Of a stretch of DNA of 64,000 nt, positions 1 to 64,000 are shown piece after piece (position 1 is the first letter of the stretch; each line of letters begins with the position of its first letter). The translations under genes and the position numbers were made by a program. Under the pieces are notes generated by a model. It was given only the letters and a program-made list of their open reading frames with translations. It ran no database searches and had not been told where the DNA came from. Origin of the DNA: Dehalococcoidia bacterium (GTDB lineage: Bacteria; Chloroflexota; Dehalococcoidia; DSTF01; JACRBR01); assembly GCA_021462855.1 (NCBI GenBank), contig JAJTXQ010000039.1, forward strand, positions 124,001 to 188,000, given 5' to 3'.

Positions 1-429
1 CTCGGCCGCGGTGACATGCTGTACATGGCGCCCGACGCGGCGAAGCCGAAGCGCCTGCAGGGTGTCTTCGTCTCCGACGACGAGATCGAGCGGCTCGTCG
101 ACTTCTGGACGTCAGAGCGGTTCGCCGGCATCGAACGGCCGACGTTCGACCACCTGTACGACGAGGCGAAGGCCGAGCTCGAGCAGGAGGGGGCGACCGA
201 CGACATGTTCGAGCGCGCGAAGGAGCTGGCGTACGAGCACAACCGCATCAGCACGTCGCTGCTGCAGCGCCGGCTGCGCATCGGCTACCCGCGGGCCGCG
301 CGGCTGATGGACATGCTCGAGGATGAGGGCATTGTCGGACCGGCAGAAGGCGGCGGCTCGCGCGAGGTGTACGCGCCGGAATCGCGCCCCGCGTACGAAG
401 CCGAGCCCGAAGAACTGCGCTTCCCCTAA
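1..429 (+). CDS. ftsK: DNA translocase FtsK/SpoIIIE, C-terminal end (5' truncated by window)
   Basis: The reading frame is open from base 1, so only the last 142 codons are present. The segment starting LGRGDMLYM and continuing LQGVFVSDDEIERLV is the end of the FtsK RecA-like motor domain. The last ~70 residues (around YEHNRISTSLLQRRLRIGY and ARLMDMLEDEGIVGP) form the winged-helix gamma domain, which in this family reads polar KOPS sequences and activates XerCD at dif. The protein is a septal, membrane-anchored ATPase that clears chromosomal DNA from the division site. The ATPase core and membrane anchor lie upstream of the window. It ends in TAA, and the next gene starts 88 nt later. Confidence 0.93.
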   Translation, partial: LGRGDMLYMAPDAAKPKRLQGVFVSDDEIERLVDFWTSERFAGIERPTFDHLYDEAKAELEQEGATDDMFERAKELAYEHNRISTSLLQRRLRIGYPRAARLMDMLEDEGIVGPAEGGGSREVYAPESRPAYEAEPEELRFP

Positions 430-473
430 CTCCCACCGGTTCGCTTAGCATTCCGGCGCGCCGCATGTGCGGG

Positions 474-479
474 TAGACT
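474..479 (+). promoter_or_regulatory. Candidate -10 element (TAGACT) for the MBL-fold gene
   Basis: TAGACT lies 38 nt before the ATG at 518. No good -35 is visible at 16-18 nt spacing. The same hexamer appears as a putative -10 before aroK and before the VOC-family gene, which is why I list it. The gene also has a clear ribosome-binding site (gaggag), so its transcript would be a normal leadered one. Confidence 0.35.
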
Positions 480-517
480 GCGCGCCACATCCACCTGCAC
501 TTCCCGAGGAGAAACGC

Positions 518-1423
518 ATGGCCGATTCGCGTATCGAAGTCGTGCTGCTCGGCACCGGCGCTCCACTCCCCAATCCAGACCGCTGTGGCGCCGGTAACGT
601 CATCATCGCTGGCGAGTCGCGTGTGCTCGTGGACTGCGGATGGGGTTCGGCGCGGCGGCTGTTCGCCGGCGGCATCCTCCCCGCGACGATCGATGTCGCG
701 TGCTTCACGCACATGCACTCCGACCACATCACCGACATGGCGGACTTCATCATCATGCGCTGGACCGGCGGCGCGAAGCGGCCACTCACGGTCTACGGCC
801 CGGAAGGCACACGCGAGACGATGGACGGATTCATGGCGGCGCTCGCGCACGACATCCGCTACCGGAAGGCGCACCACGGCGCGCTGCTCTCCGACGACGG
901 CATCAGGACGATCGTCCACGAGGTGGAGGCGACGCCCGGCCCGGCGCCCGTCGCGACGGTCGGCGAGCTGACGATCGAGTCGTTCGAAGTCGACCACTAT
1001 CCCGTCGTGCCGGCGCTCGGCCTCCGGTTCCGCCGCGGAGCGACGAGCGTCGTCCTCTCCGGCGACACGAAACGGTGCGACAGCCTCGTCCGCGCCTCCT
1101 CTGGCGCGGACCTGCTGGTGTGCGAGGCGATGAACATCGGCATGATGCGCGGCGCGATCGAGCGGCTGCGGGCGGTGAACCCGACGACCGCCGGCCTGTT
1201 GCAAGACGCGACGGAATACCACACGCACACCGAGGACGTCGCGGCGATGGCGCGCGACGCCGGCGTCAAGCGCCTGGTGCTCTCGCACCTCATCCCCGCC
1301 GTACCGCCCACGGCGGAGGACGCGAAGGCGGCGTTCACGGCCGGCATGAGCGACATCTTCGACGGACCGATCGAGATCGGACACGACCTGATGCGCATCA
1401 CCGTCGGGCATGAGGAGGCATGA
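518..1423 (+). CDS. MBL-fold metallo-hydrolase (RNase Z-like)
   Basis: A 301-residue cytoplasmic metallo-beta-lactamase-fold hydrolase. The metal-binding motif HMHSDH is at residues 65-70, preceded by the family N-terminus (VVLLGTGAPLPNPDR). Later ligands are plausibly the Asp in LSGDTKRCD and the His in LVLSHLIP. The layout resembles the RNase Z/arylsulfatase branch, so possible roles include tRNA 3' processing or hydrolysis of a small ester or lactone, but the substrate cannot be fixed. I chose ATG 518 over an upstream in-frame GTG at 467 because gaggag sits 7 nt before it and homology begins there. The stop overlaps the start of the next gene (ATGA), so the two are probably translationally coupled. 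Confidence 0.85.
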   Translation: MADSRIEVVLLGTGAPLPNPDRCGAGNVIIAGESRVLVDCGWGSARRLFAGGILPATIDVACFTHMHSDHITDMADFIIMRWTGGAKRPLTVYGPEGTRETMDGFMAALAHDIRYRKAHHGALLSDDGIRTIVHEVEATPGPAPVATVGELTIESFEVDHYPVVPALGLRFRRGATSVVLSGDTKRCDSLVRASSGADLLVCEAMNIGMMRGAIERLRAVNPTTAGLLQDATEYHTHTEDVAAMARDAGVKRLVLSHLIPAVPPTAEDAKAAFTAGMSDIFDGPIEIGHDLMRITVGHEEA

Positions 1424-1995
1424 TGTCCGGGATGTTCGTCGACTCACTCCGCAACCGCATCCGCGCGATGAACACGCTCTGGGCGCGCTGCGTCGAGGAT
1501 ATGACGCTCGAACAGGTCAACCACCACGAGCGCGCTGGCGTGCTGCCGATCGCCTTCAGCCTGAGCCACTTCATGCGCGCGCAGGACCAGTCGATCAGCG
1601 GCCCGTTCCTGCGCCAGCCGATGGAGTGGGACGCCGGCGGCTGGGCGGCCAGGGTCGGCGTCACGGTCGACCGGCTCGGGCGCGAGGAGACCGTCGAGCA
1701 GATGGAGGCGATCCGCTTTGCTGACCTCGACGCATGGCGGCAGTACCAGGCGCGCGTGATCGAGTGCACGGACAGCGTCCTGGCGACGCTGACGGAGGAC
1801 ATCCTGTCCGAGGTGCTGCTCCCGCAGCTGCCGCCGAACATGCAGCAGATCTTCTGCGCGATCGTCATCGGCCCCGGCGCGCCGCTGCGCAAGCTCGAGG
1901 TGCTGGAGTGCTTCGTGTATCAGCACGGCTTGCGCCACATGGGCGAGATCGAGCACGGGCGCGCGCTCGTCGGCCTGCAGGGCATGACGAGCTGA
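1420..1995 (+). CDS. DinB/YfiT-like four-helix protein
   Basis: A 191-residue protein with the usual DinB-superfamily length and His pattern: His50 in LSHFMRAQ, then His169 and His173 in FVYQHGLRHMGEIEH near the C-terminus. These three would form the single metal site of the fold. Some family members are mycothiol- or bacillithiol-dependent transferases, while most have no known function. It overlaps the MBL-fold gene by 4 nt, has aggagg just upstream, and may start at either of two consecutive ATG codons (1420 or 1423). The tight coupling suggests a shared role with the hydrolase, which I cannot define. Confidence 0.7.
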   Translation: MMSGMFVDSLRNRIRAMNTLWARCVEDMTLEQVNHHERAGVLPIAFSLSHFMRAQDQSISGPFLRQPMEWDAGGWAARVGVTVDRLGREETVEQMEAIRFADLDAWRQYQARVIECTDSVLATLTEDILSEVLLPQLPPNMQQIFCAIVIGPGAPLRKLEVLECFVYQHGLRHMGEIEHGRALVGLQGMTS

Positions 1996-2010
1996 CGAGG
2001 GGAGGACGGA

Positions 2011-2277
2011 ATGCCGGACGAAGCAACGGAGATCATCGCGCTGCGGGCGACGGAGCAGCGCTTCCCGCCGTACGACGCGGCGCACGGCACACCGGAGCCG
2101 ATGGTCCGCCGGCTGCTGACGCTGCGCCTGCCGAAGGGCGAGGCGACGTTCGAGCAGACGGACTACGGCCACGCCGGGCGCTTCAACCAGTGGGAGCCGC
2201 GCGGCATCGCCACGCCGCTGCAACCGCGGACAGAAGAGCTCCGCGCGGTCTGCGCCGCGCTCAGCGCGCTCCTGTAG
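2011..2277 (+). CDS. Small conserved-looking protein of unknown function (88 aa)
   Basis: I do not recognise this protein. It encodes 88 mostly polar residues without a signal peptide or membrane segment. A strong ribosome-binding site (ggggagga) lies 5 nt before the ATG, and it starts 15 nt after the DinB-like gene, so it looks like the third gene of a short operon. Notable stretches are FEQTDYGHAGRFNQWEPRG in the middle and a C-terminal amphipathic helix. It ends directly against the convergent ABC exporter (stop codons adjacent). Confidence 0.55.
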   Translation: MPDEATEIIALRATEQRFPPYDAAHGTPEPMVRRLLTLRLPKGEATFEQTDYGHAGRFNQWEPRGIATPLQPRTEELRAVCAALSALL

Positions 2278-4101
2278 CTAGGGCGCCTGCGGCCCGCGCG
2301 TGACCGCGTCGGCGGGCACGGCATCGCGCTGCTGCAGCAGCCACAGGCGGAAGTAGCGGCCGCGCTGCGCCAGCAGCTCGTCGTGCGTGCCCTGCTCCAC
2401 GATCTCGCCGCGGTGCAGCACGATGATCCGGTCGGCGTCGCGCACCGTCGCCAGGCGGTGGGCGATGATGATGCTCGTCCGCCGCGCCGTCAGCCGCTGC
2501 AGGCTGTCCTGGATTTGCGCCTCGGTCTCCGAGTCGATGTTCGCCGTCGCCTCGTCGAGCACGAGCATTACCTCCGGGTCGAACGCCACCGAGCGCGCGA
2601 AGGCGATCAGTTGCTTCTGGCCGGTGCTCAGGTTGGCGCCGCGCTCCACGAGCATGTGATCGTAGCCGTCTGGCAGGCGGTTGATGAAGCGGTCGGCGCC
2701 GACGAGGTGCGCGGCATCGCGCACCGCCGACATTGGCACCGTCTCATCGCGCAGGCGGATGTTGTCGGCAACGCTCCCCGTGAAGATGAACGGATCCTGG
2801 AGCACGAGGCCGATGTGGCGCCGCACATCCTTCTGGCGCGCGCGGGCGATGTCGACGCCGTCGAGCAGGATGCGGCCGTGCTGCACATCGTAGAAGCGCA
2901 GGAGCAGATTGATGAGGCTCGTCTTGCCCGCGCCCGTCGCGCCGACGAACGCCACGCGTTCACCAGGCTCGATGCGGAACGACACATCCTTCAGCACCCA
3001 GGTGTCTGGCACGTACGCGAACGACACGCCGTCGAACTCCACCGCGCCGTGGATGCGGCCGGGCAGCGGCGTGGCGCCCTCCTCGTCCTGCACACCCTCT
3101 GGCTGGTCGAGGAGCGTGAAGATGCGCTCGAGCGCCGCCATCGCTGACTGCAGGATGTTGAAGCGGTCGGCGATCTCGCGCACGGGGTTGTAGTACATCG
3201 ACACGAGCTGGAGGAACGCGACGAGCCGGCCGATGCTCAGGCTCTCGTCGAGCACGAAACGCCCGCCAATGACGATGACGATGCCCGTGGTCAGGGCTGC
3301 GACCATCGCCACGACCGGCTCAAAGATGGCGTACTGGTGCACGACCTGCATATTCGCGTCGAGCAGGCGCTCGTTGTGGGAGCGGAACTCGTCCATGTCG
3401 CGGCGCCGGCGGCCGAACAGCTGCACGAGCAGCATGCCGCCAATATGCTCGGCGGTGAACGCGTTGAGCCGCGCGACGTTCAGCCGCTGGCGGCGGAACG
3501 CGTTTCGCATCGCGACGGCGAACCAGCGCATGAGCACCGTGAGCACCGGCATCAGCACGAGCGTGATCAGCGCCAGCTTCCAGCTGATCAACATCAGCGC
3601 GATGGCGACGCCGGCGATCATGAACAAGTCGGCGATGATCGTGATCGCGCCGGCGGTAAGCAGGTCGTTGAGCGCGGCAATGTCGTTCGTCAGCCGCGTC
3701 ACGAGCCGGCCGACCGGGTTCGAGTCGAAGAACGCGATGGACATGCGGCCGAGGTGCCGGAACAGCTTGAGCCGCAGGTCGTTCATCACCTTCTGCGCGA
3801 CGAACACCATGAGCATCGCCTGCGCGTAGCGGAGCACGAACATCGCCGCGAGTGACGCGACGAAGAGCGCCGTGATCCACCACAGGTCGCCGGTCGTGCC
3901 CTTCGCGATGTCGCGGTCGATCGCCTGTTGGATGAGCAGCGGCTGGCCGAGCTGGATCGCCGTCGTGAGCAGCAGCGCCAGGATCGCCGCGCCGACGTGC
4001 CACCGGTACGGCCGCATGTAGCCCATGAGCCGCCCGACCAGGCGCGAATCGTAGGCCTTGCCAATGACGTCGTCGTCTTCGACGTATCCCGAGACGCCCA
4101 T
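2278..4101 (-). CDS. ABC exporter subunit with TM and ATPase domains (partner 2)
   Basis: A 607-residue half-transporter: six-helix ABC transmembrane domain (about residues 20-320), then a nucleotide-binding domain with Walker A GATGAGKTS, Walker B VLDEATANID with the catalytic Glu intact, and the H-loop IIIAHRLATV. The ABC signature is degenerate (LSTGQ rather than LSGGQ). It is the second gene of a pair: its ATG shares one base with the stop codon of the upstream exporter subunit (TGATG). The partner has Asp in place of the catalytic Glu, so the two look like a heterodimeric multidrug or lipid exporter of the BmrCD/TM287-288 type. The start is fixed by the overlap; upstream in-frame codons would run into the partner. 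Substrate unknown. Confidence 0.88.
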   Translation of the reverse strand: MGVSGYVEDDDVIGKAYDSRLVGRLMGYMRPYRWHVGAAILALLLTTAIQLGQPLLIQQAIDRDIAKGTTGDLWWITALFVASLAAMFVLRYAQAMLMVFVAQKVMNDLRLKLFRHLGRMSIAFFDSNPVGRLVTRLTNDIAALNDLLTAGAITIIADLFMIAGVAIALMLISWKLALITLVLMPVLTVLMRWFAVAMRNAFRRQRLNVARLNAFTAEHIGGMLLVQLFGRRRRDMDEFRSHNERLLDANMQVVHQYAIFEPVVAMVAALTTGIVIVIGGRFVLDESLSIGRLVAFLQLVSMYYNPVREIADRFNILQSAMAALERIFTLLDQPEGVQDEEGATPLPGRIHGAVEFDGVSFAYVPDTWVLKDVSFRIEPGERVAFVGATGAGKTSLINLLLRFYDVQHGRILLDGVDIARARQKDVRRHIGLVLQDPFIFTGSVADNIRLRDETVPMSAVRDAAHLVGADRFINRLPDGYDHMLVERGANLSTGQKQLIAFARSVAFDPEVMLVLDEATANIDSETEAQIQDSLQRLTARRTSIIIAHRLATVRDADRIIVLHRGEIVEQGTHDELLAQRGRYFRLWLLQQRDAVPADAVTRGPQAP

Positions 4102-5852
4102 CAGCCGGCGTCCTCGCCGTCTTCTTCGCCGAGCTGCTCCTCGAGCCGCTGCCGGCGCTCCAGCTGCGCGTAGGCGCCGTCGCGCGCGACGAGCTCGTCG
4201 TGTGTGCCGCGCTCGGCGATGCCGCCATCCTCCAGCACAATGATCTGGTCCGCCCATTTCACAGCCGACACGCGGTGGGCGATGATGACCGCCGTCCGCC
4301 CCGCGATGTACGTCCGCACCCCGGCGAGGATGCGCTCCTCGGTGTACGCGTCGACGTGCGAGAGCGCGTCATCGAGGATGAGGATCGGCGCCTCGCGGGC
4401 GAGGGCGCGGGCGATCGTCGCGCGCTGCTTCTGTCCGCCCGACAGCGATACGCCGCGTTCACCTACCATCGTAGACAGCCCGTGCGGCAGTTGCGGCAGG
4501 TCGTTCGTGAGCTGCGAGAGCTCCACGGCCGCGTCGAGATGCGCCCGGTCTACCTCGCCGCCCCACGTCACGTTCTCCTCGATCGTCGCGGAGAACAGAA
4601 ACGCCTCCTGTGGCACGAACGCGACCGACTCGTGTAGTTGCTGCAACGGGATGTCGCGGACGTCGGCGCCGTCGATCGTCACGCGTCCGCCGCGGACGTC
4701 GTACACGCGCGCGATCAGGCTCGCGAGCGTCGTCTTTCCCGCGCCGGTCGCGCCGACAACGGCGAGCGTCGTGCCGGCAGGCAGGTCGATCGAGACATCG
4801 CTCAGCACCGGGCGATTGAAGTAGCCGAAGCTCACGCGCTCGAACCGGATGCTGCCGCGCACCTGCGGCAGGGGCTGCGCGCCTGGCGCGTCAGCGATCG
4901 CCGGCTTGCGCGACAGCACTTCCTCGACGCGCTGCATCGACGCCGCCGCCTGCTGGTACAGGTTGAGCGTCCAGCCGAGGTTCACCATCGGCATCGCGAG
5001 CAGGACGATATAGCTGTTGAACGCCACGAACTCACCGACCGTGATCGCGCCCGAGGACACACGGTGCGCGCCCGCGAACACGACGACGACCGTGCTCAAC
5101 CCGATCAGCACGGCCAGCAGCGGCCAGAGCGCCATCGACAGACGCGCCCACTCGATGTTCGCGCGCTCGAACGCCAGCGCCTGGCGCTCGAACTGGGCGG
5201 CCTGGTTCTCCTCCTGCACGTAGGCCTTGACAACGCGCGCGCCGGAGAAGTTCTCCTGCACGAACGTTGACATATCGCCGAAGCGCGACTGCACGGCGTA
5301 GTAGCGCTTTTCGACGACCTGGCCGACCCATACGAACAGCAGGGTGATGAGCGGCAGCGGCGCCGCCGCCAGCAGCGCCAGCGGCACATCGATGAGCAGC
5401 ATGACGATGAGGCCAGTGACAAAGAGCAGCACCGACCGGAACAGGTCCATCAGCCCGGGCCCGAGGATCTCGCGGACGGTGGTTACATCGTTCGAGACGC
5501 GGGCCATCAGGTCGCCCGTCTGGTTGTCGTGAAAGAACTTTTGGTCCAGGGACTGGATATGCGCATACACATCGTTCCGCAGGTCGTATTCAACCTTGCG
5601 GGACGACCCGCTGACGAAGATGCGGGTCACGTACCGGCAGCCGCTGTCAACCGTCTGGATCGCCACGACCGTGGCGGCGAACACCAGCAGCCGGCCTGCG
5701 CCATCGCCTTCGCGGATGGAGTCGACGGCCATGCCGATGACAAGCGGCGTCATGATGGAAGCGCCCGACGCCACGGCGAGCGCGAGGAGGCCGAGCGTCA
5801 TGCGGAAGCGGTACCGCAGCACGTACGGAAGTAGCCGCGAGACGAAGAGCAC
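4101..5852 (-). CDS. ABC exporter subunit with degenerate catalytic site (partner 1)
   Basis: A 583-residue half-transporter (membrane domain, then ATPase). The ATPase domain has Walker A GATGAGKTT, a perfect signature LSGGQKQR, Walker B ILILDDALSHVD and H-loop VIIAHRVSAV. The residue after the Walker B Asp is Asp, not Glu, so this subunit supplies the non-canonical ATP site, complementing the degenerate signature of its partner. I chose GTG 5852, which gives an N-terminus (LFVSRLLPYVLRYRFRM) typical of the family and lies about 35 nt downstream of a TAAAAT -10-like element. An in-frame ATG at 5933 lacks a ribosome-binding site and adds atypical sequence. The gene is divergent from the peptide importer. 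Confidence 0.85.
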   Translation of the reverse strand: MLFVSRLLPYVLRYRFRMTLGLLALAVASGASIMTPLVIGMAVDSIREGDGAGRLLVFAATVVAIQTVDSGCRYVTRIFVSGSSRKVEYDLRNDVYAHIQSLDQKFFHDNQTGDLMARVSNDVTTVREILGPGLMDLFRSVLLFVTGLIVMLLIDVPLALLAAAPLPLITLLFVWVGQVVEKRYYAVQSRFGDMSTFVQENFSGARVVKAYVQEENQAAQFERQALAFERANIEWARLSMALWPLLAVLIGLSTVVVVFAGAHRVSSGAITVGEFVAFNSYIVLLAMPMVNLGWTLNLYQQAAASMQRVEEVLSRKPAIADAPGAQPLPQVRGSIRFERVSFGYFNRPVLSDVSIDLPAGTTLAVVGATGAGKTTLASLIARVYDVRGGRVTIDGADVRDIPLQQLHESVAFVPQEAFLFSATIEENVTWGGEVDRAHLDAAVELSQLTNDLPQLPHGLSTMVGERGVSLSGGQKQRATIARALAREAPILILDDALSHVDAYTEERILAGVRTYIAGRTAVIIAHRVSAVKWADQIIVLEDGGIAERGTHDELVARDGAYAQLERRQRLEEQLGEEDGEDAG

Positions 5853-5886
5853 CGGGGGCCGCCTTTTACATCCGGTGGAAAGTCGT

Positions 5887-5892
5887 ATTTTA
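5887..5892 (-). promoter_or_regulatory. Candidate -10 (TAAAAT) for the ABC exporter operon
   Basis: TAAAAT on the minus strand lies 34 nt upstream of the GTG I use for the exporter, inside the most AT-rich patch of the 204-nt divergent intergenic region. No convincing -35 hexamer is seen at the expected distance. It supports the shorter start. Confidence 0.35.
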
Positions 5893-5974
5893 GGTGACAC
5901 TAAGTGCGCCCGGTAGGTTAGACTGGTGCCCATTCAGGCGAAGCGTGAATCGTGACCTTCGATTCAGCTATCGC

Positions 5975-6004
5975 TTGACACAACGCGCGCGATGCGGCTA
6001 TCTG
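5975..6004 (+). promoter_or_regulatory. Sigma-70-type promoter of the peptide importer
   Basis: A perfect -35 TTGACA (5975-5980) is followed after 18 nt by TATCTG (5999-6004). Transcription would start near 6011, giving a leader of about 46 nt with a purine-rich ribosome-binding site (gggagacggag) before the ATG at 6057. It is the best canonical promoter in the window. Confidence 0.6.
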
Positions 6005-6056
6005 GATGCCACTCACGAGGAGTGGGAGGGTGTGCTCTTGAAGGGAGACGGAGAAC

Positions 6057-7787
6057 ATGGCCGGTAGCTACTGGGACAGGATCGCCACGCAGCGCATGAC
6101 GCGCCGCCGGATGTTGCAGCGTGCAGGCGCCGCGGGCGCTGCCGCCGGCGCGATCTGGGTCGTCGGCTGCGGTGGCGGCGACGACGACGACGGCAACGGC
6201 AACGGCAACGGCAACGGTGGCCAGACGCCGGCGGCGACGACGCCGAGCGGCAACGGGATCACCATCCTGAACGAGAAGAACCCGCCGGTCCCCGGCGGGC
6301 GCATCGTGTACCAGACGAGCGCGGACTTCGGCACATGGGACGCCCATGTGAGCGTCGCCGCGTCCGCCAACTACTTCCCGGTCATCTACAACCTGCTGCT
6401 CAGCCAGTCGAACCTCATGCCCGAGTTCTTCTTCTTCGACCTCGCCGAGTCGTACGAGAACCCCGACGAGAACACGTTCGCCTTCAAGATCCGCAAGGAC
6501 GCGATGATCGGGCCCAACGACCTCGGCGTGCCCGAGCGCGTGATGACGGCCGAAGACGCCGCCGCCACGTTCAACCGCATCAAGGCGGAGCCGAAGGCCG
6601 GCAACGGCGCGATCAAGCCGTTCCTGGGCGACGTCGCCGCCAGCGGCGACATCTTCACGATGAAGACCACGAGCCCCTACGCCTGGATGATCTACCGCGT
6701 GGGCATCTACACGAGCACGATCCCGCCGATGGAGCTGACGAACGCGCCGGACAAGATGATCACGAAGAGCGCCGGCGCCGCCCAGATGCGGCTCGTCTCC
6801 TCGACCGAGGGCGAGATCGCCCGCATGGACAAGAATCCGAGCTACTACCGCAAGGACGAGTTCAACAACAACGCGCAACTCCCCTACCGCGACGGCTTGG
6901 ACCTGAGGATCATCCGCGACCGCGCCGCTGTCCGCACGGCGTTCATCGATGGGCAGATCAGCATCTACGGCGCCGAGAGCAAGGCGGACGCCGATGACAT
7001 CGTGGGCAAGGGCAACTTCTTCGTTGTGAAGGACCCGCAGACGACGTTCATCGCCTTCACGATGAACCCGGACCAGGCGCCCTTCAACGACCCCCGCGCG
7101 CGCAAGGCGGTGAACTTCGCGCTCAACCGCCAGCAGTACGTCGACCTGGTGTACGACGGCGATGCCGAGGCCAACGGGCTGGTGCACTGGCCGCAGGGCG
7201 ACTACGCCTTCCGCGGCGATGAGCTCAAGGAGGTCCAGCCCTTCGACCTCGCCGAGGCGAAGAAGCTGATCGAGGCGCTCGGCGGGCTGAAGTTCAAGAT
7301 GATCTACCCGGCGAGCAGCAACATCCAGCAGCATGACCAGCACCTGCCCATCTTCCTCAAGCAGATGGAAGACGCCGGCATCGAGATCGAGCAGGACCCG
7401 CAGGACTTCAGCACCTGGTACACCAACTACCAGCAGACCAACTACGTCGCGAGCCTGTCGCTGAACCAGTCGTACGAGACGCCGGAAGTGCCGCTCGACT
7501 TCCAGTCCCGCGGCGGACCGCTCGCCGACGGCTCGTTCGCCAAGGGTTCCGGTGACCCGGAGGTCGAGGCGGCGATCAAGAAGACGAAGTCCACGTTCGA
7601 CGTGAAGGAGCGCATCCAGGCGGTCCGCGACGCGCAGAAGGTCATCTACGAGAAGGGTCCGACCTTCCTGCCGATCGCGACGCCGTTCGGGTACACGGTG
7701 TACAGCGGCAAACTGCACAACATTCGCACCGGCCTCGGCGGCGTCGCCGGCGGGCTCATGGGCGTGTACTCCTGGCAGGAGGCCTAA
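6057..7787 (+). CDS. Peptide/oligosaccharide ABC transporter substrate-binding lipoprotein (SBP family 5), Tat-type
   Basis: A 576-residue extracytoplasmic binding protein. A twin-arginine-type signal (TRRRML at residues 15-20) is followed by a lipobox ending at Cys38 (WVVGC), so it is probably exported folded and lipid-anchored. The linker after Cys38 is GGDDDD then a Gly-Asn repeat encoded by four ggcaac units. The mature part has the family 5 layout (FKIRKDAMIG, ARKAVNFALNRQQ, then the second lobe). Substrate unknown; family members bind peptides, nickel, sugars or opines. It heads an operon with the two permeases 8 nt downstream. No ATPase gene follows. Confidence 0.88.
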   Translation: MAGSYWDRIATQRMTRRRMLQRAGAAGAAAGAIWVVGCGGGDDDDGNGNGNGNGGQTPAATTPSGNGITILNEKNPPVPGGRIVYQTSADFGTWDAHVSVAASANYFPVIYNLLLSQSNLMPEFFFFDLAESYENPDENTFAFKIRKDAMIGPNDLGVPERVMTAEDAAATFNRIKAEPKAGNGAIKPFLGDVAASGDIFTMKTTSPYAWMIYRVGIYTSTIPPMELTNAPDKMITKSAGAAQMRLVSSTEGEIARMDKNPSYYRKDEFNNNAQLPYRDGLDLRIIRDRAAVRTAFIDGQISIYGAESKADADDIVGKGNFFVVKDPQTTFIAFTMNPDQAPFNDPRARKAVNFALNRQQYVDLVYDGDAEANGLVHWPQGDYAFRGDELKEVQPFDLAEAKKLIEALGGLKFKMIYPASSNIQQHDQHLPIFLKQMEDAGIEIEQDPQDFSTWYTNYQQTNYVASLSLNQSYETPEVPLDFQSRGGPLADGSFAKGSGDPEVEAAIKKTKSTFDVKERIQAVRDAQKVIYEKGPTFLPIATPFGYTVYSGKLHNIRTGLGGVAGGLMGVYSWQEA

Positions 7788-7795
7788 CCGGCGGA

Positions 7796-8797
7796 ATGCT
7801 GAACTTCATCGCGCGGCGGCTCATCATCTCGGCAGCGATCATCGTCCTGCTGTCGATCGTGACGTTCGGGCTGCTGCGCGTCGCCCCCGGAGACGCGGCG
7901 TTGCTCGCCTCCGGGGGCGGGTTCATCCCGAAGGAGCAGGTCGAGGCCGAGCGGCATGAACGCGGCCTCGACAAGCCCTACTTCCCGATTTCCATCCGGG
8001 CGACGGACCCGCCGTTCGTCCGCTGGAACAGCGACAACCAGTACTGGGCGTGGGCGAGCGACATCCTGCGCGGCGACCTGGGGCGAGCCGCGCTGACGGA
8101 CGTGCCCGTGTCGACCGCCATCAAGGATCGGCTCCCGACGACGCTGGAGTTGCTCGTCCTGACGATGTCCACGACGATCCTGTTCGGCGTGCCGGCCGGC
8201 GTGATTTCGGCGCTCTATCGCAACTCGCCCATCGACCTCACCGTGCGGTTCGGAGCGATCCTCGCGCTCTCGGTGCCGAGCTTCTGGCTGGCGACGATGG
8301 TGCTGATCTTGCCGAGCGAGTTCTGGGGCTACGCGCCGCCACTCGGGCGCACGGTTTCGTTCATGGACAACCCCTGGGACAACCTGCGGCAGTTCGTGCC
8401 GCCGGCGATCGTGCTCGGCATCGCCGCCTCCGCGACGGTGATGCGCCTCACCCGCTCGTCGCTGCTCGAGGTGCTGCGCGCGGACTACGTCCGCACCGCG
8501 CGCGCCAAGGGTCTGCGGGAATCGCTGATTGTTTACCGGCACGCGCTGAAGAACGTCATGATCCCCGTGATCACCGTGCTCGGGCTGCAGTTCACCGGGC
8601 TCCTCGGCGGCACGCTGTTCATCGAGCTTATCTTCAGCATCAAGGGACTCGGTTTCTACACCTACGAGGCGATATTCCGAAAGGACTACACCGTTGTACA
8701 GTCGATGACGCTGTACATCGGCATCGTCGTGGTGATGACGCAGCTGCTGATCGACATCACATACGCGTGGATTGACCCGCGCATCAGGTACTCATGA
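7796..8797 (+). CDS. ABC transporter permease, DppB/OppB type
   Basis: A 333-residue integral membrane protein beginning MLNFIARRLIISAAII, the standard N-terminal helix of DppB-type permeases. The DppB region with the EAA loop is visible at VLRADYVRTARAKGLRESL, and the protein ends in a last helix followed by YAWIDPRIRYS. It pairs with the next permease to form the membrane channel for the binding protein at 6057. An insertion between the first and second helices (about residues 40-90) is longer and more polar than usual. The 3' end overlaps the next gene by 4 nt (ATGA). Confidence 0.88.
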   Translation: MLNFIARRLIISAAIIVLLSIVTFGLLRVAPGDAALLASGGGFIPKEQVEAERHERGLDKPYFPISIRATDPPFVRWNSDNQYWAWASDILRGDLGRAALTDVPVSTAIKDRLPTTLELLVLTMSTTILFGVPAGVISALYRNSPIDLTVRFGAILALSVPSFWLATMVLILPSEFWGYAPPLGRTVSFMDNPWDNLRQFVPPAIVLGIAASATVMRLTRSSLLEVLRADYVRTARAKGLRESLIVYRHALKNVMIPVITVLGLQFTGLLGGTLFIELIFSIKGLGFYTYEAIFRKDYTVVQSMTLYIGIVVVMTQLLIDITYAWIDPRIRYS

Positions 8798-9768
8798 GCA
8801 CTGATACGTCCGCAATCCATCCCGCCGGCATCGAGCAGATCCTGGCGGCCGAGCAGGAACTGCGGCCACGCAGTTCGACGACACGGAAACTCCTGCACGT
8901 CGCGCGGGACAACCCGCTCGGCACATTCGGGTTGATCGTCATCGTCGCGCTGCTGGTGGTCGGGACGTTCGGCCCCGGGCTCGCCGTATCGATCCCGTTT
9001 GGCGGCCCGCAGATCGTCGAGACGCCGCGCCTGACCTCGCACGCGTACGACGACATCGGCGTCGGCACCAAGAACGAGGACCCGTCGCAGGCGCACCCGT
9101 TCGGCACCGACAAGGTCGGCCGTGACATGCTCGCACGCGTCGTCGCCGGCGCCCGGATATCGATGCTCGTCGGGTTCATCTCGGTGGTCGGCGGCATCGC
9201 CATCGGCATGCTCATCGGCATCTTCTCCGGCTACTCGGGCGGGTGGGTGGACAGTGTGATCCAGCGCACCGTCGACTCCGTCATCGCGTTCCCCGGGCTC
9301 GTGCTGCTGCTGATCCTCATGTCGGTGTTCAAGCCCAGCATGACGACCGTGACGCTGGTCATCATGCTCATCACCGTCTTCCCGACGATCCGCATCTCGC
9401 GCGGCGCGACGCTTTCCGAACGCAACAACCAGTACGTGGAGGCGGCGAAGTCGATCGGCGCATCCTCCAACCGGATCCTGTTCCGGCACCTGGCGCCGAA
9501 CATCCTCCCCCTCGGCATCGTGCTGATGACGACGAGCCTGGGCGCGGCGATCCTCGCGGAGTCGGCGCTCTCGTTCCTCGGCCTGGGGATCCCCGAGCCA
9601 AACCCGTCGTGGGGCCGCGACATCAGCGATGCGCGCAACACGCAGCCGATCCACGTGTGGTGGGCGCTCTTCCCCGGCATCGCGATCAGCCTCACGGTGC
9701 TCGCGTTCAACCTCCTCGGCGACGCGATCCGCGATATCGCCGACCCGCGCCTTCGCGGCAGCCGCTAG
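8794..9768 (+). CDS. ABC transporter permease, DppC/OppC type
   Basis: A 324-residue membrane protein with the OppC N-terminal segment (residues about 25-60, LLHVARDNPLGTFGLIVI), HPFGTDKVGRDMLARVV, the EAA loop (YVEAAKSIGASSNRILFRH) and the terminal LLGDAIRDIADPRLRGSR that ends most DppC proteins. It completes the channel of the importer. The usual DppD and DppF ATPase genes are absent; transcription continues instead towards an unrelated hydrolase with its own promoter. The ATPases must be encoded elsewhere or shared with another importer. Confidence 0.88.
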   Translation: MSTDTSAIHPAGIEQILAAEQELRPRSSTTRKLLHVARDNPLGTFGLIVIVALLVVGTFGPGLAVSIPFGGPQIVETPRLTSHAYDDIGVGTKNEDPSQAHPFGTDKVGRDMLARVVAGARISMLVGFISVVGGIAIGMLIGIFSGYSGGWVDSVIQRTVDSVIAFPGLVLLLILMSVFKPSMTTVTLVIMLITVFPTIRISRGATLSERNNQYVEAAKSIGASSNRILFRHLAPNILPLGIVLMTTSLGAAILAESALSFLGLGIPEPNPSWGRDISDARNTQPIHVWWALFPGIAISLTVLAFNLLGDAIRDIADPRLRGSR

Positions 9769-9839
9769 CGCCCGCAACGTGCAACGCCGCGTCACGTCCG
9801 CGGGCGCATGAATCCAAGTTCCGGAACCGCGCGTCATCC

Positions 9840-9868
9840 TTGACCCTGCCCGGGCGGTGCCGTAGCGT
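9840..9868 (+). promoter_or_regulatory. Candidate promoter of the alpha/beta hydrolase
   Basis: TTGACC (9840-9845) and TAGCGT (9863-9868) are separated by 17 nt. The -35 matches 5 of 6 consensus bases, the -10 only 3 of 6. Transcription would start near 9875, about 24 nt before the ATG, leaving room for the ribosome-binding site aggag. It suggests the hydrolase is transcribed separately from the importer. Confidence 0.4.
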
Positions 9869-9898
9869 TGCCGCAATCGCGCGCACTCAGGAGCGGTG

Positions 9899-10750
9899 AT
9901 GACCGACGAACCCGTATCGCGTTACTACGTGTCTCAGCGGCTGAAGCTGCACTACGCCGTCTGGGGTGAAGACGGCAATCCCCCGCTCCTGCTCATCCAT
10001 GGCAACCGTGATCATGCCCGCACTTGGGACCAGGTTGCCGTCCGGCTCAAGGACCGCTACTGCGTCTACGCCGTCGACCTCCGCGGGCACGGCGACAGCG
10101 CGTGGGCTGTCGGCGGCCAGTACAGCCTGCCCGAATTCGTGCTCGACATCGCCATGCTCGCCGCCGAACTCGACCGCAACCCGCTAACGATCATCTCGCA
10201 CTCGCTCGGTGGAGCCGTAGCGCTCGAATACGCCGGCGTGTTCCCGGAAGACGTCCGCAAGGTCGTCGCGATCGAGGGCCTCGGGCCGGCGATGCGGGAG
10301 CCCACGCCCGCCTCGGCGCGCATGCGCGGCTGGATCAAGCACATGCACGAGTTCGACGCGCGCAAGCCGCGCCGCTACGCGACGATCGAGGACGCGGTGC
10401 GCCGCATGCGCGAGGAGAACCCGCACCTGTCCGAGGAGATGGCGTACCACCTCACGCTGCACGGTTCGAAGAAGAATGCCGACGGCACGCTGAGCTGGAA
10501 GTTCGATAACTACGTCCGGCTCCATTCGCCGTACGAGTTCAACATCGCCGAGGCGCGCGAGATCTGGAACCAGATCCGGTGCCCGGTGCTGCTCATCCGC
10601 GGGTCAGAGAGCTGGGCGTCGGACCCCGAGCAGGATGGCAAAGCATCGGCGTTCCACGACTACCGCACGGAGCTCGTGCAGGATGCCGGGCACTGGGTGC
10701 ACCACGACCAGCTCGAGAAGTTCATGGAGATCGTCAACAACTTCCTCTGA
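9899..10750 (+). CDS. Alpha/beta-fold hydrolase
   Basis: A 283-residue cytoplasmic alpha/beta hydrolase. The oxyanion segment LLIHGNRDHARTW, the strand-turn VDLRGHGDS, the nucleophile elbow SHSLGG (Ser102) and a C-terminal catalytic His in DAGHWVHHDQ are present. The acid is plausibly the Asp in SWASDPEQDGK. The family includes esterases, epoxide hydrolases, dehalogenases and C-C hydrolases; Ser as nucleophile argues against a dehalogenase or epoxide hydrolase. ATG 9899 is preferred to GTG 9896 because aggag then sits 5 nt upstream. It is convergent with opcA, with stops 4 nt apart. Confidence 0.85.
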   Translation: MTDEPVSRYYVSQRLKLHYAVWGEDGNPPLLLIHGNRDHARTWDQVAVRLKDRYCVYAVDLRGHGDSAWAVGGQYSLPEFVLDIAMLAAELDRNPLTIISHSLGGAVALEYAGVFPEDVRKVVAIEGLGPAMREPTPASARMRGWIKHMHEFDARKPRRYATIEDAVRRMREENPHLSEEMAYHLTLHGSKKNADGTLSWKFDNYVRLHSPYEFNIAEAREIWNQIRCPVLLIRGSESWASDPEQDGKASAFHDYRTELVQDAGHWVHHDQLEKFMEIVNNFL

Positions 10751-10754
10751 GCGC

Positions 10755-11843
10755 CTAGGCGCCCAGCAGGCCCAGGGCGGCGCGCACCGCGTCCAGGTAC
10801 AGCGGACCGGCCTGGCCGTCGAGCGCGCTCGCCATGGCCGACGCGTCATCAGGCGGCTGCTGCTCGACGATCCTGTGCGACGAGCCGATCGCCCAGTCCT
10901 CGCGCACGTGCATATGCCCGCTCTCGGAGTGGCACTCGACGAGAAAGCTCGCATCGGGCGTGCGGATGACCACGCGCTGCACCGCCGCCTCGCCGCCGCG
11001 GTCGACGGTCAGGCGCACGCCGCGCGTGCCCGCGTACAGCGTCGCCTCCGCGCGGCCATCGGAGAGGTCAAGGTCTGCGAGCGCGAGGTCCAGCCGCGAG
11101 ACGAGCCACCCGGCCAGCAGCATCGGCTCGGGGTCGTGGCGCCCGGCCCCGCCGGTGATCTCGATCGCCGTGACCTGCGCGAGCTCGCGCGGCCCGTCCT
11201 CATCGTCGAACTGCTGGGCGACCAGGCTGCGCCATGCCGCGAGCCGTATCCACGCCAGGTCGGCGCACGGCACGTCGTGGTCTTTGCGCATGCGCGCGGC
11301 GAACCGCAGTCCCGCTTCGGGCGACGCCGCGCGCGCCGAGTCGAACACGACGCCGTCCGACGCATCGAGCATCTCCCGCGCCAGGTAGCCGCCGTCGTCC
11401 GGCGTCCCGACCATCCACGTCGTCACCGGCAGCTCGGCGACGAGCAGCGCCAGCGCCGCCGACGCCAGCTCAGGCTCCTGCGCGACGCCGCCGTAGAGCA
11501 GCACCTCCTCCGAGCACACGTGCCGCCGGCCGCCCGCCGACCGCCAGCAATGCGCCGAGATCGTCGCATCGACCTGCGTACGCGCGGAGTCGGTGAGCAC
11601 GAGGATGCCGCGACAGGGGTGGCGTTGCGGCAGAAGGTCCATCACCGTGTCGAAGCGCGCCGCGTCGTCGGCCGTGTGTGCCAGCGCGACGAGGTTCAGC
11701 ACGCGCAGCCGGATCATCGACTCGTCGAAGCCGGCGCCTGCCGTCTCGCGCCAGACGCTGGCGAACTGCTCCTCGATCACCGCCGGGTCAACGGCGATCG
11801 GATGCTCCTCGAGCCGTTCGATCGGTGCTACATCCGGTGCCAT
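10755..11843 (-). CDS. opcA: Glucose-6-phosphate dehydrogenase assembly protein OpcA
   Basis: A 362-residue cytoplasmic protein of the OpcA family, known in cyanobacteria and actinobacteria to bind and activate glucose-6-phosphate dehydrogenase. Recognisable features are the N-terminal domain (ESMIRLRVLNLVAL), HPCRGILVLTD, CSEEVLLYGG and LPVTTWMVG, with the C-terminal half around CHSESGHMHVREDWAIGS. It is the last gene of the pentose phosphate operon. Its ATG lies 16 nt inside the end of zwf, so the two are translationally coupled. Its presence indicates that Zwf in this organism is OpcA-dependent. Confidence 0.88.
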   Translation of the reverse strand: MAPDVAPIERLEEHPIAVDPAVIEEQFASVWRETAGAGFDESMIRLRVLNLVALAHTADDAARFDTVMDLLPQRHPCRGILVLTDSARTQVDATISAHCWRSAGGRRHVCSEEVLLYGGVAQEPELASAALALLVAELPVTTWMVGTPDDGGYLAREMLDASDGVVFDSARAASPEAGLRFAARMRKDHDVPCADLAWIRLAAWRSLVAQQFDDEDGPRELAQVTAIEITGGAGRHDPEPMLLAGWLVSRLDLALADLDLSDGRAEATLYAGTRGVRLTVDRGGEAAVQRVVIRTPDASFLVECHSESGHMHVREDWAIGSSHRIVEQQPPDDASAMASALDGQAGPLYLDAVRAALGLLGA

Positions 11844-13344
11844 TCACGCCCGTCCCGTTCGATGAGCTCCCGCGCCGCGTCCGGACCCCAGCTTCCCGCC
11901 TCGTAGAACTGCAGCGGGGAGGCGCCGTCGCGCCACGCGTCGAGCACCGGCGTCAGCAACTCCCAGGACGCCGCGACGCTGTCCCAGCGCGTGAACAGCG
12001 TGCCATCGCCGATCATCGCGTCGAGCAGGAGCCGCTCGTAGGCTTCGGGCGTATCGGTGCCGAACGAACTGCCATAGCGGAAGTCCATGTTCACCGGCCG
12101 CACATCCATCCGCGTGCCCGGCACTTTGGCGCCAAAGCGCAGCGATATCCCCTCGTCGGGCTGGATGCGGAGGACGAGGAGGTTCGGCGCCGGCTCGCTC
12201 GTCACCTCCTGGAACAGGTGGAGCGGCGGCCGGTTGAAGCTGATCGCGCCCTCCGTCGCGCGCTTCGGCAGCCGCTTGCCGACGCGCAGGTAAACGGCAC
12301 GCCGGCCCAGCGCCAGTTCTCGATCCCAAGCTTCATCGCCACGTACGTCTCGACGGCCGAGCGCGGTTCGACGCCCTGCTCCTCGCGGTACGCCGGCACC
12401 TGCGTACCGAGGATCGCGCCGCCGGTGTACTGCGCTCGCACCGTGTCCCGGCCGATGTCATGGATCGGCGTGATTGCCTTGAAGACTTTCGCCTTCTCGT
12501 CGCGCACATCGTCTCCGCGGAACGAGGCAACGGGCTCCATCGCGACCAGCGCAAGCACCTGCATCAGGTGGTTCTGCACCATGTCGCGCAGCGCGCCGGC
12601 CTCCTCGTAGTAATTGCCGCGGCCCTCGATGCCGACGCTCTCGGCGACCGATACCTGCACATTGTCGACGTAGCGCCGGTCCCAGATGGGCTCGAAGATG
12701 CCGTTGCTGAACCGGAACACCAGGATGTTCTGGACGGTCTCTTTCCCCAGGTAGTGGTCGATGCGGAAGATCTGGCGCTCCCGGAAGACGCCGCCGATGT
12801 CGTGGTCGAGCTCGCGCGCCGACGCGATGTCGCGCCCGTACGGCTTCTCGACGACGATGCGCGACCACCCGTGTTCCGGTCTCGCCAGCCCCGCTTCGCC
12901 GAGGCGCTGTGCGACCTGCGCGTACGATTGCGGCGGCGTCGCCAGGTAGAACAGGCGGTTGCCGCCGGCCCCGTGCGCCTCATCCTGCAGCGCGAGCCGT
13001 TCGCCGAGCCGCTCGAAGCCGGCCGGATCGCCGAACGTGCTGCTGACGTAGTGCAACCGCCGCGCGAAGCTGTCCCAAAGCTCGTCCTGAAGAGGTTCAC
13101 GGGAGTAGCGCGCGACGGCGTCCTTCATGATTTCGCGGAACTGGCCGTCGGACCAGTCGCGTCGCGCGAACCCCACGATGGAGAAGCCGCCGGGGAGCAT
13201 CCGCTCCCGCGACAGGTTATACAGCGCGGGCATCAGCTTGCGCGCCGTCAGGTCGCCCGTGGCGCCGAACACGACGACCGCGCACGAGTCCGGCATGCGC
13301 GGCAGGCGCAGACCTTCGCGGAGCGGGTTCAGCGTCTGTGTCAT
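11828..13344 (-). pseudogene. zwf: Glucose-6-phosphate 1-dehydrogenase, interrupted by an apparent 1-nt frameshift
   Basis: Zwf oxidises glucose 6-phosphate to 6-phosphogluconolactone with NADP+. The N-terminal part has the Rossmann motif FGATGDLTARK (residues 26-36), EKPYGRD (166-172) and the active-site RIDHYLGKE (194-202). After WAGVPF (about residue 350) the frame falls into nonsense. The next frame continues exactly as expected (LRVGKRLPKRATEGAI, then PNLLVLRIQPDEGISLRFG) to the stop at 11828. One base is missing near 12291-12294 (gtaaac on the plus strand where the expected Tyr codon needs one more base). Restored, it is about 505 aa, a normal length. It may be a sequencing error in an A/T run or a genuine lesion. 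It overlaps gnd by 4 nt and opcA by 16 nt. Confidence 0.88.
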
Positions 13345-14243
13345 GCGCCCGGCGTTCGCAGCGCGTGGCCGCCGAATTCTCGCCGCAATGCCGCCTGCAG
13401 CTTCGCGCTGAACGACGACTCCTGCCGCGAGGCAAAGCGCCGCATCAACGCGAGCGTGATGATCGGCAGCGGCACGTCCTGGTCCATCGCCTCCTGCACC
13501 GTCCAGCGGCCCTCGCCGGAGTCCTGCACATACCCCGCGACATCGTCAAGCCGCGGGTCGGCGGCGAGCGCGCGCGCCGCCAGCTCGAGCAGCCACGACC
13601 GCACGACCGAGCCGTGGTTCCAGAGCGCGGCGACCCGTGGCAGGTCGATATCGAACCGCGAACCCGCGAGCAGTTCGAATCCCTCGCCGTACGCCGCCAT
13701 CATCCCGTACTCGATGCCGTTGTGCACCATCTTCGTGAAGTGCCCGGCGCCGGCCGGCCCGACGTGCGCGTAACCCTCGGGCGGCGCCAGCGTGCGCAGC
13801 AGCGGCTCGATGTGCGCGAACGCGGAGTCGCTGGCGCCGACCATCAGGCAATAGCCCTCGCGAAGCCCCCAGATGCCGCCGCTTGTCCCGGCGTCGACGA
13901 ACTCGATGCCGCTCGGGCGCAACTCCCCGGCGCGCCGCATCGAGTCGTGGTAGTTCGAATTGCCCCCGTCGATCAGCACATCGCCGGCTTGCAGGAGCGG
14001 TGCGAGCGTCGCAATCGTCGACTCCACGGGCTCGCCGGCCGGCACCATCATCCACACCGCGCGGCGAGGCGGCAGCTTGTCGACGAGGTCGCCGGCGGTA
14101 GCCGCTGGCTCGGCGCCGGCCTGTGCTGCCGCCGCGACGGCCTGCGGGTTCAAGTCCAGTACGACGACGCGATGTCCGCCGCCAATCAGCCGCTGCGTCA
14201 TGTTCGCGCCCATGCGGCCCAGCCCGATCATCCCGACGTCCAT
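13341..14243 (-). CDS. gnd: 6-phosphogluconate dehydrogenase, decarboxylating (short form)
   Basis: A 300-residue enzyme making ribulose 5-phosphate, CO2 and NADPH from 6-phosphogluconate. The dinucleotide motif GLGRMGANM is at the N-terminus, followed by IDGGNSNYHDS, the substrate segment GTSGGIWG, and the catalytic Lys in GAGHFTKMVHNGIEYG. At 300 aa it is the short, often NAD-preferring form (about 470 aa in E. coli), which matches a YqeC/GndA-like short dehydrogenase. It overlaps zwf (ATGA) and starts 7 nt after pgi. No 6-phosphogluconolactonase gene lies between zwf and gnd or elsewhere in the operon. Confidence 0.9.
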   Translation of the reverse strand: MDVGMIGLGRMGANMTQRLIGGGHRVVVLDLNPQAVAAAAQAGAEPAATAGDLVDKLPPRRAVWMMVPAGEPVESTIATLAPLLQAGDVLIDGGNSNYHDSMRRAGELRPSGIEFVDAGTSGGIWGLREGYCLMVGASDSAFAHIEPLLRTLAPPEGYAHVGPAGAGHFTKMVHNGIEYGMMAAYGEGFELLAGSRFDIDLPRVAALWNHGSVVRSWLLELAARALAADPRLDDVAGYVQDSGEGRWTVQEAMDQDVPLPIITLALMRRFASRQESSFSAKLQAALRREFGGHALRTPGA

Positions 14244-14250
14244 CGATCGA

Positions 14251-15945
14251 CTACCTCCGTGGCGTGGCGGCGAGCGCTTCGCGCACCGCGACCCGCAGCG
14301 CTGCCAGCCCCGCCTCGATGTCTGTGCCGAGGTGCACGCGCAGCGCCGGCAACCCGTGCGCGTGCAGCGCCTGCAGGTCGCCGATCGCCTGCGCGCGCTG
14401 CAGCTGTCCGAACGTGTACGGCTCGCCCGGCACCGCGACGTCGCGCCCGGGTGATGCTGTCACCTGCAAGAACACGCCGGTGGGGGGGCCACCCTTGTGC
14501 AACTGGCCTGTCGAGTGCAGGTAGCGCGGGCCGTAGCCCAGCGTCGTCGGGGCGCCGCTGGCGTCGCGCACGTCCGCGCGGATCGCGGCGAACGCCGCGT
14601 CCATCGCCGGTGTCTGTTCGGCGTACGCGGTAATCGCGAAGTACGATCGCTCGCCGACGCCTGCCAGCAGCCGCTCGACCGCGGCCGCGGCATCCGCCGT
14701 CGCTGCCCCGCCCGGTTCCAGCGCGCGCAGCCCGGATGCCCCATCGATGCCGGCGGCGTCGAGCGCGCCGGTCGCGGCGAACTCGCTGAGCACGCGCGCC
14801 GTGTTGTCTTTCGACTCCTGCACGTTCGGCTCGTCGAACGGATTGATGCCGAGTGCCTGGCCGGCGATCGCGACCGCGAGCTCCCAGTCGAAGAACGCGC
14901 GTCCCAGGTCATACGGCCCATCCAGATCGATCACGATCGCCGGATGCCCCTCAGCGGCCAGCGCGCCGACGAGTGCGTCCCACCCGGCGTCACCGCCCGA
15001 TTCCGTGCGCAACTGCACGAACAGCCGGTCGCGCCCGTAGTGCGCCGGCGACCCCGGCGGTTCGGCGACGACCGGCAGGATGCCCCGGCCCTCCTTGCCC
15101 GTGCTCTCGGCGATCAACTGCTCGGCCCACAGACCGAACGACGCGATCTCCGGCGCGACGAAGAACGTGCACGCCGAGCGGCCGGTGAGCGCAAGCTCGC
15201 CGAGCGCCGCGCCGAGCGTCAGCGCGTCGCTGCGCGGCTGGCGCGCCGCTTCCGCGGCGGTCGCGCCGCGTTCGAGCAACGCGCCGATATCAACGCCGGC
15301 GACCGCGGCGGGCACGAGCCCGAAGTACGAAAGCGCCGAGTACCGCCCGCCGATGTCCGCCGCGTTCACGAACGTGCGGCGAAATCCGCGTTCGCGCGCC
15401 AGCGCCTCGAGCGGCGTGCCGGCGTCGGTGATGGCTGCGAAGTGCGCGCCCGCGTCCTCGCGCGTGCTGTGGCGGACGATCTCCCAGAAGTGCGCAAACA
15501 GCGACGTCGCCTCGATCGTCGTCCCCGACTTTGAAGAGACGAAGAACAGCGTGCGCCCTGGCTCGATGCGCGCGCCGAGTGCTTCGATCGCGCCGGGATC
15601 CGTCGTGTCGAGCACGTGCAACCGCGGATAGCCGTCGCGCACACCGAACGAGCGCGCGAGCACCTCCGGCGCCAGCGAGCTGCCGCCCATGCCGAGCACC
15701 ACAGCGTCGCGGAACCCCGCTTCCCGCACGTCGCGCGCGAACGCACTGAGGTCAGCGACATGGGCGCGCATCTGCGCCGGCGCGCCGAGCCAGCCGAGGC
15801 GGTTGGCCACCGAGCGCTGCCGCGCGGCGTCGCCGCCCCAGAACGTGGCGTCCTTCGAGAAGATGCGGCCGGCCGCGCCGGAAGCCGCGAGCGAGGCGGC
15901 GCGCCGTTCGACGGCGTCCGCGTGTTCGCCCAGCCGCAGCCTCAC
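14251..15945 (-). CDS. pgi: Glucose-6-phosphate isomerase
   Basis: A 564-residue cytoplasmic isomerase of glucose 6-phosphate and fructose 6-phosphate. Sugar isomerase domains are visible at VVLGMGGSSLAPEV, FVSSKSGTTIEATSLF and INPFDEPNVQESKDNT, and the C-terminal active-site Lys region is RYLHSTGQLHKGG. This is the divergent type usually fused to transaldolase in bifunctional TAL-PGI proteins; here it is a separate gene directly after tal. It begins with GTG in a GTGA overlap with the tal stop. It links the oxidative pentose phosphate branch back to glycolysis. Confidence 0.9.
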   Translation of the reverse strand: MRLRLGEHADAVERRAASLAASGAAGRIFSKDATFWGGDAARQRSVANRLGWLGAPAQMRAHVADLSAFARDVREAGFRDAVVLGMGGSSLAPEVLARSFGVRDGYPRLHVLDTTDPGAIEALGARIEPGRTLFFVSSKSGTTIEATSLFAHFWEIVRHSTREDAGAHFAAITDAGTPLEALARERGFRRTFVNAADIGGRYSALSYFGLVPAAVAGVDIGALLERGATAAEAARQPRSDALTLGAALGELALTGRSACTFFVAPEIASFGLWAEQLIAESTGKEGRGILPVVAEPPGSPAHYGRDRLFVQLRTESGGDAGWDALVGALAAEGHPAIVIDLDGPYDLGRAFFDWELAVAIAGQALGINPFDEPNVQESKDNTARVLSEFAATGALDAAGIDGASGLRALEPGGAATADAAAAVERLLAGVGERSYFAITAYAEQTPAMDAAFAAIRADVRDASGAPTTLGYGPRYLHSTGQLHKGGPPTGVFLQVTASPGRDVAVPGEPYTFGQLQRAQAIGDLQALHAHGLPALRVHLGTDIEAGLAALRVAVREALAATPRR

Positions 15946-17090
15946 GCGGCGCTCGCCTTCTTGCGGATCTCCGCGGCCTTCTGCTCGACCGTGGCGGTGA
16001 TCTGCGCGAACGACTGCGAGAACAGCTTGACACCGTCGGACTGCAGGTCGTCCGTCACCTGCTTCATCGAGATGCCGAGTTCCTCGAGCCGCCCGAGCGC
16101 GCGTTCCGCCTCGTCGACGCCCTCATCGATCGTGCGTCGCACGACGCCGTGGTCGCGGAACGCGTCGATCGTCGCTGGCGGCATCGTGTTCACGGTGTGG
16201 GGCCCGATCAGTTCCTGCACGTACAGGATGTCGCTGTACGCGGCGTTCTTCGTGCCGGTGCTCGCCCAGAGCGGCCGCTGGCGCTTCGCGCCCTTCGCTT
16301 CGAGCCTGCGAAAGCGCTCCGAACCGAACATCGCGCCGAACTTCTGGTACGCGACCTTCGCGTTCGCGACGGCGGCCTTGCCGAGCAGCGCGCTCAACGC
16401 CGCTCGCTCGGCGTCGCTCTTCGCTTGCTCGATGCGCGCGTCGAGCAGCTTGTCGACCGACGTGTCGACGCGGCTGACGAAGAAGCTGGCGACGCTGTTC
16501 GAGTTCGTCACGTCGTTCCCGGCATCGACACGCCGCTCGATGCCGCGCACATACGCCTCCATCACGCGCTCGTAGAACTCGATCGCGAAGATCAGCGTGA
16601 TGTTGATGTTCACGCCGTCGGCGACGCACTGCTCGATCGCCGGCAACCCCTCGTCGGTCGCCGGGATCTTCACCATGAGGTTCGGCCGGTCGACCAGCGA
16701 CCACCAGCGCTTCGCCTCGTCGATCGACGGCTGCGTGTGGAATGCCTTGTCCGGCGACACCTCGATGCTGACGAACCCGTCGTTCCCGCCAGAGGCGTCG
16801 TACACGGGGCGGAGGATATCGGTCGCCGCGCGCAGATCCTCGATGGCGATGCGCTCGAAGATGTCCGCGGTCGCCACGCCGTCGCGGACGAGCTGCGTGA
16901 TCTGCTCGTCGTAGTCGTGCCCGGCGCCGATCGCCTTCTCGAAGATCGTCGGGTTTGCGGTCACGCCGCGGATACCGTCGTCTTCGGCGTAGCGGCGGAG
17001 CGCGCCATCCTGGAGCATGTCGCGCCGGATGTAGTCGAGCCACGGCGATTGTTGCTGCTCGTCGTAGAGTCGTCTGACAGGATTAGACAT
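15942..17090 (-). CDS. tal: Transaldolase
   Basis: A 382-residue class I aldolase that moves a dihydroxyacetone unit between sedoheptulose 7-phosphate and glyceraldehyde 3-phosphate. Conserved segments are [13 protein letters not shown] near the N-terminus, the Schiff-base Lys in [23 protein letters not shown] and a C-terminal [10 protein letters not shown]. The length fits the longer transaldolase subfamily that occurs alone or fused to glucose-6-phosphate isomerase. Its start overlaps rpiB by 8 nt and its stop overlaps pgi by 4 nt, so the three are one translational unit. Confidence 0.93.
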
Positions 17091-17556
17091 TGCTGCCCTC
17101 CTTCGTGCCCATCGTGCGCGCCTCGATCGCCTGCACTTTCGCGAGGCGCCGCGCGTGCCGTTCTTCGCCGCTGAACCGCGCCGCCGCGAACGCCCGCACG
17201 AGCTCCGTCGCGACCTCCGGACCGATGACGCGCGCGCCGAGCGCCAGCACGTTCATATCGTCGTGCTCCACGCCCTGGTGCGCCGAGTACGTGTCGTGCG
17301 CCACGGCCGCGCGCACGCCCGGCAGCTTGTTTGCCGCGACCGACGCGCCAACGCCGCTCCCACAGATCACGATGCCACGCTCGGCTTCGCCGGTGATGAT
17401 TGCCTGCCCCACTGCCTCGGCGAAATCGGGGTAATCGACCGGATCTGCGCTGTGTGTCCCCAGGTCGATGACGTCGACGCCCATGCGGCGCAATTCGTCG
17501 ATCACGCGCTGTTTGAGCGGGAATCCTCCGTGATCCGCGGCGACCGCTATCCTCAT
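17083..17556 (-). CDS. rpiB: Ribose-5-phosphate isomerase B
   Basis: A 157-residue RpiB/LacAB-type isomerase of ribose 5-phosphate and ribulose 5-phosphate. It starts [16 protein letters not shown], contains the catalytic Cys in [15 protein letters not shown], the phosphate-binding [16 protein letters not shown] and the family C-terminal helix. I use ATG 17556; an in-frame codon at 17613 would add residues overlapping the end of tkt. It lies 4 nt after tkt and overlaps tal by 8 nt. Confidence 0.92.
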
Positions 17557-17560
17557 CGTC

Positions 17561-19582
17561 CTACGCGCGCACTCCTTGCAGGCGCTCGACCACGGCGAGC
17601 GTGCGTTGGGCAACGTCCTCCGCGGTGAATCCCAACTCCTTCAGCACCGTGGGCCCGGGCGCAGAGGCCCCGAACCTGTCCTCGATGGCGACGATGTCAC
17701 CGTCATCGCCGACCCACCGCCGCCAGCCCTGCGGCACACCCGCCTCGACAGACACCCGGGCGCGCACGCCGCGCGGCAGCACGCCGTCCCGGTACGACGC
17801 GTCCTGGCGCTCGAACACCTCCCACGACGGCATGCTGACGACGCGCGCGCGCACGCCGCGCGCGCGCAACAACGCCTGCGCCGCGACGGCCACGCTCACC
17901 TCCGACCCTGTGGCGATGATGATCGCGTCCGGCACGCCGCCCTCCTCCTCGCTCACGACGTAAGCCCCGCGCAGCGCGCCCCTGGCGCCGCCGTTGCTCG
18001 TGCCGGCGAGGATCGGCAGCGCCTGCCGGGACAGCGCGAGCGCCGTCGGGCCCTCGTGCTCGATCGCCATCTTCCACGCCATCGACGTCTCGTTCGCATC
18101 GGCCGGGCGGATGACGTTCAGCCGCGGGATCGCCCGAAGCGCGGCGAGATGCTCGACCGGCTGGTGCGTCGGGCCGTCCTCGCCGAGGCCCACGCTGTCG
18201 TGCGTAAACACGTAGATCACGCGGAACTCGCTGAGCGCCGCCAGCCGGATCGCCGGCCGGCAGTAGTCCGAAAACACGAGGAACGTGCCGCAGAACGGGA
18301 TCACGCCGCCGTGCGCGCACATGCCATTCGCCGCCGACGCCATCGCGTGCTCGCGCACGCCGAAGTAGACCGCGCGTCCGCCCGGCTCGTCGCGCTGCGC
18401 GACGGGCTTGCCTTTCAGCTCGGTGTTGTTCGACTCCGCCAGGTCGGCGGAGCCGCCGACAAGCCAGGGGATGCGGTCCGCCAGCGCGTTGAGCGCGGCG
18501 CCGGACGCGGCGCGCGTCGCAACCGGCTTATCGTCGGGCGTGTACGACGGCAGCGCGCTGTCCCAGCCGGCCGGCGGCCGCCCGGCGGTCGCGTCGCGGA
18601 ACGCGCGGGCGTCGTCCGCGTGCGCGGCGGCGTACGCGTCGAAACGCTGCTGCCACGTACGCTGCGCGTCGGCGCCGCGTTCCAGCGCGAGGCGGAAGTG
18701 CGCCAGCGCCTGCTCGGGGATGTAGAACGTCTTGTCTTCGGGCCAGCCGTAGTTGCGCTTCGTGAGGACGACTTCCTCGGCGCCGAGCGGTGCGCCGTGC
18801 GACTTCGCCGAATCCTGCTTGTTCGGGCTGCCGAAGCCGATGTGCGTGCGCGCGACGATGACCGACGGCCGCTCGTCCCGCCGCGCCGCGCGGATCGCGC
18901 CGTCCACCGCGGCGTAGTCCATGCCGTCGATGTGCTGCACGTGCCAGCCGTACGCCTCGAACCGCGCGCAGGCGTCGTCGCTGTACGAGAGCGACGTGGG
19001 CCCGTCGAGCGAGATGTGGTTGGAGTCGTACAGCGCGATGAGTTTGCCAAGACGCTGGTGCCCCGCGAGCGATGCCGCCTCGTGCGAGATCCCTTCCATC
19101 AAGTCGCCGTCGCTCGCCAGGACGTACGTGTAGTGGTCCACCACCTCGTAGCCGGGCCGGTTGAACGTCGCCGCCAGGAACCGCTCCGCCATCGCCATGC
19201 CGACGGCGTTGGCGAACCCCTGCCCCAGCGGTCCGGTCGTCGTCTCGACCCCCGGCGCCAGGCCGCGCTCCGGGTGCCCGGCCGTCGGGCTGAGCCACTG
19301 CCGGAAGTTCTTTATGTCATCGAGCGAGACGCCATAGCCGGTCAGGTGCAGCAGACTGTACAGCAGCATCGAAGCATGGCCGGCGGAAAGCACGAAGCGG
19401 TCGCGGTCGGGCCAATCCGGGTCGGCCGGATTGTGCTTCAGAAAGCGGTCCCACAGCACGTACGCCATGAGGCCCGCGCCCATGGGCGCGCCGGGGTGCC
19501 CGGAGTTCGCGTGCTGCACCGCGTCGATCGACAGCGTGCGGATGGTGTTCACGCAGAGTTCGTCGAGCGAGCGGTCAGTCAT
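17561..19582 (-). CDS. tkt: Transketolase
   Basis: A 673-residue thiamine-diphosphate enzyme, first gene of the pentose phosphate operon. The N-terminal substrate His region is [16 protein letters not shown], the ThDP-binding motif GDGDLMEG appears as [13 protein letters not shown], the transketolase motif is [13 protein letters not shown], and [20 protein letters not shown] is the pyrimidine-domain signature. ATG 19582 is used because the protein starts there as [18 protein letters not shown] with a ggaga ribosome-binding site 10 nt upstream. Neighbours: a 191-nt upstream gap holding a candidate promoter, and rpiB 4 nt downstream. Confidence 0.94.
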
Positions 19583-19716
19583 CGAGCAGTTGTCTCCGCG
19601 CCAGTGCGCCGCGCCCGCGGCGGTGCTTGATCCGGCCATCCGGCGATGCGTGGGGACCGAACGGCTCGGGGGTCCGCGACGGCTGTCGCGTGCGGCGCAT
19701 CCGTGCGGACGATGGC

Positions 19717-19722
19717 AGTATA
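19717..19722 (-). promoter_or_regulatory. Candidate -10 (TATACT) of the pentose phosphate operon
   Basis: TATACT on the minus strand, about 135 nt upstream of tkt, in the only gap long enough to hold the operon promoter. A second TATA-like hexamer sits 9 nt away because tataccgc is directly repeated (19719-19726 and 19728-19735), so either copy could serve. No good -35 is evident. The implied long leader shows no obvious hairpin structure. Confidence 0.35.
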
Positions 19723-19773
19723 CCGCCTATACCGCTTAGCAGGCTTTGCAGTTATGTCTCACGAATGCCGCGG

Positions 19774-20793
19774 TCATTGCGCGCGCGTTGCGGGCAGTTT
19801 CGCGAAGAGCGCCGGCTGCCCGCCCGTGTGGATGAACACCACGGCGAGGTCCGCATCGAACGAGCGGGCGCGCAGGTCGCGCAGCAACCCCGCAAATCCC
19901 TTGCCGGTATACACCGGGTCGGCGAACACCCCCTCGGTGCGCGCCAGGAACGTGGCCGCCGCGTCGCCATCCGGCGACGGCACGCCGTACGCCGCGCCGA
20001 GCGACGCGTCGTCCACGTGCACGCTGTCCTCGCTCACCGGCGACGTGCCGAGTTCGGCGCAGACTTCGGCCGCCAGCCCAGCGATGCGCTGCGACGTCTC
20101 GCCGGCCGGGTCCGCCACGGCATATCCCCGCACATCGACGTCCGCGCCGGCGAGCGCGAACCCGGCGATGAGACCCGCCTGCGTGCCGCCGGTCGCCGTC
20201 GCGAGCGCCACCGTGCCGAGGCGCACGCCCGCGTCCGCGCATTGGGCCAACAGCTCGTGCGCCAGCACCACGTGGCCGAGCGCGCCCCGCGCGTCGGAGC
20301 CGCCCACCGGCAGCAGCGCCGCGCGCCGCCCCGCCAGCTCGATGTCCAGCGCCACGCGCTCGGCGAGTGCCGCCCGCTCGTCCTGGTCATCGACGCCCGT
20401 AAAGTACAACCGCGCGCCGAGCAGTTCGTCGAGCAGCAGGTTGCCGGTCATCTGCTCGGGACGCGCGTCGCCAATCACCAGGTGCGCGCGCAACCCGGCG
20501 CGCGCGCACGCCGCGGCGGTGAGCCGGCAGTGATTCGACTGGGGTTGCCCCATCGTGACGATGTCCGTCGCTCCGGCCGCGAGCGCAGCGCCGATGGAGA
20601 ACTCCAGGTTGCGCACCTTGTTGCCGCCCAGGGCAAGCGACAGCAGGTCGTCGCGCTTGAGGTAGAGCGCCGGCACGTCCCCGATGCCCTCGTCGCGGAG
20701 CGCGCGCTCGAGGACGGGCATGCGTTCGAGCGGCGTCGGCAACGTCGCCAGGTTAAATCGCGGGTACTGCGGGATGACCTCTCGCGCGTCCAT
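19774..20793 (-). CDS. PLP-dependent D-cysteine desulfhydrase / ACC deaminase family protein
   Basis: A 339-residue fold-type II PLP enzyme. The cofactor Lys is in LALGGNKVRNLEF, the substrate-binding Ser/Asn in GQPQSNHCRLTAAA, and the phosphate-binding Gly loop in TATGGTQAGLI. The family includes D-cysteine desulfhydrase (DcyD), 1-aminocyclopropane-1-carboxylate deaminase and L-cysteate sulfo-lyase, which sequence inspection cannot separate. It is on the same strand as, and 31 nt downstream of, the yggT gene, so it may be the tail of that cluster; its own upstream gap has no clear promoter. Confidence 0.82.
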   Translation of the reverse strand: MDAREVIPQYPRFNLATLPTPLERMPVLERALRDEGIGDVPALYLKRDDLLSLALGGNKVRNLEFSIGAALAAGATDIVTMGQPQSNHCRLTAAACARAGLRAHLVIGDARPEQMTGNLLLDELLGARLYFTGVDDQDERAALAERVALDIELAGRRAALLPVGGSDARGALGHVVLAHELLAQCADAGVRLGTVALATATGGTQAGLIAGFALAGADVDVRGYAVADPAGETSQRIAGLAAEVCAELGTSPVSEDSVHVDDASLGAAYGVPSPDGDAAATFLARTEGVFADPVYTGKGFAGLLRDLRARSFDADLAVVFIHTGGQPALFAKLPATRAQ

Positions 20794-20824
20794 CTGCTAC
20801 GCAGCCGTCACCGCCGCGCGACGG

Positions 20825-21106
20825 TCAGGCGAAAAACTCCTGCAGCGCGCGCGACACGAACTGCAACAGCAGGATCGCCACGAGCGGCGAGAAATCGATC
20901 ATCGCGATGCGCGGCATCACGCGGCGGATCGGCTCGAGGATCGGCTCGGTGATCGCGTCGAGCGCCTGGATCAACGGGCTGCGGGGATCCATCTGGAACC
21001 AGCTGAGGATCGCCCGCACGAAGATCGCGATCGTCAGCAGTGAGAAGAAGAGACAGATGACCTGCGGTATCGCCGAGTCGCTCTCGATGCAGTTAGCGCC
21101 GAACAA
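20825..21106 (-). CDS. yggT: YggT family membrane protein
   Basis: A 93-residue protein with two hydrophobic helices (VICLFFSLLTIAIFVRAIL and PLVAILLLQFVSRALQEFF) around the family motif SWFQMDPRSPL and EPILEPIRRVMP. YggT/YlmG proteins are small membrane proteins linked to nucleoid or cell-division organisation and osmotic stress. The start is a TTG directly after the proC stop codon, with a G-rich sequence (ggggga) just upstream; no ATG is available in frame. The yggT-proC-yggS order is a common conserved cluster. Confidence 0.82.
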   Translation of the reverse strand: MFGANCIESDSAIPQVICLFFSLLTIAIFVRAILSWFQMDPRSPLIQALDAITEPILEPIRRVMPRIAMIDFSPLVAILLLQFVSRALQEFFA

Positions 21107-21916
21107 TCACTCCCCCAGCTCGCGCGACCGCTCGTATGCTGCCTCGACCGCCGCGATCACCGCCCCGCGGATCCCCGATGCCTCCAGCGCCATCAACCCG
21201 GCCGCCGTGGTGCCGGCGGGCGACGTCCCCTCGTTGCGCAGTTGCGCCAGGTGCTTGCCCGTCGCCTCCGCGTATTTCGCCGAGCCGATGAACGTCTGCA
21301 ACGCGAGCATTTCGGCCACCGCGCGCTTGAACCCGACATGCACGCCCGCGTCGACAAACGCCTCGATGAGCAGGAACACGAACCCCGGGCCGCTGCCAGA
21401 CAGCGCAGTTGCCATGTCGAGGTACTTCTCATCCTCGACGTAGACCTCACGGCCCATCGCCCCCAGGATCGCCGCGAGCTGCGACCGCGTCTGTTCATCG
21501 ACCTCCGGCGTCGCCGTCCACACGCTCATGCCTTCGCCGACGACGGCCGGCGTGTTCGGCATCACCCGCGCGATGCTGGCGTGGCTGAGCGCGCGCGCGA
21601 TGCGTTCGATCGGCACACCGGCCATGATCGACATCACCGTCTGCTCGCGGCGGAACGCGCCCTGAAGGTGGTGCGCCGCGCGGTCGAACTCCTGCGGTTT
21701 GACGGCAAAGACCACGATCTCGGCGCCTTCGACGGCGTCGCGCACGTCACCCGAGGCGCGCACGCCGTAGAGCGACGTCACGGCAGAGCAGCGCTCGTCG
21801 TTGATCTCAGCGACGGTGATATCGCCGGCGGCGGCGACGTCCTGCGCGATCAGCGCGCTGAGCATCGCCTCGCCCATGAACCCGCAGCCGATGAGCCCAA
21901 GCTTCACGTTGCGCAC
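21107..21916 (-). CDS. proC: Pyrroline-5-carboxylate reductase
   Basis: A 269-residue NAD(P)H enzyme for the last step of proline synthesis. The Rossmann motif is [13 protein letters not shown] at the N-terminus, followed by [23 protein letters not shown] and the C-terminal dimerisation domain with [16 protein letters not shown] and [12 protein letters not shown]. It starts with GTG (a second GTG three codons later is also possible). It lies 13 nt after yggS and is immediately followed by yggT. Confidence 0.93.
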
Positions 21917-21929
21917 CTGCCCGTGCCCG

Positions 21930-22601
21930 CTATCCCTCGCGGGGCCCGAATATGGCGCGGCCGACGCGCACCAGCGTCGACCCCTCCTCCACGGCGACTT
22001 CGAAGTCGTCCGTCATCCCCATCGACAGGTCGCGCAGGCCGATGGCGTCGCGCAACTCGCGCAGCGCCCGGAACACCGGCCGCACGTCTTCCGGATCATC
22101 GGCCTGCGGCGCCACCGTCATCAGCCCCACGAGTTCGATGTTTCGCAGGTTCGCGATGCGCTCCGCGAGCCTGGCCGCATCGCCCGGCGCCACGCCGAAC
22201 TTTGCCGTCTCACCGGCGATGTTGACCTCGATCATCGCCCGCACGGGCCGCGTCGCCGCGGCGTCAATCGCGCGCGCCAGCCGCTCCGAATCAACGCTGT
22301 GGAGTATATCAAAGAGCCCGAGCGCGGCCCGGGCTTTGTTCGTCTGCAAGTGGCCGACAAGGTGCCACACCGGCGTCACGCCGATGGACGTGAGCGCGGG
22401 GATCTTCCGCGAGGCTTCCTGCACGCGGTTCTCGCCGAAGTCCGCGATGCCCTCCGCCCACGCGCCCGCAATCGCGTCTGCGTCGTGTGTCTTCGAGATC
22501 GCGACGAGCGTGACCGACGCAGGGTCGCGACCGGCGCGCTCGCACGCCGCGCGGAGCCGCGCGCGCACCGCACGCACGCGCTCGCCGGGCGTCTCGCTCA
22601 T
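21930..22601 (-). CDS. yggS: YggS/PLPBP pyridoxal-phosphate homeostasis protein
   Basis: A 223-residue alanine-racemase-like TIM-barrel PLP protein. The cofactor Lys is in [13 protein letters not shown], with the family motifs [37 protein letters not shown] and [23 protein letters not shown]. It buffers PLP and affects amino-acid metabolism rather than catalysing a known reaction. ATG 22601 overlaps the stop of the LarA-like gene (ATGA), so the two are coupled. A long in-frame extension upstream is only the shadow of that gene. Confidence 0.93.
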
Positions 22602-23878
22602 GCGCGGGCGAGCGCCGGCACGGTGAGCTGGCCGTACGGGATCACGCACACCGATGGCTCGCGCCCGAGCTCGCTGCGCTTGCCTTCGACGAGCCGGGCG
22701 AGCGTGCCATCGACATCCGGTGCGTGCCGCAGATGCGCCGCCGCCACCGTCGCGGCGTCGAGCGACGAGTGCAGCCACACGTCGCAGCGCGCCTGCACCA
22801 TCGCCTGTACCTGCACCTGCCACTGGTCGTGCACCGGCGCGCCCGCTCGCTCGATGCGGCCGAGCAGCGCGGCGGGCGTCGTCTCGCTGCGCAGCATGCG
22901 CGCGTACTCCGGCGCGCCGAGCCCTTCGCGGCATTCGGCCACCAGCAGGATGGCGCCGCCGGTCGCGCACGCTTGCGCCGCCAGCGACATGCCCTTCACC
23001 GCCTGGTACAGCACCAGGTCGGCCGGGTAGCCCATGTTCGTCACGACGACGATGTCGAACAGGTGCGGGATTTCCTGCACGGCCTGCCGCCCGGCCTGCC
23101 CGATCGCGGCGTCGTGCGCGGCCGTCATCTCGCCGGCGAACACGCCCGTCACGCGCTTGTCCTCGTCGAGCGTTACGTTCACGGTGAACGATGGCTCGCT
23201 CTTCAATGCCACGTCGCGCATCTCCTCGAAGATCGGATTGCCGTCCGTCGCGCACCACGTCGCCCTCGGATGGCCGACCATCTGCGCGTCGTGGTTCGCC
23301 ACGATCGACGCTGCTCCGGCGATGCCGGGAAGCACCGCCTTCCCGCCGCCCGAATAGCCGGCGAACAGGTGCGGCTCCACGAATCCCGTCACAACGCGCA
23401 CGTCGGCCTCGAGGTACGCGCGATTGAGGTAGACGTCGACCCCGCGCGCCGTACGAAGCAACAACGCCTGCGACGACGCGTCGCGCGCGTCGTGGTCGAC
23501 CACGCGGTACGCGTTCGCGATCGCGCGCCCGAGGATGCGTTCCCGCTCGTCGGGACGCGACGCGCGATGCAGGCCCGTGGCGATGAGGATCGTGACGGCG
23601 TCGGCAGGGACGCCGCCGGCCGCCAGGGCATCGAAGATCGGCGGCAGGATCACGGCGTTCGGCACCGGCCTCGTGATGTCGGACACGACGACGCACGCGT
23701 GCTTCGCGCCCCGCGCGATGCGCTCGAGCGGCGCGCCGGCGAGCGGCTGTCCGACGGCCGCGCGCACGGCCGCCATCGCGTCGAGCAGCGGCGGCGTGCG
23801 CGCCGGCGTCAGCACCGTCGCGCCGTCAGGCACGTCCGCTTCGATGTAGCCCTCGCCGTACGGCAGGCGCACGCTCAT
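22598..23878 (-). CDS. larA: LarA-type nickel-pincer racemase family protein
   Basis: A 426-residue protein of the nickel-dependent lactate racemase family. All cofactor and catalytic positions known from Lactobacillus LarA are matched: His104 (GLHRAS), His170 (VEPHLFAG), the pincer-tethering Lys180 ([11 protein letters not shown]) and His196 (NHDAQMVG); SDITRPVP is also typical. The enzyme would racemise or epimerise a 2-hydroxy acid. The cofactor-synthesis genes larB, larC and larE are not in the window. It is upstream of and coupled to yggS, and has a -10-like TAGCAT exactly 6 nt before its ATG, so the transcript is probably leaderless. Confidence 0.87.
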
Positions 23879-23884
23879 GCGGGC

Positions 23885-23890
23885 ATGCTA
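23885..23890 (-). promoter_or_regulatory. -10-like element TAGCAT, 6 nt before larA start (leaderless)
   Basis: TAGCAT then 6 nt then ATG. With normal -10 to start-site spacing, transcription would begin at the A of the ATG. No ribosome-binding site is present between the two. See the finding on leaderless promoters. Confidence 0.45.
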
Positions 23891-23918
23891 ACAAACGACG
23901 AGCGCGATGGACGGGCGG

Positions 23919-24632
23919 TCAGACTTCCGTGAACGCCGTGCCGTAGACGAGGATCACGTACAGCGCGCCGCCCGCGATGAACGGGGCGTACGGAATCGGG
24001 TCGCGCCGGTCGCGGATGCGCGTGGCGAGCAGCAGGAGCGCGACCACGCCGCCCGCGACCGCCGTGATCAGCAGCGCCGCCACGCCGAACGACATCCCGA
24101 GCGCAAACCCGACGAAGAACGCGAGTTTCACGTCGCCCATGCCCATGCCGCCGCGTGTCGCGATCGACATCGCCAGGAACGTGCCGCCGGCGAGCGCGCC
24201 GCCCGCCGCCACGTCGGCGCGGTTCGCGCCATCGATCGTCATGCCCAGCGCCAGCGCGAACACGACCGCCGGGTACGTGATGACGTTGGGCACGCGGTAC
24301 GCGAGCAGGTCCGTGCCCGCGCAGGCAAGCAGCACGGCGATGTACATCGCCACGATCGCCAGGTGCAGCGCGTCGCCCTCGTAAGCGCGGCCGGCGAGGG
24401 CGAACAGCACCGTCGTCAACGCCACGACGACGATGCGGCGGTACGCCGAACCGCTCGTGAGCGCGCGCGGCATTGCCAGGGCGCCCGTTTCGCTGCTGAA
24501 CTCCAGTGGCGCGCCGGCATCGTCGTCCTCCACGTCGCCGCGCTCGTACGGCTCCCGCGCGAGGCGCGCGATGATCTCGTCGAGCACGAAGCCCGCGGCG
24601 AACCCGGCGATGGCCATGATGACGATGGTCAA
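23919..24632 (-). CDS. Prepilin-peptidase-like (A24/C20) membrane protease, no methylase domain
   Basis: A 237-residue polytopic protein. The two catalytic aspartates of type IV prepilin peptidases are Asp108 (GTDLLAYRVPN) and Asp167 (GMGMGDVKLA, the GxGD motif). The N-terminal helix is followed by a 60-residue acidic loop (about 25-65) but lacks the CxxC zinc/methylase domain of full PilD, so it would cut leader peptides without N-methylation. I chose TTG 24632 because AGGAGAGG lies just upstream; TTG 24638 and ATG 24617 are alternatives. No pilin genes lie nearby, but an orphan secretion-ATPase-like gene occurs at 45734. Confidence 0.75.
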   Translation of the reverse strand: MTIVIMAIAGFAAGFVLDEIIARLAREPYERGDVEDDDAGAPLEFSSETGALAMPRALTSGSAYRRIVVVALTTVLFALAGRAYEGDALHLAIVAMYIAVLLACAGTDLLAYRVPNVITYPAVVFALALGMTIDGANRADVAAGGALAGGTFLAMSIATRGGMGMGDVKLAFFVGFALGMSFGVAALLITAVAGGVVALLLLATRIRDRRDPIPYAPFIAGGALYVILVYGTAFTEV

Positions 24633-24703
24633 ACCCAAACCTCTCCTGATGATCGGCAGCAGCGTATCAAAGCTGCGTAGGGGGATTATGTAAGGGTCGC
24701 GGG

Positions 24704-26512
24704 TCAGCCGAGCGCGGCCGGCCGCACGCGCCACGCCGGGTGCGCCGCGTCGAGCCAGGTGTCGGCGAGCGCCCCGTCTCCGCCGTACCACGGGTTACCC
24801 GGCGCGTTGCGCACGTACCCCCACGTCAGACGCCGCGTCACCGGCGCGCAGTACTCCAAGCGCGCGTTGACCTTGCCGAGCAGATACTCCTGTATCTCCC
24901 TGCCGATGCGCGACCGTTCCTCGGCGTCGAACTCGCGGCGCTGGCGGTCGATCTGCGCATCCAGCGTCGCATCCTGCAGCCGGTACGTGTTGCCGGCGTG
25001 CCCGCTGCGGAACGAGGCGAGCCAGTCGTCGAGGTCGGGGCCGCCGTCTTCGAACATGAACGTGCAGGCCGCAACCCCCTCCGTCGCGCTTTCGATGTTT
25101 CTGCGCAGCGCCGCGCGGACCACCGCGTCGCCGCTGCGGTCCGTGTGGAGCACGACATTCACGCCCAACGCGTCGCGTACCTGGCGCTCGATCGCCGCCG
25201 CGGCGATCTCGGGGAGTGTGCGGGGGATGCCCGCGAAGAACAGCACGATGTCGGCGACTGGCGCATCGCCGAGGGCAGCCGCCCACAGCTGCTTGGCCTC
25301 GGCAACGTCGGCTGCGTGTTCGCTGCGGTACCCGGGCCGGCGCGCGAGGTCATCGCCGGTCAGCGCCCAGCGCGTGAACGCGGGCCCGACCGGGCCGGCA
25401 AGTCGCGAAGACGGCTCACCGGCGAGCGCCGGATACAGCAGGTCGGCGATGCCCCGCCGGTCGATGGCCAGATGCAGCGCGCGCCGCACGCGGTCGTCGC
25501 GGAACGGCGCGCGGTCGAGCAGCAGCCGGCTCGCCAGCACACCGCCGGCGACCTGCTCGTGGATCGCGATGTCGCCGAGGTTCGTGGTGCGCTCGTGACC
25601 GAGCGACTCGGTGTCGAGGAATTCCGTGGCATCGACGAGCCTGCGCCCGAACGCAGCAGCCTGGAACGCGTCCTCCTGCGGAGAGAAGTACGCCTCGTAG
25701 CCATCGATGTACGGCCGTCCCATGCCGGCGCTGCCGTCGTCGTCGCGCGCGAACCACGTCTCATTCCGGCGCAACTTCACAACCGTGCCGGGCTGGAAGC
25801 TGTCCAGCACGAAGGGCCCGGTGCCGGGAAGCCCGCCGTCTCCGGACACCTCGTCGGCCACCGGGTCGACGATCTCCCGCGGGATGACGAACGCGTGGCG
25901 CCCGGCGAGCACGCCGGCGAGCGACGCCATGGGCTCCTTCGTGCGGATCACAAGCGTGGTCGCGTCACGCGCCTCAACGCGGTCGATCATGGCGAGCTGA
26001 CCGGCACGCTCGTAGCGATTCGCCTGCGGGCTGTTGCGGTTCAGCTGCCGCTCGATGCTGTACTGCACCTCCGCGGCCTCCAGCGTGCGCCCGGCGACGC
26101 CCGGGTGCCGCTCTCGGATGCGCGGCGTGTCGTGGAACGTCACGCCCTCCCGCAGGCGGAAGACGTACGTCTGCTCATCCGGTTGCTCGGGCAACGTCGC
26201 CGCGAGGTCCGGGGCGATGTCACCGGCCACCTCGTCGCGGTATCGCAGGAGCCTGCTGAAGATGGCTGAGTGCACGTTGGCGATCGGTCCGCCGGACGTG
26301 AGGTGCGGGTCGAGCGTGTCCGGGATCATCGCGTCGTAGTTATAGACGCGCAGTGTGCCGCCGCGAGAAGTCACCACGGCCGGCGGCGTGGCGGATGGCG
26401 CCGCCGGCGTCTGCCGGGTGCGCCGCTTGCCGTCACCGCATGCGGCCGCGGCGAGCGCCGCCGCGGCCGCCGCCGATGCGCCGAGAAACCGGCGCCGCGT
26501 TAGGCGCGTCAT
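24704..26512 (-). CDS. ABC transporter substrate-binding lipoprotein (SBP family 5), Tat-type
   Basis: A 602-residue extracytoplasmic binding protein. The signal has a classic twin-arginine motif (LTRRRFLGASA) followed by a lipobox (AAAACGDG), then a proline/threonine linker and the family 5 fold (FRLREGVTFHD, VEFSP-like TLEAAEVQYSIERQL, RRALHLAIDRRGIADLLYP). It is about as long as the importer protein at 6057 but only distantly similar. It lies 27 nt after topA on the same strand and has no permease neighbours, so it is an orphan binding protein or shares the other importer. Substrate unknown. Confidence 0.83.
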   Translation of the reverse strand: MTRLTRRRFLGASAAAAAALAAAACGDGKRRTRQTPAAPSATPPAVVTSRGGTLRVYNYDAMIPDTLDPHLTSGGPIANVHSAIFSRLLRYRDEVAGDIAPDLAATLPEQPDEQTYVFRLREGVTFHDTPRIRERHPGVAGRTLEAAEVQYSIERQLNRNSPQANRYERAGQLAMIDRVEARDATTLVIRTKEPMASLAGVLAGRHAFVIPREIVDPVADEVSGDGGLPGTGPFVLDSFQPGTVVKLRRNETWFARDDDGSAGMGRPYIDGYEAYFSPQEDAFQAAAFGRRLVDATEFLDTESLGHERTTNLGDIAIHEQVAGGVLASRLLLDRAPFRDDRVRRALHLAIDRRGIADLLYPALAGEPSSRLAGPVGPAFTRWALTGDDLARRPGYRSEHAADVAEAKQLWAAALGDAPVADIVLFFAGIPRTLPEIAAAAIERQVRDALGVNVVLHTDRSGDAVVRAALRRNIESATEGVAACTFMFEDGGPDLDDWLASFRSGHAGNTYRLQDATLDAQIDRQRREFDAEERSRIGREIQEYLLGKVNARLEYCAPVTRRLTWGYVRNAPGNPWYGGDGALADTWLDAAHPAWRVRPAALG

Positions 26513-26539
26513 GCAGTCATCGCGCGCGAACGCCCGGCA

Positions 26540-28918
26540 TCACGCCGACGCTTTGGCCTGCGGGCTATCTGCGCCTTCGATGCTGCCCTTCCAGTCGCAG
26601 TTGCTGCACTTCGCGACGCCGCGGCCGGCGGCGACGATCATGCCTTCGCACTGCGGACAGGGCTGGGGCAGCGGTCGCGACCAACTCACGAAATCGCAGT
26701 TCGGGTAACTGGAGCACGAGTAGAACGTCTTTCCGCGCTTGCTGCGACGCTCGACGACCTCGCCTCCCTGCGCGGCGTCCTTCGGGCATGGTACGCCCAC
26801 CTTCTTCAGGATCGGACGCGCGCCCTTGCACTCCGGGTACGTCGAGCACGCGAGGAACGGCCCGAACCGCCCGCGCTTCACGACCATCGCCGAGCCGCAG
26901 AGGTCGCACTTCTCGTCCGTCTGCTGCTGCTGCTCCGCCTCCTCGCCGAATGGCCGCGTGCTCTTGCACTCCGGGAAGCCGCTGCACGCCAGAAACTGCC
27001 CGAAGCGCCCCCACTTCTTCACCATCGCCCGGCCGCACTTCTCGCAGACTTCCTCCGTCAGTTCCTCCACGCGAGGCGCTTCGCCGGCGCCCTTGAGCGC
27101 TTCGGCGAGCGGATCGTAGAACTCGCGGACCACCGGCGGCCAGGTGCGCTCGCCGTTCGCGACTTCGTCGAGCTCCTCCTCCATGCGCGCCGTGAAGCCG
27201 ACGTCGACGATCCCCGCGAAGTACTCCGACATCAGGTCGTTGACCACGAACCCGAGCTCTTGCGGTTTCAGCGCCCGCCCTTCCTTCTTCACGTAGCCGC
27301 GGTCCTGGATCGTGGACATCGTCGGCGCGTACGTGGATGGCCGTCCGATCCCGTTCTCTTCGAGCGCTTTCACTAGGGTTGCCTCGGTGTAGCGTGGCGG
27401 CGGCTCGGTGAAGTGCTGGTCGGGTTTCACATCGACCTGTCGCAACGCCTCGCCCTCGGCGAGTTCGGGCAGCGTCCGCTCTTCATCCTCGTCCGATTCC
27501 GTGTCGCGCCCCTCGATGTACACCTGCCGGAAGCCCGCGAAGCGCAGGTGGCTTGCTGTCGCGCGCAGGACGTAGGGCTTGTCCTGCGTGTCCACGGCGG
27601 CCTCGATCTCGGCGTTCACCTGGTCGAACACGGCATCGGCCATCTGGCACGCGACGAACCGCTGCCAGATCAGGCCGTACAACTTCGCCTGGTCGACCGT
27701 CAGCGCCCGCTTCAGCGATGCCGGCTCCCGGAATGCCGATGTCGGCCGGATCGCTTCGTGCGCTTCCTGCGCGCCCTTCGACTTTGTCTTGTAGAAGCGC
27801 GGCTGTTCGGGCACGAACGCAGCGCCGTACTTCTCGGAGATCAGTCCCCGTACCTCTTCGCGCGCGACGTTGGCGATGTTGAGCGAGTCAGTCCGCATGT
27901 ACGTGATGAGACCGACCTGCCCTTGCCCGGGGATGTCGAGCCCCTCGTACAGCTGCTGCGCCACGGCCATCGTGCGTTTCGCCGAGAAGCCGAACCGGCG
28001 CGACGCTTCCTGCTGCAGCGTGCTCGTCGTGAACGGCGGCGCCGGGCGCCGCAACTGCTGCTTCTGCTTCACCGCGCGCACGGTGTACGACGCCCGTCGC
28101 AGGTCAGCCGTGACCGCCTCGGCCTCCTCGCCGCTGTGGATCTCGGCCTTGCGTGGCCCGGGGAGGCTGGACAGGCGCGCCGTGAAGGCGGCTTCGTCGG
28201 CGTCCCGCTCCCGCGCGAGGCGGGCATCGATGGTCCAGTACTCCTGCGCCTGAAACGCCTCGATCTCGCGCTCGCGGTCCACGACCATGCGCAGCGCGAC
28301 GGACTGCACGCGCCCGGCGCTCAGCCCGCGGCGAATCTTTTTCCACAGGATCGGGCTGATCTGGTAACCGACGAGCCGGTCCAGCACGCGCCGCGCCTGC
28401 TGGGCATCGACGAGCCGCTGGTCGATCTCGCGCGGCCGGCCGAACGCCTCCTTCACCGCATCGGCGGTGATCTCGTGGAATTCGACGCGCCGGGTCGGGG
28501 TCCCGTCCAGGTCCATCGCGTGCAGCAGGTGCCAGGAGATCGCCTCGCCTTCGCGGTCGGGGTCGGTCGCCAGGTACACGGTGCCGGCCTTGCTCGCCGC
28601 TTCTTTCAGCGCCTTCACGACCGGTTTCTTCTCCCTGGGGATGATGTACCGCGGCTCGAAATCCTGTTCGATGTTGACGCCCAATTGCGACTTCGGCAGG
28701 TCGCGCACGTGCCCGACCGATGCCCGAACGTCGTACTCGCTGCCGAGGATGTTGGACAAAGTGCGCGCCTTCGCTGGCGACTCGACGATCACCAGGCTCT
28801 TGCCGGACCGGCGCGGCCGCGCGGTCGCCTTCGCGGAGGCGCGGGCCTTGCCTGCGCGCTTGCCCGTTACGCGGGGCTTGCGCGTCTTCACCGGCGCCTC
28901 GGTGACCGGCGGGCTCAT
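26540..28918 (-). CDS. topA: DNA topoisomerase I
   Basis: A 792-residue type IA topoisomerase that relaxes negative supercoils. After a basic Lys/Arg/Ala-rich N-terminal tail (about 35 aa) come the Toprim domain (LVIVESPAKARTLSNIL ... DPDREGEAISWHLL), the catalytic Tyr in GLITYMRTDS, and four C-terminal zinc ribbons (CEKCGRAM ... CSGFPEC; CDLCGSAM ... CSTYPEC; CPKD ... CSSYPNC; CPQCEGM ... CSNC). The second and third zinc sites are complete; the acidic GEEAEQQQQTDE separates ribbons one and two. ATG 28918 has AAGGA 6 nt upstream; ATG 28936 (GGAG only 3 nt away) is the alternative. Confidence 0.93.
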   Translation of the reverse strand: MSPPVTEAPVKTRKPRVTGKRAGKARASAKATARPRRSGKSLVIVESPAKARTLSNILGSEYDVRASVGHVRDLPKSQLGVNIEQDFEPRYIIPREKKPVVKALKEAASKAGTVYLATDPDREGEAISWHLLHAMDLDGTPTRRVEFHEITADAVKEAFGRPREIDQRLVDAQQARRVLDRLVGYQISPILWKKIRRGLSAGRVQSVALRMVVDREREIEAFQAQEYWTIDARLARERDADEAAFTARLSSLPGPRKAEIHSGEEAEAVTADLRRASYTVRAVKQKQQLRRPAPPFTTSTLQQEASRRFGFSAKRTMAVAQQLYEGLDIPGQGQVGLITYMRTDSLNIANVAREEVRGLISEKYGAAFVPEQPRFYKTKSKGAQEAHEAIRPTSAFREPASLKRALTVDQAKLYGLIWQRFVACQMADAVFDQVNAEIEAAVDTQDKPYVLRATASHLRFAGFRQVYIEGRDTESDEDEERTLPELAEGEALRQVDVKPDQHFTEPPPRYTEATLVKALEENGIGRPSTYAPTMSTIQDRGYVKKEGRALKPQELGFVVNDLMSEYFAGIVDVGFTARMEEELDEVANGERTWPPVVREFYDPLAEALKGAGEAPRVEELTEEVCEKCGRAMVKKWGRFGQFLACSGFPECKSTRPFGEEAEQQQQTDEKCDLCGSAMVVKRGRFGPFLACSTYPECKGARPILKKVGVPCPKDAAQGGEVVERRSKRGKTFYSCSSYPNCDFVSWSRPLPQPCPQCEGMIVAAGRGVAKCSNCDWKGSIEGADSPQAKASA

Positions 28919-28972
28919 CTCGTTTCCTTCTGACATATGCTCCTTCACTCCCGCCTGCCGCGGGCACCGAGT

Positions 28973-29000
28973 GTTATACCCGATGGCCTTCGCGGCACAA
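28973..29000 (-). promoter_or_regulatory. Candidate topA promoter
   Basis: On the minus strand TTGTGC (28995-29000) and TATAAC (28973-28978) are 16 nt apart; the -10 matches 5 of 6 bases. Transcription would start near 28966, giving a 30-48 nt leader depending on which topA start is used. Confidence 0.45.
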
Positions 29001-29257
29001 CAGGTTGTCGGCCGCACCGCCGCGGCCCTGCATACGCCGGTTCCATGCACTGATGCCGGGTAGGTAGGGGGTTACTGCGGTCGCAGCCGGTGGCAGCGTA
29101 ACAGGCTTGTCAAGTCCCCGCCTCCGCTGCTGGCGACTCACGCATCACCCGAATCGAGCCGCGCGGGATTGTCCAAAACGAGAAATTCGCTAGGATGCAG
29201 GCACACCTGCTTCAAGAACTGAATACGCGTTACCGACGGTGAGGGCGGTCGGTTGGG
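29001..29257. other. Intergenic region between divergent topA and a small gene
   Basis: Together with the topA leader this makes the longest non-coding stretch in the window (28919-29257). I see no ORF with coding character, no RNA gene and no terminator. It holds the topA promoter at one end and a weak forward promoter (29169-29196) at the other, plus a small 5-bp hairpin (gcagg/cctgc) at 29197-29210 in the presumed leader of the small gene. Confidence 0.5.
29169..29196 (+). promoter_or_regulatory. Candidate promoter for the small gene at 29258
   Basis: TTGTCC (29169-29174) and TAGGAT (29191-29196) separated by 16 nt; each matches 4 of 6 consensus bases. It lies in an AT-richer patch. Weak on its own. 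Confidence 0.3.
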
Positions 29258-29518
29258 GTGGACACCACGGTGTGCGCCACGGCTGGGAAGGGGATCACCA
29301 TCGAAACGGGAACTCGCGTCAGGCTGAAGCCGGAACACTTCACCTACAGCCGTCCGCACCTGCTCTACCACGCACGCCAGAAAGACGTCGGCGTCGTCTC
29401 GCCGCCATCCAAACAGTCCCCGTCGATGGCGCGGCTGTACATCATCGTGCACTTCGAGCAGTGCGGGCACGACCACCGTGTGCTCACGGAAGAGCTCGAG
29501 GTCGCGGACGGCGAGTAG
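29258..29518 (+). CDS. Small protein of unknown function (up to 86 aa)
   Basis: I do not recognise this protein. The coding-like part is ITIETGTRVRLKPEHF followed by RPHLLYHARQ, SMARLYIIVHFEQCGHDHRV and LTEELEVADGE, which could be a small beta-barrel. GTG 29258 is the longest start; GTG 29270 or a later start is possible, and no clear ribosome-binding site decides. It is convergent with dprA with no gap between stop codons. An opposite-strand ORF over the same bases looks less protein-like. Confidence 0.4.
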   Translation: MDTTVCATAGKGITIETGTRVRLKPEHFTYSRPHLLYHARQKDVGVVSPPSKQSPSMARLYIIVHFEQCGHDHRVLTEELEVADGE

Positions 29519-30628
29519 TCAGGCGCGCGCCGCCGCGTCGCGCGCGCGGACGTAGTTCATCCGTCCCACCTGGCGGACGAGCCCCTTGAGCTCGAGCATC
29601 GCGAGCGTGCTTGTCACGGCGGCGATCGGCAGGCCGCTCTGCCGCCGCACATCATCGATGTAGGTCGGTTCGGCGCTGAGCAGCCGCAACAGCGCCATCT
29701 CGGCGTCGTCCGCCGGCACCAGTTCGGTCATCTCGATCTGGTGCGCTGCCATGCTGAGGTTCAGCTCAGCGAGCACGTCCTCCACCGTCAGCGTGAGTTT
29801 CGCCTCGCCGTCCTGGATCAGCTTGTTCGTCCCGCGCGAGTTCGGCGAGTAGATGCTCCCCGGCACCGCGAACACCTCGCGGTTCTGTTCGAGCGCCTGG
29901 CGCGCCGTGATCAGTGCGCCACTCTTGATGTCGCCCTCGATGACCAGCACGCCCAGCGAGATGCCGCTGAGGATGCGGTTGCGGCGCGGAAAGAACTCGC
30001 TGCGCGGCTGCGTCCCCACCGGATAGTCGCTGATCAGCGCGCCCCGGGCAGCGATGTCCTCCGCGAGCCGCTTGTGCTCCGGCGGGTACACCATGTCGAG
30101 CCCGCATGCGAGCACGGCGATCGTGCGGCCGCCCGCCTCCAGCGCCGCGCGATGCGCCACGGCGTCCACACCCCGCGCCAGCCCGCTGACGACCGTCACG
30201 CGGTTCTGCGCCAGCCCGCGCGCCATCTCCTCGGCCGCCTGCCGCCCGTACACCGTGACGCGCCGCGTGCCGACCACGGCCACGGCCCACTCGTCGGCAG
30301 GCTCGATCGACCCGCGCACGAAGAGCACGGGAGGCCGGTCGTACACCTCGCGCAGCTGGCGCGGGTACGCCGCATCGTGCCAGGTGACCGCGTGCACGCC
30401 ATGCCGCTCGAGCAGTTCGAGCTCGCGCGCCGGCTCGACGCGGGCGCGCGCTTCTACGCACGCGTTGACGGCTGCGGTGTCCAGTCCGGCCGCGCGGAGC
30501 TCGCCCGCGGAGCCACTCCATGCCCGTTCGAGCGTGCCGAAGTGCGCTTCGAGCTGCGCAACGCGCACCTTGCCGACACGGGGGACGCGGCTGAACGCGA
30601 TCCAGTACTGACGTTCTACTTCGTCCAT
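29519..30628 (-). CDS. dprA: DNA-processing protein DprA/Smf
   Basis: A 369-residue cytoplasmic protein that loads RecA on incoming single-stranded DNA during transformation. An N-terminal SAM-like helical domain (WIAFSRVPRVGKVRVAQL) precedes the Rossmann-like core (AVVGTRRVTVYGRQAAEEM, VSGLARGVDAVAHRAAL, LACGLDMVYPPEH, FPRRNRILSG), then a C-terminal winged helix (LLRLLSAEPTYIDDVRRQSG). The start at 30628 matches the family N-terminus. A TATAGT -10-like element lies 9 nt upstream and no ribosome-binding site is present, so translation is probably leaderless or nearly so. It suggests natural competence or a general recombination role. Confidence 0.92.
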   Translation of the reverse strand: MDEVERQYWIAFSRVPRVGKVRVAQLEAHFGTLERAWSGSAGELRAAGLDTAAVNACVEARARVEPARELELLERHGVHAVTWHDAAYPRQLREVYDRPPVLFVRGSIEPADEWAVAVVGTRRVTVYGRQAAEEMARGLAQNRVTVVSGLARGVDAVAHRAALEAGGRTIAVLACGLDMVYPPEHKRLAEDIAARGALISDYPVGTQPRSEFFPRRNRILSGISLGVLVIEGDIKSGALITARQALEQNREVFAVPGSIYSPNSRGTNKLIQDGEAKLTLTVEDVLAELNLSMAAHQIEMTELVPADDAEMALLRLLSAEPTYIDDVRRQSGLPIAAVTSTLAMLELKGLVRQVGRMNYVRARDAAARA

Positions 30629-30637
30629 CAGGGCGCT

Positions 30638-30666
30638 ACTATACACGCGGCCTGGCCCCGTGGGAA
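30638..30666 (-). promoter_or_regulatory. Promoter of dprA with almost no leader
   Basis: On the minus strand TTCCCA (30661-30666) and TATAGT (30638-30643) are 17 nt apart; the -10 matches 5 of 6 bases. With usual spacing transcription begins about 2-3 nt before the dprA ATG at 30628. Confidence 0.5.
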
Positions 30667-30743
30667 CGGGTGGATTGATTTTCTCGCCCGCGCGCGGCAA
30701 CATGCGCCCTGCACCCCTGCCGGTGCGTGAACGGAGATGTGAA

Positions 30744-31778
30744 ATGCGGATGCGAATCCTTGGTCTGGCCGCCATCCTCGCGGCGCTCGCGGCATTGCCT
30801 GCCATACGCCACGACCCGGCGCCGGCGCAGGCCGCCGACTGCAGCGCCACCTGCCTCCGCGTCGACGCGGTCCCCGGCGGCGGCATCGACTCGACGGCGT
30901 CGATCGCGGGCAACGCGTTCGTCGTCGACATCGTGCTGCAGGACGCGAACTCCGCGGGCGGCGCTGCCGCTCTCGCGTTCACCCTGCGCTACGACCGCTC
31001 GGTGCTCGTAGCGGGCGCGCCCGCGCCCATTGCGCCTCCCGGGTTCAACTGCGAACTCCTGCCACCGCTCGCAGACGCCGACGGGAACCCCGCAACAGGC
31101 GATGCGCAACTCACCTGCTTCTCGATGGATCTGACAACCGTGCTCAATGACGGCGTCGTCGCCCAGGTCGGGTTCCTGGTCATCGGCCAGGGCAACTCCA
31201 ATCTCGCGCTGACCGACGTGGTCGTCGGCGACATGTCGGGCATCGAACTCGTATCGTGCGAGCCCGTGGTGACGAACGCCGGCGGCGGCTGCACCGCGGC
31301 CGCCGTCTCAACCGGCGGCGCGCCACCGCCGCCGCCGCCGCCGCCGCCACCCCCGCCGGACGCGGAGTACTGCGCCGTCATCGCGGCGATCGACGGCCGG
31401 ACCGTCGAGTGCGCCGACGGCAGCACCGTGCGGTTCATCGGTGTCGGCTCACCGGTTGGCGACGAGCCCGGCGCGCAATGGGCGCGCGCGGTGACGCAAT
31501 GGTTCCTCGTCGGCAGGACGGTCATGCTCGAACACGACGTCCAGGATTCGGATGACGACGGCAACCGCATCGGCTATCCCCACGTCACGGGCACGGACGG
31601 AGCGGATTACAACATGTCGATCATCATCGTGTATGTCGGCATGGCGCACCACGCGCCTGACGCAGCCAACACGCGGTACAACGACTGGATGGCGGCCGCG
31701 CAGGTGTGGGCGCGCACCGCGTGCTGGAACATGTGGTCAGCCGGCAACCCGTTCAGCGGCGAGTCCGGCTGCCAGTAG
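30744..31778 (+). CDS. Secreted cohesin-like / SNase-like two-domain protein
   Basis: A 344-residue exported protein. A signal peptide (residues about 1-28, ending near PAQAA) is followed by a beta-rich domain of about 140 residues resembling cohesin/dockerin-binding modules (VDIVLQDANSAGGAAALAF, VLNDGVVAQVGFLVIGQG). Next come an 11-proline linker encoded by CCG repeats and a C-terminal staphylococcal-nuclease-like domain (YCAVIAAIDGRTVECADG, VRFIGVGSP, GNRIGYPHV, YNMSIIIVYVGMA). The two nuclease arginines seem kept, but the catalytic Glu that follows the GxxxP turn is absent, so nuclease activity is doubtful. ATG 30744 has ggag 7 nt upstream. It is divergent from dprA. Confidence 0.68.
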   Translation: MRMRILGLAAILAALAALPAIRHDPAPAQAADCSATCLRVDAVPGGGIDSTASIAGNAFVVDIVLQDANSAGGAAALAFTLRYDRSVLVAGAPAPIAPPGFNCELLPPLADADGNPATGDAQLTCFSMDLTTVLNDGVVAQVGFLVIGQGNSNLALTDVVVGDMSGIELVSCEPVVTNAGGGCTAAAVSTGGAPPPPPPPPPPPPDAEYCAVIAAIDGRTVECADGSTVRFIGVGSPVGDEPGAQWARAVTQWFLVGRTVMLEHDVQDSDDDGNRIGYPHVTGTDGADYNMSIIIVYVGMAHHAPDAANTRYNDWMAAAQVWARTACWNMWSAGNPFSGESGCQ

Positions 31779-31918
31779 CTCAGCGACGGCCAATCGCCGT
31801 CCCGGCGGGCGTTAGATGGCGGCCGGCCGAGTGAGGCGGGGCATTCGCACGCACGATCTACGGCGGCGTGGCATCGATGCGCCGTTGCGGCCGCCCCGAA
31901 CGCCGTTGCGTTTCTGTG

Positions 31919-33173
<1,255 letters not shown>

Positions 33174-33184
<11 letters not shown>

Positions 33185-34559
33185 CGTATGCCTCATCGCC
33201 CGCGGGGCGGAGCGCGCGGATACGCGCCGGCGCGCCGACTGCCAGCATGCCCGCCGGGACGTCCTTGTTCACGACGGAGCCCGCCGCCGTCCGCGCGCCC
33301 GCGCCGATGTTCACCGGCGCCACCAGCATCGTGTCGCTGCCGATGAACGCGCCATCGCCGATCGTCGTGCGGTGCTTGCGTTCGCCGTCGTAGTTCGCGG
33401 TGATCGTCCCGGCGCCGATGTTGACATCTGCTCCGACCTCGGCATCGCCGATGTAGCTGAAGTGGCCCATCTTCGTGCGCGGGCCGAGTCGCGAGGCCTT
33501 CGTCTCGGCGTAGTTGCCCAGGTGCACGCCCGCGCACAGGTGCGACTTCGGCCGCACATGGCTGTACGGCCCAACATCCACGCCATCCTCGAGCGTCGAC
33601 TCCTCGACCATCGAGTACCGCACGACGCAACCCGGCCCGATCCGCGCGTCGCGGACCGATGCGCCCGGCCCGATGGTGCAACCCTCGCCGATCACCGTCG
33701 CACCCTCGAGATGCGTCTGCGGCCCGAGCGTCGTGTCGGCGCCGATCTCCACGCCGGCGTCGATAAACGTCGATGGCGGGTCGACGATCGTCACGCCGTT
33801 CAGCATGTGGCGACGGCGGATACGGTCGCGGATCGTCGCCTCCGCCTCGGCGAGTTGCACGCGGTCATTGATCCCGCGCACTTCGGCGGGGTCATCGGCG
33901 ATGACGGCGACGCCGGCGTTGCCTTCGCCGGCCGCCACCGACGCGAGCAGCGTCAGGTAGCGCTCGCCGCCGGGCGATGGCGCGATGCGCTCCAGCCGCG
34001 ACCAGAGCCACGGCGCGCGCACGGCGTATTGCCCGGAGTTGATGTAGCGCGATTCGCCGCGGTCAATGCCCTCGACCGCCTTCGTTTCCATGATCGACGT
34101 GATGCGGTCGCCATCGAGCTCGAGGATGCCATACTCCTCGACTGGCACGCAGGCCGTGAGCAGCGCGAAGTCGGGCGCGTCGTCGCTGGCGATCGCCCGC
34201 ATCAGCCGGCGCAGCGTCGAGGGCAGCACGAGCGGCACATCGCCGTTCATGATGAGGACGTGCGTGGCGTTGCCGGCCGCATCGCGCGCACACTCGACGG
34301 CGTGCCCGGTGCCGCGCGGCTCCGCCTGGACAGCGAACCGCGCGCCGGCCCCCGCTGCCGCGCGCACGACATCGGCGGCGGCCCCTTCGCCGACCACGAT
34401 GACGCAGTCGTCGACGCCGGCCGCGCGCGCGGCTGCGACCACGTGCGCAAGCACCGGCAGCCCCGCAAGCGGGTGCGCCACCTTCGGCAACGAGGAGCGC
34501 ATGCGCGTCCCCTGCCCGGCCGCGAGGATCACCGCCACCCAGCGCGCGCCGCTGTTCAT
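33174..34559 (-). CDS. glmU: Bifunctional UDP-N-acetylglucosamine pyrophosphorylase / glucosamine-1-phosphate acetyltransferase
   Basis: A 461-residue cytoplasmic enzyme making UDP-GlcNAc for peptidoglycan. The N-terminal nucleotidyltransferase has LAAGQGTRMRSSLPKVAHPL and EPRGTGHAVECA. The C-terminal left-handed beta-helix has hexapeptide repeats (IGADTTLGPQTHLEG ...) and the acetyltransferase active-site segment NYAETKASRL with the catalytic His in TKMGHFSYIGDAEVG. ATG 34559 is chosen because the family N-terminus begins there. The 182-nt gap upstream shows no convincing promoter. Confidence 0.93.
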
Positions 34560-34741
34560 TGGCGCGAACGGAACACCGCGCACGGCATCGGCGCGGTGGC
34601 GTGCCTGTTCACCGGGTGGGTGGGCTGTGGAGGTTCGTCGGGGTTTGCTATCAACGTGACGGCCGCCCTCACTCGCAACCGGCGAGCTCCGCGAGGGCGC
34701 ATCGGGCCGTGCTCGATCGTATCGGCGCAAATCCGAGGGTG

Positions 34742-36004
34742 TCAAGCGGCGCGACGCATCGGCGCGGCCTGTACGTCAACACCCGACGCGCCGCGCGGCC
34801 AGCCGGCGGCGGCCCACGCGTACGCCGCGGCGACCACGAACCCGCCGAGCGCCAGACCCTGTGACGCCGCGAACCACGTCGCAAACAGCGCGACGTATCC
34901 GGCGAGCGTCCACCCGATGGCGGACGCCGCGTCCGCGTCGCGCGGCGCGAAGTGCGCGGCCAGCGCGAGCGCAGCCGGAATCGCGAGCAGCGCGAGGCTT
35001 TGCGTGTGAAGGTGTGGCGTCAGCAGCAGTGGCAGCGTGACCGCCAGCGCGAACGAGCGCGCATCGCCCCGGTGCGCGCCGCGCCACACCACAGCCGCCA
35101 CCGCCACCGCCCCGATCGCGATGAGCGCGAATCCTGGCGCCCACAGCAACGCCTCGCCCGAGCCGGTCGCACTCGTGATGAAGCCGCGCCAGTTCGGCAT
35201 CGTCTCCGCGTTCACCGACAGGCCGGGCGCCGAACCCGGGTACTGCGTGATGTATCGCGCGTTCGCCGCGAGCGCGCCCGGCGAGGTGAGGAGCGCGGGC
35301 ACGACGAGCAGCACGCCGCCGGCGCCCGCGAACGCCGCCAGCGCGCGCCACTCGCGCCATACGACGAGCAGCAGCACGACACCCGCGACGAACTGGGGTT
35401 TCACGATGCACAGCGCCAGCGCCAGGCCCGCCGCGACGCTGTGCCCGCGCCGCAGCGCGGACCACGCGGCGAGCAATAGCGCCACGAGCAGCAGGTCCAC
35501 CTGCCCGAACGCCAGCGTCGCGGCCACCGGGAGCGACGTCGCTGTCGCGCCTACGAAGAGCGCCCGCAGTCGCGGCGGCGCCGCGGAAAGCAGCCGCCAC
35601 AACATCGCACAGATCGCGGCCAGCACGAGCATATTCACTCCGGACCACGCGAGGTACGCCGCGCCGAACGGCAGCGCCGAGAACGGCGCGAACATCCACG
35701 CGGCGAACACCGGCAGCGGGTATCCGATTGGCTCGTCGACCGCTCCCGGGTACAGCGCGCGCTGGGCGGCCGCCTGCGCCTCCGCGTCGTAGAGCGCGTC
35801 TCCTTCGCCGGTACGCACCATGTGGCCGGCGGCGTAGAAGCTCAGGAAGTCCGACGATACGCCGTCCGCGCCGCGCGCCGTGCGCGTGACGGCCGCCGCA
35901 CCGAGCACGAGCGTCGCGGCGAGCGCCGCTGCCGCCAGCGTCCCGCACATGACCACGCCACGTCGCGGGCGCGCGTCGAACCAGCGCGCATGCTTCGATG
36001 CCAT
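34742..36004 (-). CDS. GT87/DUF2029-type polyprenyl-phosphate-dependent glycosyltransferase
   Basis: A 420-residue protein with about ten hydrophobic segments. The family signature SSDFLSFYAAGHMVRTGEG (Asp of the first periplasmic loop) and YPLPVFAAWMFAPFSALP are typical of GT87/DUF2029 mannosyl- or arabinosyl-transferases that use lipid-linked sugars outside the membrane. The acceptor is unknown; cell-envelope polysaccharide or glycolipid is likely. It is divergent from alaS across 76 nt, with a GATACT element 5 nt before its ATG. Confidence 0.78.
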   Translation of the reverse strand: MASKHARWFDARPRRGVVMCGTLAAAALAATLVLGAAAVTRTARGADGVSSDFLSFYAAGHMVRTGEGDALYDAEAQAAAQRALYPGAVDEPIGYPLPVFAAWMFAPFSALPFGAAYLAWSGVNMLVLAAICAMLWRLLSAAPPRLRALFVGATATSLPVAATLAFGQVDLLLVALLLAAWSALRRGHSVAAGLALALCIVKPQFVAGVVLLLVVWREWRALAAFAGAGGVLLVVPALLTSPGALAANARYITQYPGSAPGLSVNAETMPNWRGFITSATGSGEALLWAPGFALIAIGAVAVAAVVWRGAHRGDARSFALAVTLPLLLTPHLHTQSLALLAIPAALALAAHFAPRDADAASAIGWTLAGYVALFATWFAASQGLALGGFVVAAAYAWAAAGWPRGASGVDVQAAPMRRAA

Positions 36005-36009
36005 GGGGA

Positions 36010-36015
36010 AGTATC
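36010..36015 (-). promoter_or_regulatory. -10-like GATACT, 5 nt before the GT87 gene
   Basis: GATACT lies 5 nt upstream of the ATG at 36004 with no ribosome-binding site. It is a weaker member of the leaderless set described in the findings. Confidence 0.3.
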
Positions 36016-36067
36016 GGCACCGCCCCGGCGCCGGCGTATCGCGTTAGCCGCACGCCGGGGGCTCATC

Positions 36068-36073
36068 TACAAT
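36068..36073 (+). promoter_or_regulatory. -10 element TACAAT, 7 nt before alaS start
   Basis: TACAAT (5 of 6 consensus) is followed by 7 nt and the ATG at 36081, so transcription would begin on the start codon. It overlaps an alternative in-frame ATG at 36072, which argues that 36081 is the real start. Confidence 0.5.
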
Positions 36074-36080
36074 GCCGCGC

Positions 36081-38741
36081 ATGGACACGGACCAGATTCG
36101 CGAGACGTTCATCCGGTATTTCCTGGACCGCGGCCACAAGCTGATCCCGAGCGCATCGCTGGTGCCGCACGGCGACCCGACGCTGTTGTTCACGAGCGCC
36201 GGCATGGTGCCCTTCAAGCCGTATTTCATGGGGCTCGCGGAGCCGCCCGCGCGCCGCATGGCGAGCGTGCAGAAGTGCTTCCGCACGACGGACATCGAGA
36301 GCGTCGGCGATTACAGCCACCTCACGTTCTTCCAGATGCTGGGCAACTTCAGCATCGGCGACTACTTCAAGAAGGAGGCGATCGCCTGGGCGTGGGAGCT
36401 GCTCACGGAGCGCTTCGGCCTCCCGGCCGACAAGCTCTCCGTCACGATCTTCCGCGCCGACGAGGTGGCGCACGACGAGTGGCGCGCCATTGGCCTGCCG
36501 GAGGAGCGCATACACCGCTTCGGCGAGGAGCACAACCACTGGTTCAGCGGCGACGTCGGGCCATGCGGACCGAACAGCGAGATCTTCTTCGACCGCGGCG
36601 CCACGCCTGGCTGCGAAGCCTGCGCCGGCGGCACGTGCAAACCCAACGAGCCCGACTGCGGACGGTTCCTCGAAGTCTGGAACCTCGTGTTCATGGAGCT
36701 GTTCCAGGCCGAGGATGGCACGCGCACGCCGCTGCCCGCGAAGAACATCGACACCGGCTCGGGGCTCGAGCGGATGGCCGTCGCGCTGCAGGGCGTCGAC
36801 ACGATCTACGACACCGACATGTTCCGGCCCATCCTCGCGCGGATCGAGGAGCTGACGGGCCGCCGCTACAGCGCCGACACCGCCGCCGACGTCGCGATGC
36901 GGATCATCGCCGAGCACACGCGCGCGGCGACGTTTCTCATCACCGACGGCGTGACGCCGTCGAACGACGGGCGCGGTTACGTCCTGCGCCGCATTCTGCG
37001 CCGGGCCGTGTATTTCCTGACGCAGCTGTCGGCCGCGCCCGACGGCACGCTCCTCGATCGCGTCGCCGACGCCGTGATCGCCGTCATGGAGCGCGGCTAT
37101 CCGGACCTGCGCGAGCGCGCCGAGTTCACGCTCCGCCTGCTCGCCGTCGAGGAGACGAAGTTCCGCGAGACGCTCGACCGCGGCCGCGCGCATCTCGATG
37201 AGATCCTCGCACGGGCAGGCCGCGACATCAGCGGCGAGGAAGCGTTCCTGCTCTACGACACGTTCGGCTACCCGCTCGAACTCACGCGCGAGATCGCGGC
37301 GCGCGCCGGCGTCGGCGTGGACCTCGCCGGGTTCGAGCGCGAGATGGAAGCGCAGCGCGAGCGCGGCCGCGCCGCCGCCCGCTTCGACGTCGAGGGCGAC
37401 CGGCTCCGGGCCTACGCCGAGCTCGCCGGCATCGCGACGGCGTTCGTCGGGTACGACCGCACCTCGCATGAGACATCGGTCGCCGGCATCATCGGCGCCG
37501 CCGGCGTCGTCGAAGCCGCGTCCGAAGGCGACGACGTCGAGATCGTGGTGCCCGAGACGCCGTTCTACCCGGAAGGCGGCGGCCAGGTCGGCGACAGTGG
37601 CGAGATCATCGCACCCGGCGGACGCGTCGCCGTAGAGACGACGCGCCCCGCGGCCGAGGGGCTGATCGTGCACTGCGGGCGCGTGATGTCGGGCCGCATC
37701 GCCGCCGGCGACGCCGTGCGCGCGAGCGTCGACCCGGAGCAGCGGCGCGCGAGCCAGCGCAACCATACGGCGACGCACCTGCTCCACGCTGCCCTGCGCG
37801 AGGTGCTGGGCTCGCACGTCAAACAGGCAGGGTCGCTCGTCGCGCCGGACCGCCTGCGCTTCGACTTCACGCACATCGAAGCGACGAAGCCCGAGGAACT
37901 CGCCGCCGTCCAGCGCCTCGTGAACGAGAAGATCCGCGCCGACATCGACGTGCACTGGGAAGTGCAGCCGTACGAAGCGGCGCTGCAGGGCGGCGCCATG
38001 GCGCTGTTCGGGGAGAAATACGCCGAGCGCGTGCGCGTCGTCGGCATCTGCGAGCCGCACGCGCACGATGGTGAGCCGCACTGCTTCAGCAAGGAGCTCT
38101 GCGGCGGCACGCATTGCGGCCGCACGGGTGAGATCGGCGCCTTCATCATCGCCAGCGAGGCGAGCGTCGGCTCCGGCGTGCGGCGCATCGAGGCGCTCAC
38201 CGGCGCTCTGGCCGACGCCCACATCATCGACCAGCAATCGGTGCTCGGGCGGCTCGCGCGGAGGCTGAACGCGCCGCCGGCGGAGCTTGAGCAGCGTGTC
38301 GCGGCGCTCGAATCGGAGCTCGACGCCGAGCGAAGGCGCGTGCAGCACCTCGAACGGCAGGCCGGACGCGCCGGCGTCGAGTCGCTCACGGACGGCGCGG
38401 AGCGCATCGATGGCACCGCGGTCGTGGTATCGAGAGTGGAGGCCGCGAACGCGGAGGCGTTGCGCGAGATGGGCGACCTGTTGCGCGAGAAGCTCGGCAG
38501 CGCGGTGATCGTCCTCGCGGCGGCGATCGGCGACAAGCCGTCGTTCCTGGCGATGGTCACACGCGACCTCGCCGGACGCGTGCATGCCGGCAACCTGGTG
38601 AAGCAGGTCGCCGCGGCGGCAGGCGGCGGCGGCGGCGGCAGGCCCGACATGGCGCAGGCCGGTGGCAAGGACGTCTCGCGCATCGACGACGCGCTCGCCG
38701 TCGCGCGCGACCTGGCGCGGGAGAGCCTCGCCGCGAAGTGA
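36081..38741 (+). CDS. alaS: Alanyl-tRNA synthetase
   Basis: An 886-residue synthetase charging tRNA-Ala. The class II core is intact (IRETFIRYFLDRGHKLIPSA, FTSAGMVPFKPYF, VQKCFRTTDIESVG). A small Cys-rich insert CEACAGGTC sits in the catalytic half. The editing domain has RNHTATHLLHAAL and CGGTHCGRTGEIG, followed by a coiled-coil region (AELEQRVAALESELDAERR) and the C-terminal DHHA1 domain ending GGGGGGRPDMAQAGG. ATG 36081 is preferred because it matches the family N-terminus and the leaderless -10. It overlaps ruvX by 4 nt, starting the alaS-ruvX-mltG-aroE run. Confidence 0.95.
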   Translation: MDTDQIRETFIRYFLDRGHKLIPSASLVPHGDPTLLFTSAGMVPFKPYFMGLAEPPARRMASVQKCFRTTDIESVGDYSHLTFFQMLGNFSIGDYFKKEAIAWAWELLTERFGLPADKLSVTIFRADEVAHDEWRAIGLPEERIHRFGEEHNHWFSGDVGPCGPNSEIFFDRGATPGCEACAGGTCKPNEPDCGRFLEVWNLVFMELFQAEDGTRTPLPAKNIDTGSGLERMAVALQGVDTIYDTDMFRPILARIEELTGRRYSADTAADVAMRIIAEHTRAATFLITDGVTPSNDGRGYVLRRILRRAVYFLTQLSAAPDGTLLDRVADAVIAVMERGYPDLRERAEFTLRLLAVEETKFRETLDRGRAHLDEILARAGRDISGEEAFLLYDTFGYPLELTREIAARAGVGVDLAGFEREMEAQRERGRAAARFDVEGDRLRAYAELAGIATAFVGYDRTSHETSVAGIIGAAGVVEAASEGDDVEIVVPETPFYPEGGGQVGDSGEIIAPGGRVAVETTRPAAEGLIVHCGRVMSGRIAAGDAVRASVDPEQRRASQRNHTATHLLHAALREVLGSHVKQAGSLVAPDRLRFDFTHIEATKPEELAAVQRLVNEKIRADIDVHWEVQPYEAALQGGAMALFGEKYAERVRVVGICEPHAHDGEPHCFSKELCGGTHCGRTGEIGAFIIASEASVGSGVRRIEALTGALADAHIIDQQSVLGRLARRLNAPPAELEQRVAALESELDAERRRVQHLERQAGRAGVESLTDGAERIDGTAVVVSRVEAANAEALREMGDLLREKLGSAVIVLAAAIGDKPSFLAMVTRDLAGRVHAGNLVKQVAAAAGGGGGGRPDMAQAGGKDVSRIDDALAVARDLARESLAAK

Positions 38742-39172
38742 CGGACGAACGCACCGCCCCGCGCAGGATGCTGGGGCTCGATGTCGGTGAGCGGCGTATC
38801 GGTGTCGCCGTAAGCGAGGGAAGCGTTTCGGTGCCGCTGGCGATTATCGAACACACGAACCGCGCCGCCGACATCGCGCGCATCGCGGCGATCGCTGTCG
38901 GCGAGCGCGTGGAGGCGATCGTCGTCGGGCTGCCCGTGCTGCCGTCCGGTGACGAAGGCGAACAGGCGCGGCTCACGCGTGCGTTCGGCGCCCGGCTCGC
39001 CGAAGCCGTGCCGTTGCCGGTGCTCTTTCATGACGAGCGCCTGTCATCGCGCGACGTCGAAGATGCCGCGGCGTCAGCCGGCACGCACCGCCGCCGCAAG
39101 CGCCACCTCGATGACCTGGCGGCGGCGCTCATCCTCCAGCGCTACATCGACGCGCAGCGGAGACCCGCGTGA
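38738..39172 (+). CDS. ruvX: Putative pre-16S rRNA nuclease RuvX/YqgF
   Basis: A 144-residue RNase H-fold protein. The catalytic acidic residues are visible in LGLDVGERRIGVAVSE, FHDERLSSRDVE and HLDDLAAALILQRYID, and VVGLPVLPSGDEGEQA is the family motif GLP. It is thought to process the 5' end of 16S rRNA precursor. It starts with GTG inside the alaS stop (GTGA) and ends in a GTGA overlap with mltG, the classic alaS-yqgF-mltG order. Confidence 0.92.
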   Translation: MTDERTAPRRMLGLDVGERRIGVAVSEGSVSVPLAIIEHTNRAADIARIAAIAVGERVEAIVVGLPVLPSGDEGEQARLTRAFGARLAEAVPLPVLFHDERLSSRDVEDAAASAGTHRRRKRHLDDLAAALILQRYIDAQRRPA

Positions 39173-40224
39173 CGGGAGGCGTGCGCGGCGGAATCGCGGT
39201 CCTGCTGGTGGCCGTGTGCGTGGCCGCGACGGCGTGGTTCGTGTACCGCACGCCGGGGAGCGTGTCGGTTGGCGAACCGCCGGTCGTGGAGCCGCTCCCC
39301 ACCGGCGGCGACCCGGTGCTCGTCACCGTCGAACCCGGCGAAGGCGCCAAGCAGGTCGGCGCGCGGCTGCAGGAAGCCGGCATCGTGCGCAGCGCGCGGT
39401 TGTTCGAGATCCTCGTCAGCCTGCGCGGCGTCGGCGACCGGCTCGCGGCCGGCGAGTACGAGTTCGAGCGCGGCACGCCGGCGCTTGTCGCCGTGAACCG
39501 GATCGCCGAGGGGCGCACGGCAGCGCGCTCCGTCGTCTTTCCGGAGGGCATGCGCGTCGAGGAGATGGCGGAGGCGCTCGAGCGCGCGGGCGTCGTGCCG
39601 AAAAACGAGTTCCTCGCCGCGCTCGACCGCACGCGCTACGACCAGCCGTTCCTCGCCGAGGTGCAGAGCACGGACCTCCAGGGCTTCCTCTTCCCCGCGC
39701 GCTACGAGTTCAAGCGCAACGAGACAGGCGACGCAGTTGTCGGCCGCATGCTCCAGGCGTTCCAGGACAACGTCGCCGATGGATTGGAGCGCGAGGGCCA
39801 GAACCTGACGCTGCAGGAGCTGGTCACGCTCGGCTCGATCGTCCAGCGCGAGGCCGGCAACGACGAAGAAATGCCGATCATCGCCGGCATCTTCCGCAAC
39901 CGGCTGCGGCTCGGCATGCCGCTGCAGGCGGACCCCACGGTGCAATACGCCGTCGCGGCCGACCCGGCCGCCGTGGCCGAGTTCGGGTGGTGGAAGCGCG
40001 AGCTCACGCTCGACGACCTTGCGCTCGATTCGCCGTACAATACGTACCTGTATCCGGGGCTCCCGCCCGGCGCCATCGCCAACCCCGGCCTGCAGGCGAT
40101 GCGCGCGGTCGTGAGCCCGGCGCAGACCAACTTCCTCTTCTTCGTCTCGAAGAACGACGGCACGCACGTCTTCGCGGAGACGCTGGAGGAGCACCTGCGG
40201 AACGTCGAGCAGTACCAGCGCTGA
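39169..40224 (+). CDS. mltG: Endolytic murein transglycosylase MltG (YceG-like)
   Basis: A 351-residue membrane-anchored protein: one N-terminal helix (VLLVAVCVAATAWFVY), a LysM-like region (VTVEPGEGAKQVGARLQEAGI) and the YceG catalytic domain with the catalytic Glu in LGSIVQREAGNDEEMP, NRLRLGMPLQADPTVQY and YNTYLYPGLPPGAIANPG. It cuts nascent peptidoglycan strands to end glycan elongation. It starts with GTG overlapping ruvX and precedes aroE by 12 nt. Confidence 0.92.
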   Translation: MTGGVRGGIAVLLVAVCVAATAWFVYRTPGSVSVGEPPVVEPLPTGGDPVLVTVEPGEGAKQVGARLQEAGIVRSARLFEILVSLRGVGDRLAAGEYEFERGTPALVAVNRIAEGRTAARSVVFPEGMRVEEMAEALERAGVVPKNEFLAALDRTRYDQPFLAEVQSTDLQGFLFPARYEFKRNETGDAVVGRMLQAFQDNVADGLEREGQNLTLQELVTLGSIVQREAGNDEEMPIIAGIFRNRLRLGMPLQADPTVQYAVAADPAAVAEFGWWKRELTLDDLALDSPYNTYLYPGLPPGAIANPGLQAMRAVVSPAQTNFLFFVSKNDGTHVFAETLEEHLRNVEQYQR

Positions 40225-40236
40225 GGGGAGCGACGA

Positions 40237-41094
40237 GTGAGCAAGCGCGCAGGAGTCATCGGTCACCCGGTCGGACACACCGTCAGCCCGGCGATGTTCA
40301 CCGCCGCCTTCGCCGCCGCGGGCATCGACGCCACGTACGAGGCGTGGGACACGCCGGCGGACACGCTCGAGGGACGTGTGAACGCGCTGCGCGGCGCCGA
40401 CTACCTCGGCGCGAACGTGACCGTTCCGCACAAGGAGGCGATCATCCCGCTGCTCGATGGCACGGCGGGCGCGGCGCAGCAGGCGGGCGCGGTCAACACC
40501 GTCGTGCATAGCGATGGCGCGCTCACCGGCCACAACACCGACGTCGCCGGCTTCGCGCGCTCGCTCCGCGACGACGCCCGGTTCGACGCGAAGGGACGCG
40601 GCGTCATGATCCTCGGCGCCGGCGGCGCGGCACGGGCCGTCGCCCTCGCGCTGATCGACGCAGGCGCCCGGTTCATCTTCGTCATCGGCCGGCAGCCGCG
40701 AAAGACCGACCGCCTCGTCGTCGACCTGAAGCGGTTCACCAGCGCCGGAACGACGATCACATGGGGGTACCGCGGCGATGGCTCGTTCCTCCGCGCGCTC
40801 GCCGAGGCGGACCTCGTAGTCAACTGCACACCCGTCGGCGTCGCCGGGTCGGCGACCGCCGGCCAGTCACCGCTGGAAGCTGAGCATATCCGCGCCGGCG
40901 CGACGGTGTTCGACCTCGTGTACAACCCGGCCGAGACGCCGCTCCTCGCCGCGGCGAAGGCGCGCGGCGCGCGGCCCGTCCCCGGGCTCGGCATGCTCGT
41001 CTACCAGGCCGCCGAGTCGTTCCGCCTCTGGACCGGCGCCGATGCGGACACCCAGGCGATGTTTGACGCAGCGCGCCGCGCGCTCGGCGCGTGA
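40237..41094 (+). CDS. aroE: Shikimate dehydrogenase
   Basis: A 285-residue NADP-dependent enzyme reducing 3-dehydroshikimate. Substrate residues lie in GHPVGHTVSPAMF, GANVTVPHKEAIIP (catalytic Lys) and GHNTDVAGFARSL; the dinucleotide motif is ILGAGGAARAVALAL and the C-terminal PGLGMLVYQAAESF is standard. It starts at GTG 40237 with gggag 6 nt upstream. It heads the shikimate genes, separated from aroC by one unknown membrane-protein gene. Confidence 0.94.
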   Translation: MSKRAGVIGHPVGHTVSPAMFTAAFAAAGIDATYEAWDTPADTLEGRVNALRGADYLGANVTVPHKEAIIPLLDGTAGAAQQAGAVNTVVHSDGALTGHNTDVAGFARSLRDDARFDAKGRGVMILGAGGAARAVALALIDAGARFIFVIGRQPRKTDRLVVDLKRFTSAGTTITWGYRGDGSFLRALAEADLVVNCTPVGVAGSATAGQSPLEAEHIRAGATVFDLVYNPAETPLLAAAKARGARPVPGLGMLVYQAAESFRLWTGADADTQAMFDAARRALGA

Positions 41095-41106
41095 CCGCGC
41101 GTCCGG

Positions 41107-41112
41107 CATAAT
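41107..41112 (+). promoter_or_regulatory. -10 element CATAAT, 6 nt before the gene at 41119
   Basis: CATAAT (5 of 6 consensus) is followed by exactly 6 nt and the ATG at 41119. There is no ribosome-binding site. It implies a leaderless transcript reading the unknown gene, aroC and possibly beyond. Confidence 0.5.
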
Positions 41113-41118
41113 GTCGGG

Positions 41119-41811
41119 ATGAACGCGCTCGCCGTGACGCCGTTCCTCGCCGCATCGAACTGGGGTCTCGCCATCGGCATCGTGCTGGTGTTGCTGGTGT
41201 TCCTCGTCGTTGGCTATGTCGTGGTGCAGGGGACGCGCGTGCAGATGGCATGGCGCGAGCTGGTCGAGGCCGGCGACGTCGACGCGATCCAGTCCCTCGT
41301 CACCGACGAGATCAACCGCTGGAAGACGCAGCGCATGCCGAAAGCGATGGACACGGCGGTCTGGCACGGCGTGCAGAGCGCCGAGTTGCTCGAGGTGTCG
41401 CCGGACAGCATCCGCCTCAGCGCGGCCGCCGAGGGCCAGTACGCGCTTGTCAGCGGCGAGCGACGCGAGATCAGCAACGCATTGCGCGAGGGGATGAAGC
41501 TCACGGCCAAGCTCGCCGACATGGTGTTCTACGACATCCCGAACGTGCGATTGCCGCGCGTGCGGATCGACATCTACAGCACGTTCCGCGACGGCAGCGG
41601 CGCGACCCAGCGCTGCATCCTCACCACCGAGTGCGACCGCGCCATCGCCAGCGAACTCGACTGGGACGAAACCGACGCCGAGGAGATCGTGGGCGCGTTC
41701 GGCGGCCGCTTCGCCCTCGACGACCGCGGCAACCCCGCGCCTATCGAAGTCGACGCGGCGGCCCGCAACAGCGTGCCCGCCGCCTTCTACACCGACGAGG
41801 AGAAGGCGTAG
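41119..41811 (+). CDS. Membrane-anchored protein of unknown function inside the shikimate cluster
   Basis: I do not recognise this 230-residue protein. It has a single N-terminal membrane helix (WGLAIGIVLVLLVFLVVGYVV, about residues 15-35) with the C-terminal ~190 residues predicted cytoplasmic. That part alternates helices and strands, with QSLVTDEINRWKTQRMPKA, a central beta segment (VRLPRVRIDIYSTFRDGS) and an acidic end. It lies 24 nt after aroE and its stop codon abuts the aroC ATG, whose ribosome-binding site (gaggag) is within its last codons. A leaderless promoter is visible directly upstream. Confidence 0.65.
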   Translation: MNALAVTPFLAASNWGLAIGIVLVLLVFLVVGYVVVQGTRVQMAWRELVEAGDVDAIQSLVTDEINRWKTQRMPKAMDTAVWHGVQSAELLEVSPDSIRLSAAAEGQYALVSGERREISNALREGMKLTAKLADMVFYDIPNVRLPRVRIDIYSTFRDGSGATQRCILTTECDRAIASELDWDETDAEEIVGAFGGRFALDDRGNPAPIEVDAAARNSVPAAFYTDEEKA

Positions 41812-42981
41812 ATGCTGCGATTCCTGACGGCCGGCGAGTCGCACGGCAAGGCGCTCGTCGTCATCATCGAAGGAGTGCCCGCTGGCCTGCCGCTGACGGA
41901 GGACGACATCGCCGTCGACCTCGCGCGGCGGCAGAAGGGCTACGGGCGCGGCCGCCGCCAGAAGATCGAGCAGGACCGTGCCGAGATCATCTCCGGCGTG
42001 CGCCACGGCCTGACGCTCGGCAGCCCGATCGCACTGATGATCCAGAACCGCGACTGGGTGAACTGGACCGAAGCGATGTCTGTCGACCCCGTCGCTGGCG
42101 ATGTCGAGAAGGTGACGCGCCTGCGCCCCGGTCACGCCGACCTCGCGGGCGCGGTGAAGTACGGGTTCGACGACGTGCGCCCGATCCTCGAACGCGCGAG
42201 CGCGCGCGAGACGGCGGCGCGCGTCGCCGTCGGCGGCGTGTGCAAGGCGCTGATGCGCGAGTTCGGCGCGGCGTTCCGCAGCCACACGGTGCAGATCGGC
42301 GACATCGATGCCCCGGCGCCCGGCGAGGTCGACTGGGACGCGGTCGAGGGCTCGCCGGTGCGCGTCGCCGATGCCACGACCGAGGCGCGCATGATCGAAG
42401 CGATCGACGCCGCGCGGAACGCCGGCGATACGCTCGGCGGCGTCGTCGAGGGCCGCGTCGAGGGCGTGCCCATCGGGCTGGGCAGCCACGTCCACTGGGA
42501 CCGCAAGATCGACGGACTGCTCGCGCAGGCGCTGATGAGCATCCACAGCGTCAAGGGCGTCGAGATCGGCAGCGGCTTCGCCGCCACGCGCGTCACCGGG
42601 TCGCGCGTACACGACGTGATCTTGCCGCGCCAGCGGTGGAGCGACGCCCCGTGGGCGCGCGAGACCAACAACGCCGGCGGCACCGAGGGCGGCATCACCG
42701 ACGGGCAGCCGATCGTCGTGCGCGTCGGGCTCAAGCCCATCGCCACGCTGCCGCGCTCGCTCCCGTCGGCCGACCTGCGCACGGGCGAAGAGATCGCGGC
42801 GCACTACGAGCGGAGCGACGTCTGTGTCGTGCCCGCCGCCGGCGTCATCGTCGAATCGATGTGCGCCATCGTGCTCGCGCGCGCCGCGCTCGAGAAGTTC
42901 GGCGGCGACCACGTCCGCGAGACCCTCCGAAATTTCCATGCGTTCCGCGCGACGACGGGCCCGCGCGACCTCATCGAGTGA
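41812..42981 (+). CDS. aroC: Chorismate synthase
   Basis: A 389-residue FMN-dependent enzyme converting EPSP to chorismate. The signatures GESHGKALVVIIEGVPAGLPL at the start, RPGHADLAGAVKYGFDDVR with ERASARETAARVAVG, and NNAGGTEGGITDGQPIVVR are all present. ATG 41812 immediately follows the TAG of the previous gene, with gaggag 10 nt upstream. The window has aroE, aroC, aroK and aroB together; aroA (EPSP synthase), aroF/G and aroQ are not here. Confidence 0.95.
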   Translation: MLRFLTAGESHGKALVVIIEGVPAGLPLTEDDIAVDLARRQKGYGRGRRQKIEQDRAEIISGVRHGLTLGSPIALMIQNRDWVNWTEAMSVDPVAGDVEKVTRLRPGHADLAGAVKYGFDDVRPILERASARETAARVAVGGVCKALMREFGAAFRSHTVQIGDIDAPAPGEVDWDAVEGSPVRVADATTEARMIEAIDAARNAGDTLGGVVEGRVEGVPIGLGSHVHWDRKIDGLLAQALMSIHSVKGVEIGSGFAATRVTGSRVHDVILPRQRWSDAPWARETNNAGGTEGGITDGQPIVVRVGLKPIATLPRSLPSADLRTGEEIAAHYERSDVCVVPAAGVIVESMCAIVLARAALEKFGGDHVRETLRNFHAFRATTGPRDLIE

Positions 42982-43025
42982 CGCTGCTTGACCGCTTCGC
43001 GCTGCGCGGCGCGGGCGGCACGCGG

Positions 43026-43031
43026 TAGACT
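43026..43031 (+). promoter_or_regulatory. -10-like TAGACT, 6 nt before aroK
   Basis: TAGACT is followed by exactly 6 nt and the GTG at 43038, with no ribosome-binding site in between. It fits the same leaderless layout as four other genes in the window. Confidence 0.45.
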
Positions 43032-43037
43032 CTGCGC

Positions 43038-43583
43038 GTGACCGACCAGATCTGGCTCATCGGCTTCTCCGGCACGGGCAAAACGCGGTTGGCGCGGCCG
43101 CTGGCCGCCGCGCTCAACTGGGCGTCGCTCGACCTCGACAAGGTCATCGAGCGCGAGGCGGGCGACACGGTCGCCGGCATCTTCGCCAGCGGCGGCGAGG
43201 GCGCGTTCCGCGTGCTGGAGACGCAGGCCGTCGAGGAGGCGGCGCAGCGGAGCAACGTCGTCGTGGCCACGGGCGGCGGCGCCGTGCTCGCCGAGGCAAA
43301 CCGCAGCGCCATGCGCCGTCGCGGCTTCATCGTCTGCCTGGAGGCGCGACCCGACACGATCCTCTCCCGCCTCCGCGGCGGCAGCGGCGCCGTGTCCGAC
43401 CGGCCTCTGCTCCAGGGTCACGACCCGCTCTCACGCATCGTTGCGATGAAGGCGGAGCGCCAGCCCCTGTACGACCAGGCCGACTTCACGATCGACACGG
43501 ATGACCTGACGCCCGACGAGATCACCCACCGCGTGCTCGCCGCATTCCGCGAGCGCACGACCGTGGGGGCCGGCGGCGCGTGA
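43038..43583 (+). CDS. aroK: Shikimate kinase
   Basis: A 181-residue P-loop kinase phosphorylating shikimate. Walker A is GFSGTGKTRLARPLA, the substrate Asp is in LDLDKVIEREAG, the substrate Arg in EGAFRVLE, with ATGGGAVL and the lid Arg in SDRPLLQG. It starts with GTG and no ribosome-binding site, but with a -10-like element 6 nt upstream. It overlaps aroB by 4 nt. Confidence 0.92.
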   Translation: MTDQIWLIGFSGTGKTRLARPLAAALNWASLDLDKVIEREAGDTVAGIFASGGEGAFRVLETQAVEEAAQRSNVVVATGGGAVLAEANRSAMRRRGFIVCLEARPDTILSRLRGGSGAVSDRPLLQGHDPLSRIVAMKAERQPLYDQADFTIDTDDLTPDEITHRVLAAFRERTTVGAGGA

Positions 43584-44659
43584 TCGTCGTGGAGGCCGCC
43601 GCCGGGCGCTACGAGGTGCATTGCCGCTGCGGCGCGCTCGATGACCTCGGCGTGTTGATGCGCGATGCGGGGCTGTCCGGCGCCGCGTTCGTCGTGACCG
43701 ATGACCGCGTCGGGCCACTGTTCGGCGAGCGGGCGCTGGCATCGCTCCGGGCAGCCGCGTTCGAGCCCGCGCTCCACGCCTTCCCCGCCGGCGAGGCGAG
43801 CAAGAACCTCGACACGGTGCGCGGGGTGTACGACTGGCTGCTCGACCACCGCGCCGAGCGCACGTCGGCGGTGGTCGCGCTCGGAGGCGGCGTGGTGGGC
43901 GACCTCGCCGGTTTCGCCGCGGCGACGTATCTGCGCGGCGTGCCGTTCGTGCAGGCGCCGACATCGCTGCTGGCGATGGTCGACGCCTCGATCGGCGGGA
44001 AGGTGGCCGTCGACCACCCGCGCGGCAAGAACCTCATCGGCGCGTTCTCCCCCCCCCGGCTCGTCGTCGAGGACCCGGCGCTGCTGGACACGTTGCCGCC
44101 GCGCCTGCTCGGCGAAGGCTTCGCCGAAGTGATCAAGCACGGCCTGATCATGGACCCGCTGATGCTCGATGCCCTTGAGGACGACGCTGCCGCGCTGCTC
44201 GCCGCCGACCCCGGCGCGCTCGCGCCGATGGTGGCGCGCAACGCAGCGCTCAAAGCCGCCGTTGTATCCGGAGACGAGCGCGAAGGCGGCCGCCGCATGA
44301 TCCTCAACTACGGCCACACGACCGGCCACGCGATCGAGGCCGTCACCGGCTATCGGGGCATCCTTCACGGCGAGGCGATCGCCGCCGGCATGATGGCCGC
44401 CGCGGAGATCGGCCGGCGCATGGGCATCACGCCGGTCGCGGTCGGCGAGCGCCAGGCGGCGCTGTTCGAGCGCTACGGCCTGCCGCGCCGCCTCCCCGGC
44501 ATCGACACCGATGCGGTCATGCAGGCGATGCTCTTCGACAAGAAGGTTGCAGCGAAGCGCGTGCGATGGGTGCTGCTCGAGGACTTCGGCGCGCCTGTGG
44601 TCCGGGACGACGTGCCCGAAGCCATTGTCCGCGACGTGCTCGGCGAACTGCTCGCCTGA
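43580..44659 (+). CDS. aroB: 3-dehydroquinate synthase
   Basis: A 359-residue NAD- and zinc-dependent enzyme. NAD-binding VALGGGVVGDLAGFAAATY and PTSLLAMVDASIGGKVAVD, the catalytic segment GEGFAEVIKHG, and the metal ligands in ILNYGHTTGHAIE and LHGEAIAAGM are all present. It starts with GTG in a GTGA overlap with aroK. A run of eight C residues near 44050 lies in the coding sequence but the frame stays intact. It is convergent with the next gene, with no bases between the stop codons. Confidence 0.94.
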   Translation: MIVVEAAAGRYEVHCRCGALDDLGVLMRDAGLSGAAFVVTDDRVGPLFGERALASLRAAAFEPALHAFPAGEASKNLDTVRGVYDWLLDHRAERTSAVVALGGGVVGDLAGFAAATYLRGVPFVQAPTSLLAMVDASIGGKVAVDHPRGKNLIGAFSPPRLVVEDPALLDTLPPRLLGEGFAEVIKHGLIMDPLMLDALEDDAAALLAADPGALAPMVARNAALKAAVVSGDEREGGRRMILNYGHTTGHAIEAVTGYRGILHGEAIAAGMMAAAEIGRRMGITPVAVGERQAALFERYGLPRRLPGIDTDAVMQAMLFDKKVAAKRVRWVLLEDFGAPVVRDDVPEAIVRDVLGELLA

Positions 44660-45682
44660 CTACGGTGTGATCGTCACCTTGATCGCACCGCTCGCCTTGT
44701 CGTCCGCCGTCGCGTAGGCGTCGGCCACCGCGGCGAGCGGAAATCGGTGCGTGATCAGCCGCCGCATCCGCTCCGGGTCGCGGCGCACGATCTCGATCGC
44801 CATCTCGTAGTCGCTGCGGCGCCCGCCGCGGCCGTAGCAGTTGGCGCCGTGGATCGTCGGTTCCTTCAGGAACAGCATGATCGGGTGGAACTGCACCGGC
44901 GCCGTGAACGCGCCGAGGATGACGATGCGCCCGCGCGTGCCGACGAGCGTCAGTGTCTGCGCGAACGTGTCGGCGTGCCCGCCGACCGTCTCGACGACCA
45001 CGTCGCCGCCGCCAAGCGCCTTCGCCATCTGGCCGGCGCCGTCGGCGCCGGGGGCGAACACGTCGTCCGCGCCCATCGCCAGCGCCATCTCACGCTGCTG
45101 TGGGTGCTTCGCCGTCGCCGCGATGTATCCGGCGCCCATCGCGCGCGCGGCAGCGATGGCGCACAGGCCGATCGTCCCGGCGCCCAGCACCGCGACCCTG
45201 TCACCGAACGTGATGTTCGCCAGCCGCAGCCCGTGCACGGCGACGGCCAAGGGCTCGCACAACGCCCCAAGTTCCGCATCAACACCGGGCGGCAGCCTGT
45301 ACGCGGTGTACGCCGGCAGGACCATGTACTCCCGCAACCCTCCGGCCGTGTTGATGCCGAACGCCTTGCGCGACACGCAGAGCTGATAATCGCCTGAGCG
45401 GCACTGCGCACAGGTCAGGCATACCCCGAACAGCTCGAGCGCGACCTGGTCGCCGGCAGCGAGGCCATGCACGTTCTCGCCGAGCGCGGCGATCTCGCCA
45501 GCGCACTCGTGACCGAGGATGAACTCCGGCGGCAGTGGGAAGTCGCCACGGAAAAAATGCAGGTCACTGCCGCATACGCCGATGTTCCGCATGCGCACGA
45601 GCACCTCGCCCGGGCCGGGCGATGGCGTCTCGGCGTCGCGCACCTCGAACCGGCGTGCGCCCATGAACATCGCTGTCTTCAT
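44660..45682 (-). CDS. Zinc-dependent alcohol/polyol dehydrogenase (MDR superfamily)
   Basis: A 340-residue NAD(P)-dependent medium-chain dehydrogenase. Catalytic zinc ligands lie in GVCGSDLHFF and GHECAGEIAALG. A structural zinc site is formed by four cysteines in CLTCAQCRSGDYQLC. The cofactor motif is AVLGAGTIGLCAIAAA. The sequence resembles sorbitol/threonine dehydrogenases, and the substrate cannot be fixed. ATG 45682 has aggag 5 nt upstream. It is divergent from the P-loop gene at 45734, sharing a 51-nt spacer that contains a 16-bp palindrome. Confidence 0.87.
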   Translation of the reverse strand: MKTAMFMGARRFEVRDAETPSPGPGEVLVRMRNIGVCGSDLHFFRGDFPLPPEFILGHECAGEIAALGENVHGLAAGDQVALELFGVCLTCAQCRSGDYQLCVSRKAFGINTAGGLREYMVLPAYTAYRLPPGVDAELGALCEPLAVAVHGLRLANITFGDRVAVLGAGTIGLCAIAAARAMGAGYIAATAKHPQQREMALAMGADDVFAPGADGAGQMAKALGGGDVVVETVGGHADTFAQTLTLVGTRGRIVILGAFTAPVQFHPIMLFLKEPTIHGANCYGRGGRRSDYEMAIEIVRRDPERMRRLITHRFPLAAVADAYATADDKASGAIKVTITP

Positions 45683-45696
45683 GCCACTCCTGCCCC

Positions 45697-45712
45697 CGCG
45701 CGGCGCCGCGCG
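45697..45712. promoter_or_regulatory. 16-bp perfect GC palindrome in a divergent spacer
   Basis: CGCGCGGC followed by its reverse complement GCCGCGCG, with no spacer, between the divergent alcohol dehydrogenase and P-loop genes. Its position overlaps the expected -35 of the promoter at 45722 and lies just upstream of the dehydrogenase ribosome-binding site, as an operator would. Low-complexity GC alternation makes chance occurrence quite possible. Confidence 0.3.
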
Positions 45713-45721
45713 AAGCTCCGA

Positions 45722-45727
45722 TATCAT
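45722..45727 (+). promoter_or_regulatory. -10 element TATCAT, 6 nt before the P-loop gene
   Basis: TATCAT (5 of 6 consensus) is followed by exactly 6 nt and the GTG at 45734. No ribosome-binding site is present. It is the best match among the leaderless set. Confidence 0.5.
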
Positions 45728-45733
45728 GGTTCA

Positions 45734-46552
45734 GTGAAGGCCCTGAATCAACCGGAGTCGTGGTGGGGCTGGCACGGCTGGAACCAGCCGGAGCCGCTCT
45801 CCGTCACCCAGATCATGCAGGCGGGCACGTTTCCGCCGCGCGTCGGCGCGATGCTCTGGCTCATCATGGAACGCGGCGCGCCACTTGTGCTCGCGGCGGA
45901 TCCACCCGGCGCCGGCAAGACGACGATCCTCACCGCGCTGCTCGCCTTTGCCCGCCCTGGAGCGTCTCTCTACTTCACGCGCGGCTGGGGCGAGACGTTC
46001 CAGTTGCCGCCCGTTGAAGACGACGCGACGGTGTACCTGATGGTCAACGAAATCTCGGACCACCTGCCCGTGTACTCGTGGGGTCCGTACGTCCAGCGCG
46101 CGTTCGAGCTCATGGGTGACGGCTACTCGCTGCTTTCCACGATGCACGCCGATACCGTCGAGGGTGTGATCGAACAGCTGGTCGATGAGTGCGACGTGCC
46201 GGAGGCGCACGTCGGCCGGCTGGCGTTCGTCGTGCCGCTGCATCTCGGGCACGCCGGCGGGCGGCGCATCCGCCGCATCGCCGAGGTCGCGGTTCTGGAG
46301 CCGCTGGGGCCGCGCTACGACTGCCACACCGTCGCACGCTGGCGGCCGGAGGACGACGCATATGACGTGCTGACGACGCCGGCGCAGGTCAATGCCCTCG
46401 CCCGCCGCCTCGGGCTGGACGACGACGCATTGCTCGCGGAGGTCGCACGCCGCGAGCGCTTTCTCGCTGAACTGCTGGACTCCGGAGCAGTGGAGATGGA
46501 CGACGTCCAGCGCCGCATCCTGGAATTCAGCGGATATGAGGTCGCGGGCTAA
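45734..46552 (+). CDS. P-loop ATPase resembling the C-terminal half of type II/IV secretion ATPases
   Basis: A 272-residue protein with Walker [12 protein letters not shown] (Lys62) and a His-box-like [16 protein letters not shown] (about residues 135-150), as in GspE/CpaF/VirB11 ATPases. It lacks the N-terminal domain and the CxxC zinc loop of GspE, and Walker B is unclear (VYLMVNEIS). The unusual Trp-rich start is [17 protein letters not shown]. The C-terminal third is acidic and helical. No secretion or pilus gene adjoins it. GTG 45734 is chosen from the leaderless -10 and because coding character begins there. Function unknown. Confidence 0.65.
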
Positions 46553-46641
46553 CCACGCACCGGCCGCGCCGCTGGCGGTGCTGGATCGAGCGCAATCCGC
46601 GCGGCAGAATGGGCGCGCGGTCAACAGAAAGGACTCCACAG

Positions 46642-47655
46642 ATGGCAACGCGAATCGGCATCAACGGCTTCGGCCGTATCGGGCGGCAGGTGCTGAAGGC
46701 AATCAAGGAGCGTCACGGCAACCAACTCGAGGTCGTCGCGGTCAATGACCTCGTCGATACGAAGACCAACGCTCACCTGCTCAAGTACGACTCCAACTAC
46801 GGCCGTTACCCGGGCACGGTCGAAGCCACTGAGGGCGGGCTCATCGTCGATGGCAAGCCGGTGGCGGTGTATGCCGAGAAGGAGCCCGCGAAGATCCCGT
46901 GGGGCAAGGCCGGCGCCGAGATCGTTATCGAGTCCACCGGCTTCTTCACCGACGCCAACCAGGCGCGCGAGCACATCCACGACACCGTCAAGAAGGTCGT
47001 CATCTCCGCACCGGCGAAGAACGAAGACGTGACGCTCGTCCTGGGCGTCAACGCCGAAAAGTACGACGCGTCAAAGCACCAGGTCGTGTCGAACGCATCG
47101 TGCACCACCAACGGCCTCGCGCCGACGGTGAAGGTGCTCGTCGACTCCTTCGGCCTCGTCAAGGGGCAGATGACGACGATCCACGCCTACACGAACTCGC
47201 AGCGGCTCCTCGACATGCAGTCGAAGGACCTGCGCGAGGCGCGCGCCGCCGCCCTGAACATCGTGCCGACGTCCACCGGGGCGGCGCGCGCCCTCAAGCT
47301 CGTCATCCCGGAAGTCGAGGGCAAGCTCGACGGCGTCGCCTACCGCGTGCCCACGCCCACGGTATCGATCGTCGAGGTCGTCGCCCTCGTGAGCAAGCAG
47401 ACGAGCGCCGAAGAGATCAACGACGCGCTGCGCGCCGCCGCGAAGGGACCCATGAAGGGCATCCTCGCCGTTTCGGACGAGCCGCTCGTGTCGATGGACC
47501 TCAAGGGCGACCCGCACTCCTCGACCGTCGATGCGCTGACGACCAACGTCGTCGGCGGCGACCTCGTCAAGGTCGCGTCGTGGTACGACAACGAATGGGG
47601 CTACTCCTGCCGGACGGCCGACCTCTGCGCGTTCATCGTGTCGAAGGGCATCTAG
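46642..47655 (+). CDS. gap: Glyceraldehyde-3-phosphate dehydrogenase, type I
   Basis: A 337-residue NAD-dependent glycolytic enzyme. [14 protein letters not shown] is the Rossmann motif, the catalytic Cys is in [12 protein letters not shown], the catalytic His in [14 protein letters not shown], and the C-terminal [11 protein letters not shown] is typical. ATG 46642 has aaagga 10 nt upstream and starts [12 protein letters not shown]. It appears monocistronic: a 90-nt gap precedes it and a strong 17-bp hairpin follows it 20 nt after the stop. Confidence 0.95.
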
Positions 47656-47675
47656 GCAAATCCGCGCAAGCCTGA

Positions 47676-47715
47676 CACGGGGGCAAGGGCCGCGGCTACG
47701 GCCCTTGCCCCCGTG
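47676..47715 (+). terminator. 17-bp perfect hairpin after gap
   Basis: Arms 47676-47692 and 47699-47715 are perfectly complementary (17 bp, stem begins cacgggggcaagggccg) with a 6-nt loop (cggcta). It starts 21 nt after the gap stop. There is no T-tract after it, so it is not a textbook intrinsic terminator; it may act as a pausing or 3'-protecting structure. It ends only 6 nt before the -10 of the next gene. Confidence 0.6.
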
Positions 47716-47721
47716 ATCCAC

Positions 47722-47727
47722 TACGAT
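47722..47727 (+). promoter_or_regulatory. -10-like TACGAT, 6 nt before the NnrS-like gene
   Basis: TACGAT is followed by exactly 6 nt and the ATG at 47734. No ribosome-binding site is present. Its -35 region would lie inside the 3' arm of the gap hairpin, so the two elements may interfere. Confidence 0.42.
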
Positions 47728-47733
47728 GGATCG

Positions 47734-49140
47734 ATGGCCGACGCCCCGATCGCACTGACCGACGTGACGCCGCGACCGCGGCATGAGCATGCCACCCGCC
47801 GCGAATACGACGCGCCGTACCGCTGGTTCATCGGCGCGGCGCTCTCGCTGGCGTTATTTGGCGGGTTCGCGCTGGCCCTCGCCGTCGCCCTGGCCGGCGC
47901 GTTCGAGTGGGACTGGGGCGCGCGGCCGCTGCAGCTCTCGCAGGCGCACGGACAGCTCCAGCTGATCGGCTTCGGCGGGCTGTTCACCGGCGGCGTCGCA
48001 TTCCGGCTGATGCCGCGGTTCTCCGGCCACCCGCTGCGGCTCACGCCGCTGGTCCGCTTCGTCATCCCGCTCGTCGGCGGCAGCCTGATCCTGCGCGCGC
48101 TCGCCGAGCCCGCTTCAGACGGCGCGCTGCGTGACGCGGGGCTGCTCGTATCGGCCGGCCTGCTCGTGGTCGGTGCGGGCGCCTTCGCGGCCATCGTGCT
48201 CCGCACGATCGCCCGGCCCGACACGCGGGCCGAAGCGACGGCGTACTTTTTCTCGCTCGGCTCCGTTGGCTTCTTCGCCGCGTCGATCCTCAACTTCGCG
48301 CTCGTTGTCGAGGTAGTGAACGACAGCCTTCAGGTGGCGCCGACGCTCAAGCAGTCCGCGCTCGTGTTCGTCGAACAGTACGGGTTCACGCTGTTCTTCA
48401 TCTGCGGCATCGGCACGCGCGCGGTGCCGAACTTCACCGGCCGCCCGCGGCCATATACGAGCACCCGCGTCATCGCCGTTGCGCTCGCCGCCGGCGTCGC
48501 GCTGTTCGCCTGCGGCGCGCTCTGGATCGCGCACCAGGGCGTATCCGGCACGGCGGCGCGCGCCGCGAACGCCGGGCTGCTGCTCATCAGCGCTTCGCTG
48601 ATCTCGGTCGCGTGGCTGAGCGGTGTCTTCAACCCCAGCGCGGACCGCGTCGCGACCGCCTCGGGCGCGCCGTTCTGGTTCGTCCGCAGCGCGTTTGCCT
48701 GGATGGTGTTCACGGCGGCTCTCCTCGCGTGGTACGGCGCCCGCGGCTTCGCCGACGCGGCGCTGCCGGAAGCGCACGCGCTCGATGCCGCGCGGCACAC
48801 GCTCGCTCTCGGCGTGCTGACGGTGATGATCATGGGCATGGGGATGATGATCCTGCCGGAGTTCGCGGGCCGCCGCCTGCAGCACCCGAACGAGGACGCG
48901 CTCGTCATCGTGCTCGTGGTGGTGATGAACATCGCCGTGGTCATGCGGATCTGGCCTTCGATCGAGGGCATCGGCTGGCTTGGTAACACGCGCTACTGGC
49001 CGATGGTCATTTCCGGCACGCTGGCAACCGTGGGGCTGGCATCGTTCGCGGCGATGTTCTTCCAGAGCTACTTCGAGCAGCGCGACCCGGGATGGGCGCG
49101 CCCGCAGAACCTCCCCGCCCGGCGCGCTGCGCGCCGCTGA
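47734..49140 (+). CDS. NnrS family heme/copper membrane protein
   Basis: A 468-residue protein with about 12 membrane helices. Family features are the His-containing helix LSQAHGQLQLIGFGGLFTGGV followed by FRLMPRFSG, FICGIGTRAVPNFTGRP, and RHTLALGVLTVMIMGMGM followed by ILPEFAGRRLQHP. NnrS proteins are linked to nitric-oxide stress and denitrification and may bind heme and copper. No denitrification genes are in the window, but SCO1 and a copper chaperone follow, suggesting a link to respiratory copper. ATG 47734 is supported by the -10 placed 6 nt upstream. Confidence 0.82.
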   Translation: MADAPIALTDVTPRPRHEHATRREYDAPYRWFIGAALSLALFGGFALALAVALAGAFEWDWGARPLQLSQAHGQLQLIGFGGLFTGGVAFRLMPRFSGHPLRLTPLVRFVIPLVGGSLILRALAEPASDGALRDAGLLVSAGLLVVGAGAFAAIVLRTIARPDTRAEATAYFFSLGSVGFFAASILNFALVVEVVNDSLQVAPTLKQSALVFVEQYGFTLFFICGIGTRAVPNFTGRPRPYTSTRVIAVALAAGVALFACGALWIAHQGVSGTAARAANAGLLLISASLISVAWLSGVFNPSADRVATASGAPFWFVRSAFAWMVFTAALLAWYGARGFADAALPEAHALDAARHTLALGVLTVMIMGMGMMILPEFAGRRLQHPNEDALVIVLVVVMNIAVVMRIWPSIEGIGWLGNTRYWPMVISGTLATVGLASFAAMFFQSYFEQRDPGWARPQNLPARRAARR

Positions 49141-49272
49141 CGCGGCGTGGCCGCAGGTCATGGCGGAATCGTTGCGCTGCGCCGCCATGCGGCCGAATGG
49201 CGCTCCGTTCGGGCGCATCGGCCCTAACGGTCGATATGTGAACTTTTCCACAATCAATGTGGAGGAGCACCT

Positions 49273-49896
49273 ATGCGCACCCGTCTGCTGGCAGTCGTGG
49301 CCATTACGGCCGCGCTCGCCGCAACCGCCTGCGGCGGTGGCGGTAGCCCGAGCGCGACGCCGACGGCCACGACGGAGCCCACGCCGGAAGCGATCTCGCG
49401 CGTCGAGCCGCACGCCATCCCGGACTTCACGCTCACCGACCAGGACGGCGCCACGTTCCGGCTCGCCGACCTCGATGGCTCGCTGAAGCTGTTCTACTTC
49501 GGCTACACGAACTGCCCGGACATCTGCCCGACGACGATGGTCGACTGGCGCGAGGTGAAGCGTGGCCTCGGCGATGACGCGTCGAAGGTGCGGTTCGTGA
49601 TGGTTACGGTCGACCCGGAGCAGGACACGCCGCCGGTGCTCAAGCGGTTCCTCGCCCTGTTCGACGAGGCGTTCATCGGCCTGACGGGCGACCCGGCGGA
49701 CCTGGCGAACGTGTGGGCGCACTTCGGCGTGAAGGTGCGCCGGCTCGACCTGCCCGAGAGCGCGACGGGGCACTCCATCTCGCACAGCGCGGCGGTCTGG
49801 GTGGTCGATGAGCGGCGCGACCTGGTGATGAAGTTCTCATTCGCGGCGACGCCGGAGGACATGATCGCCGGCGTGCGGATGCTCCTGGAGGGATGA
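49273..49896 (+). CDS. SCO1/SenC family copper-delivery lipoprotein
   Basis: A 207-residue extracytoplasmic lipoprotein (lipobox ending at Cys20, then GGGGSPS linker). The thioredoxin-like fold carries the copper ligands Cys81 and Cys85 in YTNCPDICPTT and His167/His171 in GHSISHSAAV. It delivers copper to, or reduces, the CuA site of cytochrome c oxidase. A strong ribosome-binding site (ggaggag) precedes the ATG. It is 55 nt upstream of the PCu(A)C chaperone, together a cytochrome-oxidase copper-insertion pair. Confidence 0.9.
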   Translation: MRTRLLAVVAITAALAATACGGGGSPSATPTATTEPTPEAISRVEPHAIPDFTLTDQDGATFRLADLDGSLKLFYFGYTNCPDICPTTMVDWREVKRGLGDDASKVRFVMVTVDPEQDTPPVLKRFLALFDEAFIGLTGDPADLANVWAHFGVKVRRLDLPESATGHSISHSAAVWVVDERRDLVMKFSFAATPEDMIAGVRMLLEG

Positions 49897-49950
49897 CCCG
49901 GCGTGCGCCGGTTCGCAGACAGAGTAGACAGAACGGAGAGAGGATCGGAG

Positions 49951-50556
49951 ATGAAACGTTACCTGGGGATCGGACTGACGCTGGCGCTGGTCGCCGGAAT
50001 GCTCGGGGCCGTCGCGTGCGGCGACGACGACGATGACGCGGGCGGCGCCACCGCGACCGTTCCGGCGGTCGCCGCAACGCCGACACCGGGCGCCGGTACG
50101 GAGTCCCTCATTACGGTCGAAGGCGCATGGGCGCGCAACTCGCCCGGCATGGCCGGCGGCATGATGACCCCCGGCGCCGGCATGACACCCGGCGGCATGA
50201 TGACCCCCGGCGCCGGCATGACGCCCGGCGGCATGACGTCGGGGGATCGCGGCGCCGCGTACATGGTCATCAAGAACAGCGGCGACGCCGACGACGCGCT
50301 CATCGCGGCAACGAGCACGCTCGCCGATGCGACCGAGGTGCACGAGTCGCGCATGGAAGGCGACGTCGCGACGATGGTGGAGGTCGAGCGGGTGCCGGTC
50401 CCGGCCGGCGGCCAGGCCGAGCTCAAGCCCGGCAGCTTCCACATCATGTTCATCGGCCTCAAGCAGCCGCTGGAGGCGGGCACGACCGTCACATTCGAGC
50501 TTGAATTCGAGAAGGCCGGAAAGATCGCGGTGACCGCGGAGGTGCGCTCCTCGTAG
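49951..50556 (+). CDS. PCu(A)C copper chaperone with a methionine-rich insert
   Basis: A 201-residue lipoprotein (Cys23 after LGAVA, then GDDDDDAGG linker). The Cu(I)-binding pattern of the family is present: His131, Met135, Met142, His164 and Met166 (VHESRM ... FHIMFIG). Between the first strand and the rest, residues 67-97 form a Met/Pro/Gly-rich insert made of MMTPGAGMTPGG repeats, which adds about eight methionines and probably a second copper-loading site. It hands copper to SCO1 or directly to CuA. ATG 49951 has a gatcggag site upstream. A terminator hairpin follows. Confidence 0.87.
   Translation: MKRYLGIGLTLALVAGMLGAVACGDDDDDAGGATATVPAVAATPTPGAGTESLITVEGAWARNSPGMAGGMMTPGAGMTPGGMMTPGAGMTPGGMTSGDRGAAYMVIKNSGDADDALIAATSTLADATEVHESRMEGDVATMVEVERVPVPAGGQAELKPGSFHIMFIGLKQPLEAGTTVTFELEFEKAGKIAVTAEVRSS
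50155..50238 (+). repeat. 36-bp tandem repeat (2.3 copies) encoding the Met-rich insert
   Basis: Two 36-nt units (50155-50190 and 50191-50226), each starting ggcggcatgatgaccccc, differ at one third-codon position, and are followed by a 12-nt partial copy. The repeat keeps frame and encodes 12-residue Met-rich blocks, so copy number could vary between strains without breaking the gene. Confidence 0.85.
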
Positions 50557-50577
50557 CGCCGCGCCATCCACGAAATC

Positions 50578-50616
50578 AGAGCGCCGATGCGAGGACGCAT
50601 CGGCGCTCTTTATCTT
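50578..50616 (+). terminator. Intrinsic terminator after the SCO1-PCu(A)C pair
   Basis: A 14-bp perfect stem (agagcgccgatgcg with its complement) at 50578-50591 and 50596-50609 closes a 4-nt loop (agga) and is followed by the T-rich tail ttatctt. It starts 22 nt after the stop codon and lies between convergent genes. Confidence 0.85.
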
Positions 50617-50633
50617 CACCGCGTGCGGGCACG

Positions 50634-51959
50634 CTACCGCCCGCCGCCACCCGCTGGCTGGAAATCCAGCGACGCGGCGGCCGGCGCCTGCGCCACAGCC
50701 GCCGGCCGCTTGCGCTGCTTCGGCAGCAGCCCGAACAGCGCGGCGATCGGGTAGGCGGCGAGCACGCCCACCGGCACATAGATCACGACGAGGAAGAACC
50801 ACCAGATCGCATCCGGGATCTGCTCGACGCGCAGGTAGCTGGCGATGTAGCGGATGTCGTCATTCACGAACAGCGCGGGGAACGACACGATGCCCGTGAA
50901 CACGAGCGCGCGCGCGACGACGCTCGCCTCGAGCCGGCCGGGCAGCTTGAACAGGATCGGCAGCGTGTAGCACACCATGCCGAGCTGGATCGCGGGGTCG
51001 CCGACGATGACCAGCGCATCGGCCTTCTGCCCGTGCACCGCCCCGAACATCTGCAGCAGCGCGCCGATCACGATCCAGCCGAAGATGTCGACGGGCGAGA
51101 TCACCCACTCCCGCACCTGCTCGCGGTGGTGCACCAGCAGGTAGCCGATCGTCATGCCGGCCGTGAACTCGCCGAGCCGGAACGGCGCGAAGGCCGACAT
51201 CGTGCGGTCGCGGTACACCAGCTCCATCCACTCCGCGCCCACGAAGATCAGGATGCCACGCGCCACGAGCGTCACCGCGATGCCGAAGGCGAGAAAGCGC
51301 CACGGGCCGATCTTCCGGAGCAGCGCGAGCAAGAGCGGGAACAGCAGGTAGTACTGCAGCAGCAACACGACGAACCACATCGACGCGACGGTCGTCGTGG
51401 CGGCGCGTTCGCGGAACGCCCAGCCAATGACGCTGAACCCCCAGAGCACGTCGTCGAACCGCAGGTAGATCGGCGCCAGGGCGCCAATCGTCAGGTTGTC
51501 CCATTGCTCGGTGAACTTGCCGCCGTGCACCCAAAGGCGCACCAGCGTGATCGATGTCAGCGTTGCCAGCGTCAGGACGATGCCGCCCCAGTAGGGCAGC
51601 ACCAGCCGCTTCGCCCGGTGCCAGAACGCCGCGAGGTACGGCGGCTCGCCGCGCCGCTGCGCGTTCAGCGTGAGCGACAGCCCGCTCAATATCATGAACA
51701 GCGCAACACCGTGGTATCCGGTGCTCAGCACGACCTCGCCGAACGCCGTCAGCGACGCCAGCGGGTCACCTTCCTGGAGGCGCTTGCGCAACTCGCCGTA
51801 CAGCCGCCCGGAGCCCCCGAACGACTTGTACGTCATGTCGGACCAGAGGTGGAACGAGATCACCCAGAGGATCGACAACCCGCGCAGGATGTCGATCGCG
51901 ACGATGCGACCATCGCGCTCTACGGGTTGCGTGGCACGTTCGCCCGCGCCGCCGCTCAT
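50634..51959 (-). CDS. Acyltransferase family 3 (OafA/YrhL-like) membrane protein
   Basis: A 441-residue protein with about ten hydrophobic helices. The start of the acyltransferase-3 domain is visible as VAIDILRGLSILWVISFHL (the conserved His at the end) and LSTGYHGVALFMILSGL with a second motif RRGEPPYLAAFWHRAKRLVLPY. It would O-acylate a cell-surface sugar or lipid. ATG 51959 has gggag 5 nt upstream; GTG 51965 is an alternative. It is separated from the convergent copper operon by the terminator, and from the hydrolase at 52053 by 93 nt. Confidence 0.85.
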   Translation of the reverse strand: MSGGAGERATQPVERDGRIVAIDILRGLSILWVISFHLWSDMTYKSFGGSGRLYGELRKRLQEGDPLASLTAFGEVVLSTGYHGVALFMILSGLSLTLNAQRRGEPPYLAAFWHRAKRLVLPYWGGIVLTLATLTSITLVRLWVHGGKFTEQWDNLTIGALAPIYLRFDDVLWGFSVIGWAFRERAATTTVASMWFVVLLLQYYLLFPLLLALLRKIGPWRFLAFGIAVTLVARGILIFVGAEWMELVYRDRTMSAFAPFRLGEFTAGMTIGYLLVHHREQVREWVISPVDIFGWIVIGALLQMFGAVHGQKADALVIVGDPAIQLGMVCYTLPILFKLPGRLEASVVARALVFTGIVSFPALFVNDDIRYIASYLRVEQIPDAIWWFFLVVIYVPVGVLAAYPIAALFGLLPKQRKRPAAVAQAPAAASLDFQPAGGGGR

Positions 51960-52052
51960 GCCCACTCCCTCGCCCGGCCCGCCGGGGCCTTACGATAGCA
52001 CAGCCGGCCTGCGGCATGGACGTTATGTCGTGCGATTGGTTGACGGCGCCCG

Positions 52053-53270
52053 CTACTCCTGCGCCTCGACGCAGGCTCGCGCCACGTCGGCCAGCGCCGC
52101 CGTCCGCCCGTAGCCGATGAGGTCCATGGCAAGCGCATTCGTCGTGAAGCCGAACGCCATGCCGATCGCCGGGTCGCAGTAGCCGATCGAACCGCCGAGC
52201 CCCGCATGCCCGAACGCCGTCAAGCGCGGCCCCTGTGGCCACCCTTCGATGCCGCCCGTCATGTAGCCGAGCGCGTAGCCGACTTCGACCATGATGACCT
52301 TGTCGGGCCGGCACGTCTGCTGCGCCGACATGACGCGCACGCGCTCGGCGCTCATCAGCCGCGCGCCGTCGAGCTCGCCGCCGTTGCCGAGGCACGCGTA
52401 CAGCCGCGCCAGGTCCCGCGCCGTCATGATGCCGTTCGCCGCCGGGATCTCCGCCTGGTGCCCCTCGGGCGAGTCGAAGATGTGGTCACTCTGCCCGGTC
52501 ATCGTCTCGCCCTCGCGCATGCCCAGCGCGCGCGTCGTCAGCGGGCTCATCATCGGCGCGCCGGCGCCGAGCCGCTCCTGGATCTGCTGCATCATCTCCG
52601 GCGAGATGATCATCCGGTTCTTGAGCTTCGCGACCTCCGGCTCGATGCTCGCCGGGGCGCCGATGTACATGTCGCGCAACCCCAGCGGCGCGCACACCTC
52701 GTCCTGCAGGAACGCGCCGATGCGCTTCCCGCTCACGCGCCGCACGACCTCTCCGACGAGGAAGCCGAACGTCACCGCGTGGTAGCCCGTCTCGGCGCCG
52801 GGCTCCCACGCCGGCGCTTCCTCCTCGAGGCCGCGGATCACGCGATCCCAGTCGAGCAAGTCAGCGCCGAAGAGCCCATCGGGCACAGGCGCCAGGCCGG
52901 CCTGATGCGTGAGCAGGTGGTAGACAGTGATCTTCTCCTTGCCGTTCTTCGCGAACTCCGGCCAGTACGTCGCGACGGGCGCCTGGTAGTCGACGAGCCC
53001 CCGGTCGGCGAGGATGTGCAGGCACGTCGCCGTCAGCCCCTTCGTCGTCGAGAACGACACCGCCTTCGTGCGCTCGGCCCACGGCGTGCCGGCATCCTCG
53101 TCCGCGAGGCCGCCCCACAGGTCAACGACCTTCCGTCCGCGGTGGTACACGCACACGCCCGTCCCGATGTGCTGGCCGTCCGTGAACTGCCGCTCGACCA
53201 GGTCGCGCAGCGGCTCGTAGCCCGCCGCGACCGTCCCCTGCAGTTCCACCGCCTTCGCCGTCTCCGCCAC
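52053..53270 (-). CDS. Serine hydrolase, beta-lactamase/esterase class C family
   Basis: A 405-residue hydrolase of the beta-lactamase/penicillin-binding fold. The nucleophile Ser and Lys are in FSTTKGLTAT (SxxK), the general base Tyr is plausibly in ETGYHAVTFG, and the third motif is HAGLGGSIG (HxG instead of KTG), typical of EstB-like esterases and class C-like hydrolases. No signal peptide, so cytoplasmic. GTG 53270 has gggagg 6 nt upstream; a long upstream in-frame extension is the antisense of the next gene. The real substrate is unknown. Confidence 0.85.
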   Translation of the reverse strand: MAETAKAVELQGTVAAGYEPLRDLVERQFTDGQHIGTGVCVYHRGRKVVDLWGGLADEDAGTPWAERTKAVSFSTTKGLTATCLHILADRGLVDYQAPVATYWPEFAKNGKEKITVYHLLTHQAGLAPVPDGLFGADLLDWDRVIRGLEEEAPAWEPGAETGYHAVTFGFLVGEVVRRVSGKRIGAFLQDEVCAPLGLRDMYIGAPASIEPEVAKLKNRMIISPEMMQQIQERLGAGAPMMSPLTTRALGMREGETMTGQSDHIFDSPEGHQAEIPAANGIMTARDLARLYACLGNGGELDGARLMSAERVRVMSAQQTCRPDKVIMVEVGYALGYMTGGIEGWPQGPRLTAFGHAGLGGSIGYCDPAIGMAFGFTTNALAMDLIGYGRTAALADVARACVEAQE

Positions 53271-53402
53271 GATGCGCCTCCCTTGCCCTTCTCTCGATGC
53301 CCGAAGATCGTTGTGGACGGCGGCGCGCCGCGCAAGTGCCGCTCGTCCTTCGCTTGTGCCGCGGCGCCGGGCGACGGATGATTGGTTCCGGGAGGAGCAC
53401 GA

Positions 53403-53870
53403 ATGCTGAAGCGCGGCACGCAAGCGCCCGAATTCGAAGCGCCACTTGACGATGGCGGCACGTTCCGGCTCGCCGACCACCGCGGGAAGGCGAACGTGGT
53501 GCTGTACTTCTATCCCAGGGACTTCACGCCCGGCTGCACGCGCGAGGCGTGCGCCTTCCGCGACAACTACGACGAGTTGCGCGCATACGGCGCCGTCATC
53601 GCCGGCGTGAGCGCCGATGACGCTGCATCGCACGCGGCGTTCCGCGAGCGGCATGCGCTGCCCTTCCCGCTTATCGCCGACCCGCAGCGCGAGATCATCC
53701 GCCTGTACGACGCCGATGGCATCTTCGGCATCATGACCGCCCGCGTGACATACGTCATCGACCGCGCAGGCGTGATCCGCGCCGCGTTGCGCCACGACTT
53801 CGCGATCGGCCGCCACTTGCCCGAGGTGCGCGCCGCCCTGCGCGAGATCGAGGGTGCGCCGGGAAACTGA
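53403..53870 (+). CDS. bcp: Thioredoxin-dependent peroxiredoxin Bcp-type
   Basis: A 155-residue peroxiredoxin reducing hydrogen peroxide and organic hydroperoxides. The peroxidatic Cys and nearby resolving Cys are in FTPGCTREACAF (C-x4-C, atypical two-Cys type), after VVLYFYPRD. Typical later motifs are GVSADDAASHAAF and ADPQREIIRLYD. ATG 53403 has ggaggag upstream and matches the family N-terminus (MLKRGTQAPEFEAPL). It is divergent from the serine hydrolase and convergent with the ClC gene, whose stop lies 6 nt away. Confidence 0.92.
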   Translation: MLKRGTQAPEFEAPLDDGGTFRLADHRGKANVVLYFYPRDFTPGCTREACAFRDNYDELRAYGAVIAGVSADDAASHAAFRERHALPFPLIADPQREIIRLYDADGIFGIMTARVTYVIDRAGVIRAALRHDFAIGRHLPEVRAALREIEGAPGN

Positions 53871-53876
53871 ACCCCG

Positions 53877-55514
53877 CTACTCCCGCGATGCGAGCCGCGG
53901 CAGCCGATACCGTCGCTCGCGCACATGCTCTTGCTCGTGTACGCGCCTCCGGACCGTGATCAGCGACGTGAGCGACACCTGCCCGACGACTCCGCCGGCC
54001 TCGGGATCCCGCACCGGAAGGCTCGCGGCGCCGCTCTCCACCATCCGCTGGAGGGCGTGGCGCATTGGCTCATCGGGATGCGCGTAGATCCCGGTCTCGG
54101 CGGCCGGCGCCGCGTCCCCGCGCCCGTGCCCATTCGCTTCGCCGCGCAACAACGCCGGCTGCATCACATCGCGCACCAGCAGGAGCTCAAGCGGGTCGAC
54201 ACCGTACTCGCGTGAGACGTGGAATCCGCGCCGGCTCACCTTCTCGGTGAGGATCGACCGGCGCATCGCCACGACGGTGAAGCCGTACGCCACGAACGTC
54301 GCCACGGCGATCGGATACATCACATCCACGTTGTGCGTGAGCTCGATGGCGAAGACGATCGCCGTCAGCGGCGAACGCATGGTGCCGCCGAGGATCGCCG
54401 CCATGCTGATCAGCGGCCAGAACCCGGCCGCCTCCGACGGGAGCACGCGCGCCTCGAGGCCGCCTAGCGCGGCGCCGATCATCAGCAGGGGCGCCAGTAC
54501 GCCGCCCGACGTCCCCGAACCGAGCGAGATCGCCCAGATTGCTGATTTGACCACGAGGATGCCGACGATCAAGCGCAACGACGTGTCGCCTCCGAGGAGA
54601 GACTCGATGTTCGAGTAACCGACGCCGAGCGCCCCGGGGAAGATGAGGCCGCCGGCGCCAACCGCCAGGCCGCCCAGCGCCGGCCACCACATCCAGTGCA
54701 ACGACAGGCGGCCAAACGCGTCCTCGGCCGCATACACGGCGCCCGTCAGCAAGAGCGAGACAATCCCCGCGATCAGTCCGACCAGCATGCACGAGAGGAG
54801 GCCGCCCGGGCCGGCGAACGCCGGCTGTCCAGCGACAGGAAACAGCGGTCCGGCGCCGATGATGTAGTGTCGCGTCGCCGCCGCAGCCGCGCTCGCGAGT
54901 GCCACGGGGACGAAACTGCGCGGCCGCCACTCGAACAACAACAGTTCGACGGAGAGCAGTACCGCCGCGAGCGGCGCCGCGAACGTCGCCGACATGCCCG
55001 CCGCAGCGCCGGCGACCAGGAGCGTGCGGCGCTCCATCGAGGTCAGGTGCAGGTGTTGCGCGATGAGCGATCCGAACGCGCCGCCAGTCATGATGATCGG
55101 ACCCTCCGCGCCGAACGGTCCACCCGACCCGATCGAAATCGCCGATGACAACGGCTTCAGCACCGCGACGCGCGGCTCCATGCGGCTCTGGTTGATCAGG
55201 ATCGCCTCCAGCGCTTCCGGGATGCCGTGACCACGGATCCGGTCGCTGCCGTAGCGAGCCATCAGACCGATGATGAGGCCGCCAGCGACCGGGATCAGCA
55301 GCGCCCAGGCGCCGAGGCCGGCGTCGGCAGGCGAAGCGAGTGACAGCCCCAGGCGCTGAAAATAGAACAGGTTCGTGAAGAGACCGATGAGCCGCAAGAG
55401 CGCCAGCGCGACGAACGCGGCACACACCCCCACCCCGATCGCGATCGCGCTGACGAACGCGATCCGCGGACTTGCGTTGAAGTCGCTCAGCTTTGACGCC
55501 GCGGATGAATGCAT
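53877..55514 (-). CDS. ClC-family chloride channel/antiporter with CBS domains
   Basis: A 545-residue membrane protein with the ClC fold (about residues 20-430). Selectivity-filter motifs are SIGSGGPFGAEGPI (GAEGP in place of GREGP) and LGSGTSGGVLAP (in place of GGIFAP). The CBS pair at the C-terminus spans VRDVMQPALL and YAHPDEPMRHALQRM through VGQVSLTSLI. The last 25 residues are strongly basic. ATG 55514 is used; ATG 55547 is possible. A TATAAC -10 lies 13 nt before the ATG. Transport direction and ion coupling cannot be told; the gating Glu seems retained (GAEGP). Confidence 0.88.
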   Translation of the reverse strand: MHSSAASKLSDFNASPRIAFVSAIAIGVGVCAAFVALALLRLIGLFTNLFYFQRLGLSLASPADAGLGAWALLIPVAGGLIIGLMARYGSDRIRGHGIPEALEAILINQSRMEPRVAVLKPLSSAISIGSGGPFGAEGPIIMTGGAFGSLIAQHLHLTSMERRTLLVAGAAAGMSATFAAPLAAVLLSVELLLFEWRPRSFVPVALASAAAAATRHYIIGAGPLFPVAGQPAFAGPGGLLSCMLVGLIAGIVSLLLTGAVYAAEDAFGRLSLHWMWWPALGGLAVGAGGLIFPGALGVGYSNIESLLGGDTSLRLIVGILVVKSAIWAISLGSGTSGGVLAPLLMIGAALGGLEARVLPSEAAGFWPLISMAAILGGTMRSPLTAIVFAIELTHNVDVMYPIAVATFVAYGFTVVAMRRSILTEKVSRRGFHVSREYGVDPLELLLVRDVMQPALLRGEANGHGRGDAAPAAETGIYAHPDEPMRHALQRMVESGAASLPVRDPEAGGVVGQVSLTSLITVRRRVHEQEHVRERRYRLPRLASRE

Positions 55515-55527
55515 GGGCTCATCACAT

Positions 55528-55533
55528 GTTATA
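55528..55533 (-). promoter_or_regulatory. -10 element TATAAC before the ClC gene
   Basis: TATAAC (5 of 6) lies 13 nt upstream of ATG 55514. Transcription would start around 55521, leaving a leader of about 7 nt. It lies just inside the longer alternative reading frame starting at 55547, arguing for the shorter protein. Confidence 0.4.
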
Positions 55534-55577
55534 TCGTGACGCGACATATCGCAAGACAGACAGAGGACGGTCGGCGC

Positions 55578-55583
55578 TAGACT
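55578..55583 (+). promoter_or_regulatory. -10-like TAGACT before the VOC-family gene
   Basis: TAGACT, identical to the hexamers at 474 and 43026, lies 48 nt before the ATG at 55632. This gene has a proper ribosome-binding site (gggaggg), so it is a leadered transcript. Confidence 0.35.
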
Positions 55584-55631
55584 CTCAAGGCGCGCGTTCG
55601 GGTGGGGCGACGCGACACACGGGAGGGACGC

Positions 55632-56111
55632 ATGCCGGACATCACTCGACTTAACCATGCCGTGCTGTACGTGTCCGACCTGGAACGCTCCGTCGACTTC
55701 TACCGCCGCGCATTCGGATTCGAGGAGATCGCCCGCATGGGCACGCAGATGGCGTTCCTGCGCGCCGCCGGCAGCGCCAACCACCACGACCTCGGTCTGA
55801 TGCACGTCGGCGAGGCGGCGCCGCGACCGCCGCGTGGCTCCACGGGCCTGTATCACCTCGCGTGGCAGGTGGACACGATCGACGACCTCGCCGGGATGGC
55901 GGCGACGCTGACCGAACTGAACGCGCTCGGCGGCATGAGCGACCACGGCGCCACGAAGTCGCTGTACGGCGCCGACCCCGACGGCATCGAGTTCGAAGTG
56001 ATGTGGATGGTCCCGCGCGAGGATTGGGGCGAATACGACCGCAACGCCGTCGTGCAGCCGCTGCACCTGCAGCGCGAACTGGAACGCTACGGCACCGCGC
56101 GCTCCGCCTAA
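55632..56111 (+). CDS. VOC superfamily protein (glyoxalase/extradiol dioxygenase-like)
   Basis: A 159-residue two-module metalloenzyme of the vicinal oxygen chelate fold. Metal ligands are plausibly the His in RLNHAVLYVSDLERS, the His in LYHLAWQV and the Glu in GIEFEVMW. The sequence resembles small ring-cleavage dioxygenase and glyoxalase-like proteins of catabolic clusters. Gene context (thioesterase, SDR, acyl-CoA dehydrogenase, thiolase) fits a role in aromatic or fatty-acid-like breakdown. ATG 55632 has gggaggg 4 nt upstream. Confidence 0.82.
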   Translation: MPDITRLNHAVLYVSDLERSVDFYRRAFGFEEIARMGTQMAFLRAAGSANHHDLGLMHVGEAAPRPPRGSTGLYHLAWQVDTIDDLAGMAATLTELNALGGMSDHGATKSLYGADPDGIEFEVMWMVPREDWGEYDRNAVVQPLHLQRELERYGTARSA

Positions 56112-56203
56112 CGACCGATGCGCGCGCGTGCCGAACGGCTCTGCCAACACCGTCCGCGAGTTGCGATCCTTCGCCGTAGTGAAGCGCAACCACGGAGGGC
56201 GCG

Positions 56204-56707
56204 ATGACCGGCGACCAACCTGACACCGAGACACAACTGGATCTGCTGCGGCGTTGTTGGGCGTCGCACGACGCGTACTGGTTCAGCGCGGTCGCGGCCG
56301 AATTCGGCATCGACGCTGCGAACCGGCTGAATCGCGCCAACGTCCGCAACATCGGCCGCACGGAGATGTTCCGGCTGATGAAGGCGCTCGGCGCCACGCC
56401 GCCCGCAACCATCGCCGAGGCGATGCCCCTCTTCGAAGCCGGCCAGCGGCTGTACGTCCCGTCGTCGCTCATGGACGCCGACGTCACGAACCTCAGCGGT
56501 AGCGGCTACGACGTGGACATCAACTGGTGCTACGTGCACGAGAACATCACGAAGGCAGGGATCGCCGGCGTGTACGAGTGCGCGGTGTTCCAGCGCACGG
56601 CCGGCTGGCACGACGCGTGGGGCTTGCCACTCAAGGACGACCCGCCGGCGGCCACGTGCTCGAAGGCCGCGGGACGGCCCTGCCGTCAGCGCATGGCGAT
56701 CGCCTGA
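56204..56707 (+). CDS. DUF6125-like protein of unknown function
   Basis: A 167-residue cytoplasmic protein. The segment WASHDAYWFSAVAAEFGIDAANRLN with NVRNIGRTEMFRLMKALG and the Cys-containing end (YECAVFQ ... ATCSKAAGRPC) resemble the DUF6125 / amino-thiazoline hydrolase-like group, but I am not certain. A ribosome-binding site (ggaggg) lies just before the ATG. It is codirectional with the VOC gene 92 nt upstream and with the thioesterase 67 nt downstream, probably one transcript. Confidence 0.55.
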   Translation: MTGDQPDTETQLDLLRRCWASHDAYWFSAVAAEFGIDAANRLNRANVRNIGRTEMFRLMKALGATPPATIAEAMPLFEAGQRLYVPSSLMDADVTNLSGSGYDVDINWCYVHENITKAGIAGVYECAVFQRTAGWHDAWGLPLKDDPPAATCSKAAGRPCRQRMAIA

Positions 56708-56774
56708 CCGCTCCGCTTGCGCGAACGCGCGCGATCGGGATTCATGCGTGCATCCAGACGCCAGGAGGTGCACC

Positions 56775-57194
56775 ATGGCCGATGCAGCCACCGATTCGCT
56801 CCAGCGCGCGATCCGCGGCATGTTCGGCGAGCTGCTCGGCATGCGTATCGTCAGCGCGACGAAGGACGAGGTCGCCGGCGAACTCACCGTGCGCGAGGAG
56901 TTGTGCACCACGCCGGGCATCATGCACGGCGGCGCGATCATGGCGTTCGCCGACACGCTCGGCGCGATGGGCACGGTGATGAACCTGCCGCCCGGCGCGG
57001 GCACCACCACGATCGAGTCGAAGACGAACTTCTTCGCCGGCGCGCGCACCGGCGATACGATCTCCGGGCGCTGCACGCCGCTCCACCGCGGGCGGCGCAC
57101 GATGGTCTGGCAGACCAGCGTCACCAACGCCGAAGGACGCCTGCTCGCGCTCATCACGCAGACGCAGATGGTGCTCGAGCCGAAAGGTGGCTAG
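56775..57194 (+). CDS. PaaI-like hot-dog thioesterase
   Basis: A 139-residue acyl-CoA thioesterase of the PaaI/YdiI type. The fold's central helix is HGGAIMAFADTLGAMGTVM, preceded by LCTTPGI and followed by TTTIESKTNFFAGARTGDTI and VWQTSVTNAEGRLLALITQT. It releases free acids from stalled aromatic or medium-chain acyl-CoAs. ATG 56775 has aggaggt 6 nt upstream. Its stop overlaps the stop of the convergent SDR gene (CTAG shared by both). Confidence 0.88.
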   Translation: MADAATDSLQRAIRGMFGELLGMRIVSATKDEVAGELTVREELCTTPGIMHGGAIMAFADTLGAMGTVMNLPPGAGTTTIESKTNFFAGARTGDTISGRCTPLHRGRRTMVWQTSVTNAEGRLLALITQTQMVLEPKGG

Positions 57195-57949
57195 CGGCTG
57201 CCGCCGTCGACGCGAAGCACCGCGCCCGTCGTGAACGACGATGCGTCGCTCGCGAAATACAGCGCCGCGCCGACGATCTCGCGCGGCTCACCGCCGCGCC
57301 GCAGCGCGAAGCGCCGTGCCTGTTGTCCGAACAGCTCCATGTTCCACGCCTTCGAGATGTCGGTGAGAAACGGGCCCGGCATGATGCAGTTCACGCGCAC
57401 CTTCGGCCCGTACGCATAGGCGAACGCCTCTGTCATCACGTTCACGCCCGCCTTCGCGGCAGCGTACGGGATCACGTGCTCGTCCGGTCGCACCGATGCC
57501 GTGCTGCTGACGTTGATGATCGAGCCGCCGTCGCCAGCCGCCATGCGCGAGCCCACGGCAGCGCACAACCGGAACGTCGACTTGAGATTCACATCCATCA
57601 CCTTGTCGTACAGCTCCTCGGTCACGGATTCGGGCGACGGGTACACCGGCGACATGCCCGCGTTGTTCACGAGCACGTCGACGCGCCCAAAGCGCGCGTA
57701 TGCGGCATCGACCAGCGCGTCAATCTCCGCCCACCTGCCGACGTGGCATGCGTGCGCCATCGCCCTGCGGCCCAGCGCCTCGACCTCGCGCGCGACGGCC
57801 TCGCACGCGTCGAGCTTGCGGCTCGCGATGATCACGTCGGCGCCCTCGAGTGCGAACGCGAGCGCCATCTCCCGCCCGAGCCCGCGGCTGCCACCCGTCA
57901 CGAGCGCCGTCTTGCCCGCCAGCCCCCCGCCGTCGTGTTGGTCCGCCAT
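57191..57949 (-). CDS. Short-chain dehydrogenase/reductase
   Basis: A 252-residue classical SDR. The cofactor motif TGGSRGLGREMA is at residues about 18-29, then NNAG, the catalytic Ser in NVSSTASV, and the YxxxK motif in PYAAAKAGVNVM; the C-terminus ends TTGAVLRVDGGSR. The basic residue after the second strand (SRKLD) suggests NADP preference. It would oxidise a hydroxyacyl or hydroxy-steroid-like substrate. Two consecutive ATG codons (57952, 57949) follow ggagg; 57949 has the better spacing. It is divergent from the glycoside hydrolase. Confidence 0.9.
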   Translation of the reverse strand: MADQHDGGGLAGKTALVTGGSRGLGREMALAFALEGADVIIASRKLDACEAVAREVEALGRRAMAHACHVGRWAEIDALVDAAYARFGRVDVLVNNAGMSPVYPSPESVTEELYDKVMDVNLKSTFRLCAAVGSRMAAGDGGSIINVSSTASVRPDEHVIPYAAAKAGVNVMTEAFAYAYGPKVRVNCIMPGPFLTDISKAWNMELFGQQARRFALRRGGEPREIVGAALYFASDASSFTTGAVLRVDGGSR

Positions 57950-58048
57950 CATCGTTCCTCCCGTCGGCGCATTATCAGCGCGCTGCCGCCACCCGGCCAG
58001 TGGTTGACGCTCCGGCTCGCGCGCCGTAGGTTCGATGAGGAGGGCCGC

Positions 58049-59104
58049 ATGCCGCTGGATGACCGCTGGACCGCCGCGCGAGCCAATGAGTGGTACGAGC
58101 GCCAGCCCTGGCTCGTCGGCTGCAACTTCATCCCGAGCACCGCCGCTAACCAGCTCGAGATGTGGCAGGCGGAGACGTTCGACGCCGCGACGATCGACCG
58201 CGAACTCGGCTGGGCTGCCACGCTCGGCTTCACCTCGATGCGCGTGTTCCTTCACGACCTGCTGTGGGACGCCGACGCTGGTGGTTTCACCCGCCGGGTC
58301 GGCGAGTACCTCGCCATCTCCGCGCGTCACGGCATCAGCACCATGTTCGTGCTGTTCGACGACTGCTGGCACGGCGGCGCAACGCTCGGACCGCAGCCGG
58401 CGCCCGTGCCCGGCGTGCACAACTCACGCTGGCTGCAGTCGCCCGGCCATGCCGTGATCGAGGCGAACGGCGGCGCGCTGCCGCGCCTCGAAGCGTACGT
58501 GCGCGGTGTCGTCGGCGCGTTTGGCGATGATCCGCGCGTCGTGGCGTGGGACATGTACAACGAGATCACGAACTTCTTCCTGCCCGCGTCGGCGCTGTCC
58601 ACGGATGAGCGCGACGCCGCGATGCGCGAGGCGCTCGCGCGCCGCCAGCGCACCACGCCGGCGCACCTTCGGCTGCTCGACCTCGCGTTCGCCTGGGCGC
58701 GCGGCGCCGCGCCGTCGCAGCCGCTGACCGCGGGCGCGTTCCTGCCGGACCGCGAGCTGAACGCCCGCCTGTTCGACCTCTCCGACGTGATCTAATTCCA
58801 CTGCTACGAGCCGGCGGAGCGGCTCGAACAGCTGATCGGGTCGCTGCGGCGCCACGGCCGGCCGCTGCTCTGCACGGAGTACATGGCCCGCACCGCCGGC
58901 AGCGAGTTCCGCACGGTCATGCCGGTGCTGAAGCGCGAGCGCGTCGCCGCGTACAACTGGGGCCTCGTCAACGGCAAGACGCAGACGCACATCTCCTGGT
59001 CCGGCGAAGGCGACGGCTGGTTCCACGACATCCTCCACCCCGACGGGACGCCGTACGACGCGGGCGAGGCGGCGTTCATCCGCGCCACCACCGGCGCGGC
59101 GTGA
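58049..59104 (+). pseudogene. Glycoside hydrolase (GH5-like beta-glycanase), interrupted by an in-frame TAA
   Basis: The first 248 codons encode a (beta/alpha)8 glycoside hydrolase: WLVGCNFIPSTAANQLEMW, LGFTSMRVFLHDLLW, the acid/base Glu in AWDMYNEITNFFLPAS. A TAA at 58793-58795 interrupts the run in DLSDVI-stop-FHCYEPAERL. The frame continues for 103 codons with the nucleophile Glu in LLCTEYMARTAGS, YNWGLVNGKTQT and a proper end at 59104. Ser (TCA) or a similar residue is expected at the stop. Total length about 351 aa. The reading frame is otherwise undamaged, so the event is recent or an assembly error. The ribosome-binding site is gaggaggg. Confidence 0.8.
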
Positions 59105-59679
59105 GCGCGGCCCTCCCCCGGATCGCGGTCCTCGCCGCGTTGCTCGGCTCGGCGCTTGCGCTCGCGGCCGCACCGTCGGCGATGCCTGCCTCGTACGACT
59201 GGGTGCGGCACACGACGAGCGAGTCGGCGGCGCAGGGCGTCGACGGTGCGTGGCTGGCGCGGCTCGGCTTCGTGCTGTTCGGGGTCGCCGTAGCCGCGCT
59301 CAGCGCGCTCGCAGCGCGACGATGGGGCATCGCTGGCGCCTCCGCACACGCGCTGTTCGGCGTCGGGATGCTTGCGACGGCGGCGTTCTCGCACCGTCCG
59401 TGGGACCACGCGGCGCCCTACGACCGCACGGAGGACCTCCTCCACTCGCTCGCCGCGACCACGGTCGGAATTGCCTTCGCCGCCGGCGTGGTCGCCGTCG
59501 CGCTGCGCCGCCGGCCGCCCGCGGCCGCACGCCGGGCGTTCGACGGTGCCGCAATCGCGGTGTCGGTCGCGATCCCGCTTGCCATGACCGCCGCCGATTC
59601 GCAGGCTGGCCTCCTGCAGCGCGCGATGTTCGCCATCGCCTACGCGTGGTACGGCGCCGAAGCGCTCCGCACGGATTAG
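59101..59679 (+). CDS. DUF998-like small membrane protein
   Basis: A 192-residue protein with about six hydrophobic segments. YDWVRHTTSESAAQG after the first helix is the DUF998 signature, with HRPWDHAAPYDRTEDLLHSLAA later. Function unknown; members have been proposed to be polytopic enzymes or sensors. It begins with GTG in a GTGA overlap with the end of the interrupted glycoside hydrolase gene, so its translation may depend on ribosomes reading through that gene. Confidence 0.72.
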   Translation: MSAALPRIAVLAALLGSALALAAAPSAMPASYDWVRHTTSESAAQGVDGAWLARLGFVLFGVAVAALSALAARRWGIAGASAHALFGVGMLATAAFSHRPWDHAAPYDRTEDLLHSLAATTVGIAFAAGVVAVALRRRPPAAARRAFDGAAIAVSVAIPLAMTAADSQAGLLQRAMFAIAYAWYGAEALRTD

Positions 59680-59822
59680 CGCGGGCCCAGACCTGGCGGC
59701 GGCGGCGCACTACGGGCCGTCCGGCCCATGCCGACGGGCCAATTGCACCGTGCGGCACCTCGTCGCGCCGCATACGATGTGCCCGCGTCCACTCCCGGCC
59801 GGACGTGGAGAGAGCCATTGCC

Positions 59823-61028
59823 ATGGTGAGCTTCACGCTGCCCGAAGAAGTCGAACGCATCCGCGAGATGACGCGGGATTTCGCACGCAACGAGGTGCGA
59901 CCCGCCGGCATCGAAATCGACCGCATCCCCGATCCCGAGACCGCGTACACAGGCGAGCGCATGCAGCGCCTCCTCGCCAGCGCGTACGAGCTCGGCTTCC
60001 ACAGGCTGAACCTGCCGAAGGAGATCGGCGGCATCGGCGCGCCCGAAATGACGAGCATCGTCGTGCAGGAGGAGCTCGCGGTCGGCGATGCCGGCATCGC
60101 GAGCCACTTCCTCGTCGCGCCGATGATCGCCGGCATCTCCGCCGGCGCGCAGAACCGTCACCCGTTCTACAAGGAGTACCTCGAGAAGTTCATCGCTGAC
60201 ACGAAAGGCAAGCACAGCGGCGCCTGGGCGATCACGGAGCCGAACCATGGCTCCGACCTGTTCCACTTCGGCGAGCCATCCATCCATATGGAGACGACGG
60301 CGACGAAGGACGGCGACGACTACATCGTCAACGGCGCCAAGTCCGCGTTCGTGAGCAACGGCTGGATGGCCGACGCGCTGCTGCTGATGGTCAACCTCGA
60401 CCCGTCGCAGGGCATGGAGGGCACGGTCACGTTCGCCATTCCCGGCGCCCTCCCGGGCATCTCGCGGGGCAAGCCGCTCAACAAGCTCGGCCTGCGCGGC
60501 CTCAACCAGGCCGAGGTGTTCTTCGACAACGTGCGCATCCCGCCCGAGTTCGTGCTGCTGCCGCCGGGCCCAGCGTACAAGATGATGCTCGAGCGCATCG
60601 TCACCGGCGGCAACACGGCCGTCGGCACGCTCGCGGTGGGCGTGGCGCGCGCCGCGTACGAGGAAGCGCTCGCGCACGCGAAGACGCGCGTGCAGGGCGG
60701 CAAGCGCATCTGCGAGCACGACACGGTCAAGCTCAAGCTGTTCGACGCATACCGCCAGATCGAGGCGGCGCGCGCCCTGCTCTGGAAGTCATCGTGGCTG
60801 ATCGCCACGGGCAATCCGCACCTGCCAACGGCGATGGCCGCGCGGACGATGGCAAGCGATATGGCGATGCGCGTCACCGCCGACATGGTGCAGGTCTTCG
60901 GCGGCTACGGCATCTCCAAGGAACACCCGGTCGAGAAGTTCTATCGCGACGCAAAGCTGCTGCAGATCATGGACGGCACGAACGAGGTCGTCTCGCTCAA
61001 GGCAGCGGACGAACTGATCGGATGCTGA
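59823..61028 (+). CDS. Acyl-CoA dehydrogenase
   Basis: A 401-residue FAD enzyme making an alpha,beta-unsaturated acyl-CoA. The three-domain layout is intact: helical N-domain (FTLPEEVERIREMTRDFARNE), beta-domain with the FAD motif GAWAITEPNHGSDLFHF and NGAKSAFVSNG, and C-domain with QVFGGYGISKEHPVEKFYRDA. The C-terminal DGTNEVVSLKAADEL contains a candidate catalytic Glu (TNE position, short-chain type). ATG 59823 follows ggagagag. It is 19 nt before the thiolase, so the two are likely a unit. Confidence 0.9.
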   Translation: MVSFTLPEEVERIREMTRDFARNEVRPAGIEIDRIPDPETAYTGERMQRLLASAYELGFHRLNLPKEIGGIGAPEMTSIVVQEELAVGDAGIASHFLVAPMIAGISAGAQNRHPFYKEYLEKFIADTKGKHSGAWAITEPNHGSDLFHFGEPSIHMETTATKDGDDYIVNGAKSAFVSNGWMADALLLMVNLDPSQGMEGTVTFAIPGALPGISRGKPLNKLGLRGLNQAEVFFDNVRIPPEFVLLPPGPAYKMMLERIVTGGNTAVGTLAVGVARAAYEEALAHAKTRVQGGKRICEHDTVKLKLFDAYRQIEAARALLWKSSWLIATGNPHLPTAMAARTMASDMAMRVTADMVQVFGGYGISKEHPVEKFYRDAKLLQIMDGTNEVVSLKAADELIGC

Positions 61029-61047
61029 TGCACACGCCGGAGGCCGC

Positions 61048-62268
61048 ATGAGAGACGTCGCAATCGCCGGCGCGGGGATGACGCGCTTCGCGAAGTACAA
61101 CGACCGCGGTCTCAAGGAGCTGACGCGCGAGGCCGTCGACGCCGCACTCGCCGCCGCGGGCATGGACAAGCGCGTGCCGCAGGTTGCGATCGTCGGCAAC
61201 GCCGCGGCCGGGCTCACGACCGGGCAGGAGTGCATCCGCGCCCAGGTCGTCCTGCGCGAGATGGGCATCGACCGCATCCCGATGGTGAACGCGGAGAACG
61301 CCTGCGCCAGCTCCTCGACGGCGTTCCAGCTCGCGTGGCTGTACGTCGCATCGGGCATGTACGATGTCGCGCTCGCCGTCGGCGTCGAGAAGATGTACAC
61401 GGAGGACAAGGCGCGCGCGCTCGCCGCGTTCAGCGCCGGCGTCGATGTCGAGCAGTTGCGCGGGATCATGCAGCAGCTCAAGCCGCCCTCCGAGCAAAAG
61501 GCGGGCGAGGAGAGCGGCGCCGGCAAGTCGCGCAGCCTGTTCATGGACATCTACGCCGCGGGCGCCCGCGCGCACATGGCAAAGTACGGCACCACGAAGG
61601 AGCAGTACGCGCGCATCGCGGTCAAGAACCACAACAACGGCAGCCTCAACCCGCACGCGCAGTACCGCGAGCGCTACACGCTCGAGGAGATCCTCGCATC
61701 GCCGGCCGTCGCCGAGCCGCTGACGCGGCTGATGTGCGCGCCGGGCGGCGACGGCGCGTCGGCGGCGGTCCTCGTCGCCGGCGACAAGGTCGCGCGGTAC
61801 ACCACGTCGCCGGTCTGGGTGCGCGCGTCGGCGCTGGTCTCCGGATCCGACAACCGCGCCGAAGAAGGCGGGATCACCGCGCGCGCCGCACGCCAGGCCT
61901 TCGAGATGGCCGGCATGACGGCGAAGGACATCGACGTGATGGAGGTGCACGACGCCTCCGCGCCGGCCGAGCTCTCGATCTACGAGGAGATCGGCCTGTG
62001 CGACGAGGGCGAAGGCGGGCGGCTCGTCGACGAAGGCGCCACCGAAATCGGCGGGCGCATCCCGGTGAACACGAGCGGCGGGCTGCTCGCGAAGGGACAC
62101 CCGGTCGGCGCGACAGGCATCGCGCAGCTCTACGAAATCTGGCTTCAACTGCGCGGCGAGGCGGGCGGCCGGCAGGTCGCGAGAGCCCGCGCCGGCATGA
62201 CGGAAAACGGCGGCGGCATGGTGCGCGGCGAGGCCGCGGCCACGACTGTACACATCCTGGCGAAATAG
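61048..62268 (+). CDS. SCP2-type thiolase family protein
   Basis: A 406-residue thiolase-fold enzyme. The nucleophilic Cys is in NAENACASSSTAFQ, with the His motifs EVHDASAPAELS and GGLLAKGHPVGATG. The second catalytic Cys of classical thiolases (CNGGG) is Glu here (TENGGGMVRG), typical of SCP2/lipid-transfer-type enzymes that form or cleave C-C bonds on larger substrates. It lacks the neighbouring DUF35 OB-fold partner usual for such thiolases. It starts 19 nt after the acyl-CoA dehydrogenase and ends 22 nt before the oxidoreductase. Confidence 0.9.
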   Translation: MRDVAIAGAGMTRFAKYNDRGLKELTREAVDAALAAAGMDKRVPQVAIVGNAAAGLTTGQECIRAQVVLREMGIDRIPMVNAENACASSSTAFQLAWLYVASGMYDVALAVGVEKMYTEDKARALAAFSAGVDVEQLRGIMQQLKPPSEQKAGEESGAGKSRSLFMDIYAAGARAHMAKYGTTKEQYARIAVKNHNNGSLNPHAQYRERYTLEEILASPAVAEPLTRLMCAPGGDGASAAVLVAGDKVARYTTSPVWVRASALVSGSDNRAEEGGITARAARQAFEMAGMTAKDIDVMEVHDASAPAELSIYEEIGLCDEGEGGRLVDEGATEIGGRIPVNTSGGLLAKGHPVGATGIAQLYEIWLQLRGEAGGRQVARARAGMTENGGGMVRGEAAATTVHILAK

Positions 62269-62290
62269 AGCGGTACAGGAGGAACGACGA

Positions 62291-64000
62291 GTGGTCATCA
62301 AGAGCGAACGCAAGATCGCCTCAGGGAGCTGGGCCGACCGCTATCGCGACAAGTGGAAGTGAGACAAGGTGACGTGGGGCAGCCACTCGGTGGACTGCTA
62401 CCCGGGTGGCTGCCCGTTCCGCGTGTACTCGAAGGACGGCAAGATCCTCCGCGAGGAACAGGGCGGCAAGCTGCCGGTCATCGAGCCGGGCGTGCCGGAC
62501 ATGAACCCCATGGGGTGCCAGAAGGGCGCCTCGTGGTGCCACATCCACTACTCGCCGGACCGCGTCACGCAGCCATTGAAGCGCGCCGGTGAGCGCGGCG
62601 AGGGCAAGTGGCAGCCGGTCTCGTGGGACCAGGCGTTCACCGAGATCGCCGACGCCATGCTCGACGCGATGGTCGAGGACGGCCCCGAATCGATCATCAA
62701 CCTCATGACGCCAGAGCCCGGAGCGGGCCCGGCGCGGCAATTCACCAACGCGCTGGGCACACCCACGACCGACGGCAACTCGGAGTTCCAGGACTTCAGC
62801 CCCGGGTTCTACATCACGTGGGGCAAGTTCAACCCCGTCAGCTCCATGGACGACTGGTTCCTCGCCGAGCTGACGCTGATCTGGCACGCGAACCCGGTCT
62901 ACACCAACATCCACTGGTACCACTACGTCGCCGAGTCCCGCTACAACGGCGGCGAAGTCGTGACCATCGCGCCGGACTACAGCCCGTCGGCGATCCACGC
63001 CGACTACCACGTGCCCGTGCGCATCGGCACCGACGCCGCGCTCGCGCTGTCGATGTGCAAGGTGATCATCGATGCAGGGCTCTACAACCGGAAGTTTGTG
63101 CAGGAACAGACCGACCTCGGCCTGCTGATCCGCACCGACAACTCGCGCTTCCTCCGCGGCAGCGATGTCGCCGAGGGCGACCGCGACGACCAGTTCTTCT
63201 GGATGGACGACCGGTCGAAAGTCCTGACGCCGGCGCCGCGCGCGACGCTCGCGATGGGCGACATCGACCCGGCGCTCGAAGGGACGCTCACCGTCACGCT
63301 CAAGGATGGTTCGAAGGTCGAGTGCATCCCGGCGTTCGCCCGGCTGCGCGAGAAGCTCAAGGACTACGAGCCGGAGGAAGCGGCGAAGGTCTGCGAGATC
63401 CACCCTGACGCGATCCGCAAGCTCGCCCGCAAGGTGGCGACGCGCCGCACGAAGATCTTCATCGGCTGGAACTCGGGCAAGTACTACCACGGCGACCTCT
63501 ACGAGCGCGCAATGACGCTCCTCCTCGGCCTCACGGGCAATTGGGGCAAGAAGGGCACCGGCACGCGCTCGTGGGCCATCTCCGCGCTCGACGGCGGCAG
63601 CTTCATGCGGCAGAAGGGCCGGCTCGGCCAGGACGCCGCGCGCGAGTGGGTGACCAACCTCGCCAAGGCGCGCCGCATGCTCACCGGCGACGACCCGACG
63701 CTCACCATGGAGATGGTGACGTACCGGGCGGCGCAGATGGCGGCCGAGCTCGGCGGCCTCGGCCGCATGATCCCGCCGGCGTTCCTCTGGTACTACCAGT
63801 ACGGCTACAAGGAGCGCTGGAACAACCCCGACAACAACGACCCGTCGATGAAGCGCACGTTCGACGAGTACCTGAACGAGGCGATCGAGAAGGGGTGGTG
63901 GGACTCCGGCCTCGCGAAGAAGTACCGCGAGGTGCGCCCGCGCGTCCTGTTCGAGGCCGGCGGCAACATGCTGCGGCGCCAGCGCGGCGGCCAGAAGCTC
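62291..64000 (+). CDS. Molybdopterin oxidoreductase, DMSO-reductase type II-like (3' truncated; in-frame UGA at codon 24)
   Basis: At least 570 codons, open to the window edge except for UGA at 62360-62362. The Fe-S (FS0) ligands match NarG-type enzymes: His32, Cys36, Cys41, Cys76 (HSVDCYPGGCP and MGCQKGASW); the Cys41-Cys76 spacing of 35 equals that between the last two NarG ligands. Cofactor-domain segments are WYHYVAESRYNGGEVV, VRIGTDAALALSMCKVIID and LLLGLTGNWGKKGTGTRS. The start GTG 62291 has a perfect AGGAGG 8 nt upstream, so the first 23 codons are real. A GTG at 62369 just after the UGA is the only near alternative start. The usual Asp molybdenum ligand is not evident. No Tat signal is seen. 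Substrate unknown. Confidence 0.85.
62360..62415 (+). other. In-frame UGA followed by a 14-bp hairpin (SECIS-like geometry)
   Basis: UGA at 62360-62362 is followed by inverted arms 62377-62390 and 62402-62415. They pair over 14 bp (one G-U) around an 11-nt loop that begins with T-G. The apical loop starts 28 nt after the UGA. Bacterial SECIS elements are described with a loop 16-37 nt downstream, a 4-16 bp upper stem and a G among the first two loop bases; this hairpin fits all three. It also encodes conserved protein sequence, so it could be coincidental. Confidence 0.5.

Follow-up and report, generated by a model that had tools for sequence, protein, structure and literature searches.

An in-frame UGA at a conserved tryptophan position of an ethylbenzene-dehydrogenase-like molybdoenzyme gene from a Dehalococcoidia bacterium

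The gene of an ethylbenzene-dehydrogenase-like alpha subunit in a Dehalococcoidia bacterium contains an in-frame UGA at codon 24, which at a probability of about 0.95 reflects the conversion of an ancestral tryptophan codon into a stop that is private to this genome, with the gene otherwise intact. Its origin would be either a consensus error or the base of a minor strain on one side or a very recent real mutation on the other, and we consider the odds between the two to be about equal. At the level of the DNA, the conversion of TGG into TGA would correspond to one G-to-A change at position 62362. A mutation or consensus error of this kind had been ranked first in a sequence-only reading of the same DNA, and it is borne out by the presence of TGG at the site in 59 of 62 other sequences, among them the three closest orthologues.

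Results

The analysed window comprises 64,000 nucleotides (C33:124001-188000) of an assembly of 3.02 Mb in 76 contigs, in which contig C33 accounts for 197 kb. The nearest named relatives of its source are metagenome-assembled Chloroflexota genomes. All features described within the window are located on the forward strand. Direct reading has confirmed the earlier description of the start of the gene, where a Shine-Dalgarno-like AGGAGG (62278..62283) is found 7 nt upstream of a GTG at 62291, from which 23 codons (VVIKSERKIASGSWADRYRDKWK) lead to the TGA at 62360..62362 and to an open frame that starts with DKVTWGSHSVDCYPGGCPF. This frame (62291..64000) proceeds past the end of the window and covers C33:186291-189077 on the contig, with the TGA at codon 24 being the sole stop that interrupts its 928 codons in the deposited sequence.

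Profile and PDB matches identify the encoded protein as an EbdA-like alpha subunit of the type II DMSO reductase family, with homology over the catalytic subunit. Residues 12-570 align with EbdA (PDB 2ivf_A, E=5e-130), and the 570-residue part of the protein that was tested scores 528 bits against TIGR03479 (E=3e-158, residues 13-568) and 464 bits against the EbdA model, both of which are under the cut-off for a whole protein. The gene shares with EbdA and TIGR03479 the N-terminal YRKEWKWDKVNWGSH and an adjoining gene for an iron-sulfur beta subunit, which is located directly 3' of the alpha gene (L001:4120-5172) and was assigned from its cysteine motifs. It differs from EbdA at codon 24, where the latter contains a Trp instead of the TGA. 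No gene for a gamma subunit or a chaperone was recognised by eye in the open reading frames adjoining the two subunits. About ten intact paralogues of the alpha subunit are distributed over contigs C6, C8, C11, C13, C28 and C33 of this 3-Mb Chloroflexota genome; many are also found in the same-family relatives G005, G006 and G007, and none were detected in G001-G004.

The identity of codon 24 was compared in 62 other sequences from loci L003-L111, several of which belong to the same genomes, leaving a number of independent sequences that is somewhat below 62. The site is occupied by TGG in 59 cases, by TTC in two and by TAC in one, with neither a TGA nor a Cys codon in any of the 62. Given the choice between Trp, Cys and UGA that the sequence-only reading had put to the homologues, the answer is thus Trp, which is also found in the three closest orthologues that are 88, 85 and 82% identical to the gene. 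In PDB alignments, the equivalent residue is a Trp in EbdA and PcrA. For NarG of E. coli the position had been described as aromatic, which does not hold, the aligned residue being a His (WQHDK). This comparison shows that the UGA is private to the genome under study and that the ancestral codon encoded Trp.

Downstream of the UGA, the hairpin between positions 62377 and 62415 was recovered as previously described, with 14 base pairs formed by GGGCAGCCACTCGG and CCGGGTGGCTGCCC and an 11-nt loop (TGGACTGCTAC) that begins 28 nt past the stop codon. Among all TGA triplets of the 197-kb contig, a contiguous stem of at least 14 base pairs follows at SECIS-like spacing in 0.12% of cases, and such a stem arises in 0.21% of synonymous recodings of the same peptide. 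The stem is thus stronger than expected by chance, yet it is mostly inherited from homologues with TGG at codon 24, many of which contain a core of 8-11 base pairs (11 in the sister sequence of 88% identity) since this core is encoded by the conserved motif WGSH...GGCP. Its length is maximal in the present gene, where it exceeds that of any homologue read, and the added pairs result from synonymous differences in third positions. When tested as a conserved element, the hairpin shows no conservation beyond that of the coding motif. Its presence in TGG-containing relatives identifies it as a palindrome of coding origin rather than a SECIS element, which is older than the UGA and independent of it.

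The features of this hairpin can be compared to the model of bacterial SECIS elements, which specifies an apical loop of 3-9 nt that has a G among its two leading nucleotides, at a distance of 16-37 nt from the UGA (PMC13188914). With 11 nt, the loop is larger than defined by this model, and the minimum-energy structure closes on the loop ACUG, where the required G is missing from the two leading nucleotides. The hairpin satisfies the strict model if the stem may be as short as 4 bp, a level that 75% of the TGAs of the contig reach as well, and it fails once a stem of at least 5 bp is demanded. The Rfam family SECIS_1 has no match in the genome nor in any of 14 control genomes, and its absence is therefore uninformative.

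A complete set of genes for selenocysteine insertion is encoded in the genome, including SelA (518 bits), SelB (310 bits), SelD (360 bits) and a tRNA-Sec with the anticodon TCA. The selD gene is itself a selenoprotein gene with an in-frame TGA in the context LASCAG-UGA-ASKAG (L120, G000:C35:63000-68000). A reassignment of UGA to Trp (code 4) was rejected, since release factor RF2 (prfB) is present, the tRNA-Trp has the anticodon CCA and several genes of the contig end in TGA. The type of the tRNA was assigned for the 30 of 44 tRNA matches with loci available, which include this tRNA-Trp.

Besides the UGA, the alpha gene departs at four positions from columns that are invariant in ten aligned homologues. 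Since such departures are only four in number and equally frequent in the sister sequence, the gene is not decayed. The pairwise dN/dS ratio between both sequences is 0.11. When assigned to branches by crude parsimony, 52 nonsynonymous and 55 synonymous changes are counted for the present gene compared to 34 and 80 for its sister (Fisher p=0.006), an excess that is not shared by the beta subunit with 16:30 compared to 31:51. The closest orthologue (L064/L010, G005:C317, 88% identical) carries a premature stop of its own, a TAG in alignment column 369, where most relatives contain a GAG. Among the matches listed in a survey of 60 genomes, this orthologue and the gene itself are the only strong homologues with internal stops, and 400 genomes drawn from the phylum have added a few paralogues, none of which contain stops. 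The nonsynonymous excess together with the stop in the sister leans slightly towards a real relaxation of selection.

A scan for in-frame stops that covered the 197-kb contig C33 has revealed one other clear nonsense codon of the single-base type. This TAA (58793..58795) is located 3.6 kb upstream of the TGA in a glycoside-hydrolase-like gene (about 58049-59104), in the context FDLSDVI-stop-FHCYEPAERL, and its sole informative homologue (L126, 53% identical) contains a Ser codon (TCA) at this position.

Discussion

The properties of the alpha gene allow a comparison of several explanations for its interruption, of which two invoke a recoding of the UGA. Since the complete set of genes would in principle permit the insertion of selenocysteine at a UGA, and with these genes being present, the question of recoding is decided by the homologues and the hairpin. 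A residue of this type beside the FS0 cluster, with its insertion directed by the downstream hairpin, draws on the selenocysteine machinery with its UGA-containing selD, on a distance of 28 nt that falls within the published range and on a stem that is longer than in any homologue read. Described selenoproteins that rely on bacterial SECIS elements, such as formate dehydrogenase or the SelD on contig C35, share the combination of an in-frame UGA with a downstream hairpin and the machinery for insertion, but they differ from the present case, where the UGA replaces a Trp rather than a Cys and is confined to a single genome, and where the hairpin is equally found in homologues with TGG. As nearly all selenoproteins have Cys-containing homologues (PMC13188914), the prevalence of Trp at the site and the absence of either Cys or UGA in relatives weigh heavily against selenocysteine, and so do the large loop and the poor agreement with the strict SECIS model. 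The novel selenocysteine site that had been contemplated in the sequence-only reading is thus highly improbable. The same slim odds apply to the idea that we are facing the first conversion of a Trp to a selenocysteine beside FS0 of a molybdoenzyme, in a lineage where the required machinery had met a strong hairpin that by chance resided at the right distance. The recoding proposal was expected to fall if the sel genes were missing and if Trp was invariant in homologues; the former is not the case, with selA/B/C/D all found, whereas the latter is observed in 59 of 62 sequences.

UGA is the stop codon that is most readily misread by tRNA-Trp, and Trp is the residue required at codon 24. A programmed or regulated readthrough, which would provide the full-length subunit at low level or under certain conditions, would be compatible with both, but the UGA is shared by no homologue, it acts as an ordinary stop in this genome with its RF2, its tRNA-Trp of anticodon CCA and other genes of the contig ending in TGA, and a nonsense mutation can leak without any underlying programme. 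We thus regard this second proposal of the earlier reading as very unlikely.

An explanation of a different kind, which constitutes one branch of our preferred reading, assumes a real and recently inactivated paralogue in the lineage instead of an error in the assembly. The presence of about ten intact paralogues suggests that a loss of the alpha subunit could be tolerated, and the restriction of internal stops to this gene and its closest orthologue among the strong homologues listed in the survey of 60 genomes, as well as the nonsynonymous excess in alpha that is not seen in beta, point in the same direction. Conversely, the gene shows no other damage, its dN/dS is low overall and the branch counts were obtained by crude parsimony, leaving a pseudogene with close to an even chance. 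If the UGA is real, translation would stop after 23 residues, and any further product would have to originate either from weak natural readthrough or from a reinitiation at the GTG at 62369..62371. The latter is a possible restart codon at the head of an open reading frame of 902 amino acids, whose product would retain the His and Cys ligands of FS0 but lack the conserved YRDKWKW segment.

Collectively, we are confronted with an ordinary molybdoenzyme gene that carries an ordinary nonsense change or a sequencing error, and its recoding is without support. The case cautions that an in-frame UGA can coincide with a good hairpin and a full set of sel genes without defining a selenocysteine site, and automatic searches for selenoproteins in metagenome-assembled genomes could misfile such a gene.
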